A stretch of 58,007 bases of DNA, from the NCBI GenBank assembly GCA_026388655.1, contig JAPLJI010000170.1, positions 1 to 58,007 on the forward strand, read 5' to 3'. The notes beneath the pieces are model-generated. The model searched no databases. It had not been told where the DNA came from and worked only from the letters and a program-made list of their open reading frames with translations. Every line of letters begins with the position of its first letter. Position 1 is the first letter of the stretch. Of this stretch, positions 1 to 58,007 are shown in pieces. The DNA comes from Pseudomonadota bacterium. Its GTDB lineage: Bacteria > Desulfobacterota > JAPLJL01. Made by a program: the position numbers and the translations under genes.

Positions 1-534
1 ATCGTTCTGATCGGCTATCGGGGCACCGGAAAATCCACCGTCGCCCTGGCCCTGGCCCGGATCCTGAAACGCGAGGTTATTTCCCTCGATGAAACCATCG
101 TCCGCACTTCCGGTCTTTCCATCCCCGAAATTGTGGAACGCTCCGGCTGGGATCACTTCCGGAACCTCGAGTCCCAAACGGTCCGAGAGATTTCGAAACG
201 GGACAACCTGATCATCGACAGCGGGGGCGGGGTGATCCTCCGGGACGAAAACACCCGGGCCCTGAAAACGAATGGTTTTCTCATTCTCCTTTCGGCCGAC
301 CGGGATACCACCGTCAAAAGGATTCAATCCGGAACCGACCGGCCCTCTCTGACCGGGAAGAAATCCTTCGTCGCGGAGGTGGAGGAAGTCCTGAATCAAA
401 GGATGCCCAAATACCTGGCGGCGGCGGATTTTCAAATCGACACCGGCCAGCTCAGTCCGGAGACGATCGCGGCCCGAATTATTGAGGAACTTGGAAATCG
501 TAATATAATCAAACCCGATGCCGGCCCCAGATAA
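1..534 (+). CDS. aroK: shikimate kinase, 5'-truncated by the window edge
   Basis: Frame 1 is open from the first base, so the true start lies upstream of the window. The visible protein opens with a hydrophobic strand and a P-loop (GYRGTGKST, about residues 5-13). This is followed by a D-E-T segment and the substrate-binding Gly triplet (DSGGGVIL). The order and spacing match shikimate kinase, which phosphorylates shikimate with ATP in the chorismate pathway in the cytoplasm. The lid region (TDRPSLTG) is also present. About 177 codons are visible, so only a few N-terminal residues are missing. The 3' end overlaps the next gene by 17 bases, suggesting translational coupling in an operon running through mltG. 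Confidence 0.93.
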   Translation: MVLIGYRGTGKSTVALALARILKREVISLDETIVRTSGLSIPEIVERSGWDHFRNLESQTVREISKRDNLIIDSGGGVILRDENTRALKTNGFLILLSADRDTTVKRIQSGTDRPSLTGKKSFVAEVEEVLNQRMPKYLAAADFQIDTGQLSPETIAARIIEELGNRNIIKPDAGPR

Positions 535-1021
535 ACTTCATTCTTTTCAAAATTGGCACGACGCCCTTCGGCATTTCCTCCGGCTCCTGCCGGTCCAGGG
601 CAAACTCGCTTGGCTCCTGGCCAGCCTGTCCCCGGAACCCCGGATTCAAATCCGGATCGAGGATGGAGAGAAACCGTCCTGGCCGCCGGTAACCCCGGAA
701 GCCCCTTTTATCTCCATTACCGGAACCTCAGCCGCTTTTGAAAAAATCCATTCCGGGCAACTCACCCTGGCCGGCGCCTTCATGCGAGGGGAAATCAAGA
801 TCTTTCCCGCCCGACCCCTGATCATGAACCGGCTTTATCTCGCTTCCCTTTCCCACGCTTTTTTAAAAACCCCCCGGCCGGCCGCCCGGCGGCTCCTTTC
901 CCGGCTCACCCCGGCTTTCCTCCTCCGGCGCCTGCTTTCCCCCGCTCTCGGGCTCGGCGGCCGCGCGCTCAACTCCGCCCCCCTCCGGAATCTCCTCGTA
1001 AAAATTGCCAAGCGCTCCTAA
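518..1021 (+). CDS. SCP2-like sterol/lipid-binding domain protein
   Basis: This 167-residue protein starts inside the end of aroK. The middle (about residues 65-110) has the pattern of the SCP2 sterol-carrier fold: a strand SITGTSAAF, a helix, then GQLTLAGAFMRGEIKIF, where a Gly-Glu-Ile-Lys strand follows a short helix. The C-terminal third is Arg/Pro/Leu rich and low in complexity, and has no recognisable domain. SCP2-like domains bind lipids or acyl-CoA in a hydrophobic tunnel; no specific ligand can be named here. A second, clearer SCP2-like protein lies at 42114-42707. The assignment rests on the motif pattern only. Confidence 0.65.
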   Translation: MPAPDKLHSFQNWHDALRHFLRLLPVQGKLAWLLASLSPEPRIQIRIEDGEKPSWPPVTPEAPFISITGTSAAFEKIHSGQLTLAGAFMRGEIKIFPARPLIMNRLYLASLSHAFLKTPRPAARRLLSRLTPAFLLRRLLSPALGLGGRALNSAPLRNLLVKIAKRS

Positions 1022-1066
1022 TCCGGCTTATTTTAGTGTGTCCCAAATATTTTTTGAAAACCTGTA

Positions 1067-1200
1067 AAAATCCCCCTTTATCCCCCTTTCTTGTAAAGGG
1101 GGATAAATTATCTTGATAAGGAAGATCCTAAATTCCCCTCTTTTTTGAAAGAGGGGCGAGGGCTTGCCCTCCGAAGCTTCAGCGAAGGAGGGGAGATTTG
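1067..1200. repeat. intergenic repeat block with two hairpins
   Basis: The 214-base gap before ruvX holds two back-to-back hairpins. One is C/T-rich against A/G-rich (1080-1088 with 1096-1104, stem ATCCCCCTT/AAGGGGGAT). The other is at 1135-1143 with 1148-1156 (CCCCTCTTT/AAAGAGGGG). A GAGGGC...CGAAGGAGGGG tail follows. This resembles dispersed intergenic repeats of C4-6T3 composition seen in many uncultured bacteria. It may also act as an attenuator inside the aroK-ruvX operon. In-frame ATGs within it are not used as the ruvX start. Confidence 0.6.
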
Positions 1201-1235
1201 AAATATTATTAGGAATATCCAATACTTTTCCTATC

Positions 1236-1661
1236 ATGCGGGTCCTGGCCCTGGATATCGGAGAAAAACGGATCGGGGTTTCCATTTCCGACGAACTCGG
1301 GATCACCGCCCAGGGCCTGGATACCATCAACCGGACCAAGCTTGACGAGGATATCGAAAAAATCCGCCGGCTCGTGGAAAGCGCCGGGATCACCGAAATC
1401 GTGGTGGGCCTGCCCCTGAACCTGGACGGATCCGAGGGACTGTCGGCCCAGAAGGCCACGGGCTTCGCGGGTATCCTGCGCCGGGACCTCGGGGTAAACG
1501 TGATCCTCTGGGATGAGCGGCTCTCCACGGTGGCGGCGGAGAAAAGCCTCCTCGAGGGGGATCTTTCCCGCCGGCGGCGCAAACAGCTCCGCGACCAGGT
1601 GGCGGCCACCCTGATCCTGCAGGGCTACCTCGAAAGCCTCTCCCATCCCGGCGCGAATTGA
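1236..1661 (+). CDS. ruvX: RuvX/YqgF putative Holliday junction resolvase / pre-16S rRNA nuclease
   Basis: The 141-residue product begins MRVLALDIGEKRIGVS, the RNase-H-fold opening strand of RuvX/YqgF with its conserved first Asp. It continues with VVGLPLNLDG and a WDERLST segment carrying the later acidic residues. Family length is about 135-145 residues. An in-frame ATG at 1164 would add 24 residues encoded by the upstream repeat, so the ATG at 1236 is preferred. In E. coli YqgF matures the 5' end of 16S rRNA; other members cleave branched DNA. The stop is separated from the mltG start by one base, the common ruvX-mltG arrangement. Confidence 0.93.
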   Translation: MRVLALDIGEKRIGVSISDELGITAQGLDTINRTKLDEDIEKIRRLVESAGITEIVVGLPLNLDGSEGLSAQKATGFAGILRRDLGVNVILWDERLSTVAAEKSLLEGDLSRRRRKQLRDQVAATLILQGYLESLSHPGAN

Positions 1662-1662
1662 A

Positions 1663-2772
1663 ATGGTTCCTCGGGCCCGCAGGTTATCACTGTTTATCAC
1701 CATTATTTTCACGATATTTTTCTGGGCGGCTACGATCCGAATTTTGTTCCTTCTCTATTCCCCTTATCCCCCCTATCCGGCCGGGACAAAAATTCTGATC
1801 GAGGTCCCCGCGGGAACCGGTCTGAAGGGCACCGCGAAAATCCTGGCCCGGCACAGTCTTATTCCTTCCGTCCCGGCCTTTGTCCTCTTTGGATACGCCC
1901 GCGGGGCCAGCGCCGAGATCAAGGCCGGCACCTACGAATTCTCCCTGCCGGTCGCCCCGGCCCAGCTGCTTCGAGACCTGGCCTCGGGCCGGGTCAAGGT
2001 TTACCGGGTTACGATCCCGGAAGGGTACAACCTTTTCCAGATCGCCGAAGCCATGGCCGCCGCCGGGATCACCGGCTCGGAGGGATTTCTCCGGACCGCC
2101 CGCGACCCGGGACTGCTGGCCGACCTGAAAATCCCCGGGGATTCCGCGGAAGGATATCTCTACCCGAATACGTATTATTTCGCCCACGGGGTTAACCCGG
2201 AGCAGGTGGTGCGAAAGATGGCGGACAGTTTCTGGGAGGTCTTTAACCCGCTCTGGGAGGAAATTGAGCCGGGAGTCAAATCCTCTCTCGCCCCGGAGAA
2301 AACCGTGATCCTGGCCTCGGTGATCGAAAAGGAAACCGCAGACCCGGCCGAGCGTCCCCTGATCGCCGCCGCCTTTTTAAACCGCCTCCGCCGGGGAATG
2401 CGGTTGGACTCCGATCCGACGGTTATTTACGGGATCTGGGACAAATTCGAGGGGAACCTGCGCCGGGCGGATCTGACCAATCCGACCCCTTACAACACCT
2501 ATCGGATCCACGGGCTCCCTCCGGGACCGATCTGCAATCCGGGCCGGGATGCTCTCCGGGCCGTGCTCCATCCGGCCCCGGTTCCCTATCTATATTTCGT
2601 CTCCCGTAATGATGGCACCCACCAGTTCTCCTCTGCGCTCACCGAACATAATCGGTGGGTGTCCCGATATCAGAAATCCAAGCTCCGCAATAAAAAGCTC
2701 AAAGCTCAAAATCTCCCTCGACCCCGAACAGATTCTCGGGACGAGAACCCCAGAGGGGCAAATGTCAAATAA
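1663..2772 (+). CDS. mltG: endolytic murein transglycosylase MltG (YceG-like)
   Basis: This 369-residue protein has a single N-terminal membrane segment (about residues 8-32). A LysM-like stretch follows (VTIPEGYNLFQIAEAM). The YceG catalytic core contains the SAEGYLYPNTYYF motif, the ILASVIEKET segment carrying the catalytic Glu, and DSDPTVIYG...NTYRIHGLPPGPICNPG. MltG cleaves nascent peptidoglycan at the outer face of the inner membrane and sets glycan strand length. The domain ends near residue 335 (RNDGTHQFSSALTEHNRWV). The last 30 or so residues (from about QKSKLRNKK) are Lys/Asn-rich and encoded by an intergenic-type repeat, so the tail is probably acquired by loss of the original stop. 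Confidence 0.93.
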   Translation: MVPRARRLSLFITIIFTIFFWAATIRILFLLYSPYPPYPAGTKILIEVPAGTGLKGTAKILARHSLIPSVPAFVLFGYARGASAEIKAGTYEFSLPVAPAQLLRDLASGRVKVYRVTIPEGYNLFQIAEAMAAAGITGSEGFLRTARDPGLLADLKIPGDSAEGYLYPNTYYFAHGVNPEQVVRKMADSFWEVFNPLWEEIEPGVKSSLAPEKTVILASVIEKETADPAERPLIAAAFLNRLRRGMRLDSDPTVIYGIWDKFEGNLRRADLTNPTPYNTYRIHGLPPGPICNPGRDALRAVLHPAPVPYLYFVSRNDGTHQFSSALTEHNRWVSRYQKSKLRNKKLKAQNLPRPRTDSRDENPRGANVK

Positions 2773-2847
2773 ATGTCAAAATTCAAATGTTCAAACTTTT
2801 CTTCTTTGAACTTTGGGCTTTATTTGAAATTTGAGCTTTGAAATTTG
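2690..2847. repeat. phrase-like repeat, family A (CAAA/TTTG words)
   Basis: The sequence between the MltG domain end and rimO is made of short drifting words such as CAAAGCTCAAA, AAATGTCAAAT, ATTCAAATGTTCAAAC, then the complementary TTTGAACTTTGGGC and TTTGAAATTTGAGC. The halves form a very imperfect inverted arrangement. Related text recurs near 18370-18455, 26104-26155 and 44340-44365. The segment GAGGGGCAAATGTCAAAT is almost shared, in reverse, with 18410-18428. The first part is translated as the MltG tail. Confidence 0.6.
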
Positions 2848-4263
2848 TCATTTTTCTTCGATGATTTCCCCCACCAAGTCATAAACCAGCGCGTCCAGAA
2901 TTTTCACCCGGTGAAAAGACCCCGGGACCAGGTCGCCCCGGTAAATTTTGGTGATTCCGTCGATCTCGGGAGCCTGGCCGGGCGTCCGGGCGACGGTCAC
3001 CTTCTGGTCGGGATCGAAGACTTCGATCAAAACCTCGTATTCCCGCCCGATCCGGGATTTGTTTCTCGCTCGGGAGATCTGCGCCTGTAAAGAAAGTAAT
3101 TCCGCCTTCCGCTCCTCCTTCAATTTTTCCGGCACCTGGCCGGGAAGGCGGACCGCTTCCGTCCCCGCCTCCGGGAAGTAGCCGAAGGCACCGAGGTGAT
3201 CGAATTCCACCTCCCGGACAAAATCCAGAAGCTCCCGGAAATCCTTCCCGGTTTCACCCGGGAAACCCACCATAAAGGTGGTACGCAGGGCGATTGCGGG
3301 GATTCTCCGGCGGAGTTTTAAAAGCCGACGGCGGATCTCCTTCCCGTTAGCTCCCCGGCCCATGGCTTTCAGAATCCGGTCGCTCGCGTGCTGAACCGGC
3401 ACGTCCAGGTAGGAAACAACCTTTTCGGCCTTCGCCAGGGTTTCGATCAGCTCCTCGGTTAATCCGCGGGGATGGGCGTAAAGAACCCGGATCCATTCGA
3501 CCCCCCTCACCCGGTCCAGGTTTTTCAAGAGCCTGGAGAGACTAGTTCCATCCTTAAGGTCATTTCCGTAGGCCGTTGTATCCTGAGCGATCAAGGTAAG
3601 TTCTTTCACTCCCTGGCGGGCCAGACGCCGGGCCTCCCGGATAATGGAATCCGGGGGCCGGCTCCGGAGCTCCCCCCGGATCTTCGGGATCAGGCAGTAG
3701 CGGCAATGATTGGAACAGCCCTCCGCGAGTTTGAGATAGGCCCGAAACGGCGGGGTGGAAATCACCCGGGGCAGGCGGTGGTCGGGCAGCCAGGTGGGCG
3801 AACCCAGATCCACCAAGCCCGTTTCCTTTCCCCTGACGATCTCCGCGATCCGGGAGAAACTATTCAACCCGAGGAAGACATCCACGTCGGGGAATTGCCC
3901 CGGCAGGGAATCGGGAAACCGCTGGGGCAGGCAGCCGGCCACAATCACCCGGCGGACCCGGCCCGCGGCCTTCCAGGCCAAAGCCTCCCGGATGGCATTT
4001 TCCGCCTCCTCCACCGCCGGCCGGATGAAGGCGCAGGTGTTAACCACCACCGTGTCCGCCTCCTCAAGCCGGGTGGTGACGGCCAGCCCGTCCGCGGCGA
4101 GGCAGCCGACCAGGTGCTCGGAATCAACTAGATTTTTCGGGCAACCTAAACTGAGGAGGAGGACCGACGGGGTCCGGCGCGAAAGGGAACGGACCTGTTT
4201 CGATTTTGGGCCCGGTCCTTTCCGGGCGGACCGATCGGCGGGCTGGGATTTAACGTGCCTTAT
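2848..4263 (-). CDS. rimO: ribosomal protein S12 methylthiotransferase RimO (start codon unresolved)
   Basis: Radical SAM methylthiotransferase that adds a methylthio group to Asp of ribosomal protein S12. The N-terminal UPF0004 domain has SLGCPKNLVDSE, with its Cys at 4143-4141, then NTCAF and AGCLPQR, giving three cluster Cys. The radical SAM motif is CSNHCRYC (CX3CX2C), and a C-terminal TRAM domain follows (about the last 60 residues). Conserved sequence begins upstream of the first ordinary start codon (GTG at 4050), which would delete SLGCPKN. The frame is open back to 4277 without ATG, GTG or TTG. An ATA at 4263-4261 overlaps the FHA gene's TAA stop (ATAA) with GAGG ten bases upstream. 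I extended to that point, but a rare start codon, a sequencing error or another initiation mode are all possible. Confidence 0.85.
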   Translation of the reverse strand: MRHVKSQPADRSARKGPGPKSKQVRSLSRRTPSVLLLSLGCPKNLVDSEHLVGCLAADGLAVTTRLEEADTVVVNTCAFIRPAVEEAENAIREALAWKAAGRVRRVIVAGCLPQRFPDSLPGQFPDVDVFLGLNSFSRIAEIVRGKETGLVDLGSPTWLPDHRLPRVISTPPFRAYLKLAEGCSNHCRYCLIPKIRGELRSRPPDSIIREARRLARQGVKELTLIAQDTTAYGNDLKDGTSLSRLLKNLDRVRGVEWIRVLYAHPRGLTEELIETLAKAEKVVSYLDVPVQHASDRILKAMGRGANGKEIRRRLLKLRRRIPAIALRTTFMVGFPGETGKDFRELLDFVREVEFDHLGAFGYFPEAGTEAVRLPGQVPEKLKEERKAELLSLQAQISRARNKSRIGREYEVLIEVFDPDQKVTVARTPGQAPEIDGITKIYRGDLVPGSFHRVKILDALVYDLVGEIIEEK

Positions 4264-4673
4264 TTCTGTTTTACCTCGAAGCTGAGGACGGAATCACCCA
4301 GTTGGATCAGATCCCCGGCCCTGAGGGCCGCGCCTTCCACCTTTTTTCCGTTCACGCAGGTTCCATTCCGGCTCCCCAGGTCGATGATAAAAAAGCGGTG
4401 GTTTTTATAAACGATGGTGACATGCTTTCGGGAGATCTTGTTGTCCGCCAAGGGCACGGTGGCGTCCTTCTCCCTCCCGATGAAGATGGGAAGCTCCTCA
4501 GACATGAAATTCGCTCCCTTGTCGGGCCCGGCCACCACATTGAATTCGACCTTCAGATCCGGGGGCATTCTCTCGTCCTCCGGCTTGAGCCCGAACTTGG
4601 TTTCCATCTCCTCGTCGATCAGAGATTTCTTGCTTTGTTCCTCGAAAGACTTGGAATCGAAATCCCTACCCAC
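4260..4673 (-). CDS. FHA domain protein
   Basis: This 137-residue protein starts with GTG eight bases after an AAGGAGG ribosome-binding site. Residues 1-40 are charged and probably disordered. From about residue 43 to the end is a forkhead-associated domain with its hallmark residues: IGR, then SRKH, then GSRNGT. FHA domains bind phosphothreonine peptides, so the protein likely reads out a Ser/Thr kinase. A TPR-linked kinase is encoded at 9933-12503, which is a plausible but unproven partner. No output domain is attached. The acidic/Ser-rich N-terminus could itself be a phosphorylation tail. rimO follows with an overlapping or near-overlapping junction. Confidence 0.88.
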   Translation of the reverse strand: MGRDFDSKSFEEQSKKSLIDEEMETKFGLKPEDERMPPDLKVEFNVVAGPDKGANFMSEELPIFIGREKDATVPLADNKISRKHVTIVYKNHRFFIIDLGSRNGTCVNGKKVEGAALRAGDLIQLGDSVLSFEVKQK

Positions 4674-4766
4674 TGTTTATCCCTCCTTAATGCCGGTTAA
4701 TTCTTTCCTTCCCTTCCAAGCTATATAATAATGTTAAACAGGCAAAAGAGTAAACTTGGAGGCAGT

Positions 4767-5702
4767 TTGAAGATCACGGTCATCGGGGCCGGAGCCACCG
4801 GCAGCCTTTTTGCCTGGTTTTTCCACCGGGCCGGGGAGGAGGTCTGGCTCCTGGACATCCATCCCGAGCGGGCGGAAATCATCCGGCGAAACGGAATCTC
4901 CCTGGAAGGCATCAGCGGGGATCAACATTTTTCCCCCCGGATCACCCTGGATCCCCGGGAAATCGGCCCGGTTGACCTCGTGCTCATCGCGGTCAAGTCC
5001 TACCATACCGAGGCCGCGGCCGAGGCCGCGGCACAACTTCCGTCCCGGGACGCCCTCGTGCTCACCCTGCAAAACGGGATCGGGAACCTGGAAAAAATCG
5101 CGGCGGTGGTGGGGAAAAACCGGACCCTGGGAGGAAGCACCGCGCAGGGATCCACCCTGCTCGGGCCGGGCCGGATCCGCCACGCCGGGAAAGGCGACAC
5201 CATCATCGGGGAAATCTCCGGCCCCCCGACGGAAAGGGTGGAAAAAATTGTCACCACCCTCCGGCAGGGCGGGGTCGAAGCCAATCCCACCGCCAATCTG
5301 GCGGGAGTCATCTGGGGCAAGCTCCTGATCAACGCCGGGATTAACCCCCTGACCGCGCTCACCCGGCTTAAAAACGGGGAGCTTTTAAATTATCCCGGAA
5401 CCCGCATGGTAATGCAGGCGGCCATCCGGGAAGGGGAAAAAATCGCCCGGGCGAAAAATATTTCGCTTCCCTACGAAGACGCGGTGGCCCGCACGGAAGC
5501 GGTCTGCCGCGCCACCGCCGGGAATATTTCCTCGATGCTCCAGGATGTCCTGAAAAGAAAGCGGACCGAAGTAACCAACATCAACGGTGCCCTGGTCCGG
5601 GAGGGAGAAGCCCTGGGAATCCCCACCCCGGTCAACCAGACCCTGAGCGGCCTGGTGCAAACCCTTGAGGAAAGCTATGCCCAGCAGGTTGAAAACCTTT
5701 AA
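4767..5702 (+). CDS. panE: 2-dehydropantoate 2-reductase
   Basis: NADPH-dependent reduction of ketopantoate to pantoate in the coenzyme A pathway. The protein opens with a Rossmann strand and glycine loop (KITVIGAGATGSLF). It has the KSYHT segment with the conserved Lys, the TLQNGIGN motif and a C-terminal helical domain (WGKLLINAGINPLTAL, then TEVTNINGALVREG). An ATG at 4731 would add 12 residues. I prefer TTG at 4767 because a GGAGG box sits four bases upstream (4758-4762) and the Rossmann strand then begins at residue 2. The length of 311 residues fits the family. It diverges from the FHA/rimO pair across a short gap that must hold both promoters. Confidence 0.92.
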   Translation: MKITVIGAGATGSLFAWFFHRAGEEVWLLDIHPERAEIIRRNGISLEGISGDQHFSPRITLDPREIGPVDLVLIAVKSYHTEAAAEAAAQLPSRDALVLTLQNGIGNLEKIAAVVGKNRTLGGSTAQGSTLLGPGRIRHAGKGDTIIGEISGPPTERVEKIVTTLRQGGVEANPTANLAGVIWGKLLINAGINPLTALTRLKNGELLNYPGTRMVMQAAIREGEKIARAKNISLPYEDAVARTEAVCRATAGNISSMLQDVLKRKRTEVTNINGALVREGEALGIPTPVNQTLSGLVQTLEESYAQQVENL

Positions 5703-5731
5703 GTCCAGGTACCTGCGGAAGGAATCGAAAG

Positions 5732-6877
5732 ATGAGCAACCGGATAAAATTCCTTATTCCCTTCTGTCTGGGATTCCTGATCTTCCAGTGCGGCGGGACC
5801 AAGGAAAATAATACCGTCGCCAATCCCTATGCCGACGATTCCCTCTGGCTCTGCCGGCCCGGGCTCCCGCACAACTATTGTCTCGACGACCTGACCGCCA
5901 CCGAGATCAAACCCGACGGATCCACCGAGGCGGTTTCTTTCACCCCGGCCGCGCAAACCGATTTTGACTGTTTTTACATTTATCCCACCGTGGACCTGAC
6001 CGGACCCGTGGGCAACCACACGGATTTCTCCGACGTTTCCCCGATGCTGGTGCCGCTCAGGAGCCAAGCCGCGCGGTTTTCCGAACTCTGCACGGTCTAT
6101 GCCCCCCTTTATCGGCAGATCACCATTTTCACGTTTAGAAGTCCGAAGAAGGAAGAATATCTCGAGATCGCTTACGGGGATGTCCGCGAATCATTTATGT
6201 ATTACCTCGAGCACCTTAACCAGGGACGCCCGATTGTCCTTCTCGGCCACTCCCAGGGCTCCATGATGCTCCGGATGCTCCTGCAAAGGGAATTCGATCA
6301 GGATCCGGCGCTGCGTTCCCGCCTGATCGCAGCCCTGCTGATCGGGGGCGATGTCCTGGTCCCGCCCGGAGAAACGGTGGGGGAGACCTTTCAAAATCTC
6401 CCCCTCTGCACCTCTGAGACCGAAACCGGCTGTGTCCTCGCCTTCCGCTCCTATGCCGAGGGCTACCCCCCTCCGGAAGATACCTTCGGTTCCAACACCA
6501 TTCCCGCCGGGACCGATCTGGCCTGCACCAACCCGGCCGATCTTTCCGGGGCCCAGTCCTATCTGGAAGGGGCCTATCTACCCACCCAGGTAACTTATGC
6601 GGATATGACCCTGGAGATCGTCGGCGGATTCAGCACCCCCTTTGCCCTCTACCGGGATTTTTACACCGCCAGTTGCGCCCGCAACCAAAACGGGATCAGC
6701 TACCTGGAAATCGGGGTCCACCCGCCCGCCGGCGACAACCGCGAGAACCCGGTTGATTTCACTTCTATCATTTACGACCCGGCCCTTCTCGGGCTCCATC
6801 TCCTGGATTACAATCTGACCCTCGGGGATTTGCTCCGGCAGGTCCGGGTGAAATCTGAAAATTTCCCTCAACCCTGA
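5732..6877 (+). CDS. DUF3089-type alpha/beta hydrolase lipoprotein
   Basis: A 381-residue exported protein. Residues 1-19 form a hydrophobic signal ending FLIFQCGG, with a probable lipidated Cys at position 20 (a loose lipobox). The mature part has WLCRPG, then DCFYIYPTVD, then a nucleophile elbow GHSQGS, all typical of DUF3089 hydrolases. The later Cys-rich stretch (LCTSETETGC) may carry disulfides. The family has a serine-hydrolase fold, but I know of no defined substrate for it. A Shine-Dalgarno-like AAGGAA lies upstream of the ATG. It sits between panE and a repeat-truncated transporter gene, so no pathway can be read from context. Confidence 0.8.
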   Translation: MSNRIKFLIPFCLGFLIFQCGGTKENNTVANPYADDSLWLCRPGLPHNYCLDDLTATEIKPDGSTEAVSFTPAAQTDFDCFYIYPTVDLTGPVGNHTDFSDVSPMLVPLRSQAARFSELCTVYAPLYRQITIFTFRSPKKEEYLEIAYGDVRESFMYYLEHLNQGRPIVLLGHSQGSMMLRMLLQREFDQDPALRSRLIAALLIGGDVLVPPGETVGETFQNLPLCTSETETGCVLAFRSYAEGYPPPEDTFGSNTIPAGTDLACTNPADLSGAQSYLEGAYLPTQVTYADMTLEIVGGFSTPFALYRDFYTASCARNQNGISYLEIGVHPPAGDNRENPVDFTSIIYDPALLGLHLLDYNLTLGDLLRQVRVKSENFPQP

Positions 6878-6910
6878 GCCGATGGGCGCATTAATGCCGC
6901 GGCCTCTTAA

Positions 6911-7046
6911 TAGAGGGTGTTCCGAGTATTTTCATCAAGTTTTTTATATGGACTGCATCCCGCCCCGGGCGGGATGCGTTGCATTAGTCCCTCCGTTGTC
7001 GGGATAAACAAGCTAATGCACTCCATAAAAAAGAACGAGATTAGAC
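6911..7046. repeat. MITE-like long inverted repeat, copy 1
   Basis: This element starts with TAGAGGGTGTTCCGAGTA and ends with a 45-base arm (7002-7046) that is the exact reverse complement of 38041-38085. Its core is an interrupted palindrome: TTTTTTATATGGACTGCA near 6940 pairs with TGCACTCCATAAAAAA near 7016-7031. A perfect 11-bp GC hairpin (GCATCCCGCCC/GGGCGGGATGC, 6957-6979) sits inside the left arm. There is no open reading frame, so movement would need help in trans. It abuts the open frame of the next gene and seems to have replaced its start. Confidence 0.7.
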
Positions 7047-7937
7047 TGGTTTGTCCTGGGATTTCTGGTTTTTCTCATCGTCTTCCCCGGTCCCGCCCGG
7101 GCGGCCGAGGTCTTTATCATCACCGGGAAAAACCTTTCCGCTTTTGATGAAGTCATCCAGGGGTTCACCGAAACCATCGGCAAGGTTCCTTCCCAGACCC
7201 TGAATCTGAAGGAGGACGGGACCCTGGAAGAAACCCAAACTCAGGCGCTCCGCCAAAGCAAATCCCCGGTGGCTCTGGCGGTCGGAAGCCAGGCTGCCAC
7301 CCTGATGAAAAACAATTTCTCCGGCGTTCCCATGATTTTTTGCATGGTTTTCGACTCACGCTCCTACCAGGGCGAAAACGTCACCGGGATCGGCCTGAAC
7401 GTACCGGCCCTCGCACAGTTTCAAGCCCTGAAATCCATCCTTCCCTCGGCCCGGAGGATCGGCGTGGTCTTCGATCCGGGGCAGAGTTCTTCCCTAGTGG
7501 AGGACGGCCGGCAGGCGGTTTCCGCCCTGAACCTGGTCCTGGTGGAAAAAACCGTGGCCTCCAGTTTCGAAATCTCCAACGCGATCAAGGAATTGATCTG
7601 GAATATTGATGTCCTCTGGGTGATCCCGGATCGAACCGTGGTTTTCAAGGAATCCTTCCGTTATATGCTCGAGGCCTCGATCAATCGCAAGGTCCCGATC
7701 CTGGCCTTTTCCGAGGCCTTTGTAAAAGGGGGAGCCCTCCTGGCGGTGGCCCCGGACTACCCGGGGATCGGCCATCAGGCCGGAGCCCTGGCCAAAAAAA
7801 TCCTGAGCGGGATTTCTCCCGTGAGTCTCCCCTCGCTTTCTCCCCAGGGACAAATCGTTCTAAATTTAAATACGGCCAAGGCCCTGTCCATTTCCATCCC
7901 CCCGGAAGTTCTAAAAGGGGTGGGCAAGATTTACTAG
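7029..7937 (+). CDS. ABC transporter substrate-binding protein (PF04392-like), start lost to repeat insertion
   Basis: The frame opens after a stop at 7026 inside the repeat arm and reads an export signal (WFVLGFLVFLIVFPGPARA, cleavage before AEVFI). An ABC_sub_bind-type periplasmic domain follows, with motifs VALAVGSQAA, GENVTGIGLNVPALAQF, RIGVVFDPGQSS and AFSEAFVKGGALLAVAPDY. The family collects small ligands for an ABC importer; the ligand is unknown and no permease or ATPase is nearby. There is no ATG, GTG or TTG before the signal peptide, and the first in-frame ATG-like start (7269) would delete the signal and first strands. CTG at 7056 could still initiate a signal peptide. It is either initiated unusually or is a recently inactivated gene with an intact body. 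Confidence 0.75.
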   Translation, partial: KRTRLDWFVLGFLVFLIVFPGPARAAEVFIITGKNLSAFDEVIQGFTETIGKVPSQTLNLKEDGTLEETQTQALRQSKSPVALAVGSQAATLMKNNFSGVPMIFCMVFDSRSYQGENVTGIGLNVPALAQFQALKSILPSARRIGVVFDPGQSSSLVEDGRQAVSALNLVLVEKTVASSFEISNAIKELIWNIDVLWVIPDRTVVFKESFRYMLEASINRKVPILAFSEAFVKGGALLAVAPDYPGIGHQAGALAKKILSGISPVSLPSLSPQGQIVLNLNTAKALSISIPPEVLKGVGKIY

Positions 7938-8021
7938 GTTGCAACCGCAAGGCTAAATCGGTAAAAATAACCCTGGACTTATTGTCTTAGGTTACAGATT
8001 TTCCAATTCTCGGAGGCATAA

Positions 8022-8399
8022 ATGGCTACGAAGCGAACTTCCACCCGGAAAAACGCAGGGACCAACCTGTTAAAAACCCTGGCCCAACACATCGAGGACA
8101 AAATCGAAGAAATCATTAAATATGAAGAGCTGCACCTGTTCAACACTGAAGAGATCGGTCACATTTTAAGCCATAACATCGATAAGCGGCTCACCCGCCT
8201 GAAACAGCAAAACAAAGGCCTGACTTCCACCACCACCCGCCGACGGACTTCTCCCAAAACCTCCGAGAAAGAACTCACCTCCCGATCCAAAGCCAAAATC
8301 CGGCCGGTCTGTTCGGTGCCGGGATGCGATAAGCCGGCCCGGGCCCGGGGCCTGTGCGCCGCCCATTATATAGCCGCCCTCCGGAAGGGAGAGTTTTAG
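8022..8399 (+). CDS. small basic protein with C-terminal Cys/His zinc-binding-like motif
   Basis: A 125-residue protein preceded by a GGAGG box. Residues 1-20 are Lys/Arg/Thr rich, residues 20-65 are predicted helical (HIEDKIEEIIKYEEL), and a basic linker follows. Near the C-terminus is CSVPGCDKPARARGLCAAHY, a CX4CX9CX2H arrangement that resembles short treble-clef zinc knuckles found in nucleic-acid-associated proteins. I recognise the Cys/His pattern but not a named family. The basic composition is compatible with DNA or RNA binding. It is monocistronic, with about 85 bases upstream and a long intergenic region downstream. Confidence 0.7.
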   Translation: MATKRTSTRKNAGTNLLKTLAQHIEDKIEEIIKYEELHLFNTEEIGHILSHNIDKRLTRLKQQNKGLTSTTTRRRTSPKTSEKELTSRSKAKIRPVCSVPGCDKPARARGLCAAHYIAALRKGEF

Positions 8400-8769
8400 G
8401 TCACCCTCCTTCCCGGAGTTTACCCGGGTAGTTCCCCCCGTCTTCTAATTATTGGATTACGCTGATCGGTTGCACCGCTTCCACCTTTGGCGGAATACCG
8501 CCAGGGGCGGTGATCGTCATATCTATCGGTAAACGTCTTTCGTCCTTCGTTTTTAACCCCAAAAATTGCAGTTGGATTCGTCCCACCATCTTTCGCGAGC
8601 GGATTTTTTTGTAGTATGCCGATTCATCGGCGGTTTTTTAAAAGAGCCCGATAAATCGGGCAACTACAGGAAAATCCAAAATATTTACCGCATTTTTCGG
8701 GTTTAAAACCGTAAAACCTGAGCCAAAAGCCGAAACGAGTTGCGCAACCGCAACCGAAAAACCTCTTTT
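8400..8769. other. 370-base intergenic region
   Basis: No coding frame is convincing here. It lies between convergent genes. It contains GGAATACCGCCAGGGGCGGTG-like hairpin text near 8490-8512, the REP doublet at 8610-8668 described separately, and a TTTTCGG-rich stretch. No terminator with a clean U-tract was seen. Confidence 0.5.
8610..8668. repeat. REP doublet (BIME-like) with GTAG tags
   Basis: Two small hairpins face each other: TGTAGT then GCCGATTCATCGGC on the left, and GCCCGATAAATCGGGC then ACTACA on the right. Each half, read inward, starts GTAG followed by an imperfect palindrome, which is the signature of REP sequences mobilised by RAYT (TnpA-REP) transposases. Together the halves form a larger inverted repeat. 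A single related half occurs around 52265-52285 (CCGGGCAACTAC). No RAYT gene is present in the window. Confidence 0.65.
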
Positions 8770-9702
8770 TTACGGGGACAGGTTTTCCTCGATGATCTTT
8801 TTCAGCAAAGGAATTGCTTGATCCAGATGATCGTGGAAAAGAAAATGACCGGCGCCGGGCAGCAGGTGTAAAGTCGCCTTTTTCAGGCCGGCGGAGCGAA
8901 CCGCCATCCGGGACCAGACCGGCCAGATCATCCGGTCGCGGGTCCCGGCCACGATCGCGAGCGGGGCGGGGTCTTCCGGAGGATATTTCACCCAGAACTG
9001 GATCAGGCTGGCCAGGAAGCGCCCGCTCACCTTCCAGGCGATCACGGGATCAATCTCCCGGGTTACCCAGTCCATGATTACCGGGTCCAGCGTCAGGTGA
9101 TTGAAATTGGCCATCCACTTGATCGGGATCATCCGCGCCGGGAAACGGGAGACAATTTCGCCCACGGCCCGGAAGCCCGAATACCAGCCGGGGTATATCA
9201 CATTGTGGGCGATGGCCAGTTCCGGAGCTAGCCCCGAAAGCACCGCGAAAAAGGTCAGGATTCCTCCCAGGCTGGAACCCATCAAAACCACCGGGAGCCG
9301 GAAAGACTTCCGGGCGAATTCCATCACTTCGCCGGTGACAGCCATGGCCTCTTCCACGGTGCAATCCCCTTTTTTCCCGGGGGAAAGCCCGTGCCCGGGG
9401 CGGTCAATCCCCAGGAAGTGATAACCTTCCCGGCTTAAAAGGCCCCCCAGGACCGCATAAACCCGGGCGTACATGCCGATCCCCGGCTGGAAAACAATCG
9501 TGGCCCGGGGAGCGCGGGCCTGGAAGAAGTCCAGATGAACTTCCTTCTCCTTCTTCCCGACCCAGAGGTTTTCAATCCGGGCGAAAATCCCTTCAATTCC
9601 TTCGGGGCCCCCGGCCGCCTGGGAAAGCCGGTAGCTCCGCTTCATCATATCCCTCAAACTCCGGTTGGCCCTTTCCCACTCCAGACTTACCATAAAACTC
9701 AA
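8770..9702 (-). CDS. alpha/beta hydrolase (serine hydrolase, lysophospholipase-like)
   Basis: A 310-residue protein without an obvious signal peptide. It has ATIVFQPGIGMYARVY, then GIDRPGHGLSPG, the nucleophile elbow VVLMGSSLGGIL (GXSXG with Ser), and a late strand with AIVAGTRDRMIWP (acid Asp) and GAGHFLFHD (His). This is the order of a Ser-Asp-His alpha/beta hydrolase of the monoglyceride lipase/lysophospholipase type. The substrate cannot be inferred. It is followed on the same strand, upstream, by no co-transcribed partner, because 230 bases of repeat separate it from the kinase gene. Confidence 0.85.
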   Translation of the reverse strand: MSFMVSLEWERANRSLRDMMKRSYRLSQAAGGPEGIEGIFARIENLWVGKKEKEVHLDFFQARAPRATIVFQPGIGMYARVYAVLGGLLSREGYHFLGIDRPGHGLSPGKKGDCTVEEAMAVTGEVMEFARKSFRLPVVLMGSSLGGILTFFAVLSGLAPELAIAHNVIYPGWYSGFRAVGEIVSRFPARMIPIKWMANFNHLTLDPVIMDWVTREIDPVIAWKVSGRFLASLIQFWVKYPPEDPAPLAIVAGTRDRMIWPVWSRMAVRSAGLKKATLHLLPGAGHFLFHDHLDQAIPLLKKIIEENLSP

Positions 9703-9739
9703 AAGCCCCGTTTCATTCGATTCGTTTCATGATGTTTTT

Positions 9740-9850
9740 CCTTTGACCTGACAACCTGATATCCTGATCTCCACATCCTGATTTCCTTATGTTTTCTCTA
9801 AGCACTATCAACCTAACCACCTGGCCACTTCGCAACCTAAAGGTTGCGGC
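9740..9850. repeat. phrase-like repeat, family E (CCTGAT words), plus small hairpin
   Basis: Words CCTGACAACCTGATATCCTGATCTCC and CATCCTGATTTCC repeat with drift over 9745-9790, followed by AACCTAACCACCTGG. A similar run (ACATCCTGATCCCCTGATAACC) is at 33940-33995. A separate perfect hairpin, CGCAACC-TAAA-GGTTGCG, lies at 9829-9846. The block separates the kinase gene from the alpha/beta hydrolase gene. Confidence 0.5.
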
Positions 9851-9932
9851 TGTCTGCAACAAAAGTCGAACAAACTCGACCTCTGCCTGCCCGTAGCGCA
9901 TTTTTCTCCGGCTCGCTTCCGGCGCAAAAGTT

Positions 9933-12503
9933 TCAGATCCTGATCTTTTTCAGCTCGTCGAAAATTTCCAGGGTGGATTGGAAGCGGTTGTCCGGTTCCT
10001 TTTCCAGGCATCTGAGAATGACGTTTTCCAGGATGGTGGGAATCCGGGGATTGAATTGGGAAGGCTTGGGCGGGGGGGTATGCACGTGGTGGTACCCCAC
10101 GTCCCCCTCCCGGAAAGGCAGGAGGCCGCTGGCCATTTCGAACATCATCACTCCCAGGGAATAGATGTCGGAGCGCTGGTCCACCTCTTCCCCGAGGGTC
10201 TGCTCCGGAGACATGTAGAACGGAGTACCCCCCACCACGGTCTGGAGATTCCGGGCGTCCCGGAGGGCTTTGGCCAGGCCGAAATCCATGATCTTGGCGA
10301 TCTTCTTTTCCGTCCACATCACGTTACTGGTCTTGATATCCAGGTGAACGATCTTGTTGTCATGGGCATAACTCAAACCCCGGCAAACCTGGCCGCCGAT
10401 CAAGACCAGCGCCGGGAGCGGGATCAGGCGGGATTGGAGGAGAATTTCCTTCACCGTCTGGCCCTGGATGAATTCCATCACGATGTAGAAAACCCCGCCT
10501 TCCTGGCCGGCGTCATAGATGGTGACTATGTTGGGATGGTTGAGCGCCGCGGCCGCCTTGGCCTCCCGGAGAAAATTTTTGATTGCGGTTTCGCTGTCCC
10601 GGAGCCCGTGCGGCAGCACCTTGAGGGCAATGACCCGGTCGAGCAGGGTGTCCTTGGCCTTATAAACCACTCCCATCCCCCCCCGTCCCAGCTCTTCAAT
10701 GACCTCATAACGTTTCGCGGTTTTACCCGTGGCGGTCTGGGTAACCGTGGCGCCCCGATCCTCCTGGCCCCCCAGGATGGTCTGCCCACCGAAGGGAGAC
10801 TCCGGGCCGGAAGGGGTCATCCGGGCCACGACCTCCCGGAGGTTCCCGGCCCGGGCGGAAACATCCCGGCAATGGTAGTCAAAGCTTAAAATCTTCTCGT
10901 AAATCGCCAGGGCGGTCTTGACTTCCCCGATCTGTTCGAAAATCGCGCCGAAGTTGTAATAAGCGTCCAGATTTTCCGGGTTGACCTCATCATCGCCAAT
11001 GGCTTCCTGATATTTCTGGAGGGCGAGTTTGAACAGCCCCTTCTCCCGGAAAAGATCCCCCAGGGCCTGGCAGGCGGCCCGGTAATGGGGGGAATTCCGC
11101 TCCACCTTCTGAAATAGCTGGATGGCCTTTTCCCCCATCCCGCGTTTCCGGTAAGCCACTGCCGCCAGGTAGAACTCCTCCAGATCTTCAAGGAGCTCGG
11201 ATTCCTTCTTTAAATTCCCCACCTCGCGATAAATCTCGGCCGCTTCGCGGGATTTCCCGGCCCGCTCAAAATTTTCCGCGGCCTTTTCCAGCTGTCTCAC
11301 CTCCTGATAAACCGTGGCCGCCTCCAGGAAAAATTCGCTTTTCTCATAAAGCGCGGCCGCCTCTTCCAGATTTCCGAGCTTTTTGCAGATGTGGGCCGCG
11401 GAAACGAAATCACCGGCCCGCTTGTAAAAGTTGCAGGCGGATGCCAGTTCGCCCCGGGACTGATAGGCCCGGGCCTTCAGGAGAGCGCTCCGCTTATCAT
11501 CCCCCATCTGTTCCAGGATCTCGGCGGCCTCGATTTCCATTCCGGCCTGGAAGAAAAGATCGGCCGCCCGGGCGAGATTGCCAGAGTCCCGGTAGGTGGC
11601 CGCCGCCTCGGCCAGGTGCCCGCCTTTCTCGAACAAACCCGCCGCCGCTTCGGGTTTCCCCGCCTCGAGCCAGGCTTTCCCTCCCCCCAGAGCCAGGTTC
11701 CGAAGGTTCCGGGAAAGGGCCTTGATCACCCCGGGCTCCGTTTCATCCGTGGGCAAATTTTCCTGCCCGGAAAGAGCCATTTTCTCGCGGCGGACGGTAT
11801 GCTGGAAATCATCCTCCAGGCACTGGGCCAGCTTGGCTTTGTCGCCGGCTTTCTGATAGAGCTCCGCAGCCTTCCGGAAAAATCCCGCCTCTCGATAGGC
11901 GTTGGCGGCCCGGATCCAGTCCTTGGCTTTCTCAAACATGTCGGCGGCGGCCCGTTCATTCCCGATCTTCAAGTAATTTTTCGCCGCGGCTTCATAATTC
12001 CCGGTCTGGCGGTAGAGTTCTGCCGCGTTCTCAAAATCCCAGCCTTCCTCGAAGTTCTCCGCCGCCTCCGGGATCTTGTTTTCTTTCAAGTAAATGTAGG
12101 CGAGCTTGGTGGAGGCCTGAGCCTTCTGATACATTTTCCGGGCATCCTCAAAAAGCCCGACGGCGTTGTACCGGTCCCCCGCCGCCAGATAGTCCCCGAC
12201 CTCGGCGAGTTCGCGGGCCCGGCGGGCGGACCGCCGGATAGCCTTCCGGGTCAGGGTGGCCGCGGGCACCGGCTTCTGGCGCGATCTCAGGGCCAGCAGG
12301 AGGAGCAGGATAATCAGAAGGCACAGGGCGATCCCGAACCCGACCAGCGCCTCCGGTTCCAGGGGGATTTGCTGCACGTAGGGCTTCAACTCGGGGAAGA
12401 GCTCAAGGAAGCGCTGCCCAAAATCCCGGATTTTATCCACCCATTCAGGCGGGATTCCTTTCCAAGCAAGCGCAATAATAAATAAAGGTTGGTTCAGGGC
12501 CAT
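9933..12503 (-). CDS. membrane-anchored TPR-rich Ser/Thr protein kinase
   Basis: An 856-residue protein with a transmembrane segment at about residues 54-72. A long array of TPR-like helical repeats follows (about 85-560, units such as AGDRYNAVGLFEDARKMYQK). A Hanks-type kinase domain forms the C-terminus (about 590-856). The kinase has the glycine loop GRGGMGVVYKAKD, the catalytic Lys in VIALKVLP, MDFGLAK and GTPFYMSPEQ. The catalytic loop reads HLDIKTSN: the Asp is kept but the usual Arg is Leu (a non-RD kinase). The predicted topology puts both TPR array and kinase on the same side, probably the cytoplasm. TPRs likely recruit substrates or partners; the FHA protein at 4260-4673 is one candidate reader. 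Confidence 0.93.
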   Translation of the reverse strand: MALNQPLFIIALAWKGIPPEWVDKIRDFGQRFLELFPELKPYVQQIPLEPEALVGFGIALCLLIILLLLLALRSRQKPVPAATLTRKAIRRSARRARELAEVGDYLAAGDRYNAVGLFEDARKMYQKAQASTKLAYIYLKENKIPEAAENFEEGWDFENAAELYRQTGNYEAAAKNYLKIGNERAAADMFEKAKDWIRAANAYREAGFFRKAAELYQKAGDKAKLAQCLEDDFQHTVRREKMALSGQENLPTDETEPGVIKALSRNLRNLALGGGKAWLEAGKPEAAAGLFEKGGHLAEAAATYRDSGNLARAADLFFQAGMEIEAAEILEQMGDDKRSALLKARAYQSRGELASACNFYKRAGDFVSAAHICKKLGNLEEAAALYEKSEFFLEAATVYQEVRQLEKAAENFERAGKSREAAEIYREVGNLKKESELLEDLEEFYLAAVAYRKRGMGEKAIQLFQKVERNSPHYRAACQALGDLFREKGLFKLALQKYQEAIGDDEVNPENLDAYYNFGAIFEQIGEVKTALAIYEKILSFDYHCRDVSARAGNLREVVARMTPSGPESPFGGQTILGGQEDRGATVTQTATGKTAKRYEVIEELGRGGMGVVYKAKDTLLDRVIALKVLPHGLRDSETAIKNFLREAKAAAALNHPNIVTIYDAGQEGGVFYIVMEFIQGQTVKEILLQSRLIPLPALVLIGGQVCRGLSYAHDNKIVHLDIKTSNVMWTEKKIAKIMDFGLAKALRDARNLQTVVGGTPFYMSPEQTLGEEVDQRSDIYSLGVMMFEMASGLLPFREGDVGYHHVHTPPPKPSQFNPRIPTILENVILRCLEKEPDNRFQSTLEIFDELKKIRI

Positions 12504-12587
12504 TTAGCTAAGTAACGGGATTAATATGACTAAAATATTCCTTTTTTCCGTGATTTCCAAATCCTGGAAGCGAAATTCGGAACACCC

Positions 12588-13652
12588 TCAATGGGGAAAA
12601 AGTTCCGGGTTCCTGTCCTCTATTCGGATTCCGAAATGACGGTAGGCGTGGTCGGTCACCACCCGGCCCCGCGGGGTCCGATTCAAAAAGCCGCACTGGA
12701 TCAGGTACGGCTCATAAACCTCCTCGATGGTTTCCTTGTCCTCGTTGATCGCGGCGGCCAGGGTTTCCACCCCCACCGGACCGCCGCGGAATTTTTCCAT
12801 GATGGTCAGCAGGATCTTGCGATCCATCCGGTCAAACCCCATCTGGTCTACCTCATAAAGGCTCAAGGCCTGCTGGGCGATTTCCCGGGTGATGATTCCA
12901 TCAGCCTTGACTTCAGCGTAATCCCGGACCCGGCGGAGCAGCCGGTTGGCAATCCGCGGGGTCCCCCGGGAACGGCGGGCAATCTCGGACGCCCCTTCCG
13001 GATCGGTGGGGATTCCCAGAATTCCGGCGGACCGGATCGCGATTTTAGTTAACTCCTCCGGGGTATAAAAATCCAGGCGCTCCACCACCCCGAAGCGGTC
13101 CCGGAGCGGAGAGGTCAGAAGCCCGGTCCGGGTGGTGGACCCGACCAGGGTAAACCGGGGCAAATCCAGGCGGATGGTCCGGGCACTCGGACCCTGGCCG
13201 AGGATCAAATCGAGTTTATAGTCCTCCATCGCCGGGTAGAGAATTTCCTCCATCACCCGGGAGAGGCGGTGAATCTCATCAATAAAAAATATGTCCCGAT
13301 CCTCGAGGTTGGTCAGGAGGGCGGCCAGATCCCCGGTCCGCTCCATTACCGGGCCCGAGGAAATCTTGATCCCGACCTTGAGCTCCCGGGCGATGATATG
13401 GGCCAGGGTGGTCTTGCCCAGACCGGGCGGACCGTGGAAAAGAACATGGTCCAGGGGTTCACCCCGGCTTTTCGCGGCCTCGATCCAGACCCTCAGATTG
13501 GTTTTCAACCTTTCCTGGCCGATGTAATCCTCCAGGGAGGTGGGGCGCAGGCCCGGTTCGAACCCGGTATCCTCTTCGTTCCGGAGCGGACTGATCTCCG
13601 GAAGAACCGGCGGGAAATCCCCCCCGAAATTTCGTTTTTTGTCCGACTTCAC
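12588..13652 (-). CDS. ruvB: Holliday junction branch migration helicase RuvB
   Basis: AAA+ motor that drives RuvA-bound Holliday junctions. It has [11 protein letters not shown], Walker [10 protein letters not shown], Walker [10 protein letters not shown], sensor 1 GSTTRTGLL and an arginine finger in [10 protein letters not shown]. The C-terminal winged helix ends [13 protein letters not shown]. At 354 residues it is of normal length. It starts 14 bases after ruvA on the same strand, completing a yebC-ruvC-ruvA-ruvB operon. A 13-base tag GAGGGTGTTCCGA, matching the end of the MITE-like element, lies just beyond its stop (12577-12589, reverse strand). Confidence 0.97.
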
Positions 13653-13666
13653 CTTTTCCTCAAACT

Positions 13667-14269
13667 CTAACGGACCAGCCGTTTCAGACTTTTCTTCAGA
13701 ATCTCTTCAATCCGGAAACCGGCCGGCTCGGATTCCATCGCTTCTTTTATCGTCTTTTCCGCCAGCGGCCGGCCATACCCCAGGTTAACCAGGGCCTGGA
13801 TGGCATCCCGCCGGATTTCTTCCCCCTCCTCGGAACCCGGGCCGGAACGCTCCCCGGTCGGCGCCGCCACCGGGAGTTTGCCCTGGAGTTCCAGGACGAT
13901 CCGTTCCGCAATCTTTTTCCCGATCCGGGGGATGGCCTGGATCCTCTGGGTGTCCCGGGCCTGAACGGCCAGGTAAAGTTCGTCCCAGGGAATCCCGGAG
14001 AGAACGTTAATCGCCATCCGGGGCCCGATGTCCGAAATATTGATTAAAAGCCCGAAAGTCTTCCGCTCCTCGGGGCTTAAAAAGCCGTACAGCTGGATGC
14101 TCTCCGGCCGCAACTGCGTATGGATGAAAAGCTCGATCTCCTGCCCGACCTCGGGCAGACGGCAGTAGGTGCTGAGCGGCACCATCACTCCATAGCCCAC
14201 GCCGCCGGCTTCCACCACCACCTCCTCGGTGGCGCGGGCCAGGATTTTTCCCTTCAAACGGGAGATCAC
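13667..14269 (-). CDS. ruvA: Holliday junction DNA helicase subunit RuvA
   Basis: 200 residues. Domain I is an OB fold ([25 protein letters not shown]). Domain II carries helix-hairpin-helix motifs ([19 protein letters not shown] and [16 protein letters not shown]). Domain III (about 150-200) has the RuvB-contacting helix pattern [20 protein letters not shown]. RuvA binds the four-way junction as a tetramer and loads RuvB. It lies 18 bases after ruvC and 14 before ruvB. Confidence 0.97.
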
Positions 14270-14287
14270 TTTTTCACCCCCTCTAGC

Positions 14288-14842
14288 TTATGACTTTGCG
14301 ATCAAATTTTGAAGTTTCCAGGTCTGCACGTGACAGAGCGCCACCGCCAGGGCATCCGAAAGGTCGCTCGGTATTTTTCTCCCCCGGTCTTTCCCGCCTG
14401 GAGCTGGGTTCGGTCCCCGGTGGTTTCCGGCCGGGGCGGGAAGTCCCAGGCGCCGGATGACCATCTCCTGAACCTGGTCTTTGGTGGCCTGCCCGTAGCC
14501 GACCACGGCCTTCTTCACCGCCAGGGGGGAGTATTCCATGATGGGAATCTCGGCCTCCGCCAGGGCCAGGAAAATCACGCCCCGCACCTCTCCCAACCTC
14601 TGGGCCGCCTTGATGTTTCCGGCCATAAACATGCCTTCAACCGCGGCCACCTCCGGTGAATAATCCGAGAGCACCCGCCGGAGACCTTCGTACACCGCCT
14701 GGACCCGCCGCTCGATGGGATCCCGGGCCCGGCGGGGTGAGATTACCCCCCCATCCACGAAAAGGGGTTCTCCCCTTTCCCGGGATTCAATCAAACCGAA
14801 CCCGGTCGCCTGAGTCCCGGGATCGATCCCGATCACCAGCAT
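14288..14842 (-). CDS. ruvC: crossover junction endodeoxyribonuclease RuvC
   Basis: The RNase-H fold resolvase that nicks Holliday junctions. It opens MLVIGIDPGTQATGFG (first catalytic Asp), has VAAVEGMFMAGN (catalytic Glu) and ends with SDLSDALAVALCH (last acidic residues and His). At 184 residues it is slightly longer than usual. An insertion of about 15 residues, rich in Gly, Pro and Arg (APAGNHRGPNPAPGGK), lies between the KDQVQEMV helix and the final acidic motif. Its position matches the variable loop before the last active-site helix. It is in the operon yebC-ruvCAB. Confidence 0.96.
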   Translation of the reverse strand: MLVIGIDPGTQATGFGLIESRERGEPLFVDGGVISPRRARDPIERRVQAVYEGLRRVLSDYSPEVAAVEGMFMAGNIKAAQRLGEVRGVIFLALAEAEIPIMEYSPLAVKKAVVGYGQATKDQVQEMVIRRLGLPAPAGNHRGPNPAPGGKDRGRKIPSDLSDALAVALCHVQTWKLQNLIAKS

Positions 14843-14989
14843 GGTTTGCTCCGCCCTAAATATAAGGATCCAAGGGTTTTGGTATTCTCAGGTTCGAAAG
14901 AACCAAGCATAAATCCGATTTTTTCCGAAATAAAACCCCCGGGAAAATTTTTCGGGAGGGAAGAAGAACGAAAAAAGCGGGGTTTCTGC

Positions 14990-15763
14990 CTACGCGCTGG
15001 CCGCAAATTTGGCCATCTCCTCCGTCGAGATGTCAAAGTTGGAATATACGTTCTGCACGTCCTCATAATCTTCCAGGGCTTCCATCAGGCGGAGTATCTG
15101 GGCGGCTTCCTTGCCCTCCAGGCGCACGGTGGAGCTCGGAATCATCGCCATCTGGGCCAGGGTGTATTTGATCTTTTCCCGGTCCAGCATTTCCTTCACC
15201 GCCAGGTAGTTGCCCGGATCGGTGTAGATTTCGTAAAGCTTGTCTTCCGGGATATTCCGGACATCCTCGGCATTGGCCGAAAGCGCCAGTTCGATCAAAC
15301 GGTCCTCTCCCCCGATCTGCTTCAAAGCTTCGTGATCGACGGTAATATAACCCTTCTTGGTAAACAGCCATCCCACGCAACCGGCTTCCCCGAGCGAACC
15401 CCCGGACTTGGTAAAAATATGCCGGATATCGGAAGCGGCCCGTTTGCGGTTATCGGTCAGAACCTCGGCCAGCACCGCCGCCCCCCCCGGACCGTAGCCT
15501 TCAAAAATCGCCTCCTCCAAAGAAACCCCCTCCAGCTCCCCGATTCCCCGCTTGATTGCGTTCTCGATGTTGCTCTTGGGAACATTCTCCGCCCGGGCGG
15601 ACACGACCGCGGCCCGCAGGCGGGGGTTGGCGTTCGAATCCCCTCCCCCGACTTTGGCGGCCACGGTTATCTCTTTAACCAATTTGGAGAAAATCCGGCC
15701 CCGGCGGGCGTCTTCCTTGCCCTTCTTATGCTTAATCGTGCTCCACTTTGAGTGCCCTGACAT
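14990..15763 (-). CDS. yebC: YebC/PmpR family regulatory/translation-associated protein
   Basis: 257 residues beginning [16 protein letters not shown], the near-invariant YebC start. It contains [18 protein letters not shown] and the three-domain length typical of the family. An upstream in-frame ATG would add 18 non-conserved residues; the ATG at 15763 has a GGAGG box just upstream. YebC proteins are described as transcriptional regulators (PmpR) and, more recently, as ribosome-associated factors easing proline-rich stretches. The gene is first in the ruv operon, a widespread order. A 147-base gap with an imperfect CCCGGGAAAATTTTTCGGG hairpin separates it from ruvC. Confidence 0.95.
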
Positions 15764-16021
15764 CCACCAACCTCCCTCCGGGTCGTAGACCCTGCAGGTC
15801 AGAAACCTTTTTTTCAAATACTAACCCGAGTCTCCCGGGTTGTAAAGAAAATCAAAATCTATTACTTTGTATACCACTTTGGGATTGGTCTATATTGCCT
15901 TGCGATTGAAGGAGGCGGAATATTACTTACCCTTGCATTCCTTTGGGCAGTTATTTAAGTTATTAAAACCTGAAGTTGCGGAGTTCTGGATAGCTCAGCG
16001 ATTTAAGGAGGAAAGGAATGA

Positions 16022-16225
16022 ATGATGAGTCCAAAGGTCCAATCAAAAATAATTGCTGCCATTGTTACCGCGGTAGCCTCTTATCTTCAGGCGGAGGAAC
16101 AGGCTTGTCGGGCTGAACTTTCTCCCGAGAGACCCGGGGTCGCCCCGAGCCTCTGGGGAAGTTCCGGACGGGCGGAGATGATGCAGATGCGGATGCTCTG
16201 GCAGCGGAGAATAGTTTCCAGATAA
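16022..16225 (+). CDS. small protein upstream of the carboxyltransferase, possible accessory subunit
   Basis: 67 residues, starting at ATG 16022 or 16025, 10-13 bases after an AAGGAGG box (16005-16011). The N-terminal half is an amphipathic helix (KIIAAIVTAVASYLQAEEQA). The C-terminal half has LWGSSGRAEMM, a W-x3-GR-x2-MM pattern. Short proteins with a C-terminal W..GR..M..R motif accompany some sodium-pumping or acyl-CoA decarboxylase/carboxylase alpha subunits as delta/epsilon-like subunits, so I infer a subunit role. It ends nine bases before the carboxyltransferase and shares its operon. The motif similarity is from memory and not tested. Confidence 0.6.
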   Translation: MMSPKVQSKIIAAIVTAVASYLQAEEQACRAELSPERPGVAPSLWGSSGRAEMMQMRMLWQRRIVSR

Positions 16226-16234
16226 GGAGGGAAG

Positions 16235-18241
16235 ATGGAAGGAAAAAGCAAAGGCAAAGGCATCAACGAAGGTCCGATCTCAGCCAAGGATCTGACCACC
16301 GACAAGGTCAAAACCCGGCCCCAGGCCAAGAATCCGGTCAAAGTGACCGACACCACCTTCCGGGACGGGCACCAGTCCTCGATCGCCACCCGGATGAAGA
16401 CCGAGGATATGCTCTGGATGGCCGAGGAAATGGGTAAGTGCAATTTCTTCTCCCTGGAGGTCTGGGGCGGGGCCACTTTTGACGTGCCCCACCGTTTCCT
16501 GGGTGAGGACCCCTGGGAAAGGCCCAAGGTCCTGAAAAAATATTTCCCGAACACTCCTTTTCAGATGCTCCTCCGGGGTCAAAACCTGGTGGCCTATCGC
16601 AACCATCCCGATGACCTGGTCGATGTTTTCGTTGAGCAAGCCGCCGAGATCGGGATTGACATCTTCCGGATCTTCGACGCGGTCAACGACGAGCGCAACC
16701 ACGAGCGTGCGGCCAAAGCGGTCAAGAAAATTGGCAAGCATTACCAGGGGGCGATCTGCTATTCGCTCACCCAGCCCCGCCTGGGCGGACCGGTCTACAA
16801 CCTCGAATATTTCGTGAAAAAAGCCATGATTTTCAAGAACATGGGGGCCGACTCGATCTGCATCAAGGACCAGGCCGGTTTGATCTCGCCCTATGACGCC
16901 TACGATCTGGTCAAGGCCATAAAAGAAGAGACCAAGCTTCCCCTGGAGCTCCACACCCATTACACCAGCGGTCAGGCTTCAATGACGTACCTGAAAGCCA
17001 TCGAGGCGGGGGTGGACATCATCGACACCGCGCTTTCCCCCTTTGCCCTGCGTTCCTCCCAGCCGGCGATCGAGCCGATCGTGGTGGCCCTCTACGGGAC
17101 CGACCGCGACACCGGGCTCGATATCGAGCAGCTGGTGAAATGCGGAAGTATGCTCGAGCAGATCGCCCCGAAATACCGGGATTTCCTGGATAACAGCTCG
17201 ATGTCGGTGATCGACGCCGGGGTGCTCGTGCACCAGATCCCCGGCGGAATGACCTCCAACCTGGTTTCCCAGCTCAAGCAGGCCGACGCCCTCCACCGTT
17301 TCGATGAGGTGAAGAACGAGACCGCCCGGGTCCGGGCCGAACTCGGTTACCCGCCCCTGGTAACCCCCACCAGCCAGATCGTAGGGGTCCAGGCCGTCCA
17401 GAACGTCCTGGCCGGCCGCTACAAAATGGTTTCCAAGGAAACCAAGGACTACTGCTGGGGGCTCTACGGGCGTTCCCCGGCTCCGATGGATCCCGAGATC
17501 CAAAAGCAGGTCTTAAGAGGCTACGAGAAGGGCGAGAAGCCCATCACCTGCCGGGCCGCGGACATGCTCAAACCCGAGCTCGAGAAGGCCAAGGAGGATT
17601 CCAAGGCCGTGGCCAAGAACATGCAGGACGTTCTCCTCTTCGCGATGTTCCCCACCACCGGAGCCAGGTACCTGAAATTCAAATACGGAATTGACAAGGC
17701 CATCCCGGACGACTGGAAGCCGCCCCGGGCTCCCAAGACCCTGGATGAAATCAAGAAGGAAGACGCCCTGATCACCAAGGCCAAGGCCGGGAAACTCGTG
17801 GAGAAGGTGGAGAAAAAGGCCCCGGAAAAAGGCCCGGGCCTCCGCACTTTCAACGTCTTTATCGAAAACGAGTACTACCAGGTCGAGGTGGAAGGCACCG
17901 GCGGTTCAGCCGGGATCAGCATCGCCCCGCCCCGCCCGGTGGCCGCTGCCCCCGCCCCGGCGCCGTCCGCCCCGGCGGCCGCGCCCAAGCCCGAGGAGAA
18001 GAAGGCCCCCACCGCCGACGTCAAGGGTACGCCCCTGCTCTCGCCCATGCCGGGAATGATCATCAGCTATCACGTGAAAGTCGGCGACAAGGTCAAGGCC
18101 GGGGATCCGATCTGCATTCTCGAGGCGATGAAGATGCAGAATACTCTCCCCTCCCCCGTAGCGGGAACTGTGGCGGCGGTGAACTACGGGACGGGCTCGA
18201 CCGTGGCCAAAGACGCCGTCCTCGCGGTCATCGCTCCCTGA
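16235..18241 (+). CDS. biotin-dependent carboxyltransferase (pyruvate carboxylase subunit B / oxaloacetate decarboxylase alpha)
   Basis: 668 residues. The N-terminal carboxyltransferase domain begins TDTTFRDGHQS and has the metal/biotin site motifs WGGATFD, IKDQAGLISP and LHTHYTSG. A PYC_OADA conserved domain follows (about 330-500). An Ala/Pro-rich hinge at about 565-590 then links to a biotinyl domain with the carrier Lys in EAMKMQN near the C-terminus. It moves a carboxyl group between carboxybiotin and pyruvate/oxaloacetate or a related acid. No biotin carboxylase or membrane beta subunit is in the window, so PycB and OadA cannot be told apart. A strong RBS (AAGGAGG) precedes the ATG, and a perfect terminator follows. 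Confidence 0.93.
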   Translation: MEGKSKGKGINEGPISAKDLTTDKVKTRPQAKNPVKVTDTTFRDGHQSSIATRMKTEDMLWMAEEMGKCNFFSLEVWGGATFDVPHRFLGEDPWERPKVLKKYFPNTPFQMLLRGQNLVAYRNHPDDLVDVFVEQAAEIGIDIFRIFDAVNDERNHERAAKAVKKIGKHYQGAICYSLTQPRLGGPVYNLEYFVKKAMIFKNMGADSICIKDQAGLISPYDAYDLVKAIKEETKLPLELHTHYTSGQASMTYLKAIEAGVDIIDTALSPFALRSSQPAIEPIVVALYGTDRDTGLDIEQLVKCGSMLEQIAPKYRDFLDNSSMSVIDAGVLVHQIPGGMTSNLVSQLKQADALHRFDEVKNETARVRAELGYPPLVTPTSQIVGVQAVQNVLAGRYKMVSKETKDYCWGLYGRSPAPMDPEIQKQVLRGYEKGEKPITCRAADMLKPELEKAKEDSKAVAKNMQDVLLFAMFPTTGARYLKFKYGIDKAIPDDWKPPRAPKTLDEIKKEDALITKAKAGKLVEKVEKKAPEKGPGLRTFNVFIENEYYQVEVEGTGGSAGISIAPPRPVAAAPAPAPSAPAAAPKPEEKKAPTADVKGTPLLSPMPGMIISYHVKVGDKVKAGDPICILEAMKMQNTLPSPVAGTVAAVNYGTGSTVAKDAVLAVIAP

Positions 18242-18267
18242 TCCAGGCTAAAGGAATAAAAACTTTT

Positions 18268-18309
18268 CGGGGGTGAGAACTTTCCGGTTCTCACCCCCGA
18301 TTCTTTTTC
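18268..18309 (+). terminator. rho-independent terminator
   Basis: A perfect 13-bp stem, CGGGGGTGAGAAC (18268-18280) paired with GTTCTCACCCCCG (18287-18299), with a 6-base loop. It is followed by ATTCTTTTTC. It closes the carboxyltransferase operon 26 bases after the stop. Confidence 0.93.
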
Positions 18310-18349
18310 ATCCCTGAATCTTAAAAATCCAAATATCAAAACAAAAAAA

Positions 18350-18473
18350 GTTCCCGGCCTCGAGTTTGAAAATCGTTTATTCGAGGTTTTGACCTTTGGG
18401 CTTCATTTGACATTTGCCCCTCCGGGGTCGTGGGAAGCTTTGAAATTTGTCATTTCTGGCGACTGGCTGCCGG
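18350..18473. repeat. phrase-like repeat, family A
   Basis: Runs of TTTGACC, CATTTGACATTTGCC and GAAATTTGTCATTT between the terminator and the NUDIX gene. Part of it matches, in reverse complement, the repeat after mltG (GAGGGGCAAATGTCAAAT at 2753-2770). The neighbouring bases 18478-18510 are family C words and are translated as the NUDIX C-terminus. Confidence 0.55.
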
Positions 18474-18995
18474 TTACCTCTTGGCCCTATGCGCTTTGCC
18501 CTCTGCCACCGATGGTCTCTTCCCGGTTTTTCGATAGCGGAAGTAATCCTCCAGAATCCGGCGATGATCAAAAGCAATCGCCGCGGGCAGGTTGTTCTTA
18601 TGAAAGATCCCGAGGGCCCGGGCATCATCCCTGGCCCGGGGCTTCCCGGAGGAAACCCGGGCCAGGAAAACCGTGGTCACGGTGTGATGGCGGGGGTCCC
18701 GTCCGGGGTCGGAATAGGTGTGAAACTGCTCCCGTAATTCCACCCGGAGCGAGGTTTCTTCCCGGGCTTCCCGCCGGGCCGCCGCCTCGAGCGACTCCCC
18801 GTAATCCACGAATCCACCCGGGAGGGCGTATCCCGGGGGCGGATTTTTCCTCTCGATCAAAACAACGCCTCCGGAAACCTCGATGATAATGTCAACGGTC
18901 AGAAGCGGATTCCGGTAGCCGTCTTTTCCCTTGGATATTTTATTCACCCTTGCTTTTCCCGGGATAACCTTTTTTAGTTTTAATAAATAAGTCAT
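18474..18995 (-). CDS. NUDIX hydrolase
   Basis: 173 residues with the complete Nudix box GX5EX7REXXEEXX ([20 protein letters not shown]), preceded by [15 protein letters not shown] enzymes hydrolyse nucleoside diphosphates linked to other groups. The [15 protein letters not shown] sequence is like ADP-ribose/nucleotide-sanitising members, but the substrate is open. The N-terminal 20 residues ([20 protein letters not shown]) are basic. The last dozen residues ([11 protein letters not shown]) are encoded by a repeat of GCATAGGGC-like words and are probably not part of the fold. Confidence 0.88.
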
Positions 18996-19067
18996 AAATA
19001 AGTCCCATTATTAATTTATTAATATTACTATGGATATCCTGGCTTCAATCCGGTCCGTAATTTCTGC

Positions 19068-19111
19068 TTGACCTTGTTTATGACTAACTATATCCTTTTA
19101 ACATATAAGCT
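19068..19111 (+). promoter_or_regulatory. possible promoter of the lipoprotein/TonB receptor operon
   Basis: AT-rich leader with TTGACC at 19068-19073 and TATATC at 19089-19094 (15-base spacer, shorter than ideal). A TATAAG further on is similar to the better promoter at 31883. No Zur- or Fur-like palindrome was obvious by eye. The assignment is weak. Confidence 0.3.
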
Positions 19112-19135
19112 TATGATACCCACTAAGAAGGAGCA

Positions 19136-20884
19136 ATGAAACTTCGTCTGCAAAAGATGGTTTGTTCGTTGCTTTTGGTTCTGCCCCTCTCTCTTCTGCT
19201 CACCTGCGCGCAGCAGACAGACCCGGCCAAGATGAAAATCCAGGAGCTCCTGGCCGAGGGAAAAACCTATCTCGGCAACTCTAATTTTGACGGCGCCGTC
19301 CAGTCCTTCCAGCTTATCCTGAACGAATACGACCCCGAGAACCTCGATGCGCTGTACGGAGTGGCCATTTCTTTAACCCTGAAACAGCTGGCCGGGATGA
19401 GCGATCAATTCCAGTCGATTTTTGACACGTTATTCAAGATGATCGGAGGCATCACTTCCGACCCGCCCCGGAAATTCACCCCCCAGGCGACCTCCGGGGT
19501 CAATGCCATCGTGGAAAGTGTGGTGGATGACGCTGTCCTGGACGCATTAGATGCCGTCTTTCCCTACTGGGACAAACTCAAACAACACCCTGAATTCAGC
19601 ATGACCCTCGACAGCGTTCCGCTCACGATCGGGGTTGAACCTTACCTGGTCTACAAAAGTGACATGGGGGGCGTAGCCGACCTGGGAACGGTTTACTTCG
19701 TCTCCGCGATTATGCGATTTTTCAAATCCTTAATTTACATTATGTATGCCGTTAATCTCGACCTGACCCCCTCCCTCCCCGGGCTGATTCAGCAGTTTCT
19801 TCCCATCCTTCAGGGCCAGCAAAGCCTCACGGTTGACCGGGATTTTATCCTTGGCCTCCTGGCTTATATAGTTGATTCCTCCCCGAAGTTTCTTACCCTC
19901 GAACCCTCCGAGGGCAAAAACAGGCTTTCCGAGGCCGCGGATCTTATGGCCGGGTCCATCCAGGACCTGCTCAGCTGTTTGGACTTCATTAGCGCGGAAA
20001 AGAGCAGTCAGTTAAACCATATAGTCGCTTATAAGTTCGAAAACAATAAGCAGTGTATGATTTTTAATATTAAGCAAGACGGCAAGCCCATGGTAATTGA
20101 ATTCGAATTTGCCGACCAGGTCCGGGCCAGCTTCCAGAACCTGATCTCGAGTTTCCAATCCTCCGGCGGAGTGCAGGCGAGCTGGTCCCAGGACATGGCC
20201 CCCTACCTGGGTCTCCTCCTGCAGGGTCTGCTCCAGGCCGGGTTGCTGGATCCCGTTCTCGCCTTCGCCCTGCCCATGCTCCAGCCGTATCTCGGCGCGG
20301 ATACGGTGGCGATGGTCAACCAGTTGATGGGAACCGTGAAGACAATGGCCCAAGGCGGTCTCCTGGCCGGGGGGATGACCACGATTATCCCGGACGTGAT
20401 CCAGTTCGACTTCGGCAAATTCATGCATGATCCCCCCGCGCGGTTTATCCGCCTCATCCTGCCCGCGGTGGTCAAGGTCAAGGATGACAATGGGAATATA
20501 ATTTATGATCAGAAAGGGGATCCCATACTTAAACTTTTACTTGAATATGAATGCACCGATCTGGCCGATAATTCCCTGTGGTGCCCTTACCCGGAAACCA
20601 TCACCTCGAGCGCCCATTTTATCGGAACCGACTACCAGATTGCTGATGACGGAATCAAGAATCCCCTGCCCTACATTTCTTCCCAGGATCCTTCCCTCGG
20701 TGGTCTGCTTTATCTGAACCTAAATTCCTTGGACCCGAGTTTAGACAACTCATTCCATCAGCCCACTTCCTATGAGTTCAATTACTTCCTGGGCAAGGTC
20801 ATCGGCGGCCTCCTGGGCGGGCTAGGCAATCTCACCTCCTCCCCCGGAACCCCAGCCATGATCCGGAGGCCCTCGGGCAGTTGA
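19136..20884 (+). CDS. lipoprotein with N-terminal TPR-like region, paralogue A
   Basis: 582 residues. The signal peptide ends LLLTCAQQ, with Cys 24 or so as the lipidation site. Residues 34-75 are TPR-like (LLAEGKTYLGNSNFDGAVQSFQ). The rest is a large helical/hydrophobic domain rich in Leu, Gln and Met (GLLLQGLLQAGLLDPVLAF) and ending in GGLLGGLGNLTSS. The C-terminal 180 residues align by eye with the next gene: FDFGKFMHDPPARF..., LEYEC, AHFIGTDY, SLGGLLYLNLNSLD and YEFNYFLGKVIGG. No family was recognised. It is an outer-membrane or periplasmic lipoprotein that starts an operon of four + strand genes. The RBS AAGGAG lies six bases upstream. Confidence 0.8.
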   Translation: MKLRLQKMVCSLLLVLPLSLLLTCAQQTDPAKMKIQELLAEGKTYLGNSNFDGAVQSFQLILNEYDPENLDALYGVAISLTLKQLAGMSDQFQSIFDTLFKMIGGITSDPPRKFTPQATSGVNAIVESVVDDAVLDALDAVFPYWDKLKQHPEFSMTLDSVPLTIGVEPYLVYKSDMGGVADLGTVYFVSAIMRFFKSLIYIMYAVNLDLTPSLPGLIQQFLPILQGQQSLTVDRDFILGLLAYIVDSSPKFLTLEPSEGKNRLSEAADLMAGSIQDLLSCLDFISAEKSSQLNHIVAYKFENNKQCMIFNIKQDGKPMVIEFEFADQVRASFQNLISSFQSSGGVQASWSQDMAPYLGLLLQGLLQAGLLDPVLAFALPMLQPYLGADTVAMVNQLMGTVKTMAQGGLLAGGMTTIIPDVIQFDFGKFMHDPPARFIRLILPAVVKVKDDNGNIIYDQKGDPILKLLLEYECTDLADNSLWCPYPETITSSAHFIGTDYQIADDGIKNPLPYISSQDPSLGGLLYLNLNSLDPSLDNSFHQPTSYEFNYFLGKVIGGLLGGLGNLTSSPGTPAMIRRPSGS

Positions 20885-20903
20885 CCCTAAGCAAGGAGAA
20901 AAC

Positions 20904-22796
20904 GTGAAATTTCACCGAAAAAACAGCTGGTTCATTACTCTCGGCATCGTCTTCTCCGCTTTCTCCCTGAGCCTGCTTTCCGCCTGCGACGGCAATAACA
21001 CCACTCCTGGCTCCCAGATCCACGAGCCCGGGCCCTGTGACCTCGAGCTTCAGGAAGGAAAAAATTTCCTGATGCAGGGAAATTATTTTCAGGCCCAGGA
21101 CCGCTTCTTCCAATGCGTGGAAAAATATCCGGACAACGTGACCGGTTTTTCCGCGGCCGCGGCCGACCAGCAAAAAATGACCTCGGAATATGGGTACATC
21201 CTCTCTCGAACCCTTTTAACCGTGGCGCAGGTTTCCATCACGATGGAGGAACTGGTCTCCTCCGCGGGCGGGCTTCTTTCCGGGGTTTTGACCCCCGCGC
21301 AGATTCCCGCTTCGAGCCTGAATATCATCGTGAGCAACCTGGTGTACGGAACCATCCTCAAGGAAGCCGATCACCTGAGACCTTACCTGGCCGATCTGAA
21401 AACATTATCGGTCGCGCCTTCCTTTATTATTAACGATCCGGAAACCGACGCGGTCGAGTCGATCCCGGTTTATCTGGGGAAAAATAACGAAGTCCTCTGG
21501 CTCTCCCTGACCGGGGAGCTGGACCGGGGGGAAATCGAGTTAATCGATTCCTTCCTGGCCGTGACCCAGGGCCTCTCGGAAACCGCGCTCAGCATCAACT
21601 TTGAGGTTGACCTCAACGCGGTGTTCGAGTCGATTGTGCAGGCCGTGGCGAGGATTATTTCCGGCACGCCGATCCCCATTGGCGGCAACCTATATCTGGG
21701 ATCGCCTTCTGTAGATTCGGACCTGGTCCTCGTTCCCCTGGTCACCTCCATCGCCGCTTTTGCCCTCAACAACTCCCCCGCTTTTATGACCCTTAACTAT
21801 TCCAGCCTGCTCCCGAAGGGCGGGGGCCCCCCCCTGCTCCTGGATGCCGCCGATAAAATCGGGGAAGGCTGCGGCAATTTCCTTTCGGCCTTCGACAAGA
21901 TCCGGGCCGAGGGCAACGATGCTTCCGATCCCTTCGCCATCGTCACCAAGGACGGCAAGGAAAACTTCCGGCTCACTTACCTGGATCCGACCGGCGCGCA
22001 GAAAGTAGTGGACATCCCCACCCAGCCCAAATTCTTTTCCGCCATCCAGAACGTCCAGAACAGCGTAACCGGCACCAGCACCTCCCCGGGAGCCAACCCG
22101 CGGGTTTCCTGGGCCGAGGATTTGTCCTGGTTGGTGAGCTATGGAGCCTCCATTTTCCTCCAGACCGGAGGGGTGAACGCCCTGTTAGACATAACCGTGG
22201 CCAAGATCAGTCCTTCCCTGTCCAGCCAGCTAAAAAATTATACGAAATCCCTGCCCCTGACCCCGAACCTGATTAACGGCTTGCTCCTGTCCATGGTTCA
22301 GGACGCCATCCAGCTGGATCTGGGTTACTATTATCACAATCCCAAAGACCGCTATCTCCGTGACGTCCTCCCCTACTGGACCGACTTTAAAGACGGCCAG
22401 GGAAACGGTTACCTTATCCTCGAGTATGAATGCCCCATTCCCGCCACATACACTGGCAACCCCAGTTATCCCCTGGGAACCACCGCCTATACCTGTCCGG
22501 CGGGAACGATCACCGATGCCGGCCACTTCGCCAACCTGGACATAAATTACAAACCGGACGAAAGCTCCAATCTGCCCGGGGCGATTCCACCGGACGAACT
22601 CCTGGCCGGTCTCCCCTACCTCGCCTGGCAGGACCCGACTTTTAATAACTCCCTTTTCCTCAACTTGAATAACATCGATTGCGGCACTTGCCCCGCCAGT
22701 TTCGCCGAACCCGGGCTCTGGGAATTCAATTACTTCACGATCAAAATCCTGGGGAACCTGCTCAACCTGATCCAATCCCTGGGGGGGTTGACTTAG
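20904..22796 (+). CDS. lipoprotein with N-terminal TPR-like region, paralogue B
   Basis: 630 residues starting at GTG, six bases after AAGGAG. The lipobox is LLSACDGN. A TPR-like unit follows (LQEGKNFLMQGNYFQAQDRFFQ). The body parallels paralogue A, with shared C-terminal landmarks: LDLGYYYHNPKDRYLRDVLP, LEYEC, AGHFANLDINYK, LPYLAWQDPTFNNSLFLNLN and WEFNYFTIKILGNLL. B has an extra Cys-rich insert (CPIPATYTGN to TAYTC, and CGTCP). The pair arose by tandem duplication and lies eight bases upstream of the TonB receptor gene, so the products probably act with it at the outer membrane. No known family was recognised. Confidence 0.8.
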   Translation: MKFHRKNSWFITLGIVFSAFSLSLLSACDGNNTTPGSQIHEPGPCDLELQEGKNFLMQGNYFQAQDRFFQCVEKYPDNVTGFSAAAADQQKMTSEYGYILSRTLLTVAQVSITMEELVSSAGGLLSGVLTPAQIPASSLNIIVSNLVYGTILKEADHLRPYLADLKTLSVAPSFIINDPETDAVESIPVYLGKNNEVLWLSLTGELDRGEIELIDSFLAVTQGLSETALSINFEVDLNAVFESIVQAVARIISGTPIPIGGNLYLGSPSVDSDLVLVPLVTSIAAFALNNSPAFMTLNYSSLLPKGGGPPLLLDAADKIGEGCGNFLSAFDKIRAEGNDASDPFAIVTKDGKENFRLTYLDPTGAQKVVDIPTQPKFFSAIQNVQNSVTGTSTSPGANPRVSWAEDLSWLVSYGASIFLQTGGVNALLDITVAKISPSLSSQLKNYTKSLPLTPNLINGLLLSMVQDAIQLDLGYYYHNPKDRYLRDVLPYWTDFKDGQGNGYLILEYECPIPATYTGNPSYPLGTTAYTCPAGTITDAGHFANLDINYKPDESSNLPGAIPPDELLAGLPYLAWQDPTFNNSLFLNLNNIDCGTCPASFAEPGLWEFNYFTIKILGNLLNLIQSLGGLT

Positions 22797-22803
22797 CCGG
22801 CTT

Positions 22804-25188
22804 ATGCTTCCCGATCGGAAACCATTCCGCCCGGTTCTGGTCATGATCCTGCTCGCCTTCTCCGGCGCTCTCTCCCGGCTTTCCGCCGCCGAGCTGATCG
22901 ACCTGGAAATCCACCACATCCCTCCCGACGCGATCCAGGCCGACCAGTCGCTGACCATCAGCGCCGATATCATGGATTCCCAGCAGGTCGCCATGGCCAT
23001 CATCAACTGGAGGGTCATCGGGGAACCGGGTTTCCGCCGGAACAAGATGATCCTCTCCGATCCCTCCCGCCACCGCTTTACCGCCACGATTCCCGCGGCC
23101 TGGCTGGCCCGCCCCGGGATCGAATACTTTATTTCCGCCGTGGATATCAACCAGGAATTCCATCCCCTGTTCAAGGATGAAAAATTCCCCCAGCAGGTCT
23201 GGTTCGAGGGGGAAAAACCCCGGGCCCCCGAGGCCACCCAGGCCGTCCGGGAGGAATTCGCCCTCTTCGCCGCCGAGGAGGTCATTACCACCGCCGCCAA
23301 GCACGAGCAGAAACTGATCGAGGCCCCCTCCGCGGTCAGCGTGATCTCCCGCGAGGAAATCCAGGCCATGGGCCTGACTTCGCTCGCGGACATCCTCCGG
23401 ATCGTCCCCGGGATCGAGGTTTACGAGATCAGCCCCGGCTACCCGGTGGTGGGGTTCCGCGGTCAGACCAATGAAACCAACGACCTGGTCGTGGTCCTCC
23501 TGGACGGGAGGGAAGTGAACAACCCGGCTTTGGGCACCACCTTTTATTCCGCCCTGCCCGTTTCCCCGCTGGAAATTGAAAGAATTGAAATCATCCGCGG
23601 TCCGGGCAGCTCCCTTTACGGCGCCAACGCCTTTTCCGGGGTCATCAACATCATCACCCAGTCCGAGAAAGCCGCCGACCGGATCGTCTCCGGCTATGGG
23701 GGCGGGGGCAACGGCGGCCATCCAATTCTCGGAACCTTCCTCCGGGCGGGGGGATTCCTCCAGGCCAAGAATCATTATTACGTTAGCGGCGGCTACCAGC
23801 AGGAGGCTTTCTGGTCCACCCGCCTGGGAAACGCCCAGGCTGTGGGATACGGCCGGGCCCAGTTCCAGCGCCGGTTCGACCAGGAAGGCAAGATCGCCCT
23901 GAGCCTCGAGGGAGGGGTTGATTCCGGAAACTGGGATTACTTCTTTCCCCTCTCCGCCGTCGGGATGTCCGGGCAGGAGTACTTCGCCCGCCTCGGTTTC
24001 CGGGGTTACGGCCTATCCACCCAGCTTTACTGGAACCGGCTCAACGGGAACATGAAATTCATCGACCCGGATCTAGAAACCCTAACCCGGCATATCCAGG
24101 TGCCCCTCAACACGGATGTTCTCGACCTATCTCTCCAGTATGATTACGATTTCGGCCGCTGGAGCCGCCTGATCACGGGGGGAAACTTCCGGATCAACCA
24201 GTTCCAATCCTACGAATTTGAACCGAACAAAAAACAGGAGAACGACTACGGGGGATTCATCCAGGATGAAATCCGCCCCCTGAATCCGCTCATCCTCACC
24301 CTCGGGGTCCGCTACGACGGAAGCGACACGATCAAGGAAAGAACCCCGAGCCCGCGGGCCAGCGCCACCTACATCCTGAAACAGGACCAGGCCCTCCGGG
24401 CCTCCTTCGGCCAGGCCTTCCGCAAGCCTTCTTTCCTCCAGTACGGGATGCGCATCAGGGGCCTGCAGGATGCGGTTCCTCCGGTTCCCATCTCCGAGCC
24501 GGTGGTGGAGAGTTACACCCAGAAGGTCCAGGCCTACGAGCTGGGCTACAGCGGGAAATTCATGAACCGGTTTAAAACCGGCCTGGATCTATATTACAAT
24601 CTCTACCGCGACCTGATCGCATTCGATCTGAGCCATAACGAATTTTCCAACTGGAAGCAGAACAGCAAGACCTACGCCGTCGGCGGGGAACTGTCCCTCG
24701 AGGTCGGGATCAATAAATATTTAAGCTCGATCGCCAACTATTCCTTCAACCAGATCTACTCGGATTACTCCAACCCCGAACTGGGAATCGCGAAGGGCAC
24801 CCAGTTGAAAGAGGCCCCTGTCCACAAGGCCAACCTCGCGCTCAATCTCAAGTGGCATTCCCTCTCTTCCCGCCTCTCCTTCCATTATTACGGTGAACGC
24901 ACCATCTCGGATTTCCGCACCCTCGACATCCCCTCCACGATGGTGGACATCCAGAACCCGGTCAAGGTTTCAGCCTTCTACCTGGTGAACCTGCGGATCG
25001 CCTATTCGCTCTGGCGGGACCGGCTGGAGCTGGGCTTGACCATGCAGGATCTCAAGGATCTTTTCACCGGCAAATCCCAATACCAGTACCAGAGCATCTA
25101 CTATTGGACCGCCAGCTCGGCCACCCATGACTTCGGGGGGGAAATGATCCGGGGCCTGGTCTACGGCACCCTGGAGCTCAAATTCTGA
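22804..25188 (+). CDS. TonB-dependent outer membrane receptor
   Basis: 794 residues with a signal peptide (to about residue 29, ending RLSAA). A beta-rich, Ig-like N-terminal domain follows (about 30-145). The plug domain (about 155-275) contains SAVSVISREEIQAMG, LADILRIVPGIEV, LLDGREVN and IEIIRGPGSSLYGANAFSGVINII. A 22-strand-type barrel ends in Phe (LELKF), the outer-membrane insertion signal. The plug motifs are those of siderophore/cobalamin/metal receptors, but ligand cannot be called from sequence. The extra domain before the plug is not the usual STN signalling domain. Translation follows paralogue B by seven bases. folE2 lies 54 bases downstream. Confidence 0.95.
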   Translation: MLPDRKPFRPVLVMILLAFSGALSRLSAAELIDLEIHHIPPDAIQADQSLTISADIMDSQQVAMAIINWRVIGEPGFRRNKMILSDPSRHRFTATIPAAWLARPGIEYFISAVDINQEFHPLFKDEKFPQQVWFEGEKPRAPEATQAVREEFALFAAEEVITTAAKHEQKLIEAPSAVSVISREEIQAMGLTSLADILRIVPGIEVYEISPGYPVVGFRGQTNETNDLVVVLLDGREVNNPALGTTFYSALPVSPLEIERIEIIRGPGSSLYGANAFSGVINIITQSEKAADRIVSGYGGGGNGGHPILGTFLRAGGFLQAKNHYYVSGGYQQEAFWSTRLGNAQAVGYGRAQFQRRFDQEGKIALSLEGGVDSGNWDYFFPLSAVGMSGQEYFARLGFRGYGLSTQLYWNRLNGNMKFIDPDLETLTRHIQVPLNTDVLDLSLQYDYDFGRWSRLITGGNFRINQFQSYEFEPNKKQENDYGGFIQDEIRPLNPLILTLGVRYDGSDTIKERTPSPRASATYILKQDQALRASFGQAFRKPSFLQYGMRIRGLQDAVPPVPISEPVVESYTQKVQAYELGYSGKFMNRFKTGLDLYYNLYRDLIAFDLSHNEFSNWKQNSKTYAVGGELSLEVGINKYLSSIANYSFNQIYSDYSNPELGIAKGTQLKEAPVHKANLALNLKWHSLSSRLSFHYYGERTISDFRTLDIPSTMVDIQNPVKVSAFYLVNLRIAYSLWRDRLELGLTMQDLKDLFTGKSQYQYQSIYYWTASSATHDFGGEMIRGLVYGTLELKF

Positions 25189-25242
25189 AATCTCCGCACC
25201 TTAAACGTTTCGCCCCTTAAGCCCAACTTACAACCCACCTCA

Positions 25243-26103
25243 ATGAAACCGGGGGCCCGAATCACAGCAAACCCGAAACTGTCGGACGTGCAAAGCCGCC
25301 GGGATTACCGCCGGATCGGAATCACCAAGGTGGGGGTCAAAGGCCTCCGCTATCCCATCCTGGTCCTCGACCGCCAGAACGGGACCCAGCACACCATCGC
25401 CGCCTTCAACATGTACGTGAACCTTTCCCACCGGGAGCGGGGCACGCACATGAGCCGTTTCATCGAGGTTCTGAACCGCCACCGGGGCGAGGTCAACCTG
25501 AAAAGCATCCCCGTCATCCTCGACGACCTGGTGAAAAAGCTTAAGGCTGATTCGGCCCACCTGGAAGTGGAGTTTCCCTATTTCCTGGAGAAATCCGCTC
25601 CGGTTACCGGGGCCAAGTCCATGGTTTTCTACACCTGCCGGTTCCTGGCCTCCACCGTCACCCCCCCGGCCTCACCCCGGCGCGCCCGGGGTCGTTCCCG
25701 CCCCGATCCCCGGAAGGATTTCCGGGTCGAGGTCGAGGTGCCGGTGATTTCCCTCTGCCCCTGCTCCAAGGAAATCTCCCGGATCGGCGCCCACAACCAG
25801 CGCTCCCTGGTGGCGGTCCGGGTCCGCTACTCCGGTTTCTTCTGGATCGAGGACCTGATCAGCCTGGTGGAGGAGTCTTCCTCCGCCCCGATCTATTCCC
25901 TGCTCAAGCGCCCGGATGAAAAATTCATCACCGAGCGGGCCTTCTCCCGCCCCCGCTTCGCTGAGGACATCGCCCGCGAGGTGGCCTCCCGTCTGCGCCG
26001 GGATAAAAACTTCACCTGGTTCAAGGTGGAGGTGGAAAGCTTCGAATCCATTCACAGTCATAATGCCTATGCTTACGTAGAAGAAGGCAAAGCCATTGAA
26101 TAG
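25243..26103 (+). CDS. folE2: GTP cyclohydrolase IB (FolE2)
   Basis: 286 residues. It converts GTP to 7,8-dihydroneopterin triphosphate, the first step of folate/queuosine pterin synthesis, using the alternative type IB enzyme. Landmarks are DVQSRRDYRRIGITKVGVKG, LDRQNGTQHTIAAF, the metal Cys region VISLCPCSKEISRIGAHNQR, and SIHSHNAYAYVE near the end. A short Arg/Pro insert (about residues 145-160) is unusual. Type IB enzymes work with metals other than zinc and in several bacteria are induced by zinc limitation. Its place after a TonB receptor fits that theme but does not prove it. Confidence 0.94.
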   Translation: MKPGARITANPKLSDVQSRRDYRRIGITKVGVKGLRYPILVLDRQNGTQHTIAAFNMYVNLSHRERGTHMSRFIEVLNRHRGEVNLKSIPVILDDLVKKLKADSAHLEVEFPYFLEKSAPVTGAKSMVFYTCRFLASTVTPPASPRRARGRSRPDPRKDFRVEVEVPVISLCPCSKEISRIGAHNQRSLVAVRVRYSGFFWIEDLISLVEESSSAPIYSLLKRPDEKFITERAFSRPRFAEDIAREVASRLRRDKNFTWFKVEVESFESIHSHNAYAYVEEGKAIE

Positions 26104-28484
<2,381 letters not shown>

Positions 28485-28551
28485 CGGTTGGATTATCCTT
28501 GATTTTCAGTAATAATCTTTAACTGGGACGAAGCGAAAAAAGCCGCGGCTG

Positions 28552-29859
28552 ATGGACAAGAAATTCGACATCGTGGTGATCGGGAGCGGGATGGCGGGCG
28601 CTGTCGCCGCCCTCAAGGCGGTTGACTCGGGAAAGAAAATCGCCGTCATCCGTAAGGGCTACGGATCCACCGCCCTTTCCTCCGGGGCCATCGACCTGGC
28701 CGCCGACCCCCTCGGCGTCTCCGGCCAACCCCTCGAGGACAGCCGGGAATGGCAGAAAAACGTCCGGGAGATCGCCCGGCGGGACGAGTTTCATCCCTAC
28801 GCGGTCCTCGCCGCCGGTGGATATGCCCCCGACCTCGAACTGGCCCAGGCCCTTAATTTCATTTACCGCGAGCTTCAGGGAGTCGGTCTTCCCCTCTTCC
28901 CCGTCACCGGCAGGAACCTGACCCTGGTCAACCCGCTGGGCGGGTTCAAGTTCACCGGCCTGGCCCAGGAATCCCAGGGCAAAGGCGACCTCGAGAAATT
29001 AAAAGGGAAAAAAACCGTCATTCTCGGCGTGAAAAACCTGCCGGATTTCCCGGCTGATTACATTGCCCGCGCGCTCAACGACTCAATCGGCTCCCAGGGA
29101 TACGGCCCCTTCTCCTCCCAGGAGATCGAAATCCCGGGATTCGGCGGGGGAACCACCTTCGAGGCGGCGGCCGCCCTCGAATCAGAGGGGGTGGAGAAAG
29201 TCGCTTCCCTGCTGGCCGGGATCTCCGCCGGGAGGCATCTTATCTTTCCCCCGATCCTCGGGGCCCTGCGCTCCTGGGAGGTGACCGAGACCCTGCAGAA
29301 ATCCGGGGTCCTGGACTTTTCCGAGTCGTTGGCCGTCCCCACCTCCATCCCCGGCTATCGCCTCCAGGCCGCGCTCGACCGGGCCCTGGAAAAGCGGGGG
29401 GTGTCCATCCTGAACGGCCGGGTGATTTCGGCCACGGTGGCCGACCACCGGCTCCATTCCCTGGAGGCCGAAATCCAGGGCCAAAAGGAAAAAATGGAAG
29501 GCCAGAACTTTATCCTGGCTACGGGCAAATACCTGAGCGGGGGCATCGAGCGGGACCGGGTCTTCCGGGAGCCGGTCTTCGATCTTCCGGTTTTCATCGG
29601 GGAAAAGCCGGTAAAAGAAGATTTCATCAAGGATTTCCTCCTCCGCGAGGCCCTGGGCCCGCACCCGGCTTTCCGGGCCGGCATCCGGGTAAACGGAAAG
29701 CTCAACCCCCTGAACCGGAGCAAACAGGTTTTCGCGGAAAATCTCTGGGCCGCCGGGTCGATCCTGGCCGGTTATGACTCCACCGGCGACGGGGCCGGGC
29801 TGGGGGTGGCGATTCTCACCGGGTTCAAGGCGGGCCTGGAAGCAAGCGGAGGATCATGA
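28552..29859 (+). CDS. glpB: GlpB-like FAD-dependent anaerobic glycerol-3-phosphate dehydrogenase subunit B
   Basis: 435 residues with an N-terminal dinucleotide-binding strand-loop-helix (FDIVVIGSGMAGAVAAL). An STALSSGAIDLA segment and a C-terminal GYDSTGDGAGLGVAILTG motif complete the FAD fold, typical of GlpB. In E. coli GlpB works with GlpA (catalytic) and GlpC (Fe-S membrane subunit) to pass electrons from glycerol-3-phosphate to menaquinone. Neither glpA nor glpC is here. Instead a short Fe-S protein follows at 29983, so electron flow may be rewired, or this is a GlpB-like flavoprotein with another partner. Confidence 0.85.
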   Translation: MDKKFDIVVIGSGMAGAVAALKAVDSGKKIAVIRKGYGSTALSSGAIDLAADPLGVSGQPLEDSREWQKNVREIARRDEFHPYAVLAAGGYAPDLELAQALNFIYRELQGVGLPLFPVTGRNLTLVNPLGGFKFTGLAQESQGKGDLEKLKGKKTVILGVKNLPDFPADYIARALNDSIGSQGYGPFSSQEIEIPGFGGGTTFEAAAALESEGVEKVASLLAGISAGRHLIFPPILGALRSWEVTETLQKSGVLDFSESLAVPTSIPGYRLQAALDRALEKRGVSILNGRVISATVADHRLHSLEAEIQGQKEKMEGQNFILATGKYLSGGIERDRVFREPVFDLPVFIGEKPVKEDFIKDFLLREALGPHPAFRAGIRVNGKLNPLNRSKQVFAENLWAAGSILAGYDSTGDGAGLGVAILTGFKAGLEASGGS

Positions 29860-29982
29860 GTACAAAGAAGTTTCTGGTTTCGGGTTGCGGGTTGCGAGTT
29901 TCGAGTTATGAAATAAAAACAAGAAAATAAAAACCGTAAATTACGAAAGGTAAGACAAGATTTGGTTTGAAATGGCCGAAAA
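29860..29982. repeat. phrase-like repeat, family B
   Basis: TTTCTGGTTTCGGGTTGCGGG and TTGCGAGTTTCGAGTT words lie at 29869-29910, followed by an A-rich leader. They are similar to 37488-37550, 42005-42040 and 55322-55363. A GAAAGG about 30 bases before the next start is the only RBS-like element. Confidence 0.5.
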
Positions 29983-30408
29983 ATGAAAAAGCAGATTCAC
30001 GCCATTATTAATCTCGGGGTGCATTTCGCCCTCCACATCATCCAGCTGATCTTTCGATTTCTCGGGAAAAAAGCCCCGGGGATGAAGCGGTTCCGGGAAA
30101 ACTATGGGGCCGAGGGTTTATCCCCGCTCTCCCGCGCCAACCGGGAAAATCTTTTCATTCTCTCCGGTTGTATCGGCTGCGGCCTCTGCCGGATGACCCT
30201 GAATCTCCACCCCGCCGCGGGAGCCACGCTTTCCGATCCCGAATCCCTCTCCATCTGTCTCACCCGTTCCCTGCCCGACGTCCAGGCGGCGCGCGATTCG
30301 CTCAAGCTTTCCCCGGCTTCGCTGGCCGGAGCCTCCTACTGCCCGCGCGGTATTTCCATCGCCGGGGTCTATGATTTTCTCCAAACCGCGGACAAGGAGC
30401 GGGTATGA
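29983..30408 (+). CDS. small membrane-associated [4Fe-4S] protein
   Basis: 141 residues. An N-terminal amphipathic/hydrophobic helix (about residues 6-27, LGVHFALHIIQLIF) is followed by a basic stretch. The cluster motif is CIGCGLC (CX2CX2C), and a later SYCPRG supplies a fourth Cys followed by Pro, the ferredoxin pattern for one [4Fe-4S] cluster. A lone Cys (SICLTR) lies between. It does not match GlpC in length or in its CCG repeats. Its position just after glpB and ATGA-overlapped with purB suggests an electron-transfer partner for the flavoprotein. Cluster binding is inferred from motif only. Confidence 0.75.
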   Translation: MKKQIHAIINLGVHFALHIIQLIFRFLGKKAPGMKRFRENYGAEGLSPLSRANRENLFILSGCIGCGLCRMTLNLHPAAGATLSDPESLSICLTRSLPDVQAARDSLKLSPASLAGASYCPRGISIAGVYDFLQTADKERV

Positions 30409-31700
30409 TCCCCCGGTACACCCGTCCGGAAATGGCCAGCATCTGGACGGACGAGTCCCGTTACCATTTCTGGCTCGAGATTGAAATCCTCGCCATCGAG
30501 GCCCTGACCAGGCTGAAACGGGTCCCGCCCGGCGTCGCCGCCCGGGTCCGGAAACAGGCCCAGGTCAATGTCCCCCGCATCGAGGAACTGGAAAAAATCA
30601 CCCGCCACGACGTGGCCGCGTTCGTTTCCCAGGTGGGGGAAACCATCGGGAAAGACGCCGCCTGGCTTCATCTCGGGCTCACTTCAAGCGACCTCCTCGA
30701 CACCACCCTGGCCCTCCAGCTCCGGGCCGCCGCCAGCCTCCTGATCCGGGAAACCGAAGGGGTGATGGAAGTTCTGAAACAACGGGCGCAGGAGGAAAAA
30801 AACACCGCCATGATCGGCCGGACCCACGGGGTCCACGCCGAGCCGATTACCCTCGGGCTTAAGTTCGCCTCCTGGTACGATGAGATGCGCCGGGCCCGGG
30901 AAAGGCTCGCCCGTGCCCGCGAGGTCATCTCGGTCGGAAAAATCTCAGGGGTGGTCGGAACCTACGGAAACCTCGACCCCCGGGTCGAGGAGTATGTCTG
31001 CCGGAAACTCCATCTCCAGCCCGCCCGGATCGCCACCCAGGTCGTCCCCCGCGACCTCCACGCTGAGTTCTTCTCCCAGCTCGCCATTGTCGGGGGCGGG
31101 ATTGAGCGGATCGCCGGGGAGATCCGGGGCCTTCAGCGGACCGAGATCCTGGAACTTGAGGAACCCTTCGGGAAGGGGCAGAAAGGCAGTTCGGCCATGC
31201 CCCACAAGCGGAACCCGATCCTCTCGGAAAACCTGGTCGGCCAGGCCCGGCTTCTCCGCTCTTATGCGCAGGCCTCCCTGGAAAACATCGCCCTCTGGCA
31301 CGAGCGGGACATCAGCCATTCCTCCGTGGAAAGGCTGATCGGCCCGGACGCCACCATCCTCCTGGATTTTGCCCTGAACCGCCTGCGCTTCCTCATCGAC
31401 GAACTGGTCATTCACCGGGACCGGATGCAGGCCAACCTGGATCGTCTCGGCGGCTTGATTTACTCGGAAACGATCATGATCAGGCTCCAGCAAAAAGGCC
31501 TGACCCGCGACCAGGCCTACGCCCTGGTTCAGAGAAACACCCAGGCGGTCTGGGAAAAAGGGGGAAGCTACCAGAAACGGATTCAATCCGACCCCGAGAT
31601 TCAGAAAATCCTGACAAAAAAAGAAATCTCCGAGTGCTTCGACCGTGAGCACCATCTCCGTTTCGTGAATTTCATCTTCAAGCGGGTCTTCTCCGACTAG
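30405..31700 (+). CDS. purB: adenylosuccinate lyase
   Basis: 431 residues. It cleaves SAICAR and adenylosuccinate in purine synthesis. It begins MIPRYTRPEMASIW, has TSSDLLDT, the GRTHGVHAEP motif and the fumarase/aspartase signature GSSAMPHKRNPI with the mobile-loop Ser. The ATG overlaps the preceding stop (ATGA), indicating coupling with the Fe-S gene. The size and motif order are those of the shorter, Bacillus/Thermotoga-type PurB. Confidence 0.97.
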   Translation: MIPRYTRPEMASIWTDESRYHFWLEIEILAIEALTRLKRVPPGVAARVRKQAQVNVPRIEELEKITRHDVAAFVSQVGETIGKDAAWLHLGLTSSDLLDTTLALQLRAAASLLIRETEGVMEVLKQRAQEEKNTAMIGRTHGVHAEPITLGLKFASWYDEMRRARERLARAREVISVGKISGVVGTYGNLDPRVEEYVCRKLHLQPARIATQVVPRDLHAEFFSQLAIVGGGIERIAGEIRGLQRTEILELEEPFGKGQKGSSAMPHKRNPILSENLVGQARLLRSYAQASLENIALWHERDISHSSVERLIGPDATILLDFALNRLRFLIDELVIHRDRMQANLDRLGGLIYSETIMIRLQQKGLTRDQAYALVQRNTQAVWEKGGSYQKRIQSDPEIQKILTKKEISECFDREHHLRFVNFIFKRVFSD

Positions 31701-31996
31701 CTTTTCTTCCTGCCTCGTCCATCTCGGCACTATTTTTCCTTGGTTTTCATTCCGTTTACCCTGAGCGTAGTCGAAGGGCAATCGTCAATCCGATGTGTCG
31801 TGGTTTTTTAGCCTTCCAGCTTTCGAGCTTTCCAGCTTCTTAGCATTGGCTATTAAATTTTTAGGCTTTTTACCTGATTTCCTTGACTAACATCTTTTTG
31901 TTATATATAAGCAAAGATAAATTCAATAGTGAAAGCTGGCTAAGAATTCGGTAATCTTGATTAATTTTAAATAAATTAACTAAAGGAGGTAGCGTC
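31701..31996. repeat. intergenic region with family D words and promoter
   Basis: Contains CCAGCTTTCGAGCTTTCCAGC and CTTCTTAGC words at 31815-31848, similar to a stretch inside the FN3 lipoprotein gene (55388-55440). The promoter noted separately follows, then an AT-rich leader and the AAAGGAGG RBS of the acyl-CoA dehydrogenase gene. Confidence 0.5.
31883..31911 (+). promoter_or_regulatory. sigma-70-type promoter of the acyl-CoA dehydrogenase gene
   Basis: TTGACT (31883-31888), a 17-base spacer and TATAAG (31906-31911), within a locally AT-rich stretch. It leaves an 85-base leader before the start codon. This is the best promoter-like match noticed in the window. Confidence 0.6.
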
Positions 31997-33868
31997 ATGG
32001 GAAATTTATTAGTCAATACTAGGGATCAAAGGTTTGTGCTTTTCGAGCAGGTCGGAATCGACAAACTTTTCAAGATCCCCAAGTATTCCAAATTCAACCT
32101 GGAGCTGGTGGACATGTTCCTTAAGGAGGCGGAAAAATTCGCGGTGGAAGTAATCGCCCCGACCTTCAAGAAAAGCGACCACGAAGACCCGGCTTATTTC
32201 AAGGATGGGAAGGCCCACGCGCCGGCCTGTTTCCATCCGGTTTACAAGAAATTCGTGGAGGGCGGATGGATCTGCCCTCCGGCCCCGGAGGAAGCTGGCG
32301 GTCAGGATATGCCGATGTCGGTCTTTACCGCCTGCAGCGAGCTCTTCGGCGCGGCCAACTACTCCTTTTTCATGTACCCCGGCCTCAACCTGGGGGCGGC
32401 CGGCCTGATCGGAACCTTCGGCACCCCGGAGCAGATTAAAAAATACGCTTTGAAAATGTTCGCCGGGGAATGGGCCGGAACCATGTGCCTGACCGAACCG
32501 GGCGCCGGGAGCGACGTGGGCGCCCTCCGGACCACCGCCAAAAGGCTTCCGGACGGCAGGTTCAGCATCACCGGAACCAAGTGCTTCATCAGCGCCGGAG
32601 ACCACGATCTGACCAAGCAGATCGTCCACCCGGTCCTGGCCCGGATCGAGGGTGACCCCGCCGGCACCAAGGGTATCTCCATCTTCATCGTCCCCAAGTA
32701 CCGGGTGAACGAAGACGGCAGTCTGGGGGAGAGTAACGACATCACCACCGTCAACCTCGAGCACAAGATGGGAATCAACGGTTCCGCCACCGCCACCCTC
32801 AACTTCGGCGAAAACGGGAAATGCATAGGCGAGCTTCTCGGTAAAGAGCGCGAGGGCATAAAGATCATGTTCAAAATGATGAACGAGGCCCGGCTCTCCA
32901 CCGGCATGCAGGGGCTGGACTCCGCCAGCGCCTCCTACGAACACTCGGTCCAGTACGCCAAGGACCGGGTCCAGTACCGGAAAATCGAGGACATGCCCAA
33001 CCAGGCCGCACCCGGGGTGGCCATCATCAACCACCCGGACATCCGCCGCTCGCTCCTCTGGATGAAAGCCCACGTGGAAGGGATGCGGGCCCTGAATTAC
33101 TACATCGGCTACCTGATCGATCTGGAACCGTTCGTGGAAGACCATGAGGAGAAGGAAAAGCTCGAGGATACCATCGGTCTCCTCACCCCGATCAGCAAGG
33201 CCTACTGCTCAGACAAAAGCGTGGACATCTGCTCGCTCGGGATGGATATCCACGGAGGCTATGGCTACTGCCAGGAATACCCGATGGAACAGCTCCTCCG
33301 CGACGCGAAGATCGCCACCATTTACGAAGGCACCAATTACATCCAGTCCCTGGACTTGGTCGGGCGGAAGCTCGGGAGAAAGGGCGGCATGGCGGTGATG
33401 GGACTTATGGGGCAGATCACCGAAACCACGGAGAAAGCCAAGGGAGTGGAGGAACTGAAGGCCGGGGCGGAGCAGATGGAAGCCGCCCTCCAAGCGGTAA
33501 ATGACCTGGTCATGCAGCTTGGGAGCTGGGGCATGAGCGGGGAGTTCGTCCTCCCGGTCCTGAACGCCCGGTCGGTCCTGATGATTCTGGGCGACATGAT
33601 TATCGGCTGGCAACTGATACAGGCTGCGTTGATCGCGCAGGAAAAGTTACAGGCTCTCCTGAAAAAGGCCGGGGCCGAGGGCTCGCCCGACAAGGTGAAA
33701 GCGCTGGCCGGCGAAAACGACGAAGTGGCATTCTATCTCGGCAAGGTCGCTTCCGCGCAGTACTTCACCGTGAATATCCTCCCCACGCTTAAGGGGCGGT
33801 GCGAGGCGATCAAGCTCGGAGACCGGACCCCGGTCTCGATGCCGGACGCCTGTTTCGAGTCACGTTAG
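31997..33868 (+). CDS. acyl-CoA dehydrogenase with C-terminal extension
   Basis: 623 residues. The FAD core has CLTEPGAGSDVGAL, GTKCFISAGDHD, the ARLSTGMQGL helix and YEGTNYIQ (general-base Glu) near residue 450. About 150 further helical residues (VEELKAGAEQMEAALQAV..., MILGDMIIGWQL) form the extension seen in the large acyl-CoA dehydrogenase subgroup of anaerobes. It oxidises an acyl-CoA to a 2-enoyl-CoA; chain length or ring substrate cannot be told. AAAGGAGG precedes the ATG. An enoyl-CoA hydratase gene lies downstream beyond a terminator, suggesting the same pathway. Confidence 0.94.
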   Translation: MGNLLVNTRDQRFVLFEQVGIDKLFKIPKYSKFNLELVDMFLKEAEKFAVEVIAPTFKKSDHEDPAYFKDGKAHAPACFHPVYKKFVEGGWICPPAPEEAGGQDMPMSVFTACSELFGAANYSFFMYPGLNLGAAGLIGTFGTPEQIKKYALKMFAGEWAGTMCLTEPGAGSDVGALRTTAKRLPDGRFSITGTKCFISAGDHDLTKQIVHPVLARIEGDPAGTKGISIFIVPKYRVNEDGSLGESNDITTVNLEHKMGINGSATATLNFGENGKCIGELLGKEREGIKIMFKMMNEARLSTGMQGLDSASASYEHSVQYAKDRVQYRKIEDMPNQAAPGVAIINHPDIRRSLLWMKAHVEGMRALNYYIGYLIDLEPFVEDHEEKEKLEDTIGLLTPISKAYCSDKSVDICSLGMDIHGGYGYCQEYPMEQLLRDAKIATIYEGTNYIQSLDLVGRKLGRKGGMAVMGLMGQITETTEKAKGVEELKAGAEQMEAALQAVNDLVMQLGSWGMSGEFVLPVLNARSVLMILGDMIIGWQLIQAALIAQEKLQALLKKAGAEGSPDKVKALAGENDEVAFYLGKVASAQYFTVNILPTLKGRCEAIKLGDRTPVSMPDACFESR

Positions 33869-33896
33869 ACATTTCTTCCTTTTCTCGATTTAATGC

Positions 33897-33930
33897 GGCG
33901 CCCCGAGGACACCTCGGGGCGCCTTTTTTT
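33897..33930 (+). terminator. rho-independent terminator
   Basis: A 12-bp perfect stem (GGCGCCCCGAGG 33897-33908 with CCTCGGGGCGCC 33912-33923) has a 3-base loop and a run of seven T. It ends the acyl-CoA dehydrogenase transcript. Confidence 0.95.
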
Positions 33931-34109
33931 CCGTTCGCCTGACATCCTGATCCCCTGATAACCACACCCTGGTTTCCCGATAACCCGATAACCTTTCTTT
34001 GATTTTAATATTGCGAAGAACTCGCCCCCGAAGGCGGCATATGGCATAATAAATTAAAACCAAACGAACTAAATGAACCAGATAAACTCAATAGACAAAA
34101 AACCTGATA
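33931..34109. repeat. phrase-like repeats, families E and B
   Basis: CCTGACATCCTGATCCCCTGATAACC and CGATAACCCGATAACC words lie at 33938-33992. After these, at 34050-34105, comes a run of AACCAAACGAACTAAATGAACC, which resembles 42040-42100. The enoyl-CoA hydratase start follows directly, with no clear RBS visible. Confidence 0.5.
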
Positions 34110-34859
34110 ATGCTTCGTATTGAACATGATAAAAAAGTCGCCATCCTGAAACTGGACCGGGGGGTTCCCAATCCCATTGACCTGGAGATGGTTCGGGAGC
34201 TGGACCAGGCCCTCCGGGAGGTGAAACAAAACCCTGGAATCCAGGGTCTGGTCCTCTCCAGCGCGAACGAGAAGATTTTTTCCCTCGGCTTCAACCTCCC
34301 CGTCCTGTTTCCCCTGAGCCGGGAGGATTTTCAAACCTTCTTCCAGGCCTTCACCCGGTTTTGCCTGGACCTCTACACCCTGCCCAAGCCGACGGCCGCG
34401 GCCCTGACCGGGCACGCCGTCGCGGGCGGCTGCATCCTGGCCATTTCCTGTGACCTGCGCTTCATCGCCGACGGTAAGAAATCCATGGGGCTCAACGAGG
34501 TCAAACTGGGGGTTCCCGTCCCCTATGTGACCGATTGCATCCTTCACCAGATCTTGGGGGCGCGGCCGGCCCGGGAGATCATGGAATCCGGCGATTTCTA
34601 CCCGCCCCTGGCTCTGCTCGAGATGGGCCTGGTCGACCGGATATTGCCGGTGGGCGAAGTTCTGCCCCAGGCCGTGGAAAAGATCGCTGCCCTGGGCGCC
34701 CTCCCCCAGCCCGCCTTCGCGGAGATTAAAAAGAACCGAATCGAGAAAGTAGTGGAGCGGGTCCTCCAGCGCCAGGAAGAGAAAGAAAAAATCTTCCTCG
34801 ATCTCTGGTACGCGCCCGAAACCCGCGCACGGCTGAAAAAAGCAATGGAAAATTTCTAA
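34110..34859 (+). CDS. enoyl-CoA hydratase/isomerase family protein
   Basis: 249 residues of crotonase fold. The first oxyanion-hole segment is SANEKIFSLGFNL, the second is TGHAVAGGCILAISCDLRF, and the LNEVKLGVPVPY segment holds the Glu position typical of one catalytic residue. Members hydrate, isomerise or otherwise modify enoyl-CoA thioesters. The specific reaction is open, because the second catalytic Glu position reads YVTDCILH rather than a clear Glu. It is likely in the same acyl-CoA route as the upstream dehydrogenase. Confidence 0.9.
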   Translation: MLRIEHDKKVAILKLDRGVPNPIDLEMVRELDQALREVKQNPGIQGLVLSSANEKIFSLGFNLPVLFPLSREDFQTFFQAFTRFCLDLYTLPKPTAAALTGHAVAGGCILAISCDLRFIADGKKSMGLNEVKLGVPVPYVTDCILHQILGARPAREIMESGDFYPPLALLEMGLVDRILPVGEVLPQAVEKIAALGALPQPAFAEIKKNRIEKVVERVLQRQEEKEKIFLDLWYAPETRARLKKAMENF

Positions 34860-35018
34860 ATAGCATATAGCGGATAGCAGATGGGTGATGGCAAACAGCA
34901 AATTGCAAATAACAGATTGCAGACGATTTATAAGCCCTGAGCCATACGCCATGGACTATACGCTATACGCCATACGCAATATGCCATAAGCCCATAAGCC
35001 ATCAGCCGGATAGATGCC
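34860..35018. repeat. phrase-like repeat, family C (CATACGCC words)
   Basis: Text such as CATATAGCGGATAGCAGATGG and AGCAAATTGCAAATAACAG, then GCCATGGACTATACGC and TATACGCCATACGC, repeated with drift. It resembles 36170-36215 and 41880-41975. There is no coding potential. Confidence 0.6.
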
Positions 35019-35726
35019 ATGCTTAATTCCCAGCGCTTCATCAACGCCTTCAACCAGATTGAGAAATATCTGGAAAAGCTCGTTAGAAACCCGAAATGGC
35101 GCCGTTTCAAGGACCTGGTGGATAACGCGAGTTTCCGGGACCCGGTTATCGCCCAGTTCAAGGATGATCTCAAGGAATTCGCCGACCTCCGGAACGCCAT
35201 CGTCCACGAGCGCACCGACAGCCACGTGATCGCCGAACCCAACGACGCGGTCACCGAGCAGATCGAGCGGATCGTGTCCCTGATTACCGACCCCCCGCGG
35301 ATCCGGGAACTCCCGAAGATGGAGGCTTTTACCCTGAGCCCGAACAACCCGCTTAAAACCGCCATTAATGCGATGTATGAAGGAGCCTTTTCCCAGATCC
35401 CGATATATGAAGGGAGGGATTTCCGGGGCCTCCTCTCCGTCAAGTCAATTTTTCGCTGGATGGGGGCCTGGGCCCAGAACGACGTTATTAACCTGCAAGA
35501 TGTAACCGTAGCCGAGGTCCTGGAACAGGCCGAGGACAGGGACAATTGCCGTTTTTTAGGTCTGGACAACCGGCTCCAGGAGGTGGTGGACCTCTTCCAG
35601 GGGCACGTCCTGAAGGGGAAAAGGCTCTACGCCATTCTGGTCACCGACAACGGGCTTCCCACCGGCAGGCTCCTAGGCATTCTCACCATCTGGGACCTGC
35701 CCAAGATCCTCAAGAAGCTGGAGTAA
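35019..35726 (+). CDS. HEPN-like domain fused to a CBS-domain pair
   Basis: 235 residues. The N-terminal half (about 1-90) is helical and has DLRNAIVHER, an R-N-X3-H motif of the HEPN superfamily, whose active members cut RNA. The C-terminal half (about 95-235) contains CBS-like strands (SQIPIYEGRDFRGLLSVKSI and KRLYAILVTDNGLPTGRLLGILTIWDL), which usually bind adenosyl nucleotides. It would suit a nucleotide-gated ribonuclease or a signalling sensor; many HEPN domains are inactive, so this is inference. It is a single gene flanked by repeats and a convergent small membrane-protein gene. Confidence 0.75.
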   Translation: MLNSQRFINAFNQIEKYLEKLVRNPKWRRFKDLVDNASFRDPVIAQFKDDLKEFADLRNAIVHERTDSHVIAEPNDAVTEQIERIVSLITDPPRIRELPKMEAFTLSPNNPLKTAINAMYEGAFSQIPIYEGRDFRGLLSVKSIFRWMGAWAQNDVINLQDVTVAEVLEQAEDRDNCRFLGLDNRLQEVVDLFQGHVLKGKRLYAILVTDNGLPTGRLLGILTIWDLPKILKKLE

Positions 35727-35808
35727 GACTTCCTCCGAGTGAAGTTTTCAACTGCGGGACAGGGTTTTTTGATCAGAATCCCGCGTCCTTGCGGTCCAGC
35801 CATAGAAA

Positions 35809-36132
35809 TCAGAACAGCAGAGTCAGAGAATATAAAGCCAGGATCAGGAGATTTAAGACAAACGCGATCCCGGAATACTTGATGTATTTTTGCTTGAGAT
35901 AATCGTAAAGTCCGGTTAAAGCTCCCCAGAAGGAGGTTAGCGGCGGCAAATATTGTTTTAAATAGTGATAATAAGAGGGATTGGGTTCTTCAGAAAAACC
36001 GTTGATGAAAGAGGCAGCCTGCTGGTCAAAAAGGATAAAAACCGCCATCAGGCAGATACTCAAGATAAAGAGATGGATTCCATTCGAAATGATTGAGGGT
36101 TTTTGATACAGGGGTTTGTCAAATATCGGCAT
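35809..36132 (-). CDS. small two-pass membrane protein, unknown
   Basis: 107 residues with two hydrophobic helices (about 18-36, FILSICLMAVFILF; and 88-106, IAFVLNLLILALYSLTLL). Between them is a Tyr-rich amphipathic loop (SYYHYLKQYLPP). No family is recognised. The gene lies between converging repeats and just before the radical SAM gene on the same strand. A spurious ORF was considered, but the two clean transmembrane segments support a real product. Confidence 0.55.
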   Translation of the reverse strand: MPIFDKPLYQKPSIISNGIHLFILSICLMAVFILFDQQAASFINGFSEEPNPSYYHYLKQYLPPLTSFWGALTGLYDYLKQKYIKYSGIAFVLNLLILALYSLTLLF

Positions 36133-36204
36133 ATATATATTATACCTCAGGTTCCCATAGGTTTGTCTGGGGCCTGCCTTCCGCCTTCCGCCATCTGCCG
36201 TCCG

Positions 36205-37467
36205 CTATCCGCCCCGCGCAATTTTCTCCTGCTTTTCCCACTCGCCGAAGACCACCCCTTTCGGAATCAACCGGTTGATCATTTTTTTCATTTCCGGATT
36301 CATTCCCCCCGCCCGGACCCCGGCAAAAGGGGTCTGGGGAAGCGGCATAAAGTAATGCGCATGAATCCGGGCGCCCATCTCGGCGAAATCGTTTATTAAC
36401 TTGATCGTGAGTTGGGCGTCCTCCAGGGTTTCCTCGGGAAGCCCGAAAATAATATCCACATAGGCTTTGAATCCGGCCCGCAAGGTCAGCGCGACGGCCC
36501 GGTAAGCATCCGCGACGGTATGACCGCGGTGGCATAAGTCCAGAATCCTCTGGCTCCCGGATTGCACGCCGATAACCAGGTTGTCGTTAACGGCGTATTT
36601 CCGGACCAAAGCGACGGTATCTTTGGTTACATGTTCCGGCCTGACTTCGGAAGGAAAGGAGCCAAAGTAGATTCTGCCCTGGGGCCCCAGGATCTTTTTC
36701 ACGCCGGCGAGCAATTCCTCGATCCGGGCCGGGGCGGGTTTTTTCCCGTCCGGCGAGCCATAGGAAAAGGCATTGGGGGTAATCGCCCGGAAATCCAGCA
36801 AATTCCTGCCTTTCATGACCGAGACATATTCGCAGATATTCTCCACGCTCCGGTGCCGCAGATGCCCGCCCAGGATGTATGGGGTCTGGCAAAAATAACA
36901 GGCGAAAGGGCAGCCCCGCGTGATTTCCATAAAGCCGAATTTTTTATGCCTGACCGCGAAGGGCGGGTACCGGTTGAGATCGATCCAGGGCCGGCGGCCG
37001 GTGGAGCGGAACTCCCCCCGGTCATCCAGAAAAGCGATTCCCCGGGTGGTCATAAAATCCTCGCCGCGGTCAATCTTTTTCAGGAGCTGGATCAGGGTTT
37101 CTTCCCCCTCGCCGGTGACCACCAGGTCAAATCCCAGGCCCAGGGTTGACCGGTGGTCCCCGGTGGGATGAGCCCCGCCGGCAATAAAAATAAACCGGCG
37201 GCCGTATTTTTCCCTTATTTTTTTTACCAGGATCCCGGTATCGCGAAGCTGGGCGGTAAAGAAGGAAAATCCCAGGATTATGATTTCGTGTTTTTTATCC
37301 GCCCTTTCCAGTTCCGGGAATAATTCTTTTTCGCTTTCGGGGAAATAAACCTTGAGATCATCCAGCGATTCCTCGGTTTCGAGGGCTCCCACCAGGGCCC
37401 GGAAACTGCACTTGTTGTCTTTGGTGTAATATAAAACCAGGGCGGTATCTTTTATCATCCTGCTCAA
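36205..37467 (-). CDS. B12-binding-domain radical SAM protein
   Basis: 420 residues. The N-terminal third is a cobalamin-binding-like Rossmann fold (EIIILGFSFFTAQL, then FIFIAGGAHPTGDHRSTL and DLVVTGEGEETL). The radical SAM core has EITRGCPFACYFC, the CX3CX2C motif for the [4Fe-4S] cluster and SAM. Later strands (VDIIFGLPEETLEDAQ and YFMPLPQTPF) follow the same subfamily pattern, of the TIGR04013/MJ1487 type. The reaction is unknown; relatives methylate or rearrange unactivated carbons. The start shown gives MSRMIKDTALVLYY; MIKDTA is also possible. Confidence 0.85.
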   Translation of the reverse strand: MSRMIKDTALVLYYTKDNKCSFRALVGALETEESLDDLKVYFPESEKELFPELERADKKHEIIILGFSFFTAQLRDTGILVKKIREKYGRRFIFIAGGAHPTGDHRSTLGLGFDLVVTGEGEETLIQLLKKIDRGEDFMTTRGIAFLDDRGEFRSTGRRPWIDLNRYPPFAVRHKKFGFMEITRGCPFACYFCQTPYILGGHLRHRSVENICEYVSVMKGRNLLDFRAITPNAFSYGSPDGKKPAPARIEELLAGVKKILGPQGRIYFGSFPSEVRPEHVTKDTVALVRKYAVNDNLVIGVQSGSQRILDLCHRGHTVADAYRAVALTLRAGFKAYVDIIFGLPEETLEDAQLTIKLINDFAEMGARIHAHYFMPLPQTPFAGVRAGGMNPEMKKMINRLIPKGVVFGEWEKQEKIARGG

Positions 37468-37548
37468 TTTACGCTTCAGACTTCATCTTTCCAGGTTTTC
37501 ATTACCCTTCGTCTCTAGTCTCTGGTTTCTCTGGTTTCTGGTTACTGG

Positions 37549-37953
37549 CTACTTATTTTCGTCATTTTTCGCTTTTCCTTCTGATATCCTCCCGACCCGG
37601 ACCAGCTCCCAGTTCCCGTGTTTTTCATCATATCCCCAGTAGCTCAGGAAACCCTTGGTCTTTCCCTCGCCATCTTTCAGGTAAACGGGAAGATCGGAAA
37701 CGTAAGCATACGGTCCATCAATCCCGGGCGTAATTTTGTAATCGTCGAGGCTAAAAAAATGCTGGCCGCTGTTTTCCCGGGTTAACTTAATGAGGTATAA
37801 ATTTTTCGCTCCCCTGAAAGAAGGGGTAATTTCCGCGATTTTTCTCTTGATTTGCAGATCATGATAGAGGGAAACCCCAAAGGACATGAATGCACCGATC
37901 GAAACAAGCAAAATCCCGCTCAAGGCAATCTTGAAATAAATATTCTTTTTCAT
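37549..37953 (-). CDS. membrane-anchored hypothetical protein
   Basis: 134 residues with one N-terminal hydrophobic segment (about 8-29, FKIALSGILLVSIGAFMSFG). A soluble domain with Tyr/Gly-rich strands follows (YAYVSDLPVYLKDGEGKTKG, SYWGYDEKHGNW). It is probably periplasmic. No family is recognised. The gene is followed upstream by repeat copy 2. Confidence 0.55.
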   Translation of the reverse strand: MKKNIYFKIALSGILLVSIGAFMSFGVSLYHDLQIKRKIAEITPSFRGAKNLYLIKLTRENSGQHFFSLDDYKITPGIDGPYAYVSDLPVYLKDGEGKTKGFLSYWGYDEKHGNWELVRVGRISEGKAKNDENK

Positions 37954-37972
37954 TTCTTTTAATTATACTTTA

Positions 37973-38085
37973 TTAGAGGGTGTTCCGAGTAATGATTTAA
38001 CGGTTTGAAATTGAAGGGAAAAGTGAAAATATTTGATCTGGTCTAATCTCGTTCTTTTTTATGGAGTGCATTAGCTTGTTTATCC
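37973..38085. repeat. MITE-like long inverted repeat, copy 2
   Basis: Begins with TTAGAGGGTGTTCCGAGTA (same tag as copy 1, same orientation). It ends with the 45-base arm 38041-38085 that is the exact reverse complement of 7002-7046. The middle (37992-38040) differs from copy 1. It lies between two divergently oriented genes. Confidence 0.7.
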
Positions 38086-38150
38086 TTAAGTTTGTCTGAT
38101 TCACCTTGCTCTTAGCTATATGCCATCTGACCTAAACCTCCGGTACCCGT

Positions 38151-39341
38151 TTGCACCGGGAACCAGTTAAGATAAAATATAAGAATTATCTATTGGATAC
38201 TGGACACGGGAAAATGATTAAAAAATCTTTCGTGGGGAAAAAGCGGGTCGGGCTTTTTAAGGCCACCCTGCTAATACCGGAAGGCGTGGAGCTGGCCGTC
38301 CTGATCCTGTCCGGAGATGGATCCTCGGACTGTTTGCAGGAAAACGCGTCTTCGGGGGAGACCTTCGCCCAGTTCCTTTATCAAAACCTGGTGGAGGACA
38401 CCAACATCGTGGTGGATGCCGAAAACCTGACCTTCGCCGGTTCGCTTCTGCTCGGAACCTTGGGGAGTTTGTATTACAACAAAAAGAAGAAAGAAATGTT
38501 GTTTGTCACCGGCGGTGATTTCGAGGTCCGGAGAAAACTTGAGCAGCTCATCGGGCTTTACAGCATCGAGGAGAAAAATTTCCTTTTCTGGCTGGATGAA
38601 GCCATGGACCGGTATGACCTTTTCAAAAAAGACAAGGAAATTGTTTTTGCCGAAAAAATTGAACTGGGGGGAATCGCCAACATTTCTCCCGAGACTAATT
38701 TTCTCCGCCGGGCGCTCGGAACGGGCGAAGAGGCCGCGGAAAAAATCAGCCGGGCGAAAAAATTCCTGGAAAAACACTACGGGGACGGATTCTTCCGAGT
38801 GGACGGCGGGAATAATGCCCTGGTTTTAACCTCCCCCATCTTGCATTTCGTCGTTTTCCTTTATGCCCGCGAGGTTTTAATCCAGCATAATCTCTATGAC
38901 GAAACCGGGGAGGGGAAAAGAAAAATCTCCCGGTCGGAATTGGAATGGATTATCTATGAGCTTACGGAAAATTCCCGGTTTCACGGCTACAATTCATCGG
39001 ATTTTGGAATCATTTTTGTTTACCACCTGGTCCGGAAAGACCGCCTGTTTTTGATTTTTGAAGATCATGGAGGGATCAAGCTTTCGACCTACCGGGGGGC
39101 TCACGCCGCTTACATGGGGATTCAAAACCTCCTTCAGGAAAAGTTCCCGGGGGATTTCGACCACAAAACTCCTCCCCCGTTCACCTTCGCCAAGGGGAGC
39201 AATCCCTCGAAAGCGGAACTGGCCCGGCGGGTCGAAAAGGCGAAATCTATTCTCCAGTCTATGTTCAAGGAGGGAAACCAGCTGGAGGAAATCGGGCCGG
39301 GGTATCAAATCGCCATTACTTTTCCTGTACCCCCGGGTTAA
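38151..39341 (+). CDS. STAS-like antagonist fused to a GHKL (HATPase) kinase domain
   Basis: 396 residues from TTG at 38151; ATG at 38214 would remove 21. Residues about 70-145 resemble a STAS domain: a buried strand (NIVVDAENLTFAGS) carries the Ser usually phosphorylated in anti-sigma antagonists, followed by MLFVTGGDFEVRRKLEQLIG. The C-terminal half has a GHKL ATPase N-box (ELTENSRFHGY) and a later DHGG. In partner-switching systems these two parts are separate proteins: kinase/anti-sigma factor and antagonist. Here they seem joined. The SpoIIE phosphatase two genes downstream fits the third role. No sigma factor is present. Function is inferred from motifs. Confidence 0.7.
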   Translation: MHREPVKIKYKNYLLDTGHGKMIKKSFVGKKRVGLFKATLLIPEGVELAVLILSGDGSSDCLQENASSGETFAQFLYQNLVEDTNIVVDAENLTFAGSLLLGTLGSLYYNKKKKEMLFVTGGDFEVRRKLEQLIGLYSIEEKNFLFWLDEAMDRYDLFKKDKEIVFAEKIELGGIANISPETNFLRRALGTGEEAAEKISRAKKFLEKHYGDGFFRVDGGNNALVLTSPILHFVVFLYAREVLIQHNLYDETGEGKRKISRSELEWIIYELTENSRFHGYNSSDFGIIFVYHLVRKDRLFLIFEDHGGIKLSTYRGAHAAYMGIQNLLQEKFPGDFDHKTPPPFTFAKGSNPSKAELARRVEKAKSILQSMFKEGNQLEEIGPGYQIAITFPVPPG

Positions 39342-39395
39342 TATCCATTCCCATTTCATGCCATCAGCACGGTTGAACTAAAATCCCGGAAGGCG

Positions 39396-40358
39396 ATGAA
39401 AAGAATTCTCATCCTCGGATTCCTGATCGGCTGGGTCGGGGCCTGTGCCCCCGACCCTTATCTCCGAGGCTTGATTTTAAAGGACGAACACCGGTATGAG
39501 AATGCGCTCTCCGCATTCAAGGAGATCAAAACCAGTCACCGGCTCCACCGTCACGCCTTGAAAGAGATCGCCGAACTGGAGGAAATCATCAACCTGGAAA
39601 CCGAGGGCGAGCGGGAAACCGCGGCCGGCAACCTGGAAGCTGCGGTTGCCGCCTATGAAAAAATCCTTAAAATCGACCCGGGAAACCCCGGGGCCCAAAC
39701 CCGGCTGGGCTCCCTTCAGGAGGAACTGCAAAAACAGTTGTCTCAAAAACTGCAAAAAGAAGAGAACCTCGAGGAAATCGAGAAAGCCTACCAGGGAAAA
39801 AGATTCGAGGAAGCGTCCCGGCGGATCGAAACCTTCCTGAAAATCGAGCCGAAAAATCCCCGGGCCCGTGAGCTCCAGGGCCAGATTAAAAAATCCTGGG
39901 AGGAAGCCAGAGCCGCGAGCGAGGAGCATCTCCAGCGCGGACAAAAATATAAAGAAACGGGAGATATCCTCCGGGCCTGCGCCGAATTCAACCTGGCCCG
40001 GGAAGCCTGGCCGAAAAATCCCGAGGGAGAAGACCAGCAAAACCAGATCCAGTCCGGGATTCCGGAAGCCCTGGCACAAAAGATCAAATCAATCCGGGAA
40101 CTGATGAAAAAAGGGGAGTGGGAAAAAGCCCGGGAGGGCCTGGAAATGAATTTGCGCTGCCCGCCTCACGACAAATATTCGGTGGAACTTTACCCGAAAG
40201 TGCTGCGCCGGCTGGCCATTGAAGCCTATAACAAGTCCGAATACGCCAAGGCGATTAGCTATTTCGAGCGGGAGCGCAAATATAACCCCGACGACCCCAC
40301 GCTGAAACAATTTCTCGAAAAAGCCGGGAAACTGCTGAAAGAGCTGAAAAGGAAATGA
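39396..40358 (+). CDS. TPR lipoprotein
   Basis: 320 residues. A short signal ends with lipobox VGACAPD. The mature protein is made of TPR-like helical pairs rich in Glu/Lys (AGNLEAAVAAYEKILKIDPG, then KYNPDDPTLKQFLEKAGK), about 260 residues in all. TPR lipoproteins act as docking or assembly platforms at the membrane. The stop overlaps the next start (ATGA), so it is translationally coupled to the SpoIIE phosphatase, and both follow the STAS-HATPase gene. This suggests it presents a signal to the phosphatase's periplasmic sensor. Confidence 0.85.
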   Translation: MKRILILGFLIGWVGACAPDPYLRGLILKDEHRYENALSAFKEIKTSHRLHRHALKEIAELEEIINLETEGERETAAGNLEAAVAAYEKILKIDPGNPGAQTRLGSLQEELQKQLSQKLQKEENLEEIEKAYQGKRFEEASRRIETFLKIEPKNPRARELQGQIKKSWEEARAASEEHLQRGQKYKETGDILRACAEFNLAREAWPKNPEGEDQQNQIQSGIPEALAQKIKSIRELMKKGEWEKAREGLEMNLRCPPHDKYSVELYPKVLRRLAIEAYNKSEYAKAISYFERERKYNPDDPTLKQFLEKAGKLLKELKRK

Positions 40359-41974
40359 AGGGAAAGATCGAAAAATTCCTGGAGCTTCCCAAGCAAACCG
40401 TGGGAAGTCCCAGTCTCCGCTTTAAATCCATCCTTTTCAGCGCCAACCTGGTTATCCTCATCGTTTTGGTAAATTCGGCTTTTTTTCTTCTCCAGGAAAG
40501 AAAAGCTTTACGGGTCGAAAAGGAACTCCGGGCCGCCGCCATCCTGGAAAATTTCGCCGAGTCCAACCGGGAGGCCCTGATTCTCAAAGACCATATCACC
40601 CTGGAGACCGCGGTGCACCGGGTCATCCGGAACGAGGATATTGCTTACGCCCTGATTACCACCGCAAAAAAAGATGAATATTTCGCCACCACGTTGAACA
40701 ACGGCGATCAACTGGCCGAGCAGATCAAAATAATCCCGGTTTCCTCCTCCCAATCCAGCCGGCAGGCCCTGAATTGGGAGAAAGAAACCCTGATTGATTT
40801 CAGCCGCTCCCTGGTGGTCCAGGACAAGCCCCTGGGGACATTTCACCTCGGGCTCTCCGACCGGGGGATCAACGAGGTTTTAAGAACCGCCCGCAATAAA
40901 ACATTTCTCATCTCCCTGTTTCTCCTGCTGATATTCCTTTCTCTGATTCTTTTCGTGGTGACCCTGGCCATCAAGCCGATTGAGCAGATCACCGAACACG
41001 CCCGCAACCTCGGCCGCGGCCATCTGAAAACCAGACTCAATCTGCAAAGAAGAGATGAGATCGGCGAACTGGCCCGTACCCTCGACCAGATGGCCGAGGA
41101 AATCCAGGTCGCCGAGAATAATCTGGTCGAACAGGAACGGATGAAGCGGGAACTGGAAATAGCCCGGCAGATGCAAAGAGAGCTTCTCCCCGCCTCCCTC
41201 CCGGCCATTCCCGGTATTTCCCTGGGATGTTTTTACCACCCGGCCTACGAGGTTTCGGGCGATTTCTATGATCTTTTCCCCCTCCGGGACGGAAAATTCG
41301 GCGTGATCGTGGCGGATGTGGCGGGCAAAGGCTTGAAGGGAGCCTGGATCGCTTCCATCACCCGGACCACCCTGAAAACGATCCTGGAGATGGAAGCCGA
41401 AAAAATCCGGAGCCCCCGGGAATTGCTGATCTCCCTCAACCGTTTATTAAAACGCGACCTGGAGCGGGAATTGTTTGTCACCCTGGCCTTCCTCGTCATT
41501 GACCCGGCCCGGGACGAGTTCACCTTGGCTTCCGCCGGCCATCCGGACCTGCTCCACTTTGGGCCGCGCGGCGTCCAAAAAATCCCCTCCCGGGGCCCGG
41601 CCTTGGGAGCGATCGACGACCAGATCTTCGCACCGGCCCTGGAGGAAAAAAAGATCTCCCTGAAACCGGGGGAAGGCTTTTTCCTATACACCGACGGTCT
41701 GACCGAGGCCCGCAATCAAACGGGCAAGGAATTCGGCCTGGAGAGACTAACTGAGCTTTTGGCCAAATTCGCCGGTTCCGGAGCGGGCGAGATCCCGGAT
41801 CTCCTGATCGCCGAGGTTAAGAGTTTCTGCGGACCGAAAGATTTTGACGACGACGTAACCATGGTGGTCATAAAAAAGCATAGCGCAGAGAGCAAAGGGC
41901 ATAATGCAAAGAGCAGGGCGCATGGGACAAAGCGCATAGCGCATAGGGCAAAGAACAAAAACAACGAGCAATGA
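40355..41974 (+). CDS. membrane SpoIIE/RsbU-like serine phosphatase with HAMP
   Basis: 539 residues. One transmembrane helix lies near residues 28-48 and a second near 178-198 (FLISLFLLLIFLSLILFV), enclosing a periplasmic sensor of about 130 residues. A HAMP domain follows (IKPIEQITEHARNLGRGHL), then a coiled coil and a PP2C-type SpoIIE domain with GDFYD and VADVAGKG metal-ligand motifs. Such enzymes dephosphorylate STAS antagonists to release anti-sigma factors. The STAS-HATPase protein two genes upstream is the likely substrate. The last about 30 residues (KSRAHGTKRIAHR) are encoded by a family C repeat and look like a read-through tail. Confidence 0.94.
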   Translation: MKGKIEKFLELPKQTVGSPSLRFKSILFSANLVILIVLVNSAFFLLQERKALRVEKELRAAAILENFAESNREALILKDHITLETAVHRVIRNEDIAYALITTAKKDEYFATTLNNGDQLAEQIKIIPVSSSQSSRQALNWEKETLIDFSRSLVVQDKPLGTFHLGLSDRGINEVLRTARNKTFLISLFLLLIFLSLILFVVTLAIKPIEQITEHARNLGRGHLKTRLNLQRRDEIGELARTLDQMAEEIQVAENNLVEQERMKRELEIARQMQRELLPASLPAIPGISLGCFYHPAYEVSGDFYDLFPLRDGKFGVIVADVAGKGLKGAWIASITRTTLKTILEMEAEKIRSPRELLISLNRLLKRDLERELFVTLAFLVIDPARDEFTLASAGHPDLLHFGPRGVQKIPSRGPALGAIDDQIFAPALEEKKISLKPGEGFFLYTDGLTEARNQTGKEFGLERLTELLAKFAGSGAGEIPDLLIAEVKSFCGPKDFDDDVTMVVIKKHSAESKGHNAKSRAHGTKRIAHRAKNKNNEQ

Positions 41975-42110
41975 GTAGGAAGCCAGAGCACCAGACAGAT
42001 GAAAATAGTTTCGGGTCTCTAGTTTCTGGTTTCGAGTTAAACCAAACAAACCAAAGAAACTAAAGAAACCAGACAGACTAAACAGACCAGATAGACTTAA
42101 AGGAGGTTTA
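41876..42110. repeat. phrase-like repeats, families C and B
   Basis: 41880-41970 is a run of words such as GCATAGCGCATAGGGC and AAAGGGCATAATGC, translated as the phosphatase tail. 42005-42100 shifts to TTTCGGGTCTCTAGTTTCTGG and then AAACCAAACAAACCAAAG / AACAGACCAGATAGAC. The AAAGGAGG RBS of the next gene follows. Confidence 0.6.
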
Positions 42111-42113
42111 CAA

Positions 42114-42707
42114 ATGGCCAGATTCGAGATGCTGAAGGAAGGAACCTCGCCCCAGGAATTTTTTACCCGGGATGTACCCCCGCAATTTGAAAAAATGATG
42201 AAGGAAAACCCGATCGCGGGGATGGAGGGAACGGTTTTGTCCCTGCAGTTCCGGCTGGGCGGGGAGAAATACTGCCTGAAGATCTCCGACGCGAAAAAAC
42301 TGGAGGTGATCCCGGGGGGCATCCCTGACCCGACTGTCGAGTTCGAGATGAGCGAAGCGGACTGGCGGCTTTCCGTCACGAAGGGGAGCGAAATGGGGGG
42401 CGTCCAGGACCAGCTCTTTGATCCCACCATCATCAATCGGAAATCCTACGAATTACTGAAGAGCTTCAAGGGTAAACTGCAGATGGAAATCCTTCGCCCC
42501 GGGAAAGAACCTTTTAAAAACACGATCCGCTTCAGCCAGGGAGAGCACCCCTCCGTGGCCATCACCGTGCATAAAGACGATCTCTTCGCCATTTCCAGGG
42601 GGGAGCTTGATCCCCAGGTGGCTTTCATGTCGGGCAAGATCAAGGCCAAGGGCGAGGTGTCCTTGCTGATCAAGATTCTGCCCCTTATTTCCACCCCCAA
42701 GAAGTAA
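42114..42707 (+). CDS. SCP2-like sterol/lipid-binding protein
   Basis: 197 residues, AAAGGAGG RBS upstream. Two similar halves contain strand-turn-strand elements of the SCP2 fold (TVEFEMSEADWRLSV and VAITVHKDDLFAISRGELDP). The second half ends with AFMSGKIKAKGEVSLLIKIL, the classic SCP2 exit. Such proteins bind acyl-CoA or lipids. It sits after the phosphatase operon and before a Tat amidohydrolase. Whether the two halves are a true duplication needs structure-level comparison. Confidence 0.75.
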   Translation: MARFEMLKEGTSPQEFFTRDVPPQFEKMMKENPIAGMEGTVLSLQFRLGGEKYCLKISDAKKLEVIPGGIPDPTVEFEMSEADWRLSVTKGSEMGGVQDQLFDPTIINRKSYELLKSFKGKLQMEILRPGKEPFKNTIRFSQGEHPSVAITVHKDDLFAISRGELDPQVAFMSGKIKAKGEVSLLIKILPLISTPKK

Positions 42708-42755
42708 AAAGTGAGAAGTGAAAAGTAAAACGTTAAAAATCCAAGGCCTAAACAA

Positions 42756-44258
42756 ATGACAAATCGACAATTTATGAAACGCAGGGAATTCATAAAATCC
42801 TCGGCCTGGCTCGGAACCGCTTTCCTCGCCCCGTTTACCTCCCTCGGCTGCGCTTCCGCGAGCCCTCCGCTCCAGCCCCTCGATTTCCCGGTCGCGCCGG
42901 GAAGCCGGATCCTCCTGAAAAACGTCCGGATCGTGGACGTGGAGGATGACCGGATTATCTTCCCGGGGCACATCCTGCTCCGGGACCAAGCGATCGAGCA
43001 AATCTCGGAATATTCCGATTTTCCTCCGGCGGAGCTGACCCTGGACCTCCAGGGCAAATACGCAATCCCGGGGTTAATTAATGGCCATTGCCATTTAACC
43101 CTCCCCGGGGCGGCCGACCTGGGTCTCGGGTTTCTCCTCGCCTGGGGCCGACAGTGCGAGCGCAACGCCGAGGAATGCCTCCGCCACGGCGTCACCACGG
43201 TCCGGGACATGCTGGGCTTCCCCGGCAAGCTCGAAGAGATGAAAAAGAATATCGCCTCCGGCAAAATGCTCGGCCCTCGGATCCTGCGGGGGATCGGCAT
43301 CCAGGTCCGGGGCGGTTACGGCCTAGATTTCGCCCTGCTGGGGGGGGAGAAGATGGTCCGCGCCATCCGCTCGGTCGCGGAGGTCAAGGAACAGGTTTCC
43401 CGGGCCTGCGAGGACGGGGCGGATTTTATCAAGACCTTTCTGCAATATACCAAGCTCTGGATCCCGACCCCGGCCCTGCCGGTCCTTTCCGACGCGGAAC
43501 TCATCGCCATCCAGCAGGAAGCGGAAAAGCACGGGAAGGTGGTGGCCGTGCACCATACCTCGGTGGAAGGGTTCAGAAAAAACCTCCGGGCCGGAATCCA
43601 GTCCTTTGAACACATGCCGCGGGACCAGGAGCTGACCGACACCGATGTCGAGGCCTTCGTGAAAAGCGGGGCCGGGATCAATCCCACGGCCTCGGTGGCC
43701 TGGGCTCTGAGTTTTCCCCGGAACGGTGACCCCTATGCCGATGCCCCGGAAGTAAAACAAATAATCGAAGACAAGAAAGCGCGCCTCCCGAAAATACTCG
43801 ACGAATTCGCCGAGGAGAGCATCCGGAAAACTGCGCTGGAAAACTACCGCAAGCTCTCCGATCCAGACTATTTTGAACATTGGCACCTGATGATCACCCC
43901 GGAGCCTAAGATCTTCACCGCCGCGGCGGTGATCGGGAGCCGGAACCTGCACCGCCTAGTCCGGGCCGGGGCCCTGGTCGGCTGCGGAAATGACGGGGGC
44001 ATCCCTTTTGACTTTCCGGGGGCGATGGCGCTCGAGATGGGAATCCTCCAGCGCTCAGGACTCCCCCCTAAAGATATCCTCCGGATGGCCACCATTAACA
44101 ACGCGAAAATCATCAGGATGTCCGACCGGATCGGAAGTCTGAAAAAAGGCAAGCTCGCTGATATCGTGATCCTTGCCGAAAATCCCCTGGCCGACATCGA
44201 AAACCTCGGAAAGGTTGAAAAAGTATTCTTTGAGGGAAAGTTGAAGTACTCAACTTAA
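42756..44258 (+). CDS. Tat-exported metal-dependent amidohydrolase (imidazolonepropionase-like)
   Basis: 500 residues. The N-terminus has a twin-arginine signal KRREFIKSSAWLGTAFLAP and a possible lipobox (SLGCAS). The amidohydrolase barrel shows HXH in NGHCHLT, an FIKTFLQYT segment with the bridging-Lys position, VAVHHTS and SFEHM His ligands, and CGNDGGIPFDF with the catalytic Asp. The C-terminal composite strand motif GSLKKGKLADIVIL is typical. The enzyme would act in the periplasm on an amide, lactam or ester; the substrate is unknown. The Tat motif implies it folds with its metals before export. Confidence 0.93.
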   Translation: MTNRQFMKRREFIKSSAWLGTAFLAPFTSLGCASASPPLQPLDFPVAPGSRILLKNVRIVDVEDDRIIFPGHILLRDQAIEQISEYSDFPPAELTLDLQGKYAIPGLINGHCHLTLPGAADLGLGFLLAWGRQCERNAEECLRHGVTTVRDMLGFPGKLEEMKKNIASGKMLGPRILRGIGIQVRGGYGLDFALLGGEKMVRAIRSVAEVKEQVSRACEDGADFIKTFLQYTKLWIPTPALPVLSDAELIAIQQEAEKHGKVVAVHHTSVEGFRKNLRAGIQSFEHMPRDQELTDTDVEAFVKSGAGINPTASVAWALSFPRNGDPYADAPEVKQIIEDKKARLPKILDEFAEESIRKTALENYRKLSDPDYFEHWHLMITPEPKIFTAAAVIGSRNLHRLVRAGALVGCGNDGGIPFDFPGAMALEMGILQRSGLPPKDILRMATINNAKIIRMSDRIGSLKKGKLADIVILAENPLADIENLGKVEKVFFEGKLKYST

Positions 44259-44693
44259 GCAGGTGATGGTTTGATTCTCCTCATTCGTCAATCGTTTTAT
44301 CCCGAGTCATCCCGAGGGACAATCCGAAATCGTCAATTAACATCTGGCATTTGACATTTCGAGTCTGGTCTGCCATAAGTTAACTAGTATGTGATTCTCG
44401 AGAAAGCTTATAGAGCAAGGATTTCTAAGCCAGCCAAAATAAATCACTGAAAAAATTGCACCTAGCTTGAGCTGTTCTCCTGTTTTTATTCTGGCAGCGG
44501 GAATCAGCCAATGTTATTGAATCATACAATCCAAAGGAGGTGATCAGGCGGATTAAATAAATTAAGGATGATGCGTTTAAACGGTTATGGCAAATCTTTA
44601 ATAATGTTATCGACCGAGAGGTAAGGGACCTTGGGTCTGCCTCCCCAAGAAATGTTATTGAAGAGAACAGAGGTAAGTTGAAAGGAGAAAAAA
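44259..44693. promoter_or_regulatory. long leader of the RRM gene with three direct repeats
   Basis: A 435-base gap. It begins with family A words near 44340-44362 (GGCATTTGACATTTCG). Three copies of AATGTTATYGA occur at 44510-44520, 44603-44613 and 44651-44661. The last two are followed by an AGAGGTAAG-like element. A short hairpin (CTTGGG/CCCAAG, near 44630-44649) lies between them. A GGAGG at 44535-44540 has no ORF. This could be a cold-shock-like 5' UTR; that is inference. Confidence 0.45.
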
Positions 44694-45029
44694 ATGCAGT
44701 ACAGTAAACTTTATGTGGGAAACCTTCCCTACTCGGTCACCAGCGCGAAACTGGCGGAATTGTTCGGTGCCCACGGCGAGGTGAAAGAAATCACCGTTAT
44801 CGAGGGGAAAGGTTTTGGCTTCGTGGAAATGTCCAGCCCGGCGGAAGCCGAAAAAGCCAAAGAAGCCCTGAACGGCCAGGAATACGAAGGGCGCGCCCTG
44901 AAGATTGACGAGGCTCGCCCCCGCACGTCGCAATTCGGCGATAACCGGGGTGGACCGAGAGGCGACCGACCGGGTGGCGGTGGTGGCCGACCGGGTGGCG
45001 GTGGTGGAAGAGGCGGATTCCGAAGATAA
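44694..45029 (+). CDS. single-RRM RNA-binding protein with Gly-rich tail
   Basis: 111 residues. One RNA-recognition motif (about 1-80) has RNP2 LYVGNL and RNP1 GKGFGFVEM. A short C-terminal tail rich in Gly and Arg follows (GGPRGDRPGGGGGRPGG). Bacterial proteins of this type bind single-stranded RNA and are often cold- or stress-induced. A GAAAGGAG RBS precedes the ATG and a strong terminator follows. The RNP1 aromatic Phe positions are kept. Confidence 0.94.
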   Translation: MQYSKLYVGNLPYSVTSAKLAELFGAHGEVKEITVIEGKGFGFVEMSSPAEAEKAKEALNGQEYEGRALKIDEARPRTSQFGDNRGGPRGDRPGGGGGRPGGGGGRGGFRR

Positions 45030-45076
45030 TCCGTCTTCTCCAATCCGATTAATCCATTTTTTTTATTTGGTTGACC

Positions 45077-45115
45077 TATCGGGGCCGGTTCTGCCGGCCC
45101 CGATATATTTTTTTA
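45077..45115 (+). terminator. rho-independent terminator
   Basis: A perfect 12-bp stem (TATCGGGGCCGG 45077-45088 with CCGGCCCCGATA 45094-45105) and a 5-base loop. It is followed by TATTTTTTTT. It ends the RRM transcript. Confidence 0.95.
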
Positions 45116-45265
45116 CCCCCAAGCGGGGTCCCTTGCTTTCATTTATTGCTTCCTCGCTGATGAACCGAAAGCTTAAGCTCCGGCTTTGCTGGCTTCCCAG
45201 TCCTCCTGATTCATTGACCTTTGGAGGCAATCGTAAGAAAATAAATTAAACCTGGGAGGAATAAA

Positions 45266-46003
45266 ATGGCGGAAAACGGCAACGCACTGCAAAGGGTTTT
45301 AACGTTTACGTACCAACTTAAGTTCGACCAGGGCGAGGATAAAGCGTTTGCGGTTAACCTCGATTACGATACGCTGAATCTTCTCCAGGAGCCGAGAGAG
45401 ACCTTGCCCGATTGGACCGCGTTGACCTTCCACCAATGTCCCAACTGCCCCCTGGAAGAATCCTCCCACCCGCGCTGCCCGGTCGCGGTGAGCCTGGTGG
45501 ATTTATTTGATTTCTTCAAGGATTTCGCTTCCTACGATGAAGCGGAAGTCTGGGTTCGGGCCATGGAAAGGACTTATTACAAGCGGGCCTCGCTTCAGGA
45601 TATCGCCGGAGCCCTGATGGGAATCTACATGGTTTCCAGCGGGTGCCCCATTCTCAGCAAGATGAGGCCCATGGTGTTATTTCATCTGCCCTTTCAATCC
45701 TGGCGGGAAGCATCCTATCGTTTCATTACCATGTATCTCTTCACTCAATTTATTCTGGCCCGGAATGGGAAGAACCCGGACTGGCAACTCGCCAATTTTG
45801 CGGAATTCTACGACACGGTTGAAATAGTAAACCAGGGGTTTTCCGAAAGAATCAGTTTTATCGAGGTGATGGATGGCGATGTCAGTATCAACGCGGTGAA
45901 TCTGCTCAATGCTACCGGAAGCATGGCCAGCATGACCCTGGCCGAGGAGGATCTCCAATTCTGGACCAAGCTCATCCTGGAGCATTGGGGCCAGAAGCCG
46001 TGA
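45266..46003 (+). CDS. conserved-looking hypothetical with paired CXXC motifs
   Basis: 245 residues, GGAGG RBS eight bases upstream. Landmarks are FHQCPNCPLEESSHPRCPVA (three Cys arranged C-x2-C-x8-C), then a long helical region with SSGCPILSKM and a final EHWGQ. The Cys triad could bind a metal. No signal peptide or transmembrane segment. I do not recognise the family with certainty; the high GC and good codon use support a true gene. The 46003-46021 hairpin sits at its stop. Confidence 0.7.
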   Translation: MAENGNALQRVLTFTYQLKFDQGEDKAFAVNLDYDTLNLLQEPRETLPDWTALTFHQCPNCPLEESSHPRCPVAVSLVDLFDFFKDFASYDEAEVWVRAMERTYYKRASLQDIAGALMGIYMVSSGCPILSKMRPMVLFHLPFQSWREASYRFITMYLFTQFILARNGKNPDWQLANFAEFYDTVEIVNQGFSERISFIEVMDGDVSINAVNLLNATGSMASMTLAEEDLQFWTKLILEHWGQKP

Positions 46004-46021
46004 CCGCGGGCCCCCCGCGGT
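46003..46021 (+). terminator. GC hairpin, weak terminator
   Basis: An 8-bp stem ACCGCGGG/CCCGCGGT with a CCC loop directly at the stop of the preceding gene. The T-tract is short (TTT), so termination may be partial. Confidence 0.5.
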
Positions 46022-46236
46022 TTCAATCGGGGAAATGGGGACGGCGGCTGGAAAACTCAAACTGATTAGATTAAAAAACCGGGAAATGATAGGATATTTC
46101 CACCCGACTGCGCGGGGCGTCACTGATCCGCAGAATGCAGGTTTAACTGACCTTCCTGTTTCAAAAGAGGGTAAAACAGAGAAGTGGTTACTCCTTTTTG
46201 ATCAAAATCCCTACCCTCAACTAAGGAGAGAAAAAA

Positions 46237-46758
46237 ATGCCGGTTCGGTATCTGAATGTGGCATTGACGGTTTCCCTCATCCTGACCGCCGCCTGGTTGT
46301 CCGGCTGCAACCTGATCAAGAAGGCGGCCAAGAACGGCGATACCGTTAAAGTCCACTATACCGGAAAGCTGGAAGACGGGACGATATTTGACAGTTCCAA
46401 GGATCGGGAGCCCATGGAATTCACCCTGGGCCAGGGGCAGACCATCCCTGGTTTTGAAATGGCGATCACGGGAATGAAACCCGGCGAAACGAAAACGGTC
46501 ACCATTCCCTCCGACCAGGCTTATGGCCCTCCCCGCAAAGACCTGATCCAGACCATCGACCGATCCAAACTCACCGGGAGCGAAAGCGCCCAGGCGGGCC
46601 AGCGGGTAAGAGTTACCCAGCCGGACGGACGGCCGATTTCAGTCCTGGTCGTAGCCGTGACCGATAAAACCATTACCCTTGATGCCAATCATCCCCTGGC
46701 CGGGAAAAACCTGGTTTTTGAAATCAAGCTGGTGGAAATTTCCAAAAAGAAGAAATAG
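46237..46758 (+). CDS. FKBP-type peptidyl-prolyl isomerase lipoprotein (SlyD-like)
   Basis: 173 residues with a signal peptide ending in lipobox LSGCNL. The FKBP half has GDTVKVHYTGKLEDGTIFDSS. An insert-in-flap-like segment (DRSKLTGSESAQAGQRV) and the closing NLVFEIKLVEI strand give a SlyD-like layout. It is a periplasmic or outer-membrane folding chaperone that isomerises proline peptide bonds. The gene has a good RBS (AAGGAGAG). It precedes an SRPBCC-like gene. Confidence 0.93.
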   Translation: MPVRYLNVALTVSLILTAAWLSGCNLIKKAAKNGDTVKVHYTGKLEDGTIFDSSKDREPMEFTLGQGQTIPGFEMAITGMKPGETKTVTIPSDQAYGPPRKDLIQTIDRSKLTGSESAQAGQRVRVTQPDGRPISVLVVAVTDKTITLDANHPLAGKNLVFEIKLVEISKKKK

Positions 46759-46819
46759 GGCGCAATTCTTTCAGGGCCTCCGGATCGCCGGTCCCATTAA
46801 TCCCATTAATAATGTCCCG

Positions 46820-47400
46820 ATGGGCGAAACGACCCACCGGGATATTTTCTGGGGGGTCATCCTCGAGTCATTTTCAACCTCCCCCCCGACGCGGTCTACC
46901 GGGAACTCGCTGATTTCCCCTCCCAGGTGGGGTACATTTCCATCCTGGACGACGCGAAATGGCTCTCCCGGAACGGCCAGACCGGGGAAATGGACTTCCA
47001 TTACCAGATTAAACTGCCGATCCTCACGAGGAAAATCCATTGCCAGATGGCCCTGGAATTCATCCCCAATAAAAAGATTTCCTGGAAACACCTCCGGGGA
47101 GACCAATACACCGCAGACGGCTCCTGGGAGCTCATCCCGCTCGCGGGGGGAACCAAGACTCTGGGGATAATGCGGAACCGCTACTCGTTCTCCTCGATGG
47201 GTTCGATCGCCGACTACGTCCTGAAATCCGTCCCCGATGCGCCGGTGGCGGTCAAATCCATCCTGAGCTCGGTCTGGATGCGAGCCGTGCGCGACTGGGC
47301 GGAGACCCCCGCAGCCGAAAAGGAACGGCTGAAAGCCATGAAGAAAAAGAAACGCCTGGAGGAGATCAGGCGCCTGGCCGAGGCCCGGATAAAAAAATGA
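46820..47400 (+). CDS. SRPBCC (START/polyketide cyclase-like) protein, probable N-terminal frameshift
   Basis: The in-frame GTG at 46927 gives 157 residues: YISILDDAKWLSR, QIKLPILTRKIHCQMAL, then a helix-rich C-terminus of Lys/Glu repeats. Reading the same frame backwards adds IFNLPPDAVYRELADFP, the first strand and helix of the SRPBCC fold, but there is no ATG, GTG or TTG. A second frame from ATG 46820 gives MGETTHRDIFWGVILES, which would join neatly if one base were added near 46868. The gene is therefore either frameshifted (or mis-assembled) or initiates unusually. SRPBCC proteins hold hydrophobic ligands. No RBS is obvious. Confidence 0.5.
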
Positions 47401-47437
47401 TGTTGTTTCGGTTTTTTCTCGGAGGGGATCGTTCCTG

Positions 47438-47697
47438 TTAAATTCTTCGATATACTTCCCGACGATGGCCAACACCTAAAATATTTACAATTTTTTCTGA
47501 ATCTTTTATCTGGTAAATCACTCGATAATCTCCTACTTTAAAACGATAAAAATCCGTCCCTTTCAATTTTCTGATTGCCGTGGACGAGGCTCGTTTCCAA
47601 GATCCATTAATTTTATGCCAATACGCAAAGCTGTATTTCTATCAATATTTTTAAGTTCCTTCTCCGCCTTTTTAGCGATCTCGACTTTATAAGCCAC
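47438..47697 (-). pseudogene. RelE/ParE-like toxin gene, frameshifted
   Basis: GTG at 47697-47695 overlaps the antitoxin stop (TAGTG). It reads AYKVEIAKKAEKELKNIDRNTALR... to EPRPRQSEN and then stops. The next frame continues KLKGTDFYRFKVGDYRVIYQIKD...HRREVYRRI, the RelE fold with its basic DYRVIY strand and C-terminal HRREVY. Adding one A to the run at 47567-47571 restores one 86-residue frame. The toxin is inactive or the base is an assembly error. RelE-type toxins cut mRNA on the ribosome. Confidence 0.75.
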
Positions 47698-47912
47698 TAT
47701 CTGCTTTTCCCGGCACCCCGGATTTCCTCGAGAACCTCCCCTAACGGGCGCGTCGGCTCATTAACCCTTTCCATCGCGATGGAAATATCCATCAGGTCCC
47801 TCCGGAGCGAGCGATCACTGGCCAGACGGGTTAAAACCAGGTTTTGTTCTTTCCTGGGAAGTGTTTTAAAAGCTGTCCAGAAAATCTCTGCCTTTGCTTC
47901 TGCCGCTGTCAT
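47697..47912 (-). CDS. RelB/ParD-like antitoxin partner of the RelE-like toxin
   Basis: 71 residues starting at ATG 47912, with a GAGGAGG box upstream. The N-terminal third (AEAKAEIFWTAFKTLPRKEQ) and central helices suggest a small neutralising protein. No ribbon-helix-helix motif stands out. The gene overlaps the toxin start by one base and shares its strand, the usual antitoxin-toxin order. Upstream ATG/GTG starts (to 48011) would add residues from repeat DNA and are not used. Confidence 0.6.
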   Translation of the reverse strand: MTAAEAKAEIFWTAFKTLPRKEQNLVLTRLASDRSLRRDLMDISIAMERVNEPTRPLGEVLEEIRGAGKSR

Positions 47913-48254
47913 TACTCTATCCTCCTCGTCAATTTTGTTTGTTTTAAATTTAGCACTTTTCGAGGCCGGATGCCATAAAATCAGATTCCAAAGCAACAAG
48001 TGGAGCCCCACGGCTAAAGCCGTGGCACCTCCACAAAGCTTACGTCGGGCGGAATCCGCCGAAGCTTACCCTCCCTCGCTAACCTGTCCGACACAGTGTT
48101 GGCGAAGTCGGAAGCTACGGAGGGTTACCCGCCCAAAGAGTATTCATCCACGGGTAAACCCGTGGCCTTCTGCGAAGGCGGGTAAACAGCGTGTACCACA
48201 CATCAAGACCTGTTCCCAGAATTCACACAATCGTCAATTCCCTCGGAGGTGAGG
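47913..48254. repeat. palindrome cluster (REP-like)
   Basis: Two perfect palindromes: CCACGGCTAAAGCCGTGG (48008-48025) and CCACGGGTAAACCCGTGG (48148-48165). Between them lie CGGGCGGAATCCGCCG and TCCGACACAGTGTTGGCGAAGTCGGAAGC, which form further hairpins, and AGCTTACCCTCC against GGAGGGTTACC. This looks like a composite of several intergenic repeat families. Confidence 0.6.
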
Positions 48255-48404
48255 ATGGGGAAAATCAATTTATCAAGAACGCCCTCTCAAATAAAAGATG
48301 GAAAAATTTATCGCAAACAGCAAGGTAAAGACCTGACCCTAGGTTTTCATTCCCGGCTTGATCGGGAATCCAGTATTTTCAAAGTCTTTCCGGATTCCTG
48401 CTGA
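48255..48404 (+). pseudogene. short ORF or gene fragment
   Basis: 49 codons beginning at ATG 48255 with GGAGGTGAGG immediately before it. The first 30 residues (MGKINLSRTPSQIKDGKIYR) look like real coding sequence. The rest comes from a GTCATTCCCG-type repeat starting near 48343. It may be the N-terminus of a gene cut by the repeat. Confidence is low. Confidence 0.3.
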
Positions 48405-49282
48405 ATTTTATCCCGCACCCTGATGCGGGGCAGTAATGACAATGGACAACTTGTTGAATATTTTAATCTCTCTTGCGAGACCCGTAAAGATATTTGGAAA
48501 GATTTCCCCTTCCGCACACAAAGCAACAAGTAACTAACCCTCTAGATCTCTCCAGATAAAATTCTTTCTTCGACTCTGCATGCGGAAAAGATGATTATTG
48601 TGTAATAGATATTAATAGGAGGTATTACGAGTGACGACTTAACAATTTAAAACACAAGAAATAAATATTTAAATATTTAGTAGTGTCGAATCTCGTTCTT
48701 TTTTATGGAGTACATTAGCTTGCTAATGCAATGCATCGTCGATATTAAAAATGCTTTATAAATCTAGAAAATCGTGCTTGGTAAATAACATATAAAAACT
48801 TTTTCCGATCATGTATGCGGAAAAGATACCTCCGGGGTAATATTAATTAGTATGGGGCAAAATGCTGTGCAACAATGCGAAAAGGGCTGCTTTTGCGAAA
48901 ACATGGGTTCAGGAACTTATTGATATTACTGGGTTCCCGCTCCCCGATTAAACACTTCAAGGACAAATTTCGCGGGAATGACGGTCTGTCCGTTTTCCCC
49001 AGTTTGCGCAACAGGCTCTAGAAAGATAAGGAAATGATTAAAAACAAAAAAAGTTTATATGTAAATCAACCCTTCAACTTCTCCGATCTAAAGCCCGGGG
49101 TATGCTCAGGGTTGATTCTGAGCGGTGCTTCTTTCCCCGCCCAAAAGAACAGGGTTTGGGCGCCTTCGAAGTATCAATATTTACTTCAAATTCGAGCTCC
49201 GCCAAGCAAAATTAACCTTTTTTGTTTTTGGCACTTTTTAAAACAACTAAAACAATAATGAGATTAATTAAGGAGATTAATC
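48405..49282. other. AT-rich intergenic debris
   Basis: Nearly 900 bases with no convincing gene. It includes copy 3 of the MITE-like element, a repeated GCATGCGGAAAAGAT / GTATGCGGAAAAGAT motif (48578 and 48802) flanking it, and remnants of the CATTCCCGCG repeat near 48970. An ORF at 49034-49258 has no recognisable features and poor codon use. Confidence 0.5.
48617..48740. repeat. MITE-like long inverted repeat, copy 3 (diverged)
   Basis: TAGGAGGTATTACGAGTGACGA at the left is a diverged version of the GAGGGTGTTCCGAGTAATGA tag. The right arm is GTCGAATCTCGTTC then TTTTTTATGGAGTACATTAGCTTG (48685-48722), close to copy 2. After it, CTAATGC completes a small CATTAG-CTTG-CTAATG palindrome. Confidence 0.6.
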
Positions 49283-49648
49283 ATGGATAATCAAAATATT
49301 TTGGAAAAAATCCGAAGAAGCATTAATTCAGTGATTTCAGAATTTGATCATACTTTAAAAATGAATGGATATACCGTTAAACAAAATGACGATTCAATTA
49401 ATATTTCTCTGGCATTTTGCCATGAAAATAATACAAAGATAAATTTTTCAATCTCATTCTCAATAGATTTCTCTAACCAATCCGTTCTGGTGAACAAGGA
49501 AGAATATCCGGAAAACGGCCGAAGTACTTACATAGTAACTGATGTGGAGATGATCCAGACTACCAAAATTTCAATTGATATTTTCGAGGAATACCTGAGA
49601 AAATTTATAGAAAAAGCTCTTAGAAAATCATTGCAAATACAACCTTAA
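49283..49648 (+). CDS. AT-rich orphan hypothetical protein
   Basis: 121 residues, AAGGAGATTAATC before the ATG gives a good RBS. Predicted strands alternate with a C-terminal amphipathic helix (FEEYLRKFIEKALRKSL). No family is recognised. AT content is much higher than in core genes of the window, a sign of transfer. It faces the Mrr-like gene across an inverted-repeat region. Confidence 0.6.
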   Translation: MDNQNILEKIRRSINSVISEFDHTLKMNGYTVKQNDDSINISLAFCHENNTKINFSISFSIDFSNQSVLVNKEEYPENGRSTYIVTDVEMIQTTKISIDIFEEYLRKFIEKALRKSLQIQP

Positions 49649-49951
49649 TTCTTTCCAATTTCAGCATTTTTAATATTTCTAGAATGGTTTTACATAATCA
49701 GGGTTAGATTCGTCCTCGATTTTTATGATGTAGGGGCGGCCTGGAATTTATCCTGATCGAAGCCGAAGAACGGCCGCCCGGGAATGAGCCCGTTGCCTGC
49801 CTGAGCCGACGTTTTGTGTCGGCCAGGTAAGGGCTCTTCTACCAAAACCATATTTAACTTTTGTTTGATCAAGAAATAATTTGATTTTCATAACTATATT
49901 GCCTAGCCAAAATCAAGTAAAAAGTGAATTTTTCCAGATGTTGCTGTTATT
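49649..49951. repeat. intergenic region with nested inverted repeats
   Basis: GGGGCGGCC (49733-49741) pairs with GGCCGCCC (49772-49779). GAGCCC (49786-49791) and its neighbours pair with GGGCTC (49831-49836) around GCCGAC/GTCGGC. The high GC of this block contrasts with the AT-rich surroundings. It starts GTAGGGGCGG, a REP-like tag. It could be a repeat or a shared terminator for the convergent genes. Confidence 0.5.
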
Positions 49952-51193
49952 TCACTCATTTTGATTTTTTAAATAACGCTGGATCAAAAGCTTTAAATAA
50001 TTTCCATCGATTAACTCTATTTGTTTACCTTCTGCAAAATTCTTGGCTTCTTCTGTAAAATTGGTAGTCGTAACGATAATCCCTTTCAAAGCTCTTTCGG
50101 CGGTCACTACGCCGTAAAGATCTCTAACATCACGAACGCCTACTTTATTATTCCCTGAATATTTTTTACATTGAATAATATACTTACCTCTAAATACACT
50201 TTCAGGATTATAGGCAAACAAATCAATTCCGCCATCGCTTGTTTTTGCCGTTGTTTCAACAACAAAATTCATGGCTTCAAACAATTTCTTAATTAATATT
50301 TCAAACTCAAACCAATCAATATTATCAATATTTAATTCATCTGCCTTAAATTCTTCTGTTTCTTCTTTCTTTACATTCTCTTCAGTAATTCTTTGCTTGT
50401 ATTGTTCATAGTGAGAAACAATACTCTTATCTTCTGAAATTATTAAATTAAATACTTTTGTAAAATTATTCAAAATATATTTTTGAAATCCATCTCTATT
50501 TATTTTGCCTATTTCATTTCTTTCAGCTTCAACACTTAATATACATCCATCACTTTCATGACCATATTTGTCAATAAATATCGTATATCCTTCTATCCAA
50601 AACATTTCTATCCATTCTTTTAAAATTTCGGTATTGTCAAACAATATTCTGATAATATTCCAAATGTCCCAATATATATATTCAAGCCAAAGTTTAGCAA
50701 TCTCTTTATCATTTATATTTTTTATATTTACTTTTCTCGTATTGAATCTTATTCTCACCGCTTTTATATCTTTTACATATTCTTCAATTTTAACTCCTTC
50801 TGCGGCAGCCCATGATGTATTTTTTCTTAGATCATTTAAATAATCCAAAATGGAATTTTCATCGCCAGAACTTACTTTTTCCAAGAATACTTTTCTTTCT
50901 TCCTTCGCTTTGAGCTCCTTAATTCTTCCAGAAAATGACTCTTCATATATTTCGTATTCAGTGCGTCGAAAATCCAGACCATCCAATCCAAACTCTTTCT
51001 TAAAATCATTCATAAGATCTTTTTCGTTAATTCCAACATAATTATCTAATATAAAGCTTTTTAACTTTTGAATATATCCCTTCACACCATCATCAACTGC
51101 CTTTTGACAATTTGAACAAATATTTTTATAAGAAGTTTTTTTAATGAAATCAAAAAACGAAACTTTTCCCCCACACCTAATACAATTTAACAT
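49952..51193 (-). CDS. Mrr-like restriction endonuclease with N-terminal zinc ribbon
   Basis: 413 residues. A CX2C (C4, C7) and a second CX2C (C26, C29) form a likely zinc ribbon. A long helical middle, rich in Glu/Lys, follows. From about 290 is an Mrr_cat domain: a conserved NIDWFEFEILIKKLFEAMNF helix, then SDGGIDLFA (D320, D324) and IIQCKKY (Q341, K343), the PD-(D/E)XK active site. GVRDVRDLYGVV and GIIVTTTNFTEEAK complete the fold. Such nucleases cut modified or foreign DNA. No methylase is nearby, which fits a modification-dependent enzyme. The gene is AT-rich. Confidence 0.88.
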   Translation of the reverse strand: MLNCIRCGGKVSFFDFIKKTSYKNICSNCQKAVDDGVKGYIQKLKSFILDNYVGINEKDLMNDFKKEFGLDGLDFRRTEYEIYEESFSGRIKELKAKEERKVFLEKVSSGDENSILDYLNDLRKNTSWAAAEGVKIEEYVKDIKAVRIRFNTRKVNIKNINDKEIAKLWLEYIYWDIWNIIRILFDNTEILKEWIEMFWIEGYTIFIDKYGHESDGCILSVEAERNEIGKINRDGFQKYILNNFTKVFNLIISEDKSIVSHYEQYKQRITEENVKKEETEEFKADELNIDNIDWFEFEILIKKLFEAMNFVVETTAKTSDGGIDLFAYNPESVFRGKYIIQCKKYSGNNKVGVRDVRDLYGVVTAERALKGIIVTTTNFTEEAKNFAEGKQIELIDGNYLKLLIQRYLKNQNE

Positions 51194-51242
51194 GTGATCA
51201 CCATGCGTGTATTTCCAGGGCTATATATATTATTTGAAAGAG

Positions 51243-51425
51243 AAGGTATTTTGAACTACGGGACGCTTGTTACTTGTCGCTTTGTCGACCTTATGCCTCA
51301 CGCTTAATTATTCCTGCCTACTGCTTACTCCTTACTGCTTACTTTCTGCACCGACGCGAGACATTCAACTTTCAAGGGTTGACCCCTTCTTTGTGTTTCT
51401 CTCAATTCCTTAGAATTAAACCTAA
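51243..51425. repeat. phrase-like repeat (TTACTGCTTACT words)
   Basis: 51250-51355 carries CTTGTTACTTGTCGC and TACTGCTTACTCC then TTACTGCTTACTTTCTGC, a further word-type repeat. No credible gene; a + strand ORF over it (51274-51543) is rejected. Confidence 0.5.
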
Positions 51426-51842
51426 TCAGATTACTTTTATTACGGCTATAAATGTCACAATTAATAAAATGATTGTTATCCACAACATTACTTGTTTGCT
51501 CCAGAAAAAAAAATTTCTTAGTCGATATTTGGTTGATGAATAATCATATTCCCCTTGGTTAGCTTTCTGAGATTCCATATTATCAAACAAACTCTTTGAA
51601 CATAAATACCCCAATAGATATTGAAAATAATCAAGAATCATCGATATTAATGCCATAATTCCGATTAATATTAATAAAATTTTCCAAATATCATCTATCT
51701 TTTGATCTATTTTTGTCACTCCGACCAGAACACTACCAGATAGTATAATTATACCTATCCCAACAATTCTAACCTGATTACTAATTCGATCAGAATTGAA
51801 ATCTAAGTCCTTCTCAATTCTATCAATATTAACCTTCATCAC
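51426..51842 (-). CDS. three-pass membrane protein, unknown
   Basis: 138 residues with hydrophobic helices near 24-45, 53-73 and 117-137. An acidic N-terminus (DRIEKDLDFNSDRIS) and a cytosolic loop lie between helices 2 and 3 (FDNMESQKANQGEYDYSS). No family is recognised. It is AT-rich. It ends three bases from the next gene on the same strand, so they may be co-transcribed with each other and perhaps with the Mrr-like gene. Confidence 0.65.
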   Translation of the reverse strand: MMKVNIDRIEKDLDFNSDRISNQVRIVGIGIIILSGSVLVGVTKIDQKIDDIWKILLILIGIMALISMILDYFQYLLGYLCSKSLFDNMESQKANQGEYDYSSTKYRLRNFFFWSKQVMLWITIILLIVTFIAVIKVI

Positions 51843-51844
51843 TT

Positions 51845-52117
51845 CTACCTCCTTCCCTTACGAGGTCCGGGATATCTGCCTTCCGCTTTTCTCTGTGCCA
51901 TCAACGACCTTGCGATATCCCCCTGCTTATCAATGAAATAGAGATATCCGGCCTCCCGCTTGATCCCGGTCTTAGCCACGATTTCAGCTTTCCCGAGATT
52001 CTGCTTTTTAGCCCCCCCTCTGTTCATTCGCTTCCGGGTGACATTCCCCTGTTTGTCGATGTAATATAACCAGCCTTTTTCCCTTTTTACCCCAACCTTC
52101 GTCACTTTCTGAGTCAT
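51845..52117 (-). CDS. small basic protein with a duplicated 18-residue unit
   Basis: 90 residues. Residues 9-26 (GVKREKGWLYYIDKQGNV) and 51-68 (GIKREAGYLYFIDKQGDI) are near-identical copies joined by a basic linker. Each unit looks like a beta hairpin exposing aromatic residues. A Lys/Arg-rich tail (RKAEGRYPGPRKGRR) follows. GC content is higher than its AT-rich neighbours. A GGAGGAGG-type RBS lies upstream. No named family was recognised; the repeat suggests binding of a nucleic acid or another repetitive target. Confidence 0.7.
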   Translation of the reverse strand: MTQKVTKVGVKREKGWLYYIDKQGNVTRKRMNRGGAKKQNLGKAEIVAKTGIKREAGYLYFIDKQGDIARSLMAQRKAEGRYPGPRKGRR

Positions 52118-52305
52118 TCTTCCTCCTCCTTTTTGGTCTGAGCCGAATATTGCTCCTATTTTCCCCGATTCGCCGTCAGGAAATCAAGGACATCCTCTGG
52201 CGGGGTCTCCCTATAGCTTCCCCCCTGAAATAGGCCATCGGGGACATCTTCAACCCTGACCATTGACCCCCTAAACCGGGCAACTACCCCGGTCGGGGTC
52301 GGGGA
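52118..52305. other. intergenic region with one REP half-site
   Basis: 188 bases. CTAAACCGGGCAACTACC near 52272-52289 is one GTAG-tagged REP half in reverse orientation, followed by CCGGTCGGGGTCGGGG. No gene is seen. Confidence 0.45.
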
Positions 52306-52854
52306 TTAGGGATGTCGGTAAATCTTAGGGTAGAGGACTTCCTCAATCTTCTCCAATAATATTTTAGATTCTTCATAAATGATTTTATTATATGATTTCA
52401 AAAATGCTTTATATGCCCCCCTTTTTTTATCATTTGTAATTTCAAGCTGGTTTGCTCTTCTGAATTCTTCCCTACATTTTATAGGTTCATTTAATTGATC
52501 TATGTGATAAGCAATCATTCTGACTTTTTCAAATATAGCAGACGTTTTAGGATAACCATTCATTAATAAACTATACAATTCATTTTTAAGAATCTTTATT
52601 GGAGGAGTAGCAAAATTATTTTCATCTATATCTTCAATTTCTCCTGGAATCATTGATTGGATTTCTTTCAATTCAATCAAATTGATTTTCAAATCTTCTT
52701 TAATAAACAATAACATTGTTTTATTCTTTTTTCTTAATGATATTTTAGATTTTAATATATCCCCAGAAAATCCTAAAACAAAACCAATTATGACACAGAG
52801 AATCGAAATAATTGAACTAGAATATCTATCTAATAATTGCAATAACTGTTCCAT
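52306..52854 (-). CDS. single-pass membrane-anchored helical protein
   Basis: 182 residues. A hydrophobic N-terminal helix (about 11-31, SSSIISILCVIIGFVLGFSG) is followed by a charged, helical cytoplasmic part (DLKINLIELKEIQSMIP, then ILLEKIEEVLYPKIYRHP). There is no family match by eye. It is AT-rich like the Mrr-like gene and lies in the same cluster and orientation. Confidence 0.6.
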   Translation of the reverse strand: MEQLLQLLDRYSSSIISILCVIIGFVLGFSGDILKSKISLRKKNKTMLLFIKEDLKINLIELKEIQSMIPGEIEDIDENNFATPPIKILKNELYSLLMNGYPKTSAIFEKVRMIAYHIDQLNEPIKCREEFRRANQLEITNDKKRGAYKAFLKSYNKIIYEESKILLEKIEEVLYPKIYRHP

Positions 52855-52895
52855 TAAAGAAATTACTATTTATTTATAAAAAAATTTAAGCGATT

Positions 52896-55559
52896 CTAAC
52901 GGACGCAACGGAACCCTAAACTTTTGTCCGACATACCCGGACCATTTACTGACCTGTAGGCAACACGCAGGCTATACGGATACGCGGCGTCTATCCAGTT
53001 TCCTCCCCGAAACAAACGCGCTGTTCCAGAACCCGACCCCTGCGGATCATTCGTCGGGCTCGATGAATAATAACCCTCACCGTACCAATCATTCACCCAC
53101 TCTAATACATTACCAGACATATCATACAAACCATAACCATTGGCCGCAAAACTACCCACCTCGATCGTATCGTCCGGAGAACATGGAACATACTGCGCCC
53201 CGTTCGACGCACCCAGCGTGCAAGTAGGATCGTTATCCCCCCACGGATACCTCTTTCCCTCCAATCCTCCCCGCGCCGCATACTCCCACTCTGCTTCCGT
53301 CGGCAACCTCAACCCCGCCCACTGGCAATAAGCTTTCGCTTCGAACCAATCAACATAAATCATCGGGAAATTATCATAAGTTGAATTCCCGTAATAAGAT
53401 GATCGGGTATTTGAAGAAATCAATTGGGGCGCGATGCACTCACCGGCATCTACACATTGCTTATACCGGGCGTTGGTGACCTCATAAATGTCCAACTCAA
53501 AGGCCGATATGCAAACATTATGAACAGGGCGTTCAGATGAATCCCCTTCGTTAAAAGCATCGCCCATGTTGAAACAACCTTGGGGTATACAAACTGTTTC
53601 AGAAGTAGCCATGCATTGAGTTGTCGCATAAACCACGCTGGAAAAGCTTGAGTTTCCCGCTGAATTATAAGAATAAACTCTGTAATAATACGTAGTGCTG
53701 GGCGAAAGGCTGGTATTGGAATACGAAGTGGCATTGGAAACGGTGGTGTATATTAATGAGTATGTTCCCCCCGGACCGGTTTTACGTTCGATCTTAAAAC
53801 CATTCTCATTGTTGGAATTATCCGTCCAAGCAAGATCTATCTGAGATGACGAAACTGCCGTGGCTTGAAGATTTGAAGGAGCGATGGGCGAAGTTAGCGG
53901 ACATGCAGAAGTGGTAGAATTTATTTCTACGGAGAAACTGGAGTCACCGGCGGAATTATAGGCCCGAACCCGATAATAATAATTTGTCTCGCAGGTCAGT
54001 CCGGTATTATTATAAGTAGCTACCCCTGCTGATACTGTACCGATTTGGACATAGGTTCCGCCAACCCCGGTTTTCCGCTCTATCTTGAACCTCTCTTCAT
54101 TATTGGAATTATCCACCCAATAAATATTTATCCGCGAATAGGAAATAACGGTGGAGGTAAGATTGGAGGGGGCGGTTGGCACGGTTAAAGGACAATCCCC
54201 TGCCATCATTCCTATTTCGTTTGAATAATTCGAATCACCCACCGAATTAAAAGCCCGCGCCCGATAAAAATACGTAGTTTCACATATAAGCCCTGAATCC
54301 TGATAATTTGTTACTCCAATTCCAACTGAAGTTATTTGAGAATATGTTCCAGCAACCCCGGTTTTCCGCTCGATCTTGAACCCATCCTCGTTGCTTGAAT
54401 TATCAGCCCAGCTCAAATTAATCTGGGTCGCGGAAACCGCCGTGGCCGTAAGCCCTGAAGGCGCGGTCGGCGCGGATAAAGGACAAGCTGAGGTAGTCGC
54501 ATTAGCCTCGCTGGAATAAACCGAACTTCCCATCCCGTTATAAGCCGTGACTCTGTAATAATATTCCATATTGCAGACAAGCCCGGGATCCTGACAACTT
54601 GCTGTCCCCGCATTCACGGTTCCGATCTGGGCATAAGTTCCCCCCGCTCCGGTCTTACGCTCAATTGCAAACCCGTCCTCGTTATCGGAATTATCCGACC
54701 AGCTCAAATCGATTTGGGAAGAGGAAACCACACCAGCAGCAAGGTTAGAAGGGGCGGCGGGAGTAGTTGAGGGGCAATCAAGAGTAGTGGCGGGTACCTC
54801 GTTTGAATAATCGGAGTCCCCGTCTGAATTAGTTGCCCTGACCTGGTAATAATATTCAGTCTCGCAGGTGAGGGCGTAATCCTGGTAGGTATTCACATTG
54901 CTATTTACGACGGCAATTTGGATATAGGAACCGCCGGAGCCGGTTTTTCTTTCTATTTTAAAACCCTCTTCATTATCCGAATTATCCTGCCACTGGAGAG
55001 AAATCTGGCTGGAAGAAATGGGATTGGCCGTGAGATCAGAAAGAGCAGTGGGTAAATTCGAGGAGGTAACCGGTTCCATAACGATCTCACCCGCGTCCGA
55101 GGTTTTGCCTTTTTTAATCGTTACGGATGAGCTTTCCCCCCGGAAAATAACCGCCGACGAAGAATCTAAACCTTCAATTCTTAAAAGATAAGTTCCAGGC
55201 GGGGCGGACATTTCGCCGTGATGGAGGGAAAAGGAATGTTCGGCTTCTGTTACTTTGGTTGTGCCGGTCCAGAGGGAGGCGCGGATCAATGTAACTCCGG
55301 TGTAATCAGCCTGGGGCTGATAACCGGTTTCGAGTTTCGGGTTTCGAGTTTCGAGTTGGGAGATGAAGTCTTCGGTCGTCCCAGCGTCCGGGCTTCCCAG
55401 CTTTCCAGCCTTCTCGCTTTCCAGCATTCTTGCTTCGGGCGGCCAGACCAGGTGGAAGGTAAGGTAGCCAACATCGGGGGAACCGCAACTTAATAAAACA
55501 ATAAGCAACCCACAAAAAAGTAGAGAGTGGAGAGTAGAGGGTTTGGAGGGAAATATCAT
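52896..55559 (-). CDS. lipoprotein with five FN3 domains and a C-terminal formylglycine-generating-enzyme-like domain
   Basis: 887 residues. Lipobox LLSCGSP (Cys 25). Residues about 43-82 are encoded by repeat DNA (QLETRNPKLETGYQ). About 170-645 are five FN3 domains of about 95 residues, each with QI.L.W.DNS.NE..FKIERKTG. From about 650 is an FGE/SUMF1-like domain: GCFNMGD, RPVHNVCISAFELDIYEVTN, CQWAGLRLPTEAEWEYAARGG, YPWGDN, SGNVLEWVNDWY and a final RGGNW-x-SLGFRCVR. FGE relatives install formylglycine or act as binding modules. As a surface-anchored FN3 protein it may bind extracellular targets. The catalytic Cys pair was not verified, so activity is open. Confidence 0.93.
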   Translation of the reverse strand: MIFPSKPSTLHSLLFCGLLIVLLSCGSPDVGYLTFHLVWPPEARMLESEKAGKLGSPDAGTTEDFISQLETRNPKLETGYQPQADYTGVTLIRASLWTGTTKVTEAEHSFSLHHGEMSAPPGTYLLRIEGLDSSSAVIFRGESSSVTIKKGKTSDAGEIVMEPVTSSNLPTALSDLTANPISSSQISLQWQDNSDNEEGFKIERKTGSGGSYIQIAVVNSNVNTYQDYALTCETEYYYQVRATNSDGDSDYSNEVPATTLDCPSTTPAAPSNLAAGVVSSSQIDLSWSDNSDNEDGFAIERKTGAGGTYAQIGTVNAGTASCQDPGLVCNMEYYYRVTAYNGMGSSVYSSEANATTSACPLSAPTAPSGLTATAVSATQINLSWADNSSNEDGFKIERKTGVAGTYSQITSVGIGVTNYQDSGLICETTYFYRARAFNSVGDSNYSNEIGMMAGDCPLTVPTAPSNLTSTVISYSRINIYWVDNSNNEERFKIERKTGVGGTYVQIGTVSAGVATYNNTGLTCETNYYYRVRAYNSAGDSSFSVEINSTTSACPLTSPIAPSNLQATAVSSSQIDLAWTDNSNNENGFKIERKTGPGGTYSLIYTTVSNATSYSNTSLSPSTTYYYRVYSYNSAGNSSFSSVVYATTQCMATSETVCIPQGCFNMGDAFNEGDSSERPVHNVCISAFELDIYEVTNARYKQCVDAGECIAPQLISSNTRSSYYGNSTYDNFPMIYVDWFEAKAYCQWAGLRLPTEAEWEYAARGGLEGKRYPWGDNDPTCTLGASNGAQYVPCSPDDTIEVGSFAANGYGLYDMSGNVLEWVNDWYGEGYYSSSPTNDPQGSGSGTARLFRGGNWIDAAYPYSLRVAYRSVNGPGMSDKSLGFRCVR
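55322..55440. repeat. phrase-like repeats inside the FN3-FGE coding sequence
   Basis: On the + strand, words GTTTCGAGTTTCGGGTTTCGAG at 55327-55350 (family B) and CCAGCTTTCCAGCC / CTTTCCAGCATTC at 55398-55430 (family D). They lie in-frame and encode ETRNPKLETGYQ and related residues, so the repeat has become part of the lipoprotein's N-terminal linker. Confidence 0.65.
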
Positions 55560-55598
55560 TTTATTCAGATGCCTTAATTACTTGGCATTCATCGTCCG

Positions 55599-55850
55599 TT
55601 ATTTCTCATATTTTCCATGCTCTTCCGCCACCGAGTGGGAGAGGCAGGTCTCCGGCTCAACCTGGACAAGCTTGAAAAGTTCATCCAACTGAATCCGTTT
55701 GCTCGCGTCAAATATTTCTATTCCAACGATTTTCCCTTCTGAAGTTGTATCCACTGCCAGCCCTTCCTCAATTTCAACCGCTCCATCCGGCTTCAACTCG
55801 GAAAAACGAATATAGGCAATATCATATTTTTTGTCATAACTTACTTTCAT
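55599..55850 (-). CDS. DUF2283 protein, likely antitoxin partner
   Basis: 83 residues beginning MKVSYDKKYDIAYIRF. Contains VDTTSEGKIVGIEIFDAS and IQLDELF, the DUF2283 pattern. It overlaps the DUF4258 gene by 17 bases, so the pair is translationally coupled. DUF2283 genes often sit beside DUF4258 or RelE-like genes, so a toxin-antitoxin role is proposed by association only. Confidence 0.8.
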   Translation of the reverse strand: MKVSYDKKYDIAYIRFSELKPDGAVEIEEGLAVDTTSEGKIVGIEIFDASKRIQLDELFKLVQVEPETCLSHSVAEEHGKYEK

Positions 55851-56094
55851 TTTTTACCCCCTTATCTTTCCGCTTTAACGGATAAGCTGAAATAATTACT
55901 ATTTCATCACCCTCATAAACAAAAACGATTTTCAAAGGAAAATTTTTAAATTTATTCTCCGGTTGCCCTAAAGTAACAAAACGATTCCCTTCTTTCTCCG
56001 GTTTAATACTTTCGTTGGAAATAACTTTCTCAATATCCTCCTCATCAATCCCATACAACTCCATTCTTTTCCGGCAATGCCTTGTGAATTTCAT
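55834..56094 (-). CDS. DUF4258 protein, possible toxin
   Basis: 86 residues. MKFTRHCRKRMELYGIDEEDIEKVI is the DUF4258 N-terminal helix, and the strands LKIVFVYEGDEIVIISAYPL close the fold. DUF4258 is RelE-like in size and arrangement. It lies directly downstream of the PEGA gene (5 bases) with DUF2283 overlapping its end. The Lys-rich tail KRKDKGVKNESKL is unusual. Confidence 0.8.
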   Translation of the reverse strand: MKFTRHCRKRMELYGIDEEDIEKVISNESIKPEKEGNRFVTLGQPENKFKNFPLKIVFVYEGDEIVIISAYPLKRKDKGVKNESKL

Positions 56095-56098
56095 TTTT

Positions 56099-57451
56099 CT
56101 ACCATTGATAACTAACCTTTCCCTCGTTCTTCTCGCGGGAAGTTAGGGCGTAAGTGGCGTAGGCGCCGCCTCCCACCACCCCGGCCACCAGAACCCAGAC
56201 CCAGGCTTTTTTATACCAGGCCCGGTCACTTCCAACGCTTTCCTTTTTCTTCGGAATAGGTTTTGCCGCGGCCGCGATCGAAGTTAGGACAAAATCCAGG
56301 TTGTAAGGTTTATTGGGCGAAACGGTAATATCCTTGGACTGATCTTCAAAACCTTCTTTTTTAATCCTGATTTTATGATCCCCGGGAGGAACCTCCAGGG
56401 AAAGGGTTGTCTCACCTTTATTTCTCCCATCCAGGTAAACCCCTGCTCCCGGAGGGGTTGAGGTTATCAGAATCTTGCCCGGCTTCCCCACCATTTTTGC
56501 TTCCACATTGGTCGTCTGCTGGTAAAAGACCTGGAAATCGCCCGCGAATTCCTCATAATCGGAATGCGTAACCCTGATTTTATGATCACCGATTTTTAAT
56601 CCCTGGACATCCAACGGGGTTTCGCCCTTTTCCTGCTCGTCAACCAAAACCCGGGCGGGCTGAACCGGCGTTGAGGTGACTTTCAAATTCCCGGTCTGCT
56701 CTATAAGGATCTCGTCCACCCGGGCGGCTTTATCCTTTTCAATAATGACCCCCTTGCTGATGATGGAATAACCGTCCCGGGTTATCGTCAGGCTGTGGTT
56801 TCCAACCGGGATTCCAGGAACCTTGACCGGAGAGACCCCGACCGAGCTTGCATCCAGGTAAATCGAGGATCCCGGGGGATTGGTCTTGACTTCGAGGGAT
56901 CCGGTTTCAACCTTCCCCGGCCTAGCCAGCTGAGCAGTGGGTTCGAATCTCCTGCCTCCCGCGATCTCCAGCGCGATTTCAATTATGGGAGTTATCAGTT
57001 CTCCCACTGGACCCTTGGAGCGGCGGCTGGCCATCTTCTCGGTCTCCCCGGTCTCGACATTTACAAGCTGGATAGCGATGACGTAGTTATCCCCCAACCT
57101 GCCGATCGAACCGAAGACCATCTTTTCCACGCCCAGAAGCCGGCCCAGCTTGACCACGCATTCTTCCGAAGTGCAGTCGGAAATCTGAATACTCTGCTCC
57201 TTCAAAATTGGTTCCATATTCTTCCGATCCACGATTCGGAACCGATCGGTTTTCAATAACTGCTCGCGGAGGGATTCGCTGAGGACAGAACACTCTTCCG
57301 GGGTAGGATCCTTTTTGCATTCCAGGGCCAGGACCGCCAGGAAGATTTTCTTAGCCCCTTCGGTTTCGCCCTGGGCCAAGAGAAGATCGGGCCGGAGAAC
57401 CGAGAAAAGGAAGGAAAAAACTAAAATAAGGGAAATAGGTTTGGATCTCAT
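56099..57451 (-). CDS. CsgG-like domain plus three PEGA domains, membrane-anchored
   Basis: 450 residues. A signal sequence (to about 26, LLLAQ) is followed by a CsgG/TolB-like N-terminal domain (about 35-170, LECKKDPTPEECSVLSESLR, then GVEKMVFGSIGRLGDNYVIAIQ). Three PEGA domains follow, each with a P-G-A-x-V-Y-like strand (LEVKTNPPGSSIYLD, TSTPVQPARVLVD, ITSTPPGAGVYLDG). A basic stretch then leads to a C-terminal transmembrane helix (WVWVLVAGVVGGGAYATYAL). This arrangement suggests an envelope protein that organises surface or peptidoglycan-associated complexes. No partner genes are obvious. Confidence 0.88.
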   Translation of the reverse strand: MRSKPISLILVFSFLFSVLRPDLLLAQGETEGAKKIFLAVLALECKKDPTPEECSVLSESLREQLLKTDRFRIVDRKNMEPILKEQSIQISDCTSEECVVKLGRLLGVEKMVFGSIGRLGDNYVIAIQLVNVETGETEKMASRRSKGPVGELITPIIEIALEIAGGRRFEPTAQLARPGKVETGSLEVKTNPPGSSIYLDASSVGVSPVKVPGIPVGNHSLTITRDGYSIISKGVIIEKDKAARVDEILIEQTGNLKVTSTPVQPARVLVDEQEKGETPLDVQGLKIGDHKIRVTHSDYEEFAGDFQVFYQQTTNVEAKMVGKPGKILITSTPPGAGVYLDGRNKGETTLSLEVPPGDHKIRIKKEGFEDQSKDITVSPNKPYNLDFVLTSIAAAAKPIPKKKESVGSDRAWYKKAWVWVLVAGVVGGGAYATYALTSREKNEGKVSYQW

Positions 57452-57953
57452 TGTAAGTCTTTCCGGTTGCTGGATTATACCATTTAATCACACCAGGATG
57501 AACCGGGAGAGAAGAAATCCGGAGTAACTCAGTCTCCAGATGTCATTCCCGCGGAAGCGGGAATCCAGAAGAATATAAAAATGCAGGGATTTTTAGATGA
57601 AGTTAATTCCAAACATAAAAAACATTACCTGGATTCCTGCCTTCGCAGGAATGACAGGAGAGGAATGGATCCCCGTTCTAGCCGACACGAGCCATCGGCT
57701 TGGGAAGGCCACATCAAGTGCGGAATGACGGAATAAGTCAATCCCCTCCCCTCCCAGGGAGGGGAAGATATAAAAGGAAGCGAAAGCGGGCAAAAACGCT
57801 TTCTTTTTGTAATTCCCGATGCGTCCGGGCGTCCAACCAGCTATAAAAATCGGCCTTTCCCTGCATTTTTCCGCCACTCTCTGGATTTTCCCTTTTAAGA
57901 CCGGAACTTAGCGACTATTTTAGTATGCAAATGAAGTTGAAAGGAGGCCACTA
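57452..57953. repeat. intergenic region with GTCATTCCCG-type inverted repeat
   Basis: TGTCATTCCCGCGGAAGCGG (from 57541) faces TTCGCAGGAATGACA (to 57656), forming a large inverted repeat. Within it are smaller palindromes CCCGCGGAAGCGGG and CCTGCCTTCGCAGG. A further CGGAATGACGG lies near 57720, and CCCCTCCCCTCCCAGGGAGGGG at 57743-57765 forms another hairpin. No gene is seen. The RBS AAAGGAGG for the last gene lies at 57940-57947. Confidence 0.6.
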
Positions 57954-58007
57954 ATGGACATAGTTAAGAAAGTAAAAGACATCGTTTGCGAGCAGCTCAA
58001 TGTCCCA
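57954..58007 (+). CDS. acpP: acyl carrier protein, 3'-truncated by the window edge
   Basis: The visible 18 codons read MDIVKKVKDIVCEQLNVP, which fits the N-terminal helix and start of loop 1 of acyl carrier protein. AAAGGAGG lies six bases upstream. The Ser-bearing DSL motif that carries phosphopantetheine is beyond the window. A Cys at position 12 is unusual. The call is based on this short stretch only. Confidence 0.65.
   Translation, partial: MDIVKKVKDIVCEQLNVP

Follow-up and report, generated by a model that had tools for sequence, protein, structure and literature searches.

In several described systems a TonB-dependent receptor (TBDR) is found together with a lipoprotein. SusC/SusD (RagA/RagB) places the TBDR beside a large TPR-bearing lipoprotein, and SusC has an Ig-like extension before its TonB box (PMC7782687). 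TbpA/TbpB and HpuB/HpuA likewise combine a lipoprotein with a TBDR, the lipoprotein diverging faster than its receptor; TbpB evolves faster than TbpA (PMC7857515). BtuB/BtuG is an example of other lipoprotein families partnered with TBDRs (PMC10404256), and BamD/YfiO is a lipoprotein with an N-terminal TPR.

The window, a stretch of 58,007 nucleotides from a Desulfobacterota genome, contains a locus in which two lipoprotein genes (here lpA and lpB) precede a TBDR gene. Its features are as follows.

19047..19096, + strand: conserved block, aligned in three species, with a putative -35/-10 promoter (TTGACC-17-TATCCT)
19136..20884, + strand: lpA, lipoprotein of 582 aa; lipobox LLTC (Cys24); one weak N-terminal TPR, then the family body
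20904..22796, + strand: lpB, paralogous lipoprotein of 630 aa; GTG start; lipobox LSAC (Cys28)
22804..25188, + strand: TonB-dependent receptor of 794 aa, with Pfam Plug and TonB_dep_Rec_b-barrel
22891..23208, + strand: N-terminal extension of the receptor (residues 30-135, ~105 residues), weakly predicted as an FN3/Ig-like beta sandwich
23275..23298, + strand: TonB-box-like segment EEVITTAA (residues 158-165) between extension and plug, assigned by its position
25243..26103, + strand: FolE2 (GTP cyclohydrolase IB), probably not a functional part of the unit

A paralogous lipoprotein pair upstream of a TonB-dependent receptor

The four open reading frames were confirmed at these coordinates, separated by intergenic gaps of 19 nt (lpA-lpB), 7 nt (lpB-receptor) and 54 nt (receptor-folE2), as expected from an earlier note that described two lipoproteins nearly contiguous with a TBDR and followed by folE2. 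The order lpA-lpB-receptor-folE2-ligA is common to all three genomes of the genus, that of the two sister genomes (G001 and G002) having been assembled from contig ends; this is a test within one genus, where most synteny may persist anyway. The survey of gene neighbourhoods proposed in the note thus gave conservation in three of three genus genomes but none outside the genus among the 395 genomes of the phylum sampled, and a search of a plasmid collection returned no match. Between species, the lipoproteins of the locus are 66-71% identical, the receptor 86-90% and FolE2 91-92%.

A 30-bp block upstream of lpA is identical in the three genomes and present as a single copy in each, while the promoter pattern by itself is no more frequent than expected by chance. 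As the block with its putative promoter occurs once per genome, no regulon is indicated. No riboswitch or RNA leader was found in Rfam for the region upstream of lpA.

The two lipoproteins are true paralogues along their entire length. They share 25% identity over the full length (blastp, E=2e-34), and the mature proteins score 388 by Smith-Waterman, where shuffled sequences average 43 (sd 5.7). Divided by region, the comparison with shuffled sequences gave 220 versus 35 for the C-terminal part and 174 versus 38 for the N-terminal remainder, so that the shared C-terminal landmarks noted earlier (DVIQFDFG and DPS.GG in lpA) are present but the similarity is not C-terminal alone. Both proteins have the N-terminal signal and lipobox Cys of bacterial lipoproteins, in keeping with the duplicated lipoprotein pair first proposed. 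The label "TPR-like" applies in part: lpA has one weak N-terminal repeat (TPR_16, E=0.21, sub-threshold), but none was detected in lpB by Pfam search, nor any further repeat in the body. This body of ~500 residues has no usable match in Pfam or NCBIfam and its PDB profile matches are at chance level, which agrees with the remark that the pair belongs to no known family. An AF2 model of lpA from a six-sequence alignment had a pLDDT of 36.

The receptor, its extension and FolE2

The receptor is a genuine TBDR, with both plug (PF07715, 9e-22) and beta-barrel (PF00593, 1e-29) domains above gathering thresholds. Many models of vitamin B12 and siderophore receptors match this plug and barrel, as would be expected if it were a receptor of such a known type to which the lipoproteins are incidental. 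That explanation is improbable, however: all scores against NCBIfam equivalogs are far below cut-off, and the best model, TOL_0244 (186 versus 645 bits), says nothing about the ligand, since it fits other receptors in the phylum no worse. A ligand derived from TOL_0244 (alkane-related, PMC6304351) was rejected on the same ground. In addition, a separate TBDR on contig C9 (L037, G000:C9:18000-32000) is surrounded by what look like genes for cobalamin synthesis and uptake, so a receptor dedicated to B12 probably exists elsewhere in the genome. Beyond the genus, comparable receptors share 31-35% identity, have no match to the extension, and adjoin ABC_sub_bind proteins and a histidine kinase; given that identity and the missing extension, these neighbours are uninformative about the ligand. 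In other families of the phylum, TBDRs, some in tandem, adjoin signalling and ABC_sub_bind (PF04392) genes at L109-L112 (G032, G005, G068).

The N-terminal extension has no Pfam match. A search of 395 genomes, run with one query sequence and hence of limited sensitivity, recovered it from the three members of the genus alone, and every copy found is part of the receptor encoded at this locus. A single-sequence AF2 model (pLDDT about 57) consists of beta strands, and Foldseek ranks fibronectin-III and Ig-like domains highest, at E values of about 2e-3 or weaker; this no more than suggests an FN3/Ig-like fold.

FolE2 scores above the NCBIfam equivalog cut-off (264 versus 215 bits) and no other GTP cyclohydrolase I was detected in the window's genome. 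Where FolE1 is present as well, FolE2 is Zur-regulated in some bacteria (PMC2770081), and folE2 comes after the receptor in all three species; both points would suit a Zur-regulated four-gene unit that takes up zinc or a chelated metal and in which FolE2 serves as the zinc-independent back-up. No FolE1 (PF01227) was found, however, in the three genus genomes (82-94% complete), in a search whose control was positive in 11 of 14 genomes and in G003. FolE2 thus appears to carry out the housekeeping reaction by itself, not to spare zinc as a back-up to FolE1, contrary to the link with zinc limitation drawn in the note. The motif search that the note had called for found no Zur-like site in the window, and a FUR-family regulator was detected neither in the window's genome (94% complete) nor in G001, although G002 has one (C2:67878-68246); the combination of Zur box and genomic Zur regulator that marks a Zur regulon was therefore not found here. 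The gap preceding folE2 is also the widest of the three. The zinc reading is accordingly very improbable and was rejected, and FolE2 is a downstream housekeeping gene that gives no clue to the ligand.

An expanded lipoprotein family within the genus

The family comprises lpA, lpB and at least three further copies in the genome, on contigs C56, C176 and C9, with corresponding copies in the sister genomes. In an alignment of 15 members, 17 columns are invariant, including the lipobox Cys (Cys28 of lpB; 15 of 15) and landmark residues near the C-terminus, in the "D.IQ.D" and "DP.F.G" regions. Library searches detected a TPR-like repeat in four of the 15, with significance up to 1.5e-6. lpA and lpB each form a clade of their own, on branches of ~1.0 and 1.3 changes per site, and the two clades group together with moderate support only and a long-branch warning. 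Separate clades with long branches indicate that the duplication predates the split of the three species; judged from this tree, it is old, not recent.

The other members occupy varied settings: that on C56 adjoins an M28 peptidase, that on C176 is flanked by a cell-wall amidase (AMIN/Amidase_3) and a BFN-PDZ protein, and that on C9 adjoins an FN3-RCC1 lipoprotein. No receptor was found near these loci, of which there are at least three per genome. Their products show 63-71% interspecies identity, the range seen for the family as a whole, against about 80-94% for most neighbours; since members without a receptor diverge equally fast, rapid change is a trait of the family and not a sign of partnership.

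In two genomes the M28 peptidase and the family lipoprotein share one open frame (L018:2702-5455 in G000:C56 and L023:8172-11006 in G002:C28). The peptidase ends in a GGC...hydrophobic...basic tail that is MYXO-CTERM-like by eye, and a second lipoprotein signal precedes the lipoprotein; the absence of a stop between the two in either species could mean that they are fused or could be due to chance.

Outside the genus, when the 395 genomes of the phylum were searched with the TPR part removed, weak partial matches only were obtained, in G185, G246 and G044; matches of the A1 profile outside the genus were mostly to the TPR segment alone. When the family was compared by hhalign with the pair from G246 and G044, the probability was 92% across 106 columns, and G246 also has the C-terminal pieces "LDLSKFF..LRDFLP" and "FPDPTFNG". 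These proteins are probably distant relatives of the family, and no receptor-like gene was recognised beside them in the three genomes. The relatives in G246 and G044, genomes from two different families, are directly followed by small signal-anchored proteins (L089:5101-5796 and L090:3576-4280), which have no Pfam match and are LptC-like by eye only.

These settings, the similar divergence at every family locus and the surroundings of the distant relatives would all fit a general role for lpA and lpB as structural, assembly or cell-wall lipoproteins of the envelope that merely adjoin the receptor gene, and are perhaps co-transcribed with it, with no partnership between the products. This is a serious alternative that falls not far short of an even chance, but against it stand the very tight spacing to the receptor, the order retained in three species, and the additional N-terminal domain of the one receptor that adjoins the pair.

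Comparison with known receptor-lipoprotein systems

Since the genes are so closely and consistently arranged and the receptor has an unusual extension, the reading that lpA and lpB are envelope lipoproteins accessory to the adjacent TBDR is slightly preferred, although still tentatively. The short gaps and the shared gene order suggest a single transcription unit of lpA, lpB and the receptor. The two lipoproteins, presumably located in the outer membrane and belonging to an undescribed family expanded in the genus, would serve the receptor as accessory components for the capture or gating of a ligand; the receptor's FN3/Ig-like extension would precede the TonB box as in SusC. Counted in favour are the 19 and 7 nt spacings on one strand, the gene order retained in the three genomes, the identical single-copy promoter block upstream of lpA, the restriction of the extension to this receptor within the 395-genome sample, the match of both the TBDR-lipoprotein layout and the Ig-like extension to SusC/SusD (PMC7782687), and the faster divergence of the lipoproteins than of the receptor, as for TbpB relative to TbpA (PMC7857515). 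Counted against it are the family loci without a receptor and the outcome of the Pfam and PDB searches, in which neither SusD nor TbpB nor HpuA was matched. Of the accessory uptake complex first suggested for the pair, the role at the receptor is thus plausible, but a metal-chelate ligand is unsupported, with no Zur site and FolE1 not found.

Among known systems, BamD/YfiO is matched weakly (E=0.02), at 14 bits versus a cut-off of 81 and over about the first 65-80 residues. BtuB/BtuG differs in that there is no sequence match and no cobalamin link at the lpA-lpB-receptor locus. TbpA/TbpB and HpuB/HpuA also differ, as neither TbpB nor HpuA is matched by the lipoproteins in Pfam or PDB and there is no host-protein context here. 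With SusC/SusD, the shared features are the TBDR beside a large lipoprotein bearing TPR and the similar placement of the predicted FN3/Ig-like extension. In contrast to that system, there are two lipoproteins per receptor, encoded upstream, with one weak TPR rather than four, and other members of the family are encoded where no receptor is near. No SusD profile was found among the Pfam matches of the 15 family members or in the PDB profile search, the receptor scores 32 bits versus a cut-off of 368 for SusC/RagA (TIGR04056), and the extension does not match the SusC N-terminal extension (PF13715). The likeness to SusC/SusD is thus one of layout and not of sequence; the lipoproteins, which match no SusD profile just as the receptor falls short of the SusC one, may be functional analogues of SusD, TbpB or HpuA. 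A lipoprotein family without relation to SusD might, along with an FN3/Ig-like receptor extension, have independently evolved a SusCD-like capture or lid system in another lineage, with two paralogues per receptor, but this is unlikely. At minimum, the locus reveals an expanded, fast-evolving lipoprotein family that is absent from current profile libraries; if the partnership is real, it would be a TonB receptor with an accessory pair of lipoproteins of an undescribed family, in a layout convergent on that of SusCD.
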